Below are positions 1 to 32,192 of a DNA stretch of 32,192 bases, one piece after another. Made by a program: the position numbers and the translations under genes. The DNA is taken from the NCBI GenBank assembly GCA_017455185.1, contig JAFTBN010000058.1, positions 1 to 32,192 on the forward strand, in the 5' to 3' direction. Origin of the DNA: Clostridia bacterium. Its GTDB lineage: Bacteria > Bacillota > Clostridia > Oscillospirales > CAG-272. The number at the start of each line of letters is the position of its first letter. The first letter of the stretch is position 1. Below the pieces are notes generated by a model that was not told where the DNA came from, did no database searches, and saw nothing but the letters and a program-made list of their open reading frames with translations.

Positions 1-33
1 ACCTTTGTTGTCCTTGATGCAGTGTACGAACAT
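1..33 (-). CDS. 5' end of a probable transposase (cut by window edge)
   Basis: A minus-strand ATG at 33 begins the reading MFVHCIKDNKG and runs off the left edge. A GGAGG lies 6 bases upstream, and a TTGTAA/TATAAT promoter with a 17-base spacer sits at 64-92. The start resembles the first residues of IS1634/IS4-type transposases, which often begin MFVRxxKxKNG. With only 11 codons visible, the transposase label is a guess; that a gene starts here is better supported. Confidence 0.35.
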   Translation of the reverse strand, partial: MFVHCIKDNKG

Positions 34-63
34 AGCTTCCTCCACAGCATATTTCTTACCTAC

Positions 64-92
64 ATTATATCAAAAATACAGCAAAATTACAA
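64..92 (-). promoter_or_regulatory. Sigma-A-type promoter for the left-edge gene
   Basis: On the minus strand the -35 TTGTAA (92-87) and -10 TATAAT (69-64) are separated by 17 bases. They fire toward the partial gene that starts at 33. The 11-mer TCTTACCTACA occurs at 54-64 and again at 109-119, flanking the promoter with a 55-base period, so it could be an operator pair. Confidence 0.5.
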
Positions 93-235
93 GACAAAAA
101 GCAAAAAATCTTACCTACAATTTCGACTTTTTAAACGACTTATTCACGCACCAGCCTCCCGTTTTGTTTACCTCATTTTTTTCATGCGTTTATCCTGCGG
201 CTTCCGTCGGCCCCATTCGGGGGCTGAAACAAAGA

Positions 236-274
236 GGAACGGGAGTTCATCCAAAAGCGATGAACTCCCGTTCC
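236..274 (-). terminator. Hairpin terminator after the lipoprotein gene
   Basis: A perfect 16-base-pair stem (236-251 with 259-274, 7-base loop) begins 18 bases beyond the stop codon of the minus-strand lipoprotein gene. In the minus direction it is followed by a modest T-rich stretch (TCTTTGTTT), so it is a likely intrinsic terminator. Confidence 0.7.
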
Positions 275-292
275 GGCGTATCCGAAGACGGC

Positions 293-2536
293 TTATCCGT
301 TCGTCAGGGATTCTTTGAGGAAGGCATAGAAGTTGAAGGGATCCAGAACCACGATTTCCGTGTCGGGCATCTGCTTCCGGAAACTTTCCACGCAGGCTTC
401 CAGATAGGCGGGTGTGGACCATACGGTTCGCACCGACATGAATGTGGCGTGTCCGGCCCGCTTGTATTTTTCACTGGCCTCTGCCCATTTGATTCCGCAT
501 TCTTCCGAATCTTCCCGCGGGAAAACGTTGCAGATGGCATTGATCGGGACGCCGCTGTCGCTGACGTGCGGAACGGTCGGAGCGCCGGTGCCGCGGCCGT
601 TCTGCCGGGAAATCAGCGTGCCGATGCCGTCGGTGCAGTACTGGGTGATGTAGGATTCACTCAGGGCGCTGAAGGTCTGGAAATCCCACATGTCGGGCGC
701 GATGGTGATGTCGGTCAGATCAAAATAGTGCTTGTGGTGAGCCACGACGGTTTCCCAGGTGTCGGTTCTGACCCGGCTCGGGTTGTACCATCCGGCGCCC
801 ATATTGGATACGAAGAAATCGTTGGGCGTTGCGGTGGAGTAGAAATATTCGAAAAGGTCGGGATAGAGCTCAATCAGGTTGGAGTTTACGGCCCAGGCCA
901 AAGGCATATTGCCGCGGGCGGAATTGTTCCAGTTGTTGTACATCCTGATATAGAGGGAACCGCTGGCGTCATAGTCGCCGACGACCAGAAGCAGGTAAAG
1001 CACGTCGGGCGCGTCGTCAAAGAAGACTTCGGGTACGGGCTGCTGCTCCAGATCGATTTTCACGTCGTACTGGCAGTGCAGACTCATGTTGTAGGAGTAG
1101 GCCGCGACCGAATTCCAATAGAACCCGTAAGGGGTGAACTGGTAGGTGTATTCCCATTCGGTTTGTGTTCCGTTTCTCTTGGCGGTAAAGGTATCGGTGT
1201 TTCCTTCCGAGCAGTATTTGCCCGAGGGGAAGAAACCGTCGATTTCGGTCAGTTTGTCCATGCCGCGCTTTTCGGAGACGGTCTTCAGGATCTGCATGTA
1301 CGTGTCGAAATCGGTTCCGAGTTTCTGACCGGGGTCATCCTTCGGACGTTCGTCGGACCAGACCGAAAGGTCAAAAACAAACGCTCGGTCGTATACGGCC
1401 AGGTCGCGGGTGACGGTATAGGCGAGTTCGTTCTTGTCGCGGGGAAGGAAGGAATCTTCAAACGAACAGATCCGGTCAAACGTGCATTTGCCGGTTTCCA
1501 GGTATTCCCGGATGGCCCAGCGGTATGCGTCGTTTTTGGCGCTTCCGGTTTCCGAACCGTCAAATTTTCCTACCAGGGACTTGACCTGAGCTTCTTCGGG
1601 CAGAACGTCCTTCAGGGCGTCGTACTGCGCCTGGGTCAGGACGATCCCGTCTTCCACGCCGGCCATTGTGGTGGCTACGTTGAGCGTGGCGGCAAGACCC
1701 GGATCCCAGATGATGACCGTCTTGATGTACTCTTTTCCGAGTCTGACCCAGTCTTCCAGCGTGGAGACCGAAATCAGGTTGTAAACGGACAGCCAGCCGT
1801 CGTTTTCACGCATCAGTTTGAGAATGTTGCTCGAGTTCGGGACGGTCTTGTGGGAAATGTACATCCGGCTTCCGGAGGATTCCCGGTTGTAAAGGCCCTG
1901 CAGCGTGGCGGCGGCGACGGACAGGTCGTATGTGCCGGCCTTGCTGCTGTCCAGATGGATGTGGTACAGGGCGTTGACTTCCACCCGTTCGTTGAGATTC
2001 TCGGGGATGATTCCCGCCTTTTCACCGCTGAGGTATTCGGACACGAAATATTGGATGCCCCTTACGAGACAGACGTCGTCCACGGCGCCGATCAGAATCT
2101 TTTTTCCCTCTACCCGGATGACGAAGAAGGATGCCGTGGTCTGCGTCTCCATCTCGGCGTACAGGGCCTCGCTCTGCGACCGGTTGGTTTTTCCGATCAG
2201 GATCTCGTATTCGGTTTCGGGATGGTCGGCGACGCCGTTGCGGTCAATCCAGTCCGTCCCGATGACGGGCTGATGGCCGTACAGGTCGTTGAGCGACCGC
2301 GCGATGGCGGCCGAAGCGGTTACGACCGAAGCGGACGCAAAGTCCGAGCGGATGATCTGGTACAGAACGGTGCCGTCTTCGGCGGTGAGCGAAAGAGGCT
2401 CTGCCTGTGTTTCGGCTTTGCTCCCGTCGGTTTCCGGCGGATTGTCCTGCTTGCCGCAGGAGGAGAAGAGGAGCAGCAGGCTCGAGCACAGAAGCACCGC
2501 GAGCACAAGAGAGAGTATTTTTACGGTTTTTTTCAT
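293..2536 (-). CDS. Large secreted lipoprotein, GxGYxYP-like putative glycan-active protein
   Basis: This is a 747-residue exported lipoprotein. Residues 1-26 form a signal peptide (KK n-region, long Leu/Val core) ending in a lipobox, with lipid-attachment Cys27. The mature part starts with a short polar linker rich in E, T and G. Near residues 580-586 the motif GAGWYNP resembles the GxGYxYP signature of a family proposed to act on glycans in gut bacteria. The match is imperfect (W and N replace Y), so the family call is tentative and no activity is proven. The start is fixed by CAGGAG 7 bases upstream of the ATG. It lies 77 bases after the last gene of the BMC operon with a hairpin between and no clear promoter of its own, so it may be expressed by read-through. 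It may serve glycan capture or cleavage that feeds the BMC sugar pathway, which is inference only. Confidence 0.6.
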   Translation of the reverse strand: MKKTVKILSLVLAVLLCSSLLLLFSSCGKQDNPPETDGSKAETQAEPLSLTAEDGTVLYQIIRSDFASASVVTASAAIARSLNDLYGHQPVIGTDWIDRNGVADHPETEYEILIGKTNRSQSEALYAEMETQTTASFFVIRVEGKKILIGAVDDVCLVRGIQYFVSEYLSGEKAGIIPENLNERVEVNALYHIHLDSSKAGTYDLSVAAATLQGLYNRESSGSRMYISHKTVPNSSNILKLMRENDGWLSVYNLISVSTLEDWVRLGKEYIKTVIIWDPGLAATLNVATTMAGVEDGIVLTQAQYDALKDVLPEEAQVKSLVGKFDGSETGSAKNDAYRWAIREYLETGKCTFDRICSFEDSFLPRDKNELAYTVTRDLAVYDRAFVFDLSVWSDERPKDDPGQKLGTDFDTYMQILKTVSEKRGMDKLTEIDGFFPSGKYCSEGNTDTFTAKRNGTQTEWEYTYQFTPYGFYWNSVAAYSYNMSLHCQYDVKIDLEQQPVPEVFFDDAPDVLYLLLVVGDYDASGSLYIRMYNNWNNSARGNMPLAWAVNSNLIELYPDLFEYFYSTATPNDFFVSNMGAGWYNPSRVRTDTWETVVAHHKHYFDLTDITIAPDMWDFQTFSALSESYITQYCTDGIGTLISRQNGRGTGAPTVPHVSDSGVPINAICNVFPREDSEECGIKWAEASEKYKRAGHATFMSVRTVWSTPAYLEACVESFRKQMPDTEIVVLDPFNFYAFLKESLTNG

Positions 2537-2562
2537 AAGGACTCCTGTTGGGGGATCACAAA

Positions 2563-2598
2563 GAAAAAGGGTGCCCGTTTTGCCCGGACGCCCTTTTT
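2563..2598 (-). terminator. Hairpin terminator at the end of the BMC operon
   Basis: An A-tract, GGG(T)GCCCG stem and matching CGGGC(A)CCC-T-tract lie just after the stop codon of the ketose-bisphosphate aldolase gene. Read on the minus strand it is GC stem, short loop (CAAAA), then CCCTTTTTT, a classic intrinsic terminator. The symmetrical A and T tracts would let it work on both strands. Read-through would feed the lipoprotein gene 27 bases on. Confidence 0.75.
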
Positions 2599-2612
2599 CC
2601 TTGGTTGAATCA

Positions 2613-3461
2613 TCAATATCTGCCTGCGCAGCCGAACAGTTCCATCTTAGTCATGGTAGCCTGCTTAACGGCCTCACGTACGACGGGCATAATGTCAGTC
2701 TGGCCCATGCCGGGTTTATACATTTTGTTTGCCGCGTCTGCAAAGGCGGTGTTGATATCCGTGAAGATGTTCACTTTTGAAATGCCGTTGGCAATGGTGC
2801 GTTTGAAGTCGTCGTCGGACAGACCGGAACCGCCGTGAAGAACGAGCGGGGTCTTGACCATGCTGGAAATCACTTTCAGACGGTCGAAGTCAAGCTTCGG
2901 CTTTGCCTTGTATGCGCCGTGTGCCGTGCCGATGGCCACCGCGAGGGCGTCAACGCCGGTAACGGTTGCGTATTCGAGCGCCTGCTTGGGGTCGGTGTAG
3001 ATGCTGTTGTCATCCGTTCCGGCGTGCTCCGCACTCGCGGCGTTTGCTCCTACGTGACCGAGTTCGCCTTCCACCGAGATGCCGCGCTCGTGCGCATAGC
3101 GGACGACGGCGCGAACCTTACCCATGTTGCTGTAGTAATCATCGGTGGAGCAGTCGTACATAACCGAAGTGAATCCGAGGCGGATGGCCTTCTTGACCAT
3201 GTCCAGCGTCAGACCGTGGTCCAGATGGAGTACGATCGGGACGGTGGCCTTGCGGGCCAGCGGAATCAGAAAGCTGGACAAATCCTCCAGGGAAGCGAAC
3301 GGAGTGAGGATCTCGGCGGTACCGATGATAACCGGTGCACGCATTTCCTCGGCTGCTTCGATGACGCCTTTGGCCATTTCCAGATTGACGGTGTTGAACA
3401 GACCGACAGCCCAATGTTCTGCTTTTGCGCGGGGCAGAATATCATTCATAGAAACTAACAT
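2613..3461 (-). CDS. Class II ketose-bisphosphate aldolase (fructose/tagatose-bisphosphate aldolase family)
   Basis: This 282-residue protein is the usual length for the FbaA/GatY/KbaY family. These zinc enzymes cleave fructose- or tagatose-1,6-bisphosphate to DHAP and glyceraldehyde 3-phosphate, or condense them. Visible family motifs include LHLDHG (zinc His and catalytic Asp) about residue 80, VEGELGHVG near 130, GTAHG near 180 (zinc His), and VLHGGSGL near 210 (zinc His). It is the last gene of the BMC operon, 64 bases after the small McdB-like gene, with GGAAGAAGGA upstream of the ATG. It has no encapsulation tail, so it probably acts in the cytosol. A reasonable role is to draw DHAP made by the BMC aldolase into hexose bisphosphate or glycolysis. 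Its exact substrate cannot be told from sequence. Confidence 0.88.
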   Translation of the reverse strand: MLVSMNDILPRAKAEHWAVGLFNTVNLEMAKGVIEAAEEMRAPVIIGTAEILTPFASLEDLSSFLIPLARKATVPIVLHLDHGLTLDMVKKAIRLGFTSVMYDCSTDDYYSNMGKVRAVVRYAHERGISVEGELGHVGANAASAEHAGTDDNSIYTDPKQALEYATVTGVDALAVAIGTAHGAYKAKPKLDFDRLKVISSMVKTPLVLHGGSGLSDDDFKRTIANGISKVNIFTDINTAFADAANKMYKPGMGQTDIMPVVREAVKQATMTKMELFGCAGRY

Positions 3462-3525
3462 GTTTTTTTCCTTCTTCCTGTCTGATATATAAAACTATTC
3501 TTTTTCTTTTCCGATGATGAGGGGA

Positions 3526-3741
3526 TTACAGAAGCCAAACGGGCAGCTCTTCGGTAATCATGACGTAATTGCCGTGACGGACCGGCTTTTCGGAAGCGGA
3601 AGCTTTCTTGGCCGGAGCCTTTTTGGGGGCCGGAGCGGCGGGCTGTACCGGGGCTTCGACTGCGGGAGCGGCTGCCGGAGCGGCAGCGGGTGCGACTTTG
3701 GCGCCGGAGGCGCGGCTGATGCTGTTTTTACCGACTGACAT
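3526..3741 (-). CDS. Small disordered McdB-like partner of the ParA ATPase
   Basis: This 71-residue basic protein has three parts. The N-terminus MSVGKNSISRASGAK has Lys/Arg spacing like the ParA-activating peptides of ParB/McdB-type partners. Residues about 16-50 are a low-complexity Ala/Pro/Lys linker. The C-terminus NYVMITEELPVWLL has a Trp three residues from the end. Its start codon lies inside the 3' end of the ParA gene (14-base overlap), with AAAGGAG ahead of it, so the two are translationally coupled. McdB adaptors of carboxysomes are small, disordered, encoded beside a ParA-type McdA and carry a C-terminal Trp needed for cargo binding. That is established for carboxysomes; that this protein does the same here is inference. 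It could instead be an unrelated linker or scaffold peptide of the compartment. Confidence 0.6.
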   Translation of the reverse strand: MSVGKNSISRASGAKVAPAAAPAAAPAVEAPVQPAAPAPKKAPAKKASASEKPVRHGNYVMITEELPVWLL

Positions 3742-4516
3742 GATTTAGAATCTCCTTTGCAAGGTTTGCATATTCGTTGGCGCTGCGGGAATTTCTCTTG
3801 TAGGCGCCGACCGGTTTGCTGTTGTCCTGGGACCATTCAATCGTGCTGTCAATCCGGATGATGGTCTCGAACACCGGCATATCGCTTTCGTGCAATGTGT
3901 CAAGCATTTCACGCAAGTATTTCTTTCTTTCATCGGCTTTGGTCACGGCGATTCCCATGACGTGGAGCTGGGGTGCGATGGTTTGCACCTGCCGGACAAA
4001 GTCGTTCATCTTTGCCACACCGAAGAGGCCCCAGGGGCTGGCTTCCACCGGGATGACCAGTTCATCCGATGCGCAGAGCATGTTCATGACCCAGCAGCCC
4101 AGGGTGGGCGGTGCGTCCATCAGGATGAAATCGTACGTTCCGGAAGCCACGATATGGGACAGGCACTTTCTCAGGATGAATTCGCGCTGCCAGCGGGGGA
4201 ACAGTTCGAATTCGATCGAACTCATTTCCGAGGAGGAGGGAATCAGGTCCAGATTGGGATACCCGGTGTGGACGATATAGGGGGCGAGGTCTTTTTCGGC
4301 TTTCAGACCTTCGTAAAGCGTTTTTCCGCTTTCCACGAAGGAGAAGGTCATCGAGTCGTCAAAGAAGGAAAGCGTCAGGTTCATCTGCATGTCGCCGTCG
4401 ATGAGAAGCACTTTTTTGCCGGTCAGAGCCATCTCATATCCGACATTGACGCAGGTTGTGGATTTTCCGCTTCCGCCTTTGTTGTTTGCAAAGCAAATCA
4501 CTTTGGTCTTGCTCAT
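3728..4516 (-). CDS. ParA/McdA-type ATPase, probable microcompartment positioning factor
   Basis: This 262-residue ParA-family ATPase has a deviant Walker A NNKGGSGKST at residues 11-20, with signature Lys13 and P-loop Lys18. Walker A' is DGDMQMNL (40-47) and Walker B is FILMDAPPTLG near residue 120. Such ATPases bind DNA non-specifically as ATP dimers and are released by a partner, spreading plasmids, carboxysomes or other cargo over the nucleoid. I chose the ATG at 4516 because GAGGAC lies just upstream and the conserved core begins at once; upstream in-frame codons show no family likeness. It lies 22 bases after the PduV-type GTPase and overlaps the McdB-like gene by 14 bases. Being inside a BMC operon rather than beside an origin or parS supports BMC positioning over chromosome or plasmid partition. 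Confidence 0.85.
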   Translation of the reverse strand: MSKTKVICFANNKGGSGKSTTCVNVGYEMALTGKKVLLIDGDMQMNLTLSFFDDSMTFSFVESGKTLYEGLKAEKDLAPYIVHTGYPNLDLIPSSSEMSSIEFELFPRWQREFILRKCLSHIVASGTYDFILMDAPPTLGCWVMNMLCASDELVIPVEASPWGLFGVAKMNDFVRQVQTIAPQLHVMGIAVTKADERKKYLREMLDTLHESDMPVFETIIRIDSTIEWSQDNSKPVGAYKRNSRSANEYANLAKEILNHVSR

Positions 4517-4538
4517 ACTTGTCCTCGCTTGATATGAC

Positions 4539-5012
4539 TTAATGTCTGTGAACCGGCCGGCGGACAGAAGGTCTGCCTTCGGGCGCGTCCTGGTCCAGAA
4601 AAGCAATGATTTCGTTCAGGCCTTCCCCTGTGATCGAACTGACGGGGAAGATTTTCTTGCATCCGGCCAGCCTGAGCCAGTTGGATGTCATCGGAATGTT
4701 GGCGTCCGCCCGGTCGATGCCGGTCAGGATGCCGATGACCTCCCGGTTGCACATGTTGGTGATGCAGGGAGGAAAGAGCGTGAAGGGTTCGGCAGCGCTT
4801 ACGAGCAGACCGACCACATCGGACTCATAGGTATACAGCGCCAGAGCGGCGCCGAGCCCGCGGGTCTGGATGTATTCGCCCGGGGTGTCGATGATGGTGT
4901 CCGTATAGTGAATGAACTGGGTCTTGCAGTATTCGAGCTGCTGTCCTTTCAATGCCTGCGTCAGGGTGGTTTTTCCCGCGCCGACGCGGCCGATCAGGAT
5001 CAGACGGCGCAT
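4539..5012 (-). CDS. pduV: PduV/EutP-family small GTPase
   Basis: This 157-residue Ras-like P-loop GTPase is about the usual PduV/EutP length. The P-loop GRVGAGKTT is at residues 8-16, DTPGEY is the G3 motif near residue 42, a TGID motif near 96 is the degenerate G4, and SSITGEG near 124 is the G5. PduV has been linked to the movement or filament association of Pdu compartments in Salmonella and Citrobacter; the enzymatic role of the family is not settled. It starts one base after the stop codon of the PduU-like gene, so the two are tightly coupled, and it is followed by the ParA ATPase. The extreme C-terminus is Arg/Pro/His-rich. Confidence 0.88.
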   Translation of the reverse strand: MRRLILIGRVGAGKTTLTQALKGQQLEYCKTQFIHYTDTIIDTPGEYIQTRGLGAALALYTYESDVVGLLVSAAEPFTLFPPCITNMCNREVIGILTGIDRADANIPMTSNWLRLAGCKKIFPVSSITGEGLNEIIAFLDQDAPEGRPSVRRPVHRH

Positions 5013-5013
5013 T

Positions 5014-5391
5014 TTACGTTTTGGTCATCGGGCATACGCTGTAGCCCAACGTATCGCGCACGTAGGTGCAGATGGCGTGGAAGGAAGCTTCGACCTCGGA
5101 CACGGTGCCCGTGATGATGAGCGTTCCGCTGAAACGGTCCACGAATCCAAGCTCGGCTCCGGAAGACTTCAGCGCGATGTCCGCGATGATGACGGCGGTT
5201 TCGGCCGGGCTGATGGTCATGACGCCGATGGCGGCCTTGTCGTATTCCACCTGAGGATCCAGCCCGAGTTTGTAATACAGAATCGGGTCGGGGTTGGCAA
5301 TGATGTGCGCCAGAGTGATCTGCCGTCCGGGAACCAGTTCCTGGACGATGCGCATTTTATCATGCAGTTCAAGTTGATCTTTCTCGTTCAT
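5014..5391 (-). CDS. pduU: PduU/EutS-type circularly permuted shell protein (BMC-H)
   Basis: This 125-residue protein is of the circularly permuted BMC-H class. It has a PduU/EutS-like N-terminal segment with RIVQELVPGRQITLAHIIA, which in this family makes a small beta-barrel over the hexamer pore. The BMC fold follows, with AIGVMTISPAETAVIIAD (helix one region) and a sheet near residues 100-110. Such hexamers tile shell facets and probably have a capped, closed pore. It sits between PduT and PduV, the same neighbourhood as in pdu operons. Confidence 0.88.
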   Translation of the reverse strand: MNEKDQLELHDKMRIVQELVPGRQITLAHIIANPDPILYYKLGLDPQVEYDKAAIGVMTISPAETAVIIADIALKSSGAELGFVDRFSGTLIITGTVSEVEASFHAICTYVRDTLGYSVCPMTKT

Positions 5392-5413
5392 GAAGATGAC
5401 TCACTTTTCAAAA

Positions 5414-5959
5414 TCAGAGATTGTCCCAGAGTTCCTCGTGGGGAGCCGCGATGACCACCTGGCTGTTGAGCATGCCCAGATCCCGAGCGTAGTTGGCCCC
5501 AGCCGCAACGGCGGCGGAAACGTCTCCCACCTCACCGGTCAGAAGGACAATGCCCTTGCCGCCCATGCCGCGGGAAACGCGCAGGTCGTAAATCTCAACC
5601 TTGGCTGTTTTGACCGCGATGTCGGCCGCCTTGATGATGCTGGCCGCGCTGTAGGTTTCGATGACGCCCAGGGCGCCTTTTTTCGCTACGGCCTGGGTGC
5701 TGAACAGGGCGGCGATGACCGTGGGGTCTATCCGGCCCATTAGGGACGTATCGATGATGGTATCGGCGAAGCGGCCCTTGACGTGGTCGATGGCGGCCGT
5801 TACGTCCGCAATGGAGCCGGTCAGCATGATTTCGAATTTGCCGGGGCAAATGGCATGCGCGACAATCAGCCGCACTCCCGCGCTTTTGAGCGAGGCGTCG
5901 GTTGCTTCGATTCCTTTTGCGATGCTTTTCAGTTCTATGACACCAACTGTCTGATACAT
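5414..5959 (-). CDS. pduT: PduT-type tandem-domain shell protein with Fe-S pore cysteine
   Basis: This 181-residue trimeric shell protein (BMC-T) has two tandem BMC domains: residues 1-90, starting TVGVIELKSIAKG, and 91-181, with ALGVIETYSAASII. The ICPGKF segment places Cys38 exactly where Salmonella PduT has the cysteine that holds a pore [4Fe-4S] cluster in the trimer, so electron passage across the shell is likely. It lies directly downstream of PduS, its known electron-transfer partner in pdu systems. The C-terminus APHEELWDNL matches the family's usual PHE-x-x-W ending. Confidence 0.93.
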   Translation of the reverse strand: MYQTVGVIELKSIAKGIEATDASLKSAGVRLIVAHAICPGKFEIMLTGSIADVTAAIDHVKGRFADTIIDTSLMGRIDPTVIAALFSTQAVAKKGALGVIETYSAASIIKAADIAVKTAKVEIYDLRVSRGMGGKGIVLLTGEVGDVSAAVAAGANYARDLGMLNSQVVIAAPHEELWDNL

Positions 5960-5984
5960 TGGTTCAACCTCTTATTTCCACAAT

Positions 5985-7319
5985 TCAGTTTATTTTTTCG
6001 ATGATGATCTTGGTCTGGTCCACGTAGGTGACCCGCCCGTCAATCGAGGCGGCCTGCGGAATGGACAGTCCCGGTCCGCACTCGGCGATGCGGGTGCCCT
6101 TTGCAACCGTGTCTCCTTCCCGGACGCACGGAACGCTGGGGGAACCGATGTGCTGGTGCATGGGGATTTCCACCCGGTCGGGCTGCATCAGCTCGGGGTG
6201 GAACACCGGAGTCTTGTCGTAGCGGGTGATTCCGAGGAAATCCTTCCACCGCTCCGTACTCATCATGGTATAGCTGCGGTCCTCTCGGACGTGATATTCC
6301 TTCGAGGGATCCGAAAAATGCAATTTGTTTTGCGCCAGAATGCTCTTGTGGTCCAGAATGACCGCGCGGGGCGAAATGTATTGGCAGCAGGCCGCGATCT
6401 CGCAAATGCCGCACGAGCAGCACAATGAGGCGCTCAGGACGCTCTCCGGCATCACTTCGTTGACGCCCGAGGCAACCCGCACGTGCATGTGGGGCTCAAG
6501 CGGATAGCCGAGCGCGTGGCGCGGGCACATATCCGTGCAGCGCGTGCACTGGCAGCACACCGAAGAGGCGATGGCCCGGTGAATCTTCTGGCCGCGCATC
6601 TTGACGCGGACCGCCGGAGTCTCCTTCGGGATGACGATCAGGCCTTTGGTGGTCTTGGTGATGACCGCGGTGTTGGGGTGAATGATGCGCCCCATGGAGG
6701 GACCGCCGTCCATCAGGACGTCTTCCTCCGGAATGGTGATATGCAGCCGGTCAAGAAGTTCGGATACACGCATGCCAATGGGGACATGCACGACGACGGG
6801 GTTCGGAATGTCCCCGTTTATGGTCAGGTACTTTTCGGTCAGCGGCTTTTGATGGAGAATGGCTTCGCGCGCATTGCAAAGTGTCTCCATATTGAACACG
6901 ATGACGTGCTGCGAAACCGGAAGCTGTCCGGGTTGAACCAGTCGGCCCGTGCATTGATAGATCAGATTGATCTCATCCCCCATGGGGTACACATCGGGCA
7001 ACTGCTTGACGAAGCAGCCTTTTCCCAGTTCCTGCCCGTCGGACAGACCCAAAGCCTTGCAATTGTGCGCCTTGATGCCGAACAGACACTGTGTCATGCC
7101 CGCCTCTTCCATAATCAGACGGGCACCTTCCACCGCCTGCGCCATTTTTTCGTGCATCAGCTGGAAGTCGGTATAGAGCATCGGCTCGCATTCGGCGGCA
7201 TTGATCAGCAGAATCTCTTCTCCCGGCGCCAGTTTGGCGTAGGAGGGAAATCCCGCGCCGCCCGCGCCGACAATGCCGGCATTTTGCAAGGATATTTTTA
7301 TCTCATCTAAACTTGCCAA
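5985..7319 (-). CDS. pduS: PduS/RnfC-type NADH-flavin-FeS electron-transfer protein
   Basis: This RnfC-like protein of about 444 residues has a Gly-rich GIVGAGGAGFPSY nucleotide/FMN region at its N-terminus, a SLBB-like middle, two cysteine clusters (CCQCTRCTDMCP and CCSCGICEIAACC) for 4Fe-4S centres, and a C-terminal barrel. In pdu systems PduS reduces cobalamin. Here no B12 enzyme is in the operon, so its likely job is re-oxidising NADH and passing electrons to the PduT shell cluster. There is no ATG start. The TTG at 7319 is preceded by GGGGAG at 6 bases and fits the family's N-terminus; a TTG at 7343 would add 8 residues. Confidence 0.9.
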   Translation of the reverse strand: MASLDEIKISLQNAGIVGAGGAGFPSYAKLAPGEEILLINAAECEPMLYTDFQLMHEKMAQAVEGARLIMEEAGMTQCLFGIKAHNCKALGLSDGQELGKGCFVKQLPDVYPMGDEINLIYQCTGRLVQPGQLPVSQHVIVFNMETLCNAREAILHQKPLTEKYLTINGDIPNPVVVHVPIGMRVSELLDRLHITIPEEDVLMDGGPSMGRIIHPNTAVITKTTKGLIVIPKETPAVRVKMRGQKIHRAIASSVCCQCTRCTDMCPRHALGYPLEPHMHVRVASGVNEVMPESVLSASLCCSCGICEIAACCQYISPRAVILDHKSILAQNKLHFSDPSKEYHVREDRSYTMMSTERWKDFLGITRYDKTPVFHPELMQPDRVEIPMHQHIGSPSVPCVREGDTVAKGTRIAECGPGLSIPQAASIDGRVTYVDQTKIIIEKIN

Positions 7320-7392
7320 AACGAACTCCCCGGAACGATTCAACGTTCCTTAGTGAAATACTTCGCGGAAAACCCGCGGCAGGCCCTAAGGC

Positions 7393-7662
7393 TCAGCTCA
7401 TGTAATCGATGATACCGACAATGGTCGCATCGACCGGGATCTGGTTTCCTTTTGCATCGGCCGGAAGCGCCAGACGCGCGGAACTGCCGGTTGAAATGAG
7501 GACATATTCCCCGATGCCGGCGCCGGCGGCGTCTACCGCCACAAGGTATTTGTTGGTTTCCTTGCCGTCCTCAATCAAATGGACCTGCATGAATTTGCAG
7601 CCGATCAGGCTTTCAACTTTACGTGTGGAAACAACATTCCCGATTACTTTTCCTATCAGCAT
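7393..7662 (-). CDS. pduN: PduN/EutN/CcmL-type pentameric vertex shell protein
   Basis: This 89-residue BMC-P protein is the full length of the family. It starts MLIGKVIGNVVSTRKVESLIGCKF and ends with PVDATIVGIIDYMS, the usual EutN/CcmL frame of strands. Pentamers of this family close the twelve corners of the polyhedral shell. It is placed between PduL and PduS, as in many BMC operons. Confidence 0.95.
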   Translation of the reverse strand: MLIGKVIGNVVSTRKVESLIGCKFMQVHLIEDGKETNKYLVAVDAAGAGIGEYVLISTGSSARLALPADAKGNQIPVDATIVGIIDYMS

Positions 7663-7685
7663 ATCTTCGATCCCTTTCTTTGGGA

Positions 7686-8381
7686 TTATTTGATCACGGT
7701 AACCCGGCTTCCGTTTCCGATGCCGGCCGCATTTGCGTCGTCGGTGTCCACATGCATCTCAAGACGGAACTTGTCGGACACGCGGATTTGCACGTCGAAC
7801 CAGACGGTGTGCTTGGTCCCGACCACGTCCACGTTGACGTAATCCCCGTCCTTGACGCCGAAATGCTCGCCGTCGGCCGGAGACATGTGGATGTGACGGT
7901 TGGCAATGATGCAACCTTCCTTCAGAGTCACAATCCCTTTCGGACCGACGATGGTCACAGGCGCGGAACCCGAAAGCTTGCCGGATTCACGCACGGGCGG
8001 CTTGACTTTGAGGATGTAGGAGTCGGTGACCGAAATCTCAACCTGGGACTGCTTGCGCAGCGGTCCGAGAACGCGCACGCCTTCAATGGCGCGCATGGAG
8101 GGACCCAGAAGGGTCAGGGTTTCCTTGCAGGCGAACTGCCCGGGCTGGGACAGGTCCTTCAGGGGGGTCAGCTGGTATCCCGGCCCGAACAGGATGTCCA
8201 CGTGTTCCTGGGTCAGGTGAATGTGCCGGTTGGATACGCCGATCGGCACGGTAAAATCATTTGCAGCCTGTGCGGGCGCCGCGGGCGCCTCTTTCTTTGC
8301 GCTGCCGGCCATGGCGGGAATCGACATTTCCGCTAAGGCCTTTTTGACCATTTCTTCAATTTGCTCGTTGGTATAAGCCAT
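7686..8381 (-). CDS. pduL: PduL-type phosphotransacylase with N-terminal encapsulation peptide
   Basis: This 231-residue enzyme swaps acyl-CoA for acyl-phosphate, regenerating CoA inside the shell. Residues 5-20 (NEQIEEMVKKALAEM) form an amphipathic helix of the encapsulation type, followed by an Ala/Pro linker. Two PduL domains follow, each with a His cluster for the two zincs: SNRHIHL near residue 50 and ANRHIHMS near 155. The start at 8381 is chosen because it opens directly into the encapsulation helix and has an AAGGA-type site upstream; a longer reading adds 22 residues unlike the family. The acyl-phosphate product would go to the kinase encoded by the first gene of the operon. Confidence 0.94.
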   Translation of the reverse strand: MAYTNEQIEEMVKKALAEMSIPAMAGSAKKEAPAAPAQAANDFTVPIGVSNRHIHLTQEHVDILFGPGYQLTPLKDLSQPGQFACKETLTLLGPSMRAIEGVRVLGPLRKQSQVEISVTDSYILKVKPPVRESGKLSGSAPVTIVGPKGIVTLKEGCIIANRHIHMSPADGEHFGVKDGDYVNVDVVGTKHTVWFDVQIRVSDKFRLEMHVDTDDANAAGIGNGSRVTVIK

Positions 8382-8677
8382 GAGAAAGGAGTCCTTCTTT
8401 CTTTTGATTGTAACACAGATGTTTCTGAATCTATGGGAATCCGCCATGCCGGAGCCGGCGGGGATATTTCGAAATGCAAGGGGTAGGGAGGAAATGGAAA
8501 CACTTCCACCTTTTTTAGGAAATCTTCTCCTTAACGGAGGGATATTGCCGGTCTTTGAAACAAAAAATCAAAAAACCGGTCACGTTCAATCCTGAGGGAG
8601 GATGAATCCATCCTTCCCTCAAGATTGCGCATTGGCAGAATCTGCCAACTCATAGCGCTTGGAAAGAACCCCGAAGA
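8382..8677 (-). other. 296-base spacer within the BMC operon with two hairpins
   Basis: No gene is seen here. Read on the minus strand, transcripts leaving the shell gene first meet a perfect 8-base-pair palindrome (8632-8648, TTGGCAGAATCTGCCAA). Next comes a stem of 11 pairs with one bulge (8594-8604 with 8609-8620). About 15 bases on there are T-rich runs. A TACAAT -10-like hexamer lies at 8407-8412 without a good -35. The arrangement suits partial termination or mRNA processing that lowers expression of the PduL-to-aldolase part relative to shell genes. Confidence 0.5.
8594..8620 (-). terminator. Intra-operon stem-loop (attenuator or processing site)
   Basis: The arms GAGGGAGGATG (8594-8604) and CATCCTTCCCTC (8609-8620) pair with a single bulge and a 4-base loop. 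In the minus direction the first T-run comes only about 15 bases later, so it is a poor full terminator; partial attenuation or a 3'-end stabiliser for the shell mRNA is more likely. Confidence 0.45.
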
Positions 8678-8950
8678 TTAACCGATCTTAGGCAGAATCT
8701 TCTCAACATCGCTATGCGGTCTAGGAATTACGTGGGTAGCGATGACTTCGCCCAGACGAGCGGCAGCAGCTCCGCCTGCTTCAACAGCAGCCTTGACAGC
8801 GCCAACGTCTCCACGGACCATAACGCTTACCAAACCGGAACCGATCTTCTCAGAGCCGATCAGGACAACGTTCGCGGCTTTTACCATAGCATCGGCAGCT
8901 TCGATCGCTGCGACAAGACCTCTGGTTTCAACCATACCGAGAGCTTCCAT
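8678..8950 (-). CDS. pduA: PduA/PduJ-type hexameric shell protein (copy 1)
   Basis: This 90-residue single-domain BMC-H protein is a canonical PduA/PduJ-like major shell hexamer. It starts [21 protein letters not shown], with pore loop KIGSGLV near residues 36-42 and a typical HVIPRPH ending. It differs from the copy at 9334-9609 at only a handful of residues; the most notable is Val at position 29, where the other copy has Arg at 30. It is the last of four shell genes before the hairpin spacer. Confidence 0.95.
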
Positions 8951-9023
8951 TTTGAGTATCCTCCTGTATTATTTTTAAAAATGAATGTGGACAGCCGGAG
9001 CGAAAGGGCAACGGCTGTATTCC

Positions 9024-9311
9024 TCAGGCCTTTTTCTTCGGCCTCAAGAACTTCATGATTTCGGGATGGGGGTTCGCAATGACTTCGGCCAGCTTAACCT
9101 TGCCGACTTTTGCGGCGGCCGCCTTGCCTGCTTCAAGAGCAGCCGAAACGGCCGATACCTCGCCTTCCACTATCACGGTAACCAGTCTACCGCCCAACCG
9201 CTTTTCACAACGCAGGAACGCTACGTCGGCTGCTTTACACATGGCGTCCAGACCCGCTATGGCAGCGACCATAGCCTGGACCTCGAGCAGTGCGATTGCT
9301 TTGTTATCCAT
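9024..9311 (-). CDS. Divergent BMC-H shell protein with altered pore loop
   Basis: This 95-residue single-domain shell protein has the pore-lining loop CEKRLGGRLV in place of the usual SEKIGSGLV. This adds an Arg at the pore edge and another basic residue before it, and the tail ends in a basic RPKKKA. Family folds are otherwise intact (ALLEVQAMVAAIAGLDAM, then AEVIANPHPEI). The changed pore charge suggests different metabolite selectivity, perhaps for phosphorylated or anionic compounds; this is inference. It is flanked by the two near-identical PduA-like copies. Confidence 0.9.
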   Translation of the reverse strand: MDNKAIALLEVQAMVAAIAGLDAMCKAADVAFLRCEKRLGGRLVTVIVEGEVSAVSAALEAGKAAAAKVGKVKLAEVIANPHPEIMKFLRPKKKA

Positions 9312-9333
9312 TTAATTTTTCCGTTATTTACAA

Positions 9334-9609
9334 TTATTTGATTGTCGGAAGAATCTTCTCGACATCATCATGCGGTCTCGGAATGACATGGGTAGCGATG
9401 ACTTCGCCCAGACGGGCAGCAGCCGCACCGCCTGCCTCGACAGCAGACTTGACAGCGCCGACGTCGCCACGGACCATAACGCTTACCAAACCGGAACCGA
9501 TCTTCTCAGAACCGATCAAACGAACATTTGCGGCTTTAACCATAGCATCGGCTGCTTCGATCGCGGCAACCAGACCTCTTGTTTCAACCATACCTAATGC
9601 TTCTAACAT
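9334..9609 (-). CDS. pduA: PduA/PduJ-type hexameric shell protein (copy 2)
   Basis: This 91-residue canonical BMC-H protein starts [20 protein letters not shown] and has pore loop KIGSGLV and ending [18 protein letters not shown]. It is nearly identical to the copy at 8678-8950, with long stretches of identical DNA around the pore-loop codons, which suggests recent duplication or gene conversion. It should form the bulk of the facets together with its twin. Confidence 0.95.
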
Positions 9610-9665
9610 AATTGTATCTCCTTTATTATGTTTTCAAAAAATTGTTTTTTGTTTGGGAACGGCGG

Positions 9666-9983
9666 TCAGATGGTACTGTTTCTTCCCAGCGCGTTCAGAC
9701 GTGCAAACCATTCGATTTCCTCGGACTGGTTCGCGATGATCTTGTGGGTGATGTACATCCCCCGCTTCTTGGCTTCCTCGACTCCTGCCATCGTGGCCGC
9801 TTCCACTGCCGCGACGTCTCCTTCGATCTTGACCACCATGACAAGCGGCACTTCGCATTTTTCCGCGTTGGCCGGTTTGTTCTTGTCGATGGCGACGATT
9901 TCAATCGGAGCTGTCTTGGCGGCTTTGTCTGCCACAACCATGGAGGTTACGAAGCCGAAGCATTCAATCATGCCAAGTGCCAT
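9666..9983 (-). CDS. BMC-H shell protein with an enlarged, cysteine-bearing pore region
   Basis: This 105-residue BMC-domain protein starts MALGMIECFGFVTSMVVADKA. Where PduA has a short GSG pore loop, this one carries a longer stretch (DKNKPANAEKCEVPLVMV), with a Cys and several Lys/Glu. It ends with a C-terminal extension (EWFARLNALGRNSTI). The ATG at 9983 is preferred because GGGGTG lies 6 bases ahead; a GTG at 9992 is possible but has no spacing for a ribosome site. It follows the alcohol dehydrogenase gene by 15 bases. It may be a minor facet protein with a specialised pore, or a site for a metal or Fe-S cluster (inference). Confidence 0.85.
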   Translation of the reverse strand: MALGMIECFGFVTSMVVADKAAKTAPIEIVAIDKNKPANAEKCEVPLVMVVKIEGDVAAVEAATMAGVEEAKKRGMYITHKIIANQSEEIEWFARLNALGRNSTI

Positions 9984-9998
9984 TGCGAGCACCCCGTA

Positions 9999-11207
9999 TC
10001 AGTTGGCGATATAGCAAATCTTGATACCCTGCCGTGCTACGTTGACTTCCATTGCTTCGTTCATCTTGTCGAGCGGGAAGTTGTGGGTGATCAGGTCTTC
10101 AATCGGAATGTTCATTTCCTGGCACTGACGCAGGAACGCCATGGTTACGGGATAGTCCTCGGCGGAATAAGCCCATGAGCCGACCAGATTGATTTCCTTG
10201 TTGCACATTGCAAAGTGCGGGTTGACCTGGTATTCGCCGTTGTTCACGAAGAAGCCCATCTCGCACATACCGCCGCCGCGACGGATGAAGTCGTAAATGT
10301 CGGCAGCCGCGCCCGGAGCTCCGGTGCACTGGTAAGCGAAATCCGCACCCGCGCCGTCGGTCAGGGCCAGAACTTTGGCGACCCGGTCCTTCTTGTCGGT
10401 CATCTCGCGGTAGTTGATGGTGGTCTTCGCACCCAGTTTCTTGGCCATTTCCAGACGCTGGTCGTTGCCGTCCACAGCGATGACGTGGTTGATGCCTGCT
10501 GCACGCAGAACGGCGCACATCATCAATCCGACAGGACCGCATCCCTGGAGCACAACCTTGCTGTTGAAGTTCAGCAGGCCGGTGGCCTGTCCGCGCAGGT
10601 ACGCATGTACGCAAACGCAGGCAACTTCGAGCAGCATTCTCTGGTTGAGGTTCAGGTCATTGACCACGAAATAGGTCGAACCCTTGTCCCGAATCAGCAG
10701 ATGCGTGGAGAACCAGCCGCGGAAGGGGTTCTTCTCATCCAGCGGAACAAGACCGTAAATGCCCTGGTTCCAGCACAGGTTCTTCTGACCCGGATGGTTG
10801 CGGCAGATGAAGCAGGTGTCATCGCTGATGACAGACGTCACAATCTTGTCGCCGACTTTGATCGGGTGACCGGCTGTGTCGCACTTTATGTTCTTGCCGA
10901 GGTAGATGATGGTACCGGTTCCTTCATGTCCCAAAACCAGAGGGCAGAGACCGAAGGGATCGCCTTTCCACTCGTGTACATCCGTGCCGCATACGCCGGC
11001 TCCTTCGACTTTGACCAGGATGTCATCGTCGGTCAGCGCCGGAATCGGATATTCTTTCACAACAAACTTCTTCGGCTCCTGCAGAATCGCGACTTTGCCC
11101 GTTTTGGGAATTTCGCAGCATCCGGAAGAGGAAGAGGCGGAAGAGGAAGCCATTTCACTGAGAATCTTGCGAACGACTTCTTCTACCTGAGAAGCAGAAA
11201 CATCCAT
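9999..11207 (-). CDS. Zinc-dependent alcohol dehydrogenase with encapsulation peptide
   Basis: This 402-residue medium-chain dehydrogenase has the motifs GVCGTDVHEW and LGHEGTG (catalytic zinc ligands), a structural-zinc loop CFICRNHPGQKNLC in which the third of the four Cys is replaced, and Rossmann motif GCGPVGL near residue 225. Residues 3-20 (VSASQVEEVVRKILSEM) form an amphipathic helix like those of PduP and PduL, followed by a Ser-rich linker with a CC pair, so it is probably packed inside the shell. It would reduce lactaldehyde or acetaldehyde to the alcohol, recycling NADH made by PduP. This takes the place of the iron-type PduQ of pdu operons. Confidence 0.9.
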   Translation of the reverse strand: MDVSASQVEEVVRKILSEMASSSASSSSGCCEIPKTGKVAILQEPKKFVVKEYPIPALTDDDILVKVEGAGVCGTDVHEWKGDPFGLCPLVLGHEGTGTIIYLGKNIKCDTAGHPIKVGDKIVTSVISDDTCFICRNHPGQKNLCWNQGIYGLVPLDEKNPFRGWFSTHLLIRDKGSTYFVVNDLNLNQRMLLEVACVCVHAYLRGQATGLLNFNSKVVLQGCGPVGLMMCAVLRAAGINHVIAVDGNDQRLEMAKKLGAKTTINYREMTDKKDRVAKVLALTDGAGADFAYQCTGAPGAAADIYDFIRRGGGMCEMGFFVNNGEYQVNPHFAMCNKEINLVGSWAYSAEDYPVTMAFLRQCQEMNIPIEDLITHNFPLDKMNEAMEVNVARQGIKICYIAN

Positions 11208-11245
11208 TTTTCTATCTTCCTTTCATAATTATTCTTCTTGGGTGA

Positions 11246-12700
11246 TTATACAATCCGGAAATTGTCCACCATGACGCAGCGGCGGCTCCGTGTGAAGCTC
11301 TTGGCCGAGGTCAGTCCTTCGCCTGTCGGACCGGCAATGGTGAAGGTTGCATGTCCTTCGCCGCCGAAACCGATGCCCGCATAGGACGGAGCGTTCTTGA
11401 CGAAGATGGTGGTTTCCACCGCACGGGCGAACCGTGTCAGGTGGTCGATGTTCTTGGAATGCATATGAGCGGTATGACGGTTGCCATGCTCGGCTTTGAC
11501 GGCCAGGTCGATGGCTTCGTCGATGTTCTGGACTCTTACGATGCCCAGAATCGGCATCATCAGTTCGGTCTGAACAAAGGTGTGCTCAAAGGGAACTTCC
11601 GCGATGGCGCAGCGGATTTCGTCTCCGACGTGTACGCCGATCTTTTCAAGCAGAACCTTTGCGTCGCGTCCGACGCAGTCACGGCTGACCGAGGTGCGGG
11701 TTACGCCGTCCTTGCCGACTTTCTTCTCGACCACGATTTCAGCCAGGCGGTCTGCCTGTTCACGGGTCAGCAGATAGCAGCCGTGCTTGAGCATATTGGA
11801 AATCAGTTCGTCCGCGATGTTGGCGAAAGCGAATACTTCCTTTTCGGCGATGCAGGGCAGGTTGTTGTCGAACGTGCATCCGTCGATGATGTCCTTGGCC
11901 GCTTTGGCGATGTCGGCGGTATCGTCCACGATGACGGGAGGATTGCCGGCGCCGGCGCCGATGGCCTTTTTACCCGAACTCAAAACGGCTTTTACCACGC
12001 CGGGACCGCCGGTGCAGCAGAGCATCCGGATAATCGGGCTCTTGAACATGATGTCCGCGGTGTCCAGGGTGGGCTTGACAACCGAGGCAACCAAGATCTT
12101 CGGGCCGCCTGCGTTCGCGCTGGCACGGTTGACCAGGTCAACTGCGTAGTTCGAGGTTGCGATGGCGCCAGGGTGCGGGTTGAAGACCACACCGTCGCCT
12201 GCCGCTACCATTCCGATGCAGTTGCACAGAACGGTTTCGGAGGGGTTGGTGGACGGAGCAATGGCTCCGATGACGCCGAAGGGAGCCATCTCGGTCAGGG
12301 TCAGACCGTAGTCGCCGGTCTTGACTGTGGGAGTGATGTCTTCGGTTCCGGGGGCCTTGTCCGCCAGAAGATGATGCTTAGCGATTTTGTGATCCACACG
12401 GCCCATTTTGGTTTCAGCCACACCGAGAGCCGCCATGATGGGCGCTTCCTCGTGGGTGAGCCGGCGGATTTCCGCGATGATCTTTTCGCGTTCTGCCAAA
12501 GTCATGGAACGAACAGCCTTGTATCCTTCGTTCGCCGCAGCAATTGCATCGTGCATGTCCTCGTAGATGCCGATGAATTTCCGGCCGTTGTACTGGGTGG
12601 CATCCCAGTTGGCGGAAACCTTCGGGGCGCTCGAGTTCATCTGCGCCATAACAGACTGTACGATTTGACTGATTTGGGCGTCAGTCCAATTGATAGCCAT
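11246..12700 (-). CDS. pduP: CoA-acylating aldehyde dehydrogenase, PduP/EutE type
   Basis: This 484-residue enzyme oxidises an aldehyde to acyl-CoA with NAD. Residues 3-21 (INWTDAQISQIVQSVMAQM) form an N-terminal encapsulation helix, followed by a linker to about residue 40. The catalytic thiol is Cys283 in NLPCIAE, and the NAD region includes GAIAPSTNPSET near residue 145. The family's C-terminal half is complete. It is the signature enzyme of BMCs that handle toxic aldehydes. The substrate here should be lactaldehyde or acetaldehyde released by the class II aldolase encoded upstream. Confidence 0.96.
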   Translation of the reverse strand: MAINWTDAQISQIVQSVMAQMNSSAPKVSANWDATQYNGRKFIGIYEDMHDAIAAANEGYKAVRSMTLAEREKIIAEIRRLTHEEAPIMAALGVAETKMGRVDHKIAKHHLLADKAPGTEDITPTVKTGDYGLTLTEMAPFGVIGAIAPSTNPSETVLCNCIGMVAAGDGVVFNPHPGAIATSNYAVDLVNRASANAGGPKILVASVVKPTLDTADIMFKSPIIRMLCCTGGPGVVKAVLSSGKKAIGAGAGNPPVIVDDTADIAKAAKDIIDGCTFDNNLPCIAEKEVFAFANIADELISNMLKHGCYLLTREQADRLAEIVVEKKVGKDGVTRTSVSRDCVGRDAKVLLEKIGVHVGDEIRCAIAEVPFEHTFVQTELMMPILGIVRVQNIDEAIDLAVKAEHGNRHTAHMHSKNIDHLTRFARAVETTIFVKNAPSYAGIGFGGEGHATFTIAGPTGEGLTSAKSFTRSRRCVMVDNFRIV

Positions 12701-12755
12701 GAAATGTACCTTCTTTCTATATTCTACTTGTTGAAAAAAATGAAATTTTTCGTGC

Positions 12756-13493
12756 TTACATCTTATACAGCTCGGCCAGAACCTTCGCGGTCATTTCGTC
12801 GATGACGCGCTGGTGCTCCGGGGAGATGACGGGCGCCTCGACTTTGGCTTCGCTCTTTGCGCATGTGCAGGAGGAATCGGCGCAGGAGCCCGATTCGCAC
12901 TTGACGCCGCGCACCGCGTCGATTCCGGCGCCGATGGCGTTCATGCGGCAGTAGTATTCGCAGGCGTCGATGTTGTCGAACGCATTGTCCAACGTATCGC
13001 CGACGGCAAAAGCGGAATTGCCTCCGAAGAGGAACGCGCACTTGTCGGCCAGGACGTTGCGGAATGTGTCATCGGCGGTGTTGGAGGCCTTGTCGTACGA
13101 ACCGGCGGGAATGACACCCAGATAAACGCGGTTCTCGGGAAGCACGCAGGAGTCCACGGCTACACCCTTGATGGCATAGGCGGTTGCGAACGAAGGCTGG
13201 GCGTGCACGATGGCCCGGATGGAGGGACGCAGGCTGTACATCAGAATGTGCAGCTTGGCCTCGGAGGTGGGTTCATACATGCCGCTTCCGATCTTTTGGC
13301 CCTGCGCGTTGACCTTGACGATCATATCGGGGGTCAGACGGTATTTGCATACGCCGCGGGGCGTTACCAGATATTCGTTGTCGCTGAGCTTGTAGGAGAT
13401 GTTTCCGTGCTTGGCGGCGACGTACTGTTTGTCATACAGCCGATGGGCGGTATCGCACATCGCTTTTTTGATATCGAATTCGGACAGAATCAT
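12756..13493 (-). CDS. Class II aldolase-like protein without zinc ligands (pseudo-aldolase), tagged for the BMC
   Basis: This 245-residue homologue of the fuculose-1-phosphate aldolase (AraD/FucA) family aligns with the gene just upstream but lacks the metal site. The HAH pair is HAQ (His97, Gln99), and the NHG segment is GNS (Asn159 where the partner has His159). Glu78 of the SE motif is kept. The fold signatures GNIS and TPRGV near the N-terminus are intact. Residues 199-211 hold four cysteines (C-x4-C-x4-C-x-C), then a linker and a C-terminal encapsulation helix about 228-244 ending in TAKVLAELYK, the same tag as the active enzyme. It has a full-length frame and a good start, so it is not a decaying gene. 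It may be a scaffold or a structural subunit of mixed tetramers, or have a metal-free role. Confidence 0.85.
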   Translation of the reverse strand: MILSEFDIKKAMCDTAHRLYDKQYVAAKHGNISYKLSDNEYLVTPRGVCKYRLTPDMIVKVNAQGQKIGSGMYEPTSEAKLHILMYSLRPSIRAIVHAQPSFATAYAIKGVAVDSCVLPENRVYLGVIPAGSYDKASNTADDTFRNVLADKCAFLFGGNSAFAVGDTLDNAFDNIDACEYYCRMNAIGAGIDAVRGVKCESGSCADSSCTCAKSEAKVEAPVISPEHQRVIDEMTAKVLAELYKM

Positions 13494-13539
13494 GATTCGT
13501 TATGCAGGAAAACCTGCATCGTCTCCTTTTCCTTATTAT

Positions 13540-14403
13540 TTACTTGTACAGTTCGGCGAGCACTTTGGCGGTTACGCTGTCAATGTAATCCGCGTTCTCC
13601 TCGGTCTTCTTGGAGATGGGACTGTTGACGGTAATGGCCTTGAAATCGCTGTCGTTGGGATCTTCTCTCTTTTCGTCGGCCAGCGGCTTGTAATTGTGCT
13701 TGCAGCGGCAGTTCTCGGTCCCGAGATTCTTGCATTTTGCGCAGCCGGGATGACGGCCGGGAACCTGAAACTTCTTGCGCAGCTCAAGCAGCTTCTCAAT
13801 CTCTTCGCAGGACAGTTCCTGATCTCCGCCCAGTTGCTTGGCCATCAGGGTGACCTTGGCGTAGAATTCGAGCGTCTCCATGTTGAAATACGCCTTTTCC
13901 AGGGTCGCGCCTACGGTAACGGCGCCATGGTTGGCCAGAAGGAAGGCGTCATGGTCCTGCAGGTAGGGCATCATGGAGTTCGGCAGCTCGTCGGTGGAGG
14001 GGGTTCCGTAATCACAGGTCGGAACGGCACCCAGGAACAGGGAAGCTTCCGCCATGTTGTAGCGGTCAAGCGGAACGTGCGCCACGGCAAAAGCGGTAGC
14101 CGTCGGAGGATGTGCGTGCACAACCGCGCGTACGTCTTCGCGCTGCTCGTAAACCTTCAGGTGTACCTTGAATTCGGAAGAAGGTTTGCAGCGGCAGTTT
14201 TCCAGCAATTTGCCCTGCGCGTCTACGTGGCAGATCATATCGGGTGTCATATAGCCCTTCGATACGCCGGTCGGGGTGCAGTAAAACTCGTTGGGGCCGA
14301 CTTTGACCGAAATATTTCCGTCGTTGGCGGCAACGAATCCGTTCTGATAGATCCTTTTTCCGATCTCGCAGATTTCTTTTTTGATTTCGTAAGCGGATTG
14401 CAT
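13540..14403 (-). CDS. Class II sugar-phosphate aldolase (fuculose-1-phosphate type) with C-terminal BMC tag
   Basis: This 287-residue enzyme should cleave a ketose 1-phosphate into DHAP and an aldehyde. The zinc ligands of the AraD/FucA family are all seen: His96 and His98 in VVHAHPP, and His159 in LLANHGAVTVG. Catalytic Glu77 is in SSEFKVH. The N-terminal phosphate motifs GNIS and TPTGVSKG are present. After the catalytic domain come four cysteines at 221, 224, 232 and 234 (C-x2-C-x7-C-x-C), a charged linker, and an amphipathic encapsulation helix at 271-287 ending TAKVLAELYK. A substrate of fuculose- or rhamnulose-1-phosphate (lactaldehyde product) or 5-deoxyribulose-1-phosphate (acetaldehyde product) fits the downstream enzymes. 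The sequence cannot decide among these. Confidence 0.9.
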   Translation of the reverse strand: MQSAYEIKKEICEIGKRIYQNGFVAANDGNISVKVGPNEFYCTPTGVSKGYMTPDMICHVDAQGKLLENCRCKPSSEFKVHLKVYEQREDVRAVVHAHPPTATAFAVAHVPLDRYNMAEASLFLGAVPTCDYGTPSTDELPNSMMPYLQDHDAFLLANHGAVTVGATLEKAYFNMETLEFYAKVTLMAKQLGGDQELSCEEIEKLLELRKKFQVPGRHPGCAKCKNLGTENCRCKHNYKPLADEKREDPNDSDFKAITVNSPISKKTEENADYIDSVTAKVLAELYK

Positions 14404-14420
14404 GGGAAATTCCTTCTTTA

Positions 14421-15620
14421 TCAGTTATTCTTGACCAGGTTCAGTGTGTCGGTCGCAATCATCAGTTCCTCGTCGGTCGGGATGACCAGCACTTTGACTT
14501 TGGAACCGGGAGCGGACAGGTCAACGTTTTCTCCGCGCGGGCAGGACTGGTTGTATTTTTCATCGATGGCGATGCCCAGATAGTCCATGTTCCGGCAGAC
14601 GGCCTGACGGAAGTCGCGGTCGTTCTCGCCGATGCCGGCGGTGAAGAGCAGGATGTCCACGCCGTTCATTTCGGCGATGTAGGACCCGATGATCTTCTTG
14701 GTGCTCTGGACGAGCATGTCAAGCGCCAGTTTGGCGCGCTCGTTGCCCGCCTGTGCGGCAGCCCCGACTTCGCGCATGTCGCTCGACACGCCCGAAACGC
14801 CCAAAAGACCGGATTTCTTGTTCAGAACGTCGTCCATCTGATCGGGGGTCAGATTCTCCTCGCGCATCAAGTAGGTGACAACGGTCGGATCGACCGAACC
14901 GGACCGGGTGCCCATGGGCAGACCTTCCTGGGGAGTAAAGCCCATGGAGGTGTCGATGACTTTGCCTGCGTTGACTGCGGTGATGGAAGAACCGTTGCCG
15001 CAGTGGCAGGTGATGATTTTCAGGGACTCAAGAGGCTTGCGCACAAAAGCGGCAGCCTGGTTGGCGACGTAGCGGTGGGAGGTTCCGTGGAATCCGTACC
15101 GGCGCACCTTGTACTTTTCGTAATACTCGTAGGGCAGGGCGTACAGATAGGATTTCGGGGGCATGGTGCTGTGGAAGGAAGTATCGAAAACGGCGACCAT
15201 AGGCTTGCCGGGCATGACTTTGCGGCAGGCGTTGATGCCCTTGATGGCAGGCGGGCCGTGCAGCGGGTTGATGCCGACGATGGATTCCAGATAATGCAGC
15301 ACTTCGTCGGTGATGAACATGGAGGACTGCAGTTTGCCTCCGTGTGCCACGCGGTGGCCGATGGCGTCGATTTCGTTCACGCTGGCGATGACACCCAGCT
15401 CGGGATCCGTCAGAAGGCGGAGCACCAGGGCGATGGCGTCGTCGTGGTCTTTCAGGTCTACGTCGGCTTTGTAATCCGGCTTGCCCGGACGCTTGTGCGT
15501 CACCGCGGCGCCGATGCCGATTTTCTCACAAAGTCCTTTTGCGATGACTTTGTTCTCATCCATGTCAAACAGCTGATACTTCAGGGAAGAGCTGCCTGCA
15601 TTGACTACCAGAATTTTCAT
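14421..15620 (-). CDS. ackA: Acetate kinase (acyl-phosphate to acid plus ATP)
   Basis: This 399-residue ASKHA-fold kinase is the family's full length. It has the N-terminal MKILVVNAGSSSLKYQLFD phosphate motif, VAHGGK near residue 88, FDTSFHSTMP, the GFHGTSHRYV segment near 178, and the GGIGEN-type motif TAGIGEND near 327. It is the first gene of the BMC operon. It likely converts the acyl-phosphate made by PduL to the free acid with ATP, outside the shell because it has no encapsulation tail. In vivo it may act on lactyl- or propionyl-phosphate as well as acetyl-phosphate. Its ribosome site is weak (AAAAGAA). Confidence 0.95.
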   Translation of the reverse strand: MKILVVNAGSSSLKYQLFDMDENKVIAKGLCEKIGIGAAVTHKRPGKPDYKADVDLKDHDDAIALVLRLLTDPELGVIASVNEIDAIGHRVAHGGKLQSSMFITDEVLHYLESIVGINPLHGPPAIKGINACRKVMPGKPMVAVFDTSFHSTMPPKSYLYALPYEYYEKYKVRRYGFHGTSHRYVANQAAAFVRKPLESLKIITCHCGNGSSITAVNAGKVIDTSMGFTPQEGLPMGTRSGSVDPTVVTYLMREENLTPDQMDDVLNKKSGLLGVSGVSSDMREVGAAAQAGNERAKLALDMLVQSTKKIIGSYIAEMNGVDILLFTAGIGENDRDFRQAVCRNMDYLGIAIDEKYNQSCPRGENVDLSAPGSKVKVLVIPTDEELMIATDTLNLVKNN

Positions 15621-15790
15621 GGGTTCTTTTGCAGAATTGAGGACAATCCCGCAAACTCCTTTCTAAATTTTCCGGATGATTTGCCGAAAAACAGATAGAT
15701 TAATTGTGCATAATATCATTTTAAAATGTATCAATAATTTACAATAAATCTATTTAATTATTCTTCAAACAAATCTAATCATACAAAATA

Positions 15791-15819
15791 ATTATAGCAT
15801 GGGCGGTCTTTGTTTTCAA
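15791..15819 (-). promoter_or_regulatory. Main promoter of the BMC operon
   Basis: On the minus strand, -35 TTGAAA (15819-15814) and -10 TATAAT (15796-15791) are 17 bases apart, giving a start near 15784 and a 5' leader of about 160 bases. The leader is very AT-rich, unlike the genes, and holds several TTTA/ATTA-rich near-repeats where a regulator could bind. No riboswitch or clear cre site is seen. The 416-base spacer 15621-16036 holds no gene. Confidence 0.75.
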
Positions 15820-15901
15820 TAGAAGGTACAAAAAAAATCCATTTTCGCCAAATAGGCAAAAATAAGAAATGTGAGGGGTCTTTACGGTTGTTCAAAGTGG
15901 C

Positions 15902-15925
15902 GAAAAAAAGCCCCCCTTGGCGGCT
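15902..15925 (-). terminator. Second terminator-like hairpin before the BMC promoter
   Basis: On the minus strand AGCCGCC, a short loop, GGGGGGCT and then a run of seven Ts form an intrinsic-terminator shape. It would isolate the BMC promoter from read-through of the acyl-CoA synthetase gene. Confidence 0.55.
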
Positions 15926-15984
15926 CCGGAAGAAAAAACGGGGCGGCCTGACGCCCGGATCTGCCGTTTGAGGCGGGAGGAGAA

Positions 15985-16023
15985 ATAAAAAACGGCACAG
16001 CCGGAGGGACGGCGTGCCGTTTG
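15985..16023 (-). terminator. Terminator after the acyl-CoA synthetase gene
   Basis: The inverted arms AAACGGCAC and GTGCCGTTT enclose a CCGTCC...CCGG inner stem. On the minus strand the second arm runs into TTTTTTATT. It lies 14 bases past the stop codon of the synthetase gene. Confidence 0.8.
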
Positions 16024-16036
16024 GGAACCGGTTCTT

Positions 16037-17755
16037 TCAATGAACCAGGTGACGTTTGATTTTGCGGGTCGTGGTTTTTTCGAATTCGGTGTCCCGGAAT
16101 TCCACTTCCTTGACCTGTTTGTAGCGGACCAGCTTCTTGTTGGCTGCCGCAACGGCGTCCCGGATGGTCTGCTGTACGGTTTCCATCGGGGTTTCCTTCG
16201 GGAATTTGTTCAGGTTCGGGTAGACGATGGCGACCAGCTTGACGGTCTCGCCGTCCTCTTCCTTGCGCCCGACCACGACGACTTCCTCGATTTCCTCGAT
16301 GCCTTCCAGGGCTTCCTCCACCTCTTCCGGGAAGACGTTCTTTCCGTTTTCCAGCACGATGACGGATTTGCTGCGGCCGGTGATGTAAATGTATCCGTCC
16401 TTATCCATGTATCCGATATCGCCCGTGCGGAAGAATCCGTCCTCGGTAAAGGCTGCGGCGGTGGCTTCGGGGTTCTTGTAATAGCCGAGCATCACGTTGT
16501 CGCCCTTGACGCAGATTTCCCCTTCAAGGAACTTGCGGTCGTTCAGCTCGCCGTAGCGGATTTCGGCCCGGCAGCTGCATACGGTCGGACCGACCGAGCC
16601 GCGCTTGGGCTTGTAATAGGGCGTGACGGCCACAAGGGGAGAGCACTCGGTGATGCCGTAGCCCTCGCAGATCTGGATGCCGAATTCGCCGAAGAAATCC
16701 ACCATGTCCGGGTTGAGCGGAGCTCCGCCCGAAATGATTTTTTTCAGTCTTCCTCCGAAGGCCTCGGTGATGGCGCCGAACAGGCGCTTGGACATATCCA
16801 CGCCGAAAACACGCATGAATTTGGAAACCCGCATGCCGATTTTGAGGTTGGTCTCCATGTTCTTTTTGCGCACTTCGTCCATGATCTTTTTGTACATGGT
16901 GTTGATGAAGAGCGGAACCAGGACCAGGGCCGTGGGACGGAACGTCCTGAAATTTTTGAGCACGTGGCGCAGATTGTCGTTGACGCAGATTTCCACTCCG
17001 TAGTTGAGTTCGGCCATGACGATGGCCAGCTCATAGGTGTGGTGAATCGGCAGGACCGAGACGGTGACGTCATCGGGGAAATAGTTGACCGAGGTTCCGG
17101 CCGCATTGACGGTGGAAGTCAGGTTCTTTTCGCTGAGCATGACGCACTTGCTGGTTCCGGTTGTGCCGGACGTAAACAGCATGATGGCCATCCGGTTGAC
17201 GTCCTCGGGCGGTGTGTGAACGTAGCGGCCCGCCTCGATTTCCTCCTGCCCCAGTTTCAGGAGCGAGGAGAAGGGAAGAACGCAATAGTGTTCGCTTCGG
17301 ACTTCTTCTTCGATGCCGTCCATCGGGATGAAGATGTGGGTTGTGGGGTGCGTATCGGCCAAAGGCATGAACTTTTCGTGGAAGGAGGAGGAGTAGGCAA
17401 TGGCGTCCGCCTCGGCAAAGGCCAGAAAGCCCGAGATTTCCTCGATTTTGAGGTCCTTGTCCATCGGAATGATGACTCCGCCGGCCAGAATGACGGCAAT
17501 ATAGGTGGCAACCCACATCGGGGAGGTTTCCCCGATGACCGCGACGCGCCGGCCTTTGAGGTCCTGCGTCCGGTAGGCGGCTGCAAGCCGGCTTACGATT
17601 TCTTCAAATTCTCCATAGGTCAGCGACGCGATTTCACCGGGGGCGGTAAAATAGCGGAAGGCGATTTTATCTCTCCGGGTCGACCATCCCTGTACCATTT
17701 CGTACATGGAGTCGATGGTTTTGAAATTGCGTTCGGTTTCTTTCAGTTTTATCAT
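16037..17755 (-). CDS. AMP-forming acyl-CoA synthetase (long-chain fatty acid-CoA ligase type)
   Basis: This 572-residue ANL-family ligase activates a carboxylic acid as acyl-AMP and then, usually, acyl-CoA. It shows the P-loop-like LFTSGTTGTSK near residue 183, the GYGITECSPL motif, the FFRTGDIGYMDKDGYIYITGR hinge region and the C-terminal Lys in a TTTRKIKRH stretch. The middle segment with FRPTALVLVPLF and the overall length fit the FadD group more than acetyl-CoA synthetase. The start at 17755 has GAGGATC 6-7 bases upstream, and a consensus promoter sits about 70 bases further up. It is transcribed alone, between the glycyl radical enzyme gene and the BMC operon, and no link to the BMC is evident. 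Confidence 0.85.
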   Translation of the reverse strand: MIKLKETERNFKTIDSMYEMVQGWSTRRDKIAFRYFTAPGEIASLTYGEFEEIVSRLAAAYRTQDLKGRRVAVIGETSPMWVATYIAVILAGGVIIPMDKDLKIEEISGFLAFAEADAIAYSSSFHEKFMPLADTHPTTHIFIPMDGIEEEVRSEHYCVLPFSSLLKLGQEEIEAGRYVHTPPEDVNRMAIMLFTSGTTGTSKCVMLSEKNLTSTVNAAGTSVNYFPDDVTVSVLPIHHTYELAIVMAELNYGVEICVNDNLRHVLKNFRTFRPTALVLVPLFINTMYKKIMDEVRKKNMETNLKIGMRVSKFMRVFGVDMSKRLFGAITEAFGGRLKKIISGGAPLNPDMVDFFGEFGIQICEGYGITECSPLVAVTPYYKPKRGSVGPTVCSCRAEIRYGELNDRKFLEGEICVKGDNVMLGYYKNPEATAAAFTEDGFFRTGDIGYMDKDGYIYITGRSKSVIVLENGKNVFPEEVEEALEGIEEIEEVVVVGRKEEDGETVKLVAIVYPNLNKFPKETPMETVQQTIRDAVAAANKKLVRYKQVKEVEFRDTEFEKTTTRKIKRHLVH

Positions 17756-17825
17756 GGTTTGATCCTCGCCGAAGCGGTTTTTTTCTGCGGAGTGCACCGA
17801 GGCGTCCCCGCCTGAAAGCGCGGCT

Positions 17826-17854
17826 ATTATACCGCTCTTTGCGGGAATTGTCAA
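17826..17854 (-). promoter_or_regulatory. Consensus sigma-A promoter for the acyl-CoA synthetase gene
   Basis: TTGACA (17854-17849), a 17-base spacer and TATAAT (17831-17826) are a perfect match to the housekeeping consensus on the minus strand. It starts about 20 bases after the stop codon of the preceding gene, so the synthetase is independently and probably strongly transcribed. Confidence 0.88.
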
Positions 17855-17872
17855 GCAAGCGGGCGGCATGGC

Positions 17873-20056
17873 TTATCCCAGCTCATCCCGGCGGATGATT
17901 TCTTCCTGCCCGTTGCGCGACATATCCACGAATACGGCGCTGTATCCGGTGATGCGCACCCTCAGGTCGGCGTAGTCTTCCGGACAGCATTGCGCCCGGC
18001 GCAGCGTGGCGGTGTCGGCCACCGAAACCTGTACCTGCATGCCCCCCTGGGAAAAGAAGGTGGAGAGCAGGACGTTCAGTCTCTCCAGGCCTTCGGGTCC
18101 GGCCACCAGTTTTTCCTGCAGACGCACGTTGAGCGCTCCTGCGGCAATCCGGCAAAAAGGCAGACGGCAGACCGATTGGAACAGGGCGGTCGGACTGTCG
18201 AAATAACCGCGGGTGGGCGAGAGGTTTTCGCTCAGCGGTTCGTGGGCCAGACGTCCGTCGGGCGTCGCGCCCAGCGCGTAGCCCTGGTGAATGTGGTTGG
18301 TGTCGTTGATGGTGGTCGGAAGGGGATACAGGCGGCGTTCGCCCGGACCCGGTTCGCTTTCCTCCCGGATGATATCCAGCATGCAGTTCAGCAGGCGCTC
18401 GGCGTGGCGGTCGGCCCGGTCGTCTCCGGTCCCGTATTTGGGCGCCTGGCGGCAGGCGGCAAGCAGGGGAAGATTCCCCTCGAAGTTGGCTTCCATCGCC
18501 GCCTTCATCCCGGAAAGGTCGGTCAGGTGCTTTTCAAATACGACTTCCTGCAAGGCGGCCATCATATCCGCGGCGGTTCCGATGTTGCGCAGCAGAACGT
18601 AGGCGGCCGGGTACCGGACTCCTCCGTCCATGGAGGACCGGGCCTGTGCCATCGGGCCCTCCAGGAAACAGTCGTCGAACGAGAGCCGCCCGGTAAAGAC
18701 GGGCTCCTGTGCGGCAAAGACCGACCGGAAACGGGTCCAGCCCTCCCGGTACAGCGCCCGGTAGGCCTGCGCAAAGGCTTCGTATATTTCTTCGGTTGAG
18801 GCATAGTCGTCCCGCTCGTTCAGCACCCGGAGCAGGGTGACGGGAATCGGCTCGCCGATGGTCCACAGGCACCGGTATTTATAGGAGATGTCGGGCCAGT
18901 TGCAGGGATGAATCGAATAGTCGTAGGCGTCCCTGTCCTCCACGCCGTACTCCTTCATTGCGGCCATCATCGTCCGGTCGTTGTACAGAAGAATCGAGGC
19001 GTTCTTTCTCACTTTGTCCAGAATCGTGTTCCAGACTTCCGGGTTCTGCCGTTCGGTGTAGCGGAAAATGACGACGGGGTTCTTCAGCTCGGGCCGGATC
19101 CACTGTGCAAAGAGAAGCGTCAGGGGATTTTCGGCCGGGTCCTGATCCGGGGTTTCTCCTCCGAGCAGGATGTAGGTCGGGCTGTCGAAGACGGGATTGC
19201 GCTGCCAGCCCGTGATGTGTCCGCCTTGGGAGGGATCCCCCATCTGGTGTTCGCCCCGACCCAGATGCAGGCTGCATTTGCAGCAGAAATCCAGGAAGAA
19301 GGCCTGCGCGTCTTCCAGGGTCAGGCGGTTCTGCTTCCGGTCGTTCTGGAAGAAGGGAAGGAGGTACTCGTCGACACGGCCCAGTGTCAGGCAGCTGACT
19401 TCCCGCCCGGCATAGAGATAGTATACGGTAAAGACGAAGACGACCAGCTGCAGGGCTTCCCGGTAACCGGAGGGGGCGCCCAGCGTCAGGGCGTGCGCGA
19501 TCTGATACAGATCCGGCCGGCCCGCCGCTTTTGCGGCGTCCGCATAGCGCCCGATGTAGAGCAGCAGCGCTTCATATATTTCAATCATTCCTTCAAGAAA
19601 GCGTTCGTGCCCTGCGCCTTCTCCCCGGGTTCGCGCCAGAGCCAGTCGTTCCTTCGCTTCGAGCAGCAGACCGGGCAGGCCTTTTTGCATCAGGATCGGC
19701 CAGGCCAGAGTCAGGTGTCCTCCCGCGAAGCAGGTGACGGGGTTGTTTTCCGGTCCGAAACTCCGTTTCCAGACGGTTTGCAGACGCTCCTCCTCTTCCG
19801 GGGTCGGAACGTGGTCATCGTAGCGCCCGAGCAGAAGATCGTTCGGGTCGACGGGAAGGGAGACGCGTGCCAGAATCCATTTCAGGGCATGTCCCAGGAG
19901 CAGGGGCTGTTCCCGGTCTGCAAAGAGCCGGCTTGCTTCGTCAATCAGGAAAAACCGCTCCACCATGGTACTGGTGACCGGTTTGGCTGTCAGCAGGGAT
20001 CTGGCCTGCTCGAACTGCCGGGTGGCCAGAATCAGGTTTGAGGATGGGGTTGACAT
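17873..20056 (-). CDS. Atypical glycyl radical enzyme (pyruvate formate-lyase superfamily)
   Basis: This 727-residue protein is of the PFL/diol dehydratase superfamily. The C-terminal glycyl radical loop RITGYSAVFVDMSRNGQEE places the radical Gly at residue 704. The active-site Cys385 lies in the expected place after RDAYDYS, but in HPCNWPDIS instead of the usual GCVE; the Glu two residues after Cys, the general base of the eliminases, is Trp. It is also shorter than most members (about 760-850). The start at 20056 is set by AGGAGG 5 bases upstream. No radical-SAM activating enzyme is in the window, so it would depend on one encoded elsewhere. It has no encapsulation tail and lies outside the BMC operon. 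The reaction is unknown. Confidence 0.85.
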   Translation of the reverse strand: MSTPSSNLILATRQFEQARSLLTAKPVTSTMVERFFLIDEASRLFADREQPLLLGHALKWILARVSLPVDPNDLLLGRYDDHVPTPEEEERLQTVWKRSFGPENNPVTCFAGGHLTLAWPILMQKGLPGLLLEAKERLALARTRGEGAGHERFLEGMIEIYEALLLYIGRYADAAKAAGRPDLYQIAHALTLGAPSGYREALQLVVFVFTVYYLYAGREVSCLTLGRVDEYLLPFFQNDRKQNRLTLEDAQAFFLDFCCKCSLHLGRGEHQMGDPSQGGHITGWQRNPVFDSPTYILLGGETPDQDPAENPLTLLFAQWIRPELKNPVVIFRYTERQNPEVWNTILDKVRKNASILLYNDRTMMAAMKEYGVEDRDAYDYSIHPCNWPDISYKYRCLWTIGEPIPVTLLRVLNERDDYASTEEIYEAFAQAYRALYREGWTRFRSVFAAQEPVFTGRLSFDDCFLEGPMAQARSSMDGGVRYPAAYVLLRNIGTAADMMAALQEVVFEKHLTDLSGMKAAMEANFEGNLPLLAACRQAPKYGTGDDRADRHAERLLNCMLDIIREESEPGPGERRLYPLPTTINDTNHIHQGYALGATPDGRLAHEPLSENLSPTRGYFDSPTALFQSVCRLPFCRIAAGALNVRLQEKLVAGPEGLERLNVLLSTFFSQGGMQVQVSVADTATLRRAQCCPEDYADLRVRITGYSAVFVDMSRNGQEEIIRRDELG

Positions 20057-20155
20057 GGGTACCTCCTGTAAAACCGCTCGCAAACCGGTTCAGACTTTTG
20101 CACTAATGCATAAGGAAGAGGAGCGGAAACGGGTATTTTCGTTACACTTTGAATA

Positions 20156-20184
20156 TTGTTTTTGGGGGCGGATGATGCTATAAT
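20156..20184 (+). promoter_or_regulatory. Promoter for the DUF4430-like surface protein, overlapping the opposite promoter
   Basis: TTGTTT (20156-20161), 17 bases, TATAAT (20179-20184) faces right and would give a leader of about 155 bases. A second candidate just upstream of the gene (TATAGT near 20318) has a weaker -35. Confidence 0.6.
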
Positions 20185-20210
20185 ATACTTTGGTTAGACA
20201 AAGGTAACAA
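20182..20210 (-). promoter_or_regulatory. Promoter for the glycyl radical enzyme gene
   Basis: On the minus strand TTGTTA (20210-20205), 17 bases, TATATT (20187-20182). Its -10 overlaps the -10 of the rightward promoter, so the two genes probably compete for polymerase or share an operator; an imperfect inverted repeat CTTTG-N6-CAAAG lies between the elements (about 20188-20203). Confidence 0.6.
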
Positions 20211-20346
20211 GACCCTTGTATACGGTTTCATTGTACCATTTTTTGTAAAGAAGTCAATCTTTTTTGAAAGAGTCCAACCGTTTTCAAAAGACAATTCACC
20301 GATTTCAATCGGGCATTGTATAGTCTATTTTTCTTTGGAGGATGGC

Positions 20347-21168
20347 ATGAAAAAATTTCTTGCATTAGGTCTTGCCGTATTGCTGATTGTCTCTGTTCTG
20401 GCTGTCAGCGTTTCGGCTGAAGAAGGGGAAGAAAACGATCACACCTATTATGTGCGGATCGAAGGCGTTTCGGCAAATCTGTATAACGGTATGTTCACGG
20501 TGAACACCGAGGCTGAAAAGGTTACGGCTAAGGATCTGTTTGTGGCCATGGATTCACAGGTGGAGGAATTGACCTTTACCGGTTTGAATGACGGGTATAT
20601 CTCTTCGGTTAACGGCGAAACGGCCGGCACCAAGACCGATAAGGGCTGGGACGGATGGATGTTCCGGGTAAACGGCGAAGCGCCGGATGTCGGAATTGCA
20701 GATTTTGCTTTGGAAGATTATGATGAAGTCGTTCTGTACTACAGCGACGAATTCAATACCGGCATGCAGTTCCCGCAGATCGACGGAAGCATGCTCACCT
20801 TCGGTGTTCTTCATTTTTACAGTCTGGATACCGAATACGACGAGCAATCCAACCCGGTTGTGAAGAACAATCCGGTCCAGGATATGACGGTTATCGTGGA
20901 CGGCGTGGAATACAAAACCAGCGAGGCCGGCAATATCACCCTGAACGCTGCACAGCGCACGACCGGTTCGCACACCATTCAGGTCAGCCGCAAAGCCGAC
21001 AACGGTCTTGAGACCGTTCTCCGTTTTGCTCCGGATACGGAATTCTTTGTGGAAGACAATCCTCATACCGGCGATTCTGTGGCAGTGTATGTGGTTCTGG
21101 GCGTTCTGTCCCTTCTGACACTGGCCGGAACGGCCGTGGTTGCACGGAAAAAGGGAATGAGCCTGTAA
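20347..21168 (+). CDS. Secreted DUF4430-like protein with NPHTG sortase-type anchor
   Basis: This 273-residue exported protein has a signal peptide at residues 1-24 (KK, then a Leu/Val-rich core, ending near VSA). About residues 30-135 resemble the DUF4430/transcobalamin-like C-terminal domain (ligand-binding small beta fold), with GWDGWMFRVNG as the best-preserved piece. A beta-rich domain about 140-235 follows. The C-terminus has NPHTGD, a 20-residue hydrophobic segment and the tail ARKKGMSL, the layout of a cell-wall sorting signal with a non-LPxTG motif. GGAGG lies 7 bases upstream of the chosen ATG; an ATG 12 bases earlier is closer to no ribosome site. It is the only rightward gene in this part and diverges from the glycyl radical enzyme gene. 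The ligand is unknown. Confidence 0.7.
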   Translation: MKKFLALGLAVLLIVSVLAVSVSAEEGEENDHTYYVRIEGVSANLYNGMFTVNTEAEKVTAKDLFVAMDSQVEELTFTGLNDGYISSVNGETAGTKTDKGWDGWMFRVNGEAPDVGIADFALEDYDEVVLYYSDEFNTGMQFPQIDGSMLTFGVLHFYSLDTEYDEQSNPVVKNNPVQDMTVIVDGVEYKTSEAGNITLNAAQRTTGSHTIQVSRKADNGLETVLRFAPDTEFFVEDNPHTGDSVAVYVVLGVLSLLTLAGTAVVARKKGMSL

Positions 21169-21204
21169 GGCATGGCAGCTTCCGGTTGTAAAGACCGGCA
21201 CATA

Positions 21205-21262
21205 AACAAAAAAAGAAGGATTCAGGGCAAGGCATGGGCCGAGCCGCTGAATCCTTTTTTGT
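21205..21262. terminator. Bidirectional terminator between convergent genes
   Basis: The arms AAGGATTCAG (about 21216-21225) and CTGAATCCTTTTTT (about 21247-21260) pair, with an A-run ahead and T-run behind, so it ends both the rightward surface-protein gene and the leftward gene whose stop codon is at 21267. The loop side has a smaller GGC/GCC inner stem. Confidence 0.85.
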
Positions 21263-21266
21263 GCGT

Positions 21267-23906
21267 TTACTCAATTTCCGTGATGCTCAGATCCGGGAAG
21301 GTTTTCTCCGTCCGAAGACCGTCGGAGAAGGTGACCGTACGGGTCAGGGTCTGTCCCGAATAGTTGAACACGAGCAGCTTTCCGCCCCGGTCCGCGACGA
21401 ACAGGTTGTCGATGACGCCGTCCGCCACATAAACTCCGTTCTGTTCCAGAAAAGCGGTAATCGGGTCGAAAATCTGTTTCTGCGCGGCGGCAATCTGTTC
21501 CTGACGGGCTCCGTCCATGCGGTAGTTGGACGAGGTGCCGGTTTCGCGGATCTCTCCGCTGAAGGAGCCGCTGACCAGCAGGGAACGGCAGGGGGAATCC
21601 GGTCCGAACAGACGGGCCAGATAATCCGTGTGGGTATCCAGGTCGTAAAGTTCCTCCAGGTTGATGCCGACCAGAAGGCCGCCTTTGCGGGCAAAGGCTT
21701 CGATCTTTTCCAGTGTGGCGGTTTTGTACGGGCCGCCCACCGGGATGAAGAGCGCCTTTATGGTGTCGAGTATGCCGTCCGCCACGGTCAGGTCGCAGAT
21801 GTATGCGTAGTCGGTGTAATCCCGCAGGGTCATGAAAGACACCAGCATAGTTCCGTGCCGGCTTCGGTCAAGCATCATCGGGGTATCCGGGTAGAGCAGA
21901 CCGATGGAACGGTTGATGCCGCCCTGCTTGAGGAAGTGAACGTTCTTTGAAAAGTTCTCGGTTCTTTCTTCGCTGCCCATGATGTTGCCCGAATAGTAGT
22001 GCAGGGATTTTGCGCCTGTGGCAGCCGCGTTGTATACGCGCGCCACCAGACCCCGCTCGGTCACCTGCCCGGCCGGTTCAAAGCTGAACAGACCGCCGTA
22101 GAAGGTGCTGGCCGACGCAACCCAGTTCGTGACGACGAAGTTGGCTTCGTAGTTGGAGGCTTCGTTGGTGATGCGGACGCCGCCTCCGACTTTGGCGCTG
22201 ATTTTGGACTGCGCGGCGAATTCGGAGGCATGCCACGGCACGGCGTCTCCTCCGGTGCAAAGATACAGTTCGGTATCCGGGAAATAGCGGCGGGCGGTTT
22301 CCATCCAGTACGAGGCGTAGTCCGTCATGGACCGGCGGTACCAGTCTATAAAGTCAATCCAGCGCCGTTTGTCTGCGTCCGTGACAGGCTCGAACGTACC
22401 GGGATCGGTGTATTCGTCCACCCGGAAGTTCTTCGGGTCGGAGTGAATGGGCGGATAGAGGACGGATGCAAAAGAGGGGAAGTCCGTGCCCCAGGAGCGG
22501 TTCAGGGCATCCAGGTCCGAGTTGAATTTGTTCCGGGCCCATTCCCGGAAATCCTCGCGTGCAAAGCGGTCGCCGCACCAGTATCCCGCGTGGGCATGAT
22601 AAAGCCCCGGAATCTGGGTCGGCCAGTTGCCGTGCCACACGCTGACGATGGCTTCGCCGAAGTCGCCGGTGATGCCGAACAGGAGCCCTTCGAAAATGTC
22701 GGTGTCCTTGAAATGTTCGGCAAAAGCGGCAAGGAACCGGTCGATATAGCGATAGAAGTTTTTGTCCCAGAAGGATTGGATTTTGCTCTCCAGACCGTGC
22801 TCGATGCAGCACATGCCCTCGAACTCACGGGAGGCGCGGTACCAGTCCGGCAGGGAATAGGCGGGTCCGGCAATCAGGAAGGGAAGCCATTTCAGACCTG
22901 CCGCCCGGATTTTGGCAACCTCGGCGTCCCAATGGGAAAAGTCCCATTCATCCCGTCCGCGGTTCTCGCAGCTTTCCCAGGTGACGTACTGCTCCACCGA
23001 GGTAACGCCCATGTTCTTCATGCGGCGCAGCTCGGTCGGATCGGCACCGCCGATGCCGATGCACAATTCCTGCCCTTCCGGAATCCGGACGCGGATCCGG
23101 TCCAGTTTTTCCGTCCAGTCCGGGCCGGGCGCGGGGGCCTGGGTTTTCTTTGCCTCCGGACTTTCTTCTTTGGGGGTTATGTCCCTGACGCAGCGGAAGC
23201 CGACCGAGGCGTTGGCTCCTCCTCCCAGAATCTGACGGCGGCGGGCGATGCGCAAATCCCCGGGAACCGAATGGTAGCATCCGCCGCGGCAGACCCGGCT
23301 TCCGCCCCAGCCGTCCTTGAAAGCCTCGGTGTCATGCACATGGTCCGAATAGGCGAAAAACCAGTCGTCCACCCATTCAAAGACGTTTCCGGCCATGTCG
23401 AACAGACCGTAGCCGTTGGGAGGATAGCAGCCCGGAGGAGAGGTGTATTTGTATCCGTCGCTCTGAGCCGGATCGTGCCACTGGAAATCGCTTGCGCTGT
23501 CCGCGAAGTTGGCCCGTTGACCCGATACGGGGTCGTTTCCCCAGGGATAGAGAGGACGGTCCAGTCCGCCGGCCGCCGCATACTCCCATTCCGCTTCGGT
23601 GGGAAGCCGTTTGCCCGCCCATTTTGCGTAGGCTTTTGCTTCTCCCCAGGATACGTTGACCACCGGATAATCCGGGAAGTCCAGAAAATAGTTGGGCATA
23701 TCGGCCCATCTGGGAGAGGAGGGATACGGCCGTCCGGTCCTGTCGCAAAAGGCTTTGAATTCCCGGTTTGTGACAGGATAAGCATCCATATAGAACGAAT
23801 CCACTTTGACCGGATGAACCGGTCTTTCTTCGGCATACCCGTCGTCGCTGCCCATCTGGAAGGTCCCGCCTTCGATCCGGCGCATGGTTTTTTCAATCGA
23901 TTCCAT
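21267..23906 (-). CDS. Fusion of a formylglycine-generating-enzyme-like domain and a glycosidase-like TIM barrel
   Basis: This 879-residue protein has two parts. Residues about 8-243 are a full FGE/SUMF1-type domain: GGTFQMGS, PVTNREF, VNVSWGEAKAYAKWAGKRLPTEAEWE, GLFDMAGNVFEWVDDW, then GFRCVRD. The pair of catalytic cysteines that true FGE has after RGGS is absent; here RGGCYHSVPGDLRIARRR has one displaced Cys. A Pro-rich linker (about 245-265) leads to a barrel with GH42-like features: YVTWESCENRG, LPFLIAG, and GITGDFGEA, whose Glu418 could be the acid/base, then a glutamine-amidotransferase-like and a C-terminal beta domain. There is no signal peptide, so it is probably cytosolic. It stands alone with its own promoter. 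The domains are seen; the function is not known. Confidence 0.75.
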   Translation of the reverse strand: MESIEKTMRRIEGGTFQMGSDDGYAEERPVHPVKVDSFYMDAYPVTNREFKAFCDRTGRPYPSSPRWADMPNYFLDFPDYPVVNVSWGEAKAYAKWAGKRLPTEAEWEYAAAGGLDRPLYPWGNDPVSGQRANFADSASDFQWHDPAQSDGYKYTSPPGCYPPNGYGLFDMAGNVFEWVDDWFFAYSDHVHDTEAFKDGWGGSRVCRGGCYHSVPGDLRIARRRQILGGGANASVGFRCVRDITPKEESPEAKKTQAPAPGPDWTEKLDRIRVRIPEGQELCIGIGGADPTELRRMKNMGVTSVEQYVTWESCENRGRDEWDFSHWDAEVAKIRAAGLKWLPFLIAGPAYSLPDWYRASREFEGMCCIEHGLESKIQSFWDKNFYRYIDRFLAAFAEHFKDTDIFEGLLFGITGDFGEAIVSVWHGNWPTQIPGLYHAHAGYWCGDRFAREDFREWARNKFNSDLDALNRSWGTDFPSFASVLYPPIHSDPKNFRVDEYTDPGTFEPVTDADKRRWIDFIDWYRRSMTDYASYWMETARRYFPDTELYLCTGGDAVPWHASEFAAQSKISAKVGGGVRITNEASNYEANFVVTNWVASASTFYGGLFSFEPAGQVTERGLVARVYNAAATGAKSLHYYSGNIMGSEERTENFSKNVHFLKQGGINRSIGLLYPDTPMMLDRSRHGTMLVSFMTLRDYTDYAYICDLTVADGILDTIKALFIPVGGPYKTATLEKIEAFARKGGLLVGINLEELYDLDTHTDYLARLFGPDSPCRSLLVSGSFSGEIRETGTSSNYRMDGARQEQIAAAQKQIFDPITAFLEQNGVYVADGVIDNLFVADRGGKLLVFNYSGQTLTRTVTFSDGLRTEKTFPDLSITEIE

Positions 23907-23983
23907 GGAAACAATCCTTTCTCGGTTGGAATTTCGGAAGCGTTCCGGTCAAAAGGGATTCCGCCCGCCGGGCTTCCGATTGT

Positions 23984-24012
23984 ATTGTAGCATAGAACCC
24001 AAAAGGCCACAA
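23984..24012 (-). promoter_or_regulatory. Promoter for the FGE-like/glycosidase gene
   Basis: On the minus strand TTGTGG (24012-24007), 17 bases, TACAAT (23989-23984); the gene's ATG is about 78 bases downstream with AAAGGAT as ribosome site. Confidence 0.7.
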
Positions 24013-24041
24013 GACGCAATGCGGTTTTTTGTGAGAAGGAC

Positions 24042-24070
24042 TTGCGCGGGTTTTCCCTTTGTGCTATCAT
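24042..24070 (+). promoter_or_regulatory. Promoter for cysE
   Basis: TTGCGC (24042-24047), 17 bases, TATCAT (24065-24070) faces right, back-to-back with the leftward promoter 30 bases away. The leader is only about 30 bases, with no room for a T-box or SAM riboswitch. Confidence 0.6.
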
Positions 24071-24109
24071 AAAGGGCACAGGAAAGCGGCAGAAAGGAGG
24101 TTCCCCGAT

Positions 24110-24880
24110 ATGCGTATGACGGATGATTTGGACGCGCGGATTGCGTCTTTCATCGAGCGGATCTGCTGGGCTGCCGGATATCCGGCAAGGACAATCCGAA
24201 ATCTGGTCGGCGGAATCTGCGCCGAGGTCCGGGAGGATATCCGGGCGGTCCGGGAGAGAGATCCCGCTGCGCGGAACGACTGGGAGATTTTGCTGCTGTA
24301 TTCAGGCGTTCACGCGCTGCTGTTTTACCGTGTGGCGCACGCCCTGCAGCAGAAAAAGGCATATTTCGCCGCGCGGGCCGTGTCCCAGATGGCCAAGCAG
24401 CTGACCGGGATTGAGATTCATCCCGCTTCCAAAATCGGGCACGGGCTGTTCATCGACCACGGCATGGGCGTCGTCATCGGGGAGACCGCCGAAATCGGCG
24501 ACGGATGCACGCTCTATCAGGGCGTGACGCTGGGGGGCACCGGCAAGGACGTGGGCAAGCGGCACCCGACCTTGGAGGACCGTGTGATGGTGGGATGCGG
24601 AGCCAAGATCCTGGGCCCGATTGTCATCGGTCACGACTCCAAAATCGCAGCCAATGCGGTCGTCCTGAAGGACGTTCCGCCATTCAGTACCGCCGTAGGC
24701 ATTCCGGCCAAGGTGGTCCGCCAGGCCGGCGTCAGGACGACGCCGTCCGAGTGCAGTCTGGACCAGATCCATATTCCCGACCCCGTGGCGGGACAGATGC
24801 GGGCCATGGAAGAGGAAATCAACCGCCTCCGGGAGCGTCTGGACCGGGCGGAGGCGAACCAAAACCGGAAAGAAGAATAA
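24110..24880 (+). CDS. cysE: Serine O-acetyltransferase
   Basis: This 256-residue enzyme makes O-acetylserine from serine and acetyl-CoA, the first step of cysteine synthesis. An alpha-helical N-terminal domain (residues 1-95) is followed by a left-handed beta-helix of hexapeptide repeats (about 100-205), including [19 protein letters not shown], with the catalytic His-Asp pair in FIDHG, and GVTLGGTG. The C-terminus is longer than in minimal CysE and ends in a charged coiled-coil-like helix. AAAGGAGG precedes the start at 24110. No cysK is adjacent. Confidence 0.93.
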
Positions 24881-24924
24881 AAAAAGAACGGATGAAAGTC
24901 TTGCGGACTCCATCCGTTCTTTTT
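24881..24924. terminator. Bidirectional terminator between cysE and the membrane-protein gene
   Basis: AAAAAGAACGGATG (24881-24894) pairs with CATCCGTTCTTTTT (24911-24924) around a 16-base loop. A- and T-runs on either side make it work for both convergent genes. Confidence 0.88.
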
Positions 24925-24952
24925 GTTGGTCGGGCTGAGGGTCAGGGCCGGA

Positions 24953-25630
24953 TCACTTCTGGTCCTTTTTGGAATCGCTGACCGGCAGCTGAATGTCCTG
25001 CTTTTCCTCGATTTTCTTTTCGGACTCGGGGGCAGGCTGATCGGCCGCGGGTTTTTCCTTCTTGGAATAATCCATCAGGAAGAAGGAAACCAGTGTGGAA
25101 GCCAGCGTCAGGACGGCGCTGACGATGAACAGAATCGCGACGAAACGGAAAATGTCTTCCACTTCGGCAAAGAACACAATCAGGGAAAGGGTTGTGAGGA
25201 TGACAAAGGGAATGCCGGGGATCCACCAGAAATGGGATTTCAGGCGGATGCCGTCTACCGTATTCTGCAGCTGATCCAGTGCCAGAAGGAGCAGAATGAT
25301 TCCGAACAGCAGTTTGAGGTTGGTGATGATGAAAGCGGCCACGGCTTCGCTGCGGATGATCAGATACAGACCGACCAGGAAAATCGCGAGTCCCATGGAA
25401 AGGCCGGTTCCGGACGCGGCGGAGCGGGGGCTGGTCGAGAAATAGCGGAATACGCTGTACAGGCCCAGAATGACCAAAAGAATGCCTATGATAATGGTTA
25501 CGATTCGTAATACGTTGTCAGGTGCAATCAGCAGGAAAATGCCGAGCACGAGTTCCAGAACGGCAAAGATGATGCCGCGGAGCCAGATCGGCGCCGTGCT
25601 GATCCGGTCTGTTTTGGTTGCGATTGCCAT
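24953..25630 (-). CDS. DUF308/HdeD-like multi-pass membrane protein
   Basis: This 225-residue protein has about six hydrophobic segments between residues 17 and 185, in three helix pairs (for example IIFAVLELVLGIFLLIAP and IVTIIIGILLVILGLYSVF). It ends in a charged, disordered tail rich in Lys, Glu, Pro and Asp (residues 190-225). The helix-pair pattern with AP-x-x-x-LRIV resembles the HdeD/DUF308 family, named for acid resistance in E. coli; the function in Firmicutes is not known. GAGGAGG lies 8-9 bases upstream of the ATG, and a promoter (TTGCAT, 17 bases, TAAAAT) lies at 25673-25701. Confidence 0.8.
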   Translation of the reverse strand: MAIATKTDRISTAPIWLRGIIFAVLELVLGIFLLIAPDNVLRIVTIIIGILLVILGLYSVFRYFSTSPRSAASGTGLSMGLAIFLVGLYLIIRSEAVAAFIITNLKLLFGIILLLLALDQLQNTVDGIRLKSHFWWIPGIPFVILTTLSLIVFFAEVEDIFRFVAILFIVSAVLTLASTLVSFFLMDYSKKEKPAADQPAPESEKKIEEKQDIQLPVSDSKKDQK

Positions 25631-25672
25631 AGGAGAACCTCCTCTTAGGAAAAAGTTTTATTGATTACTGTT

Positions 25673-25701
25673 ATTTTACCATTTTGCCGGCAGGAATGCA
25701 A
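25673..25701 (-). promoter_or_regulatory. Promoter for the DUF308-like gene
   Basis: On the minus strand TTGCAT (25701-25696), a 17-base spacer and TAAAAT (25678-25673) lie in the 95-base gap after the sugar-kinase gene. No strong terminator is seen for that kinase gene in the same gap. Confidence 0.6.
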
Positions 25702-25725
25702 CTCTTTTTTGAACAATCGTACAAA

Positions 25726-26670
25726 TCACAGTCCCGCTTGGCGCAGTTCCGCGGCAAGCGTCGGGCGGATTGCGCCGGTGTCCAGACCGTTCTTTTCCGC
25801 GCAGAAAAGGCAGGCCCCGAGCAGCGGGGTGTCCTTTGCGGTCCGGATTTCCAATCCCGGTCCGATTCCGTCCCGAACCATCTTTTCGTACAGGTTGCTT
25901 CCCGACAGGAGTCCGCCTCCCAGAAGGACGACGGAGTGATCCGGATGCAGGACGTGCGCATGCAGGACGGCGTCGGACAGATGCGCGGCGTTGTCCTTCA
26001 GGACTTCGGTGCAAAGGGGGTCGCCCTTTTGCGCCAGGCTGAGCACAAAGGGAGCCAGCGCGGCGATGTCGGCCGGACTGTGCCCGTATGTGTAGCCGAT
26101 GATTTCCTCCCGGGAAAGCCCGAACGGAAGGGCCGGTCCGGATGGATCATCCGGCAGAGGGCGCCCGTTTTCGGCCGTTCGGAGCAAGGCGCGCAAGAAA
26201 TCCCGCCCGATGCCGTATCCGCTCCCGCCGTCTTCCAGCAGGTAGCCCCACCCGCCGTACAGAACCAGGTTCTCTCCCTGTCTGAGAAAAACCGAGGAGC
26301 CGGTGCCCGCGATGACGCAGATGCTGTTCCCGGGGTTTTCGGCGGTGTAAAGCAGGTTCTGCAGGTCCGGCCCGCAGAGAATCTTTTGCGCCGGAAACCG
26401 GGCCTGCAGTCTTTGCCGGATGAAGCGGTCTGCCCGGGTCTGAAAGACCCCGGCGATGCCGAAATACAGGCAGCGCAGGCCCGGGTGGCGGTTCAGCAAG
26501 TCCGCCGCCGCCTCTTCCAAAAGGGCGACGGCGGTATCCTGACCGACGGTGTTGGGATTGGTGGCGCCTGTGACTTTGCTGTCCAGAAGATGACCTTCGG
26601 GGTCAAAGACGGCCAGACGGGTTTTGCTCCCGCCCCCGTCTGCCGCAAGAAGCAAGTCGCCTTTTTGCAT
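25726..26670 (-). CDS. BadF/NagK-type ATPase, probable N-acetylhexosamine or sugar kinase
   Basis: This 314-residue ASKHA-fold kinase opens with the phosphate-1 motif LLAADGGGSKTRLAVFD. Other family motifs are GATNPNTVG, CVIAGTGSSVFLR (phosphate-2) and GGWGYLLEDGGSGYGIGRDFL, and near the end VVLLGGGLLSGS (adenosine motif). It is the BadF/BadG/BcrA/BcrD domain as found in N-acetylglucosamine kinases; the exact sugar cannot be told. AAGGAGAG lies 6 bases upstream of the start at 26670. It is 30 bases after leuB, so it is likely read in the leucine operon although its function has no clear tie to leucine. Confidence 0.83.
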   Translation of the reverse strand: MQKGDLLLAADGGGSKTRLAVFDPEGHLLDSKVTGATNPNTVGQDTAVALLEEAAADLLNRHPGLRCLYFGIAGVFQTRADRFIRQRLQARFPAQKILCGPDLQNLLYTAENPGNSICVIAGTGSSVFLRQGENLVLYGGWGYLLEDGGSGYGIGRDFLRALLRTAENGRPLPDDPSGPALPFGLSREEIIGYTYGHSPADIAALAPFVLSLAQKGDPLCTEVLKDNAAHLSDAVLHAHVLHPDHSVVLLGGGLLSGSNLYEKMVRDGIGPGLEIRTAKDTPLLGACLFCAEKNGLDTGAIRPTLAAELRQAGL

Positions 26671-26700
26671 GATTTCTCTCCTTCTTGTCATCCGTCCCGG

Positions 26701-27780
26701 TTATATCCGGGCAAGGCAGGCGGTGATGCAGTCGCCCATCTCGGAACAGCCGACTTTGGTGCAGCCCGGCTGGAAGATGTCTCCTGTCCGGTAACCGAGA
26801 TCGAGGGCGCGGTTGACCGCCGACTCAATCAGGTCGGCCTCCTCCGTCAGACTGAAGGAATAGCGCAGCATCATGGCAGCCGAAAGGATGGTTCCGATCG
26901 GGTTGGCCAGATTCTGTCCGGCGATGTCGGGGGCCGAGCCGTGAATGGGTTCGTACATGCCGAGCGTGCCTTCGGACAGGGAGGCGGAAGGCATCATCCC
27001 GATCGATCCGGTCAGCATGGAAGCCTCGTCGGACAAAATGTCACCGAACATGTTCTCGGTCACAAGGACGTCGAACTGGGTCGGGTTCTTGATCAGCTGC
27101 ATGGCGGTGTTGTCCACCAGGATGTCGCTGTAGATCACGTCGGGGTATTCCTGTGCCAGTTCGTGCATCACGCGGCGCCAGAGGCGGGAGGTGTCAAGCA
27201 CATTGGCTTTGTCCACCGAGGCCAGACGGCCGCGGCGCTTGCGGGCGGTTTCGAATGCGACCCGTCCGATGCGGCGGATTTCCCGGGTGCTGTAGTTCAT
27301 GTCGTCGTGCGCTACGATGTCCCCGTTTTCCTCACCGGTCCGTCTTTCTCCGAAGTATACGCCTCCGGTCAGTTCGCGGACAATCAGAAGATCGATGCCG
27401 TCTCCTACAATGCTTTCTTTCAGCGGGGAAGCGGAAGCGAGCTGCGGAAACAGGCGGGTCGGGCGCAGATTGGCGAACAATCCCAGTTCCTTGCGCACCG
27501 CCAGAAGTGCTTTTTCGGGGCGGATAGCGGGCGGACAGTTGTCCCATTTAGGACCGCCGACTGCGCCGAGCAGAACCGAATCGGCGCTTTTGCATTGCTG
27601 CATGCCTTCTTCCGTAATCGGAACGCCGTATTTGTCGATCGAACAGCCGCCGATGTCGACGTAGGTGTAGCGGAAGGTGTGATGGAAGCGGGCGCATACG
27701 GCGTCAAGCACTTTGATGGCTTCGCGGACAATCTCGGGTCCGATGCCGTCCCCGCTCAGTACGGTGATGTTCTTTTGCAT
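26701..27780 (-). CDS. leuB: 3-Isopropylmalate dehydrogenase
   Basis: This 359-residue NAD-dependent enzyme oxidises and decarboxylates 3-isopropylmalate to 2-oxoisocaproate in leucine synthesis. It has GDGIGPEIV near the start, the substrate-binding [13 protein letters not shown]-type segment ([15 protein letters not shown]), the ELTGGVYFG loop, and [14 protein letters not shown] near the end. The start at 27780 has AAGGAG 7 bases ahead; longer readings overlap leuD and lack family likeness. It begins one base after the leuD stop codon. Confidence 0.96.
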
Positions 27781-27781
27781 G

Positions 27782-28276
27782 TCATTCTCCTTTTGAACTC
27801 TGAAGGGAGCGGAGCAGACCGCCCTTTTGGATGATGTCCTGAATGAAGGGTGGAAAGGGTTGTGCCTGATAGGTTGTGCCGAGAGTCCGGTCGGTGATAA
27901 GACCGGTGTCGAAGTCGACTTCCACCTCGTCTCCGTCCCGGATTTCGGCGCTGGCCTGCGGGCATTCCAGAATGGCCAGACCGATGTTGATGGCGTTGCG
28001 GTAGAAAATGCGCGCGAACGTGGCGGCAATGACGACCGACACGCCGGATTCCTTGATGGCGATGGGAGCATGCTCTCTTGAGGAACCGCAGCCGAAATTG
28101 GCTCCGCCTACCAGGATGTCGCCCGGTTTGACTTTCTTTATAAATCCGGTGTCAATGTCTTCCATGCAGTGCGCCGCCAGTTCCTTGTGGTCGGCGGTGT
28201 TCAGATAGCGGGCGGGGATGATGACGTCCGTGTCGATGTTGTCCCCGTATTTGTGGACGAGTCCGTGAGCAATCAT
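27782..28276 (-). CDS. leuD: 3-Isopropylmalate dehydratase small subunit
   Basis: This 164-residue swivel-domain subunit pairs with LeuC to isomerise 2- to 3-isopropylmalate. Family motifs are [11 protein letters not shown] and [15 protein letters not shown], the substrate-binding loop. The start codon overlaps the leuC stop in ATGA, so the two are translationally coupled. The length is that of the short bacterial/archaeal LeuD class. Confidence 0.96.
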
Positions 28277-29556
28277 GATTCAGACCTCCGGGTTTGTACA
28301 TAGGATGTCGGGTCGGTGATATGGCCCGTGATGGCGCTGGCCGCGGCGGTGGCGGGAGAAGCCAGATAGATTTTGGACGTGACGTGCCCCATCCGTCCGA
28401 CAAAATTGCGGTTGGTGGTGGCAACGGCGACCTCGTTCTCGGCCAGGATGCCCATGTGGCCTCCGAGGCAGGGGCCGCAGGTCGGAGTGGAGACGATGCA
28501 GCCGGCTTCGATGAAAATCTCAACCAGTCCGCGGCGCACGCACTCCAGATAGATGGCCTGGGTGGCCGGAATGATGATGCAGCGGACGTGCTCGCTCACC
28601 TTGTTTCCCTTGAGGATGGCAGCGGCCGTTTCCATATCGGACATGCGTCCGTTGGTGCAGGAACCGATTACGACCTGGTCGCAGACGACCTCTTCCACGT
28701 CCTTGGCGCATTTGGTGTTTTCCGGCAGATGCGGGCAGGCGACAGTAGGACGCAGGGAGGAGAGATCCACGTCGACCGTCCGTTCGTATTCGGCGTCGGG
28801 ATCGGCCTCGTAGGCGGTGAAGGGATGCTGTACGCGTCCTTCGCAGTAGGCCAGCGTGACTTCGTCAACCGGGAAGATGCCGTTCTTGGCGCCCGCTTCA
28901 ATGGCCATATTGGCCATACAGAGCCGGTCGTCCATGCTCAGGGTGCGGACTCCGTCTCCCGTAAATTCCATCGAGCGGTAGAGCGCGCCGTCCACGCCGA
29001 TGGTCCCGATGATGTGGAGGATGACGTCCTTGCCCGAGCATTCGGGGGGAAGCTTGCCCGTCAGGTTGAACCGGATGGCAGAGGGAACTTTGAACCAGGC
29101 CTCTCCGGTGGCCATGCCGGCCGCCATATCGGTCGAGCCAACGCCGGTCGAGAAGGCGCCAAGCGCTCCGTAGGTGCAGGTATGGGAGTCCGCGCCGATG
29201 ATGCAGTCACCGGGTCCTACCAGACCTTTTTCAGGCAGGAGCGCGTGTTCGATGCCGACCTGTCCGACGTCGAAGTAATTCTTGATGCGGAAATCCCGGG
29301 CGAAGGTCCGGCACTGCTTGCACTGCTGGGCTGCCTTGATGTCCCGGTTAGGGGTGAAGTGGTCCATGACCAGTGCGATTTTCTCCCGGTCGAAGACCGA
29401 GGAAAACCCGATTTTGTTGAATTCGTTGATGGCCACGGGCGAGGTGATGTCATTGCCCAGGACCAGGTCCAGTCTGGCCCGGATCAGCTGTCCGGCCGAT
29501 ACGCTGGCCAGCCCGGCGTGAGCGGCCAGTATTTTTTGTGTCATCGTCATTCCCAT
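28273..29556 (-). CDS. leuC: 3-Isopropylmalate dehydratase large subunit
   Basis: This 427-residue aconitase-family subunit carries the [4Fe-4S] cluster. The cluster cysteines are in VIGSCTNGR and in [34 protein letters not shown] is the substrate region. The length matches the short LeuC class that goes with a separate LeuD. The start at 29556 uses AAAGGA 8-10 bases upstream; an ATG 12 bases inside is a possible alternative. It is 21 bases after leuA. Confidence 0.96.
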
Positions 29557-29577
29557 CGTGATAATCCTTTCTTTGCA

Positions 29578-31263
29578 TTACTCCGCTTCGGTGCTCAGGT
29601 GCCGGTTGATGGCGCAGAAGAGCGCCCGGACCGAGGCCAGCATGATGTCGTCGTCCTGTCCCGCACCCCAGGCGACTTTTCCGTCGGAGAAACGGACGCT
29701 TACGTAGGACACGGCCTTGGCGTCGGATTTGCGGGTACTGTCCACCGTCAGCGCGTGTTCGGTGTAGGTCAGGTCGGTGTAGGAGAATCCGAAGTGGTCC
29801 ATCAGGGCATTGGATACGGCGTCCAGACGTCCGTTTCCGATGTCGGTGCAGTGGCTGGTCGTTCCGTTGAACCGGACGGTCAGGTGGGCCCTCATCCGGT
29901 TTTCTTCTTTCTGGAACCGGGCTTCCAGCAACTCAAGTTTGTCCTGCCGGTTGATGTATTGCTCGGTAAAGGCGCGCAGGACCTCGTCCGGCTTGAGTTC
30001 GGCGTGCAGGTGGTCGGAAATGTTCTTGATGGTATAACCGACGTCCTCGCGCATCTTCTTGGGCAGATTGTATCCGTAATATTCTTCAAGCAGATATCCG
30101 ATGCCGCCTTTTCCCGACTGGGAATTGATGCGGATGACATCGGTTTCGTATTCCCGGCCCACGTCGTGCGGGTCGATGGGCAGATACGGTACGGTCCAGT
30201 GTTCGCACCGGGTTTCCTGACGCCATTTCATGCCTTTGGCGATGGCGTCCTGGTGCGAACCGGAGAAAGCGGCGAAGACCAGGGCGCCCGAGTAGGGCGA
30301 GCGGTCGTATACGCGCATCCGGGTGACGCGTTCGTAGAGTTCGCAGATGGAAGGCATGTCGGAAAAGTCCAGACAGGGATCCACGCCCTGTGCATACAGG
30401 TTCATGCCGAGCGTGACGATGTCCACGTTGCCCGTTCGCTCCCCGTTTCCGAACAGGGTGCCCTCGACGCGGTCGGCTCCGGCCAGAAGGCCCATCTCGG
30501 TATCGGCCACGGCGCAGCCGCGGTCGTTGTGAGGGTGCAGGGAGATTTCGATGGCGTCCCGGTAGTGCAGGTTGTCGCACATGTATTCGATCTGGTCGGC
30601 GTAGATGTGCGGCATGGAGAGTTCCACCGTGACCGGCAAATTGATGATGGCCTTGTGGTCGGGGGTGGGCTTCCAGATGTCCAGGACGGCGTTGCAGATT
30701 TCAAGCGCGAATTCAGGTTCGGTTCCCGTGAAGGATTCGGGGGAATATTCCATGCGGTAGTTTGCGCCTTCCTGCTTCATCAGATCCAGGAACAGCCGGG
30801 CTCCGGCGGTCGCAATGTCGATGATTTCCTGCTTGGATTTGCGGAACACCTGTTCGCGCTGGGCGACCGAGGTGGAATTGTACAGATGCACGATGACGTT
30901 CCTGGCTCCGCGCACGGCTTCAAAGGTCTTCTTGATGATGTGTTCGCGGGATTGCGTCAGGACCTGGATGGTGACGTCGTCCGGAATCAGGTTCTTCTCA
31001 ATCAATGTCCTCAAAAACAGATATTCGGTTTCGGAGGCAGCCGGGAAGCCGACCTCGATTTCCTTGAATCCGATTTTGACCAGCAGAGAGAAGAATTCCA
31101 GTTTTTCTTCCAGGGACATCGGGGTAATCAGGGATTGGTTCCCGTCCCGCAGGTCAACCGAGCACCAGATCGGTGCATGATCGACGTATTCCTTGCGGGT
31201 CCATTTTCTTTGCTGTACCGGCGGCAGATAGTACTGCCGGGTATACTGTTTCCAATTTTGCAT
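29578..31263 (-). CDS. leuA: 2-Isopropylmalate synthase, long form
   Basis: This 561-residue enzyme condenses acetyl-CoA with 2-oxoisovalerate, the first step of leucine synthesis. The catalytic TIM barrel runs from WCSVDLRDGNQSL (about residue 33) to the zinc-binding HPHNDRG (about 245) and GNGERTGN. A C-terminal regulatory domain (about 430-555) has the allosteric fold with AWGAGQDDDIMLAS. The length and N-terminus (QYTRQYYLPPVQQRKW) are of the long class II IPMS group. AAAGGAAG precedes the ATG at 31263. Expression is controlled by the leucine T-box upstream and probably by leucine feedback. Confidence 0.95.
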   Translation of the reverse strand: MQNWKQYTRQYYLPPVQQRKWTRKEYVDHAPIWCSVDLRDGNQSLITPMSLEEKLEFFSLLVKIGFKEIEVGFPAASETEYLFLRTLIEKNLIPDDVTIQVLTQSREHIIKKTFEAVRGARNVIVHLYNSTSVAQREQVFRKSKQEIIDIATAGARLFLDLMKQEGANYRMEYSPESFTGTEPEFALEICNAVLDIWKPTPDHKAIINLPVTVELSMPHIYADQIEYMCDNLHYRDAIEISLHPHNDRGCAVADTEMGLLAGADRVEGTLFGNGERTGNVDIVTLGMNLYAQGVDPCLDFSDMPSICELYERVTRMRVYDRSPYSGALVFAAFSGSHQDAIAKGMKWRQETRCEHWTVPYLPIDPHDVGREYETDVIRINSQSGKGGIGYLLEEYYGYNLPKKMREDVGYTIKNISDHLHAELKPDEVLRAFTEQYINRQDKLELLEARFQKEENRMRAHLTVRFNGTTSHCTDIGNGRLDAVSNALMDHFGFSYTDLTYTEHALTVDSTRKSDAKAVSYVSVRFSDGKVAWGAGQDDDIMLASVRALFCAINRHLSTEAE

Positions 31264-31303
31264 GCGCTTCTTCCTTTCGATGAGGCGACGGTCCTGCGGG
31301 AAC

Positions 31304-31583
31304 AAAAAAAGCCCCCTGACTGCTGCTGCAGGCAAGAGACGAAAGAAATCCGTGGTACCACTCTTTTTCCGGAGGTTAACTCCGCTCATCATACAAATAA
31401 TATGATTCTTCCGATAACGGGAAAGGACCGTCCTTCCTACTTGCATATGCCTGCATGTGCTTGCATGTGCTTTCAGTCGGCTGCTCAAGGGAGAGTTCGC
31501 TCATTTCCGTTGCCGAGACCTTACACCAGCCGGTCCCTCTCTGCGGGGTAGGAAAAAGCTTAATCCCTGTCGTCGCGTTTACG
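31304..31583 (-). promoter_or_regulatory. Leucine T-box riboswitch leader of the leu operon
   Basis: On the minus strand the conserved T-box TGGTACCACG is at 31360-31351, preceded by a TCCGG arm that pairs with ACGGA to form the antiterminator. Downstream, GCCTG...CAGGGGGC and seven Ts (31310-31304) form the terminator. The stem I region holds AGAGAGG and GAACTC; the codon CTC (31495-31493), Leu, fits the specifier position. Low charged tRNA-Leu would bind and favour read-through into leuA. The specifier assignment is by pattern, not a computed fold. Confidence 0.85.
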
Positions 31584-31589
31584 CTCCGT

Positions 31590-31619
31590 ATTGTAGCACG
31601 GCAGGGAAGGCCTTGTCAA
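31590..31619 (-). promoter_or_regulatory. Promoter of the leucine operon
   Basis: On the minus strand TTGACA (31619-31614), an 18-base spacer and TACAAT (31595-31590) put the transcript start near 31583, right at the 5' end of the T-box leader. Confidence 0.85.
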
Positions 31620-31648
31620 GGCATTTTACGGATTTGTTGAAAAACAAG

Positions 31649-31779
31649 TTTGCATACGCAAAAAAAGGCTATTTTGCAATATCTTCTGTAAGTGAAAATG
31701 CACCGCAAAAAGGTGCATTATTATTTTGCAACTGGCCAAGCGTTATAAAAAACGCTGAGTTTGCAATGATTATTTTGCA
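31649..31779. repeat. Cluster of TTTGCA repeats with small hairpins in a gene-free stretch
   Basis: The stretch from 31620 to about 32028 has no gene that I can support. Within it TTTGCA occurs at 31649, 31673, 31725, 31760 and 31774; three copies extend to TATTTTGCA, with spacings of 52 and 49 bases. Two hairpins lie among them: AATGCACC/GGTGCATT (31697-31719) and AGCGTT/AACGCT (31739-31756). It may be regulatory or the remnant of an element; no function is known. Confidence 0.45.
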
Positions 31780-32024
31780 CTGAGTTTGAACTTGAAAGGC
31801 ATTGATTAATGATTTCGTGATTTTTGATACCATATTTTCCGGGTCTACGCCCAGAAAATGGTCTGTTTAATCACACATAATTCTCGTTTACTTCGGGTTT
31901 TGGCCTTAAAAAAAACCATTATCCCTCATAAAATAATTGCAATTATTTTAATAAATGTTGCGTAATCACTTTACATTAGTACCAATATGTAGTAAATTGG
32001 CTAAAGAAATCATGGAAGATAATC

Positions 32025-32147
32025 GTGAACTACCCACCACCTGCTTGCGCTGAGGTGGGGGCTTCCTAGGCGGCTGAATGCCGCCTATTCTATTTTACCC
32101 TGTCATACCAGATCATTCCGGCAAGTGCTATAGGCTCTTTTCGGCAT
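32025..32147 (-). mobile_element. End of an IS200/IS605-type element, possible TnpB guide-RNA scaffold
   Basis: On the minus strand, after the short tnpB-like tail, the sequence has a stem AGGCGGC/GCCGCCT (32068-32086), then the motif GGAAGCCCCCACCTC and a hairpin CCACCT/AGGTGG (32037-32058), ending GTAGTTCAC. This combination is typical of the right end of IS605/IS1341-type elements of Firmicutes, where it also forms the 3' part of the omega RNA used by TnpB. The exact boundary (about 32025-32030) is uncertain, and the element's body is outside the window. Confidence 0.6.
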
Positions 32148-32192
32148 TTATCCAAAAGTGCTCATAGCGGGGTCTATCCCCGGTGTCCCGAC
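32148..32192 (-). CDS. C-terminal tail of a TnpB-like protein (cut by window edge)
   Basis: The minus-strand frame from the right edge reads VGTPGIDPAMSTFG and then TAA at 32150-32148. A GTPGI-type tail just before the conserved IS605 end structure fits the C-terminus of TnpB proteins. Only 14 codons are visible, so the call rests mostly on position. Confidence 0.4.
   Translation of the reverse strand, partial: VGTPGIDPAMSTFG

Follow-up and report, generated by a model that had tools for sequence, protein, structure and literature searches.

A ParA ATPase and its small, probably ParB-derived partner: a candidate positioning system for catabolic BMCs in Clostridia

Introduction

How metabolosomes are placed in the cell and inherited is a largely open question. 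In a locus from a gut-type Clostridia bacterium, a catabolic BMC operon has towards its end a ParA ATPase gene that overlaps a frame of 71 residues. The window, i.e. the whole 32,192-nucleotide stretch of DNA that was analysed (GenBank assembly GCA_017455185.1, contig JAFTBN010000058.1), had been read from its letters alone as carrying a McdAB-like pair within a sugar-phosphate/aldehyde BMC operon. According to the scheme established for ParA/MinD systems, the partner touches the ParA dimer with a basic N-terminal peptide, which makes the dimer leave the nucleoid, and holds the cargo with its remaining part (PMC10241942, PMC12204374). ParA genes in BMC loci were noted in 2014 (PMC4207490), and McdAB-like pairs in non-carboxysome BMC operons have been proposed since, the small proteins of the PDU and GRM types ending in Y or F (PMC11321042, PMC8262871); McdB-like proteins next to PDU/GRM loci are already published. 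In Salmonella, neither the addition of McdAB nor the absence of ParA or MinD affected positioning of the Pdu BMC (PMC12866334). The pair described here, with its two short peptides, offers a defined and compact candidate for a system that places catabolic BMCs.

Results

The BMC operon of the window

The operon lies on the minus strand and extends from the gene for acetate kinase (15620) as far as that for a class II ketose-bisphosphate aldolase (2613), with ParA and the 71-residue frame near its end (Table 1), and all seven BMC-domain matches in the window's genome fall within it. Two markers of SPU-type BMCs, a DeoC-type aldolase (PF01791) and RpiB (PF02502), were absent from the genes examined in this operon, where the aldolases belong to class II; the sugar-phosphate type originally assigned to this BMC finds no support in these genes. 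In many relatives the BMC-T and EutS genes are separated by a gap of 3–4 kb; in the two that were read, L014 and L010, this gap holds the genes for a glycyl radical enzyme and the corresponding activase, which marks these as GRM-type loci.

Table 1. Genes of the BMC operon in the window
Feature	Position	Strand	Remarks
Class II ketose-bisphosphate aldolase	2613–3461	-	Downstream of adaptor; domain match
Adaptor gene, 71 aa, McdB-like	3526–3741	-	N-terminus basic (MSVGKNSISRASGAK); linker Ala/Pro/Lys; C-terminal motif EELPVWLL
ParA ATPase, BMC-dedicated (putative), 262 aa	3728–4516	-	Deviant Walker A K13GGSGK18, signature lysine
EutP/PduV-type GTPase	4539–5012	-	PF10662, E 4e-48; K-rich motif tail absent here
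EutS/PduU-type BMC-H shell protein	5014–5391	-	Directly upstream of EutP
BMC-T shell protein	5414–5959	-	Two BMC domains
PduS-like oxidoreductase	5985–7343	-	Domain match
BMC-P vertex protein (EutN/CcmL)	7393–7662	-	Domain match
PduL phosphotransacylase	7686–8447	-	Domain match; encapsulation-peptide-like N-terminal helix, judged by eye
Four BMC-H shell genes	8678–8950, 9024–9311, 9334–9609, 9666–9992	-	Domain match
Zn alcohol dehydrogenase	9999–11207	-	Domain match
CoA-acylating aldehyde dehydrogenase	11246–12700	-	Domain match
Two class II (AraD/FucA-type) aldolases	12756–13493, 13540–14403	-	Domain match
Acetate kinase	14421–15620	-	By sequence; operon's first gene as read here

The ParA ATPase and its clade

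The original prediction of a ParA with a deviant Walker A motif that overlaps the small frame by 14 bases was borne out: the motif reads ANNKGGSGKST, within which K13GGSGK18 is identical across the 32 sequences compared, and the bases common to both genes are 3728–3741. A scan of GTDB genomes with this ParA yielded 61 loci, 54 of which share the order EutS-EutP-ParA-partner with the same kind of shell genes nearby; family searches extended the set to 97 loci, a few genomes being duplicated. Two PF13614 ATPases are encoded in the window's genome, namely this ParA and one of the Soj type, the latter followed by a ParB-like gene. In a tree with Soj- and plasmid-type ParAs as the outgroup, the BMC-associated ParAs formed a clade of their own (support 100/100) and, as had been anticipated, did not group with chromosomal Soj; the root of this tree depends on the long Soj outgroup branch, which is its weak point. 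With the ParA profile, three genomes of the class sample scored 414–465 bits and the next best match 194. In L036, L039 and L041 an extra, unrelated lipoprotein-like frame of about 600 bases lies inside the conserved EutP-ParA junction.

The small partner and its conserved ends

A downstream partner stands beside ParA in 93 of the 97 related loci (92 with the typical start, together with L057, where the start is divergent), which upholds the expectation that the small frame would be conserved next to BMC ParA genes. The two genes overlap by 14 bases in 74 loci, by 26 in 10 and by 10 in eight. Partners range in length from 63 to 375 aa, the linker being free in length between a start with the consensus M-[PSA]-[IV]-G-[K/A]-x-[AS]-[ILV]-x-[RK], in its typical form with G-K and I, and an end that is typically [LM]-P-x-[Y/F/W/H]-L-L. 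Gly at position 4 and Arg or Lys at position 10 are present in all 86 distinct partners and Lys at position 5 in 85 of them, so that the predicted basic N-terminus is a property of the whole family. Among the 85 complete C-termini, Pro at −5 and Leu or Met at −1 are found in every one, Leu at −2 in 84 and an acidic residue at −7 in 66. The window protein, which starts with MSVGKNSISRASGAK and ends in ELPVWLL, does have the predicted Trp at −3, but Trp as such is not a conserved feature: this position holds Y in 54, F in 12, W in 11 and H in eight of the 85, and is thus aromatic or His throughout.

The codons for the terminal Pro (CCC/CCG/CCT) and Leu (CTG/TTG/CTT/TTA) residues differ synonymously, varying at third positions and at the first positions of Leu codons, with the amino acids kept constant. 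Such variation around fixed residues indicates selection on the protein. The overlap and the two ends recur in more relatives than chance would produce, and the 71-residue frame is a real gene; both ends of the partner, and its middle much less, are under selection. The window partner has a biased composition and no confident AF2 fold (pLDDT 62, pTM 0.13), and Pfam and NCBIfam scans gave no domain match, in keeping with the view that ordinary homology searches would pass it over. A charge-hydropathy rule placed 46 of the 86 partners among disordered proteins, the Ala-rich window protein not being one of them; its description as disordered relies on AF2 and composition.

No adjacent partner was found at nine of 30 sampled Lachnospiraceae ParA loci, at L046, or for G085 and G400, the nine loci and L046 making up one clade. 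The BMC regions read for G085, G400 and G002 (L046) were searched for an orphan partner and contained no frame ending in the motif, and a search of the same three by ParB_N similarity gave matches only in frames of about 190–440 aa. Such loci may have their partner gene at another site, a situation known from orphan alpha-McdB, or may have none. The ParA genes without an adjacent partner are those of L046, L192, L194, L196, L198, L202, L203, L207, L208 and L210, and of L077 and L078; several have an AraC-type regulator downstream.

A C-terminal motif shared with EutP

A search for the terminal motif took in all 9463 frames of 45 aa or longer from 142 loci and found it in the partner and in EutP only, against a rough chance expectation of 0.4; two residual matches proved to be alternative starts of the partners in L056 and L085. 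EutP carries the motif on a lysine-rich tail in 24 of 81 cases in ParA-positive loci vs none of 24 in ParA-negative loci (Fisher P 8e-4), in a test that ignores the kinship of the loci and uses a slightly wider form of the motif, with A or Q also allowed at −5. The 24 tailed genes lie among L011–L068 (e.g. L014, 7463–7987); 21 of them have Trp at −3, mostly as LDTWLL, and seven changes are needed when the tail is mapped on the ParA tree. In the window, L008 and L009, EutP is without the tail and the partner has Trp. The presence of the same motif at the C-termini of partner and EutP suggests a shared docking peptide, and the simplest reading is that both tails would bind one common surface, presumably the shell; as a guess from gene order only, the EutS-type protein is a candidate receptor.

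ParB_N-bearing partners

The ParB_N domain (PF02195) was detected in partners from L051, from three members of family f57 and from G709, with E values of 6e-9 to 1e-13 and above the curated cut-off in five of the five scanned; no other Pfam domain exceeded its cut-off in these five. The L051 partner also matches the structures of Noc and ParB. On the ParA tree, f57, with its ParB_N partners, branches first and the operon-embedded clade with short partners is nested, other ParB_N partners being found among the Lachnospiraceae beside short ones. Three changes between ParB_N-bearing and short partners are needed on this tree, and these would most simply represent repeated loss, or possibly gains. 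The next-nearest ParAs that were fetched are mostly followed by ParB-type proteins, which points in the same direction, and none is followed by a protein with the tail. Since basal partners hold ParB_N between the same two ends, where the short partners have a disordered linker, the adaptor looks like a ParB minus that domain, and it probably descends from a ParB that lost ParB_N, the direction of the change being one that we infer. Partners with ParB_N between the conserved ends were seen at L079–L085, L087, L051 (8773–9318) and L183.

Co-occurrence with BMCs

All 25 ParA-positive genomes of the window's family (196 genomes) belong to its 49 BMC-positive genomes (P 2e-18), of which the other 24 are without this ParA, and in Lachnospiraceae (387 genomes; 116 BMC-positive) BMCs are present in 41 of 41 ParA-positive genomes (P 1e-24), although these P values assume independence of genomes that are in fact related, so that the count by genus in the window's family, with nine of nine ParA-positive genera having BMCs (P 1e-6), is the safer one. 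BMCs were likewise found in all three ParA-positive genomes of the class sample, and in eight of nine genomes of f57, all nine of which have the ParA; in the ninth (G399, 76% complete) no BMC was found. The pair is conserved and nearly confined to genomes with catabolic BMCs. At least 18 Lachnospiraceae genomes have ParA and the listed shell genes on different contigs or over 25 kb apart, although in draft genomes separate contigs may in fact adjoin. Linkage alone cannot account for the co-occurrence there, and operon linkage, which could explain it in the window's family, does not do so for Lachnospiraceae. In L034, L046, L051 and L057 ParA also lies away from the listed shell genes, with BMCs elsewhere in all four genomes. 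As all of the out-of-operon genomes have BMCs, we discarded the idea that a pair encoded away from a BMC operon serves some other cargo.

Discussion

The gene pair, its conserved ends, its co-occurrence with BMCs, the ParB_N-bearing partners and the motif on EutP are what the sequences themselves record. Both elements of the ParA/MinD scheme are present in the pair, which makes the positioning of BMCs over the nucleoid the best explanation, and we consider it likely that the pair is a dedicated organelle-positioning system for catabolic BMCs, with an adaptor most likely derived from ParB. Our working model is that ParA-ATP dimers would bind the nucleoid and that the adaptor would use its C-terminal [LM]PxPhiLL peptide to dock on BMCs, its basic N-terminal peptide contacting ParA to bring about ATP hydrolysis and release; BMCs would then move along the gradient of ParA, become distributed across the nucleoid and be shared at division. 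In the many relatives in which EutP has the same C-terminal peptide, it probably binds the adaptor's site.

It is rather unlikely that the C-terminal motif instead binds EutP, a protease (as a degron-like LL end) or some other common target, EutP and adaptor being co-regulated. Such a target would suit a short hydrophobic C-terminus that is present on EutP too, but the motif is kept where EutP is without the tail, the window included. Its conserved Pro and aromatic residue are also unlike simple LAA-type degrons.

Descent of the pair from carboxysome McdA and McdB, moved into catabolic BMCs, seems improbable. The same gene order, a basic low-complexity partner downstream and a C-terminal aromatic residue are all compatible with it, as is the signature lysine, which alpha-McdA and beta-McdA type 2 also possess (PMC8262871). 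However, with alpha-McdA outside the comparison, the ParA profile gave 142 bits for Soj and 71 bits for cyanobacterial McdA, and among PDB structures the window's ParA matched Soj (TM 0.90) better than McdA, which Foldseek placed at rank 19 with 22% identity. The tail LPxPhiLL is, moreover, unlike the R(V/I)WPD of alpha-McdB (PMC11321042), and the partners that bear ParB_N also speak against such a descent. What stands of the McdAB-like interpretation is a ParA and a low-complexity adaptor tied to catabolic BMCs; kinship with McdAB finds no support here, ParA being nearer Soj than cyanobacterial McdA and the partner probably of ParB descent.

It is decidedly improbable that EutP links ParA to the compartment and that the small protein merely tunes ParA. 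EutP does lie between EutS and ParA in operon-embedded loci, and an interaction of PduV with the shell has been reported (PMC9132943); the adaptor itself, however, has both ends, EutP is reported to be cytosolic in Salmonella (PMC12487888), and the stretch of about 1.5 kb around ParA holds no EutP gene in any of the 30 Lachnospiraceae loci. That the pair is a ParABS remnant engaged in DNA segregation, its occurrence in BMC genomes being coincidental, would fit a Soj-like ParA and the ParB_N kept in some partners, but is most improbable in view of BMCs in 66 of 66 ParA-positive genomes from two families, a BMC GTPase that shares the partner's tail and a window partner with no recognisable DNA-binding domain.

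The positioning system that we propose for catabolic BMCs is best compared with alpha-McdAB of Halothiobacillus neapolitanus, which has a signature-lysine ParA and, just downstream, the gene for a short, low-complexity partner (51–169 aa in alpha-McdB) with a basic N-terminus and an aromatic residue near the C-terminus. In McdB the C-terminal aromatic residue is required for association with the carboxysome, and Y can substitute for W (PMC11321042). The cargo here is a catabolic BMC and not the carboxysome, the C-terminus differs as described, and the invariant Trp of McdB corresponds to a variable aromatic position with Trp in 11 of 85; ParB_N-bearing relatives and a EutP that shares the motif are further differences, and ParA is nearer Soj than beta-McdA. 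We have not classed the pair as McdAB because it has neither an invariant Trp nor carboxysome cargo and its ParA is nearer Soj than cyanobacterial McdA; by analogy it probably works like McdAB, and homology to the carboxysome system is not claimed. The McdB-like proteins near PDU/GRM loci (PMC11321042 Fig. 4; PMC8262871) also belong to non-carboxysome BMCs, of the GRM type as in many relatives of the window, and have Y or F within the last five residues; compared by description, they are possibly of the same family, and the texts read make no mention of members with Trp or His, of partners with ParB_N, of the motif on EutP or of genome-wide co-occurrence. Soj/Spo0J resembles the pair in its ParA fold, in the ParB_N of basal partners and in a basic N-terminal peptide, and differs in that the ParA here forms a separate, BMC-linked clade and the partner has a C-terminal tail motif and no recognised DNA-binding HTH. 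PduV/EutP, the product of the adjacent gene, has the same C-terminal motif in 24 relatives, but possesses a GTPase domain and is without the MxxGKxxIxR N-terminal peptide. The literature searched, which leaves out many subscription papers, gave no report of the W/Y/F/H spread, of ParB_N partners, of the motif on EutP or of co-occurrence away from the operon; descent from ParB and the motif on EutP appear to be new.

A broader scenario, to which we would give even chances, is that the ParAB of catabolic BMCs in Clostridia arose independently of carboxysome McdAB, that ParB_N was lost more than once with the ParA-stimulating head and the BMC-docking tail kept, and that EutP either received this tail or arrived at it by convergence, the result being a C-terminal peptide code for the outer surface of BMCs. 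The pair also offers a route, along which likely intermediates survive, from a DNA-partition protein to an organelle adaptor; its six-residue tag may be a label that directs proteins to the surface of BMCs, and would be useful in engineering.

Some further features of the window deserve mention. A lipoprotein-like frame of 747 aa (293–2536), for which NCBIfam gave no match, adjoins the BMC operon, and a glycyl-radical-enzyme-like gene with weak similarity to characterised families lies outside the operon at 17873–20083. Within the operon, the two class II aldolases (12756–14403) have near-identical C-terminal stretches (TAKVLAELYK), which resemble the encapsulation-peptide-like N-termini of PduL, the aldehyde dehydrogenase and the alcohol dehydrogenase encoded alongside them.
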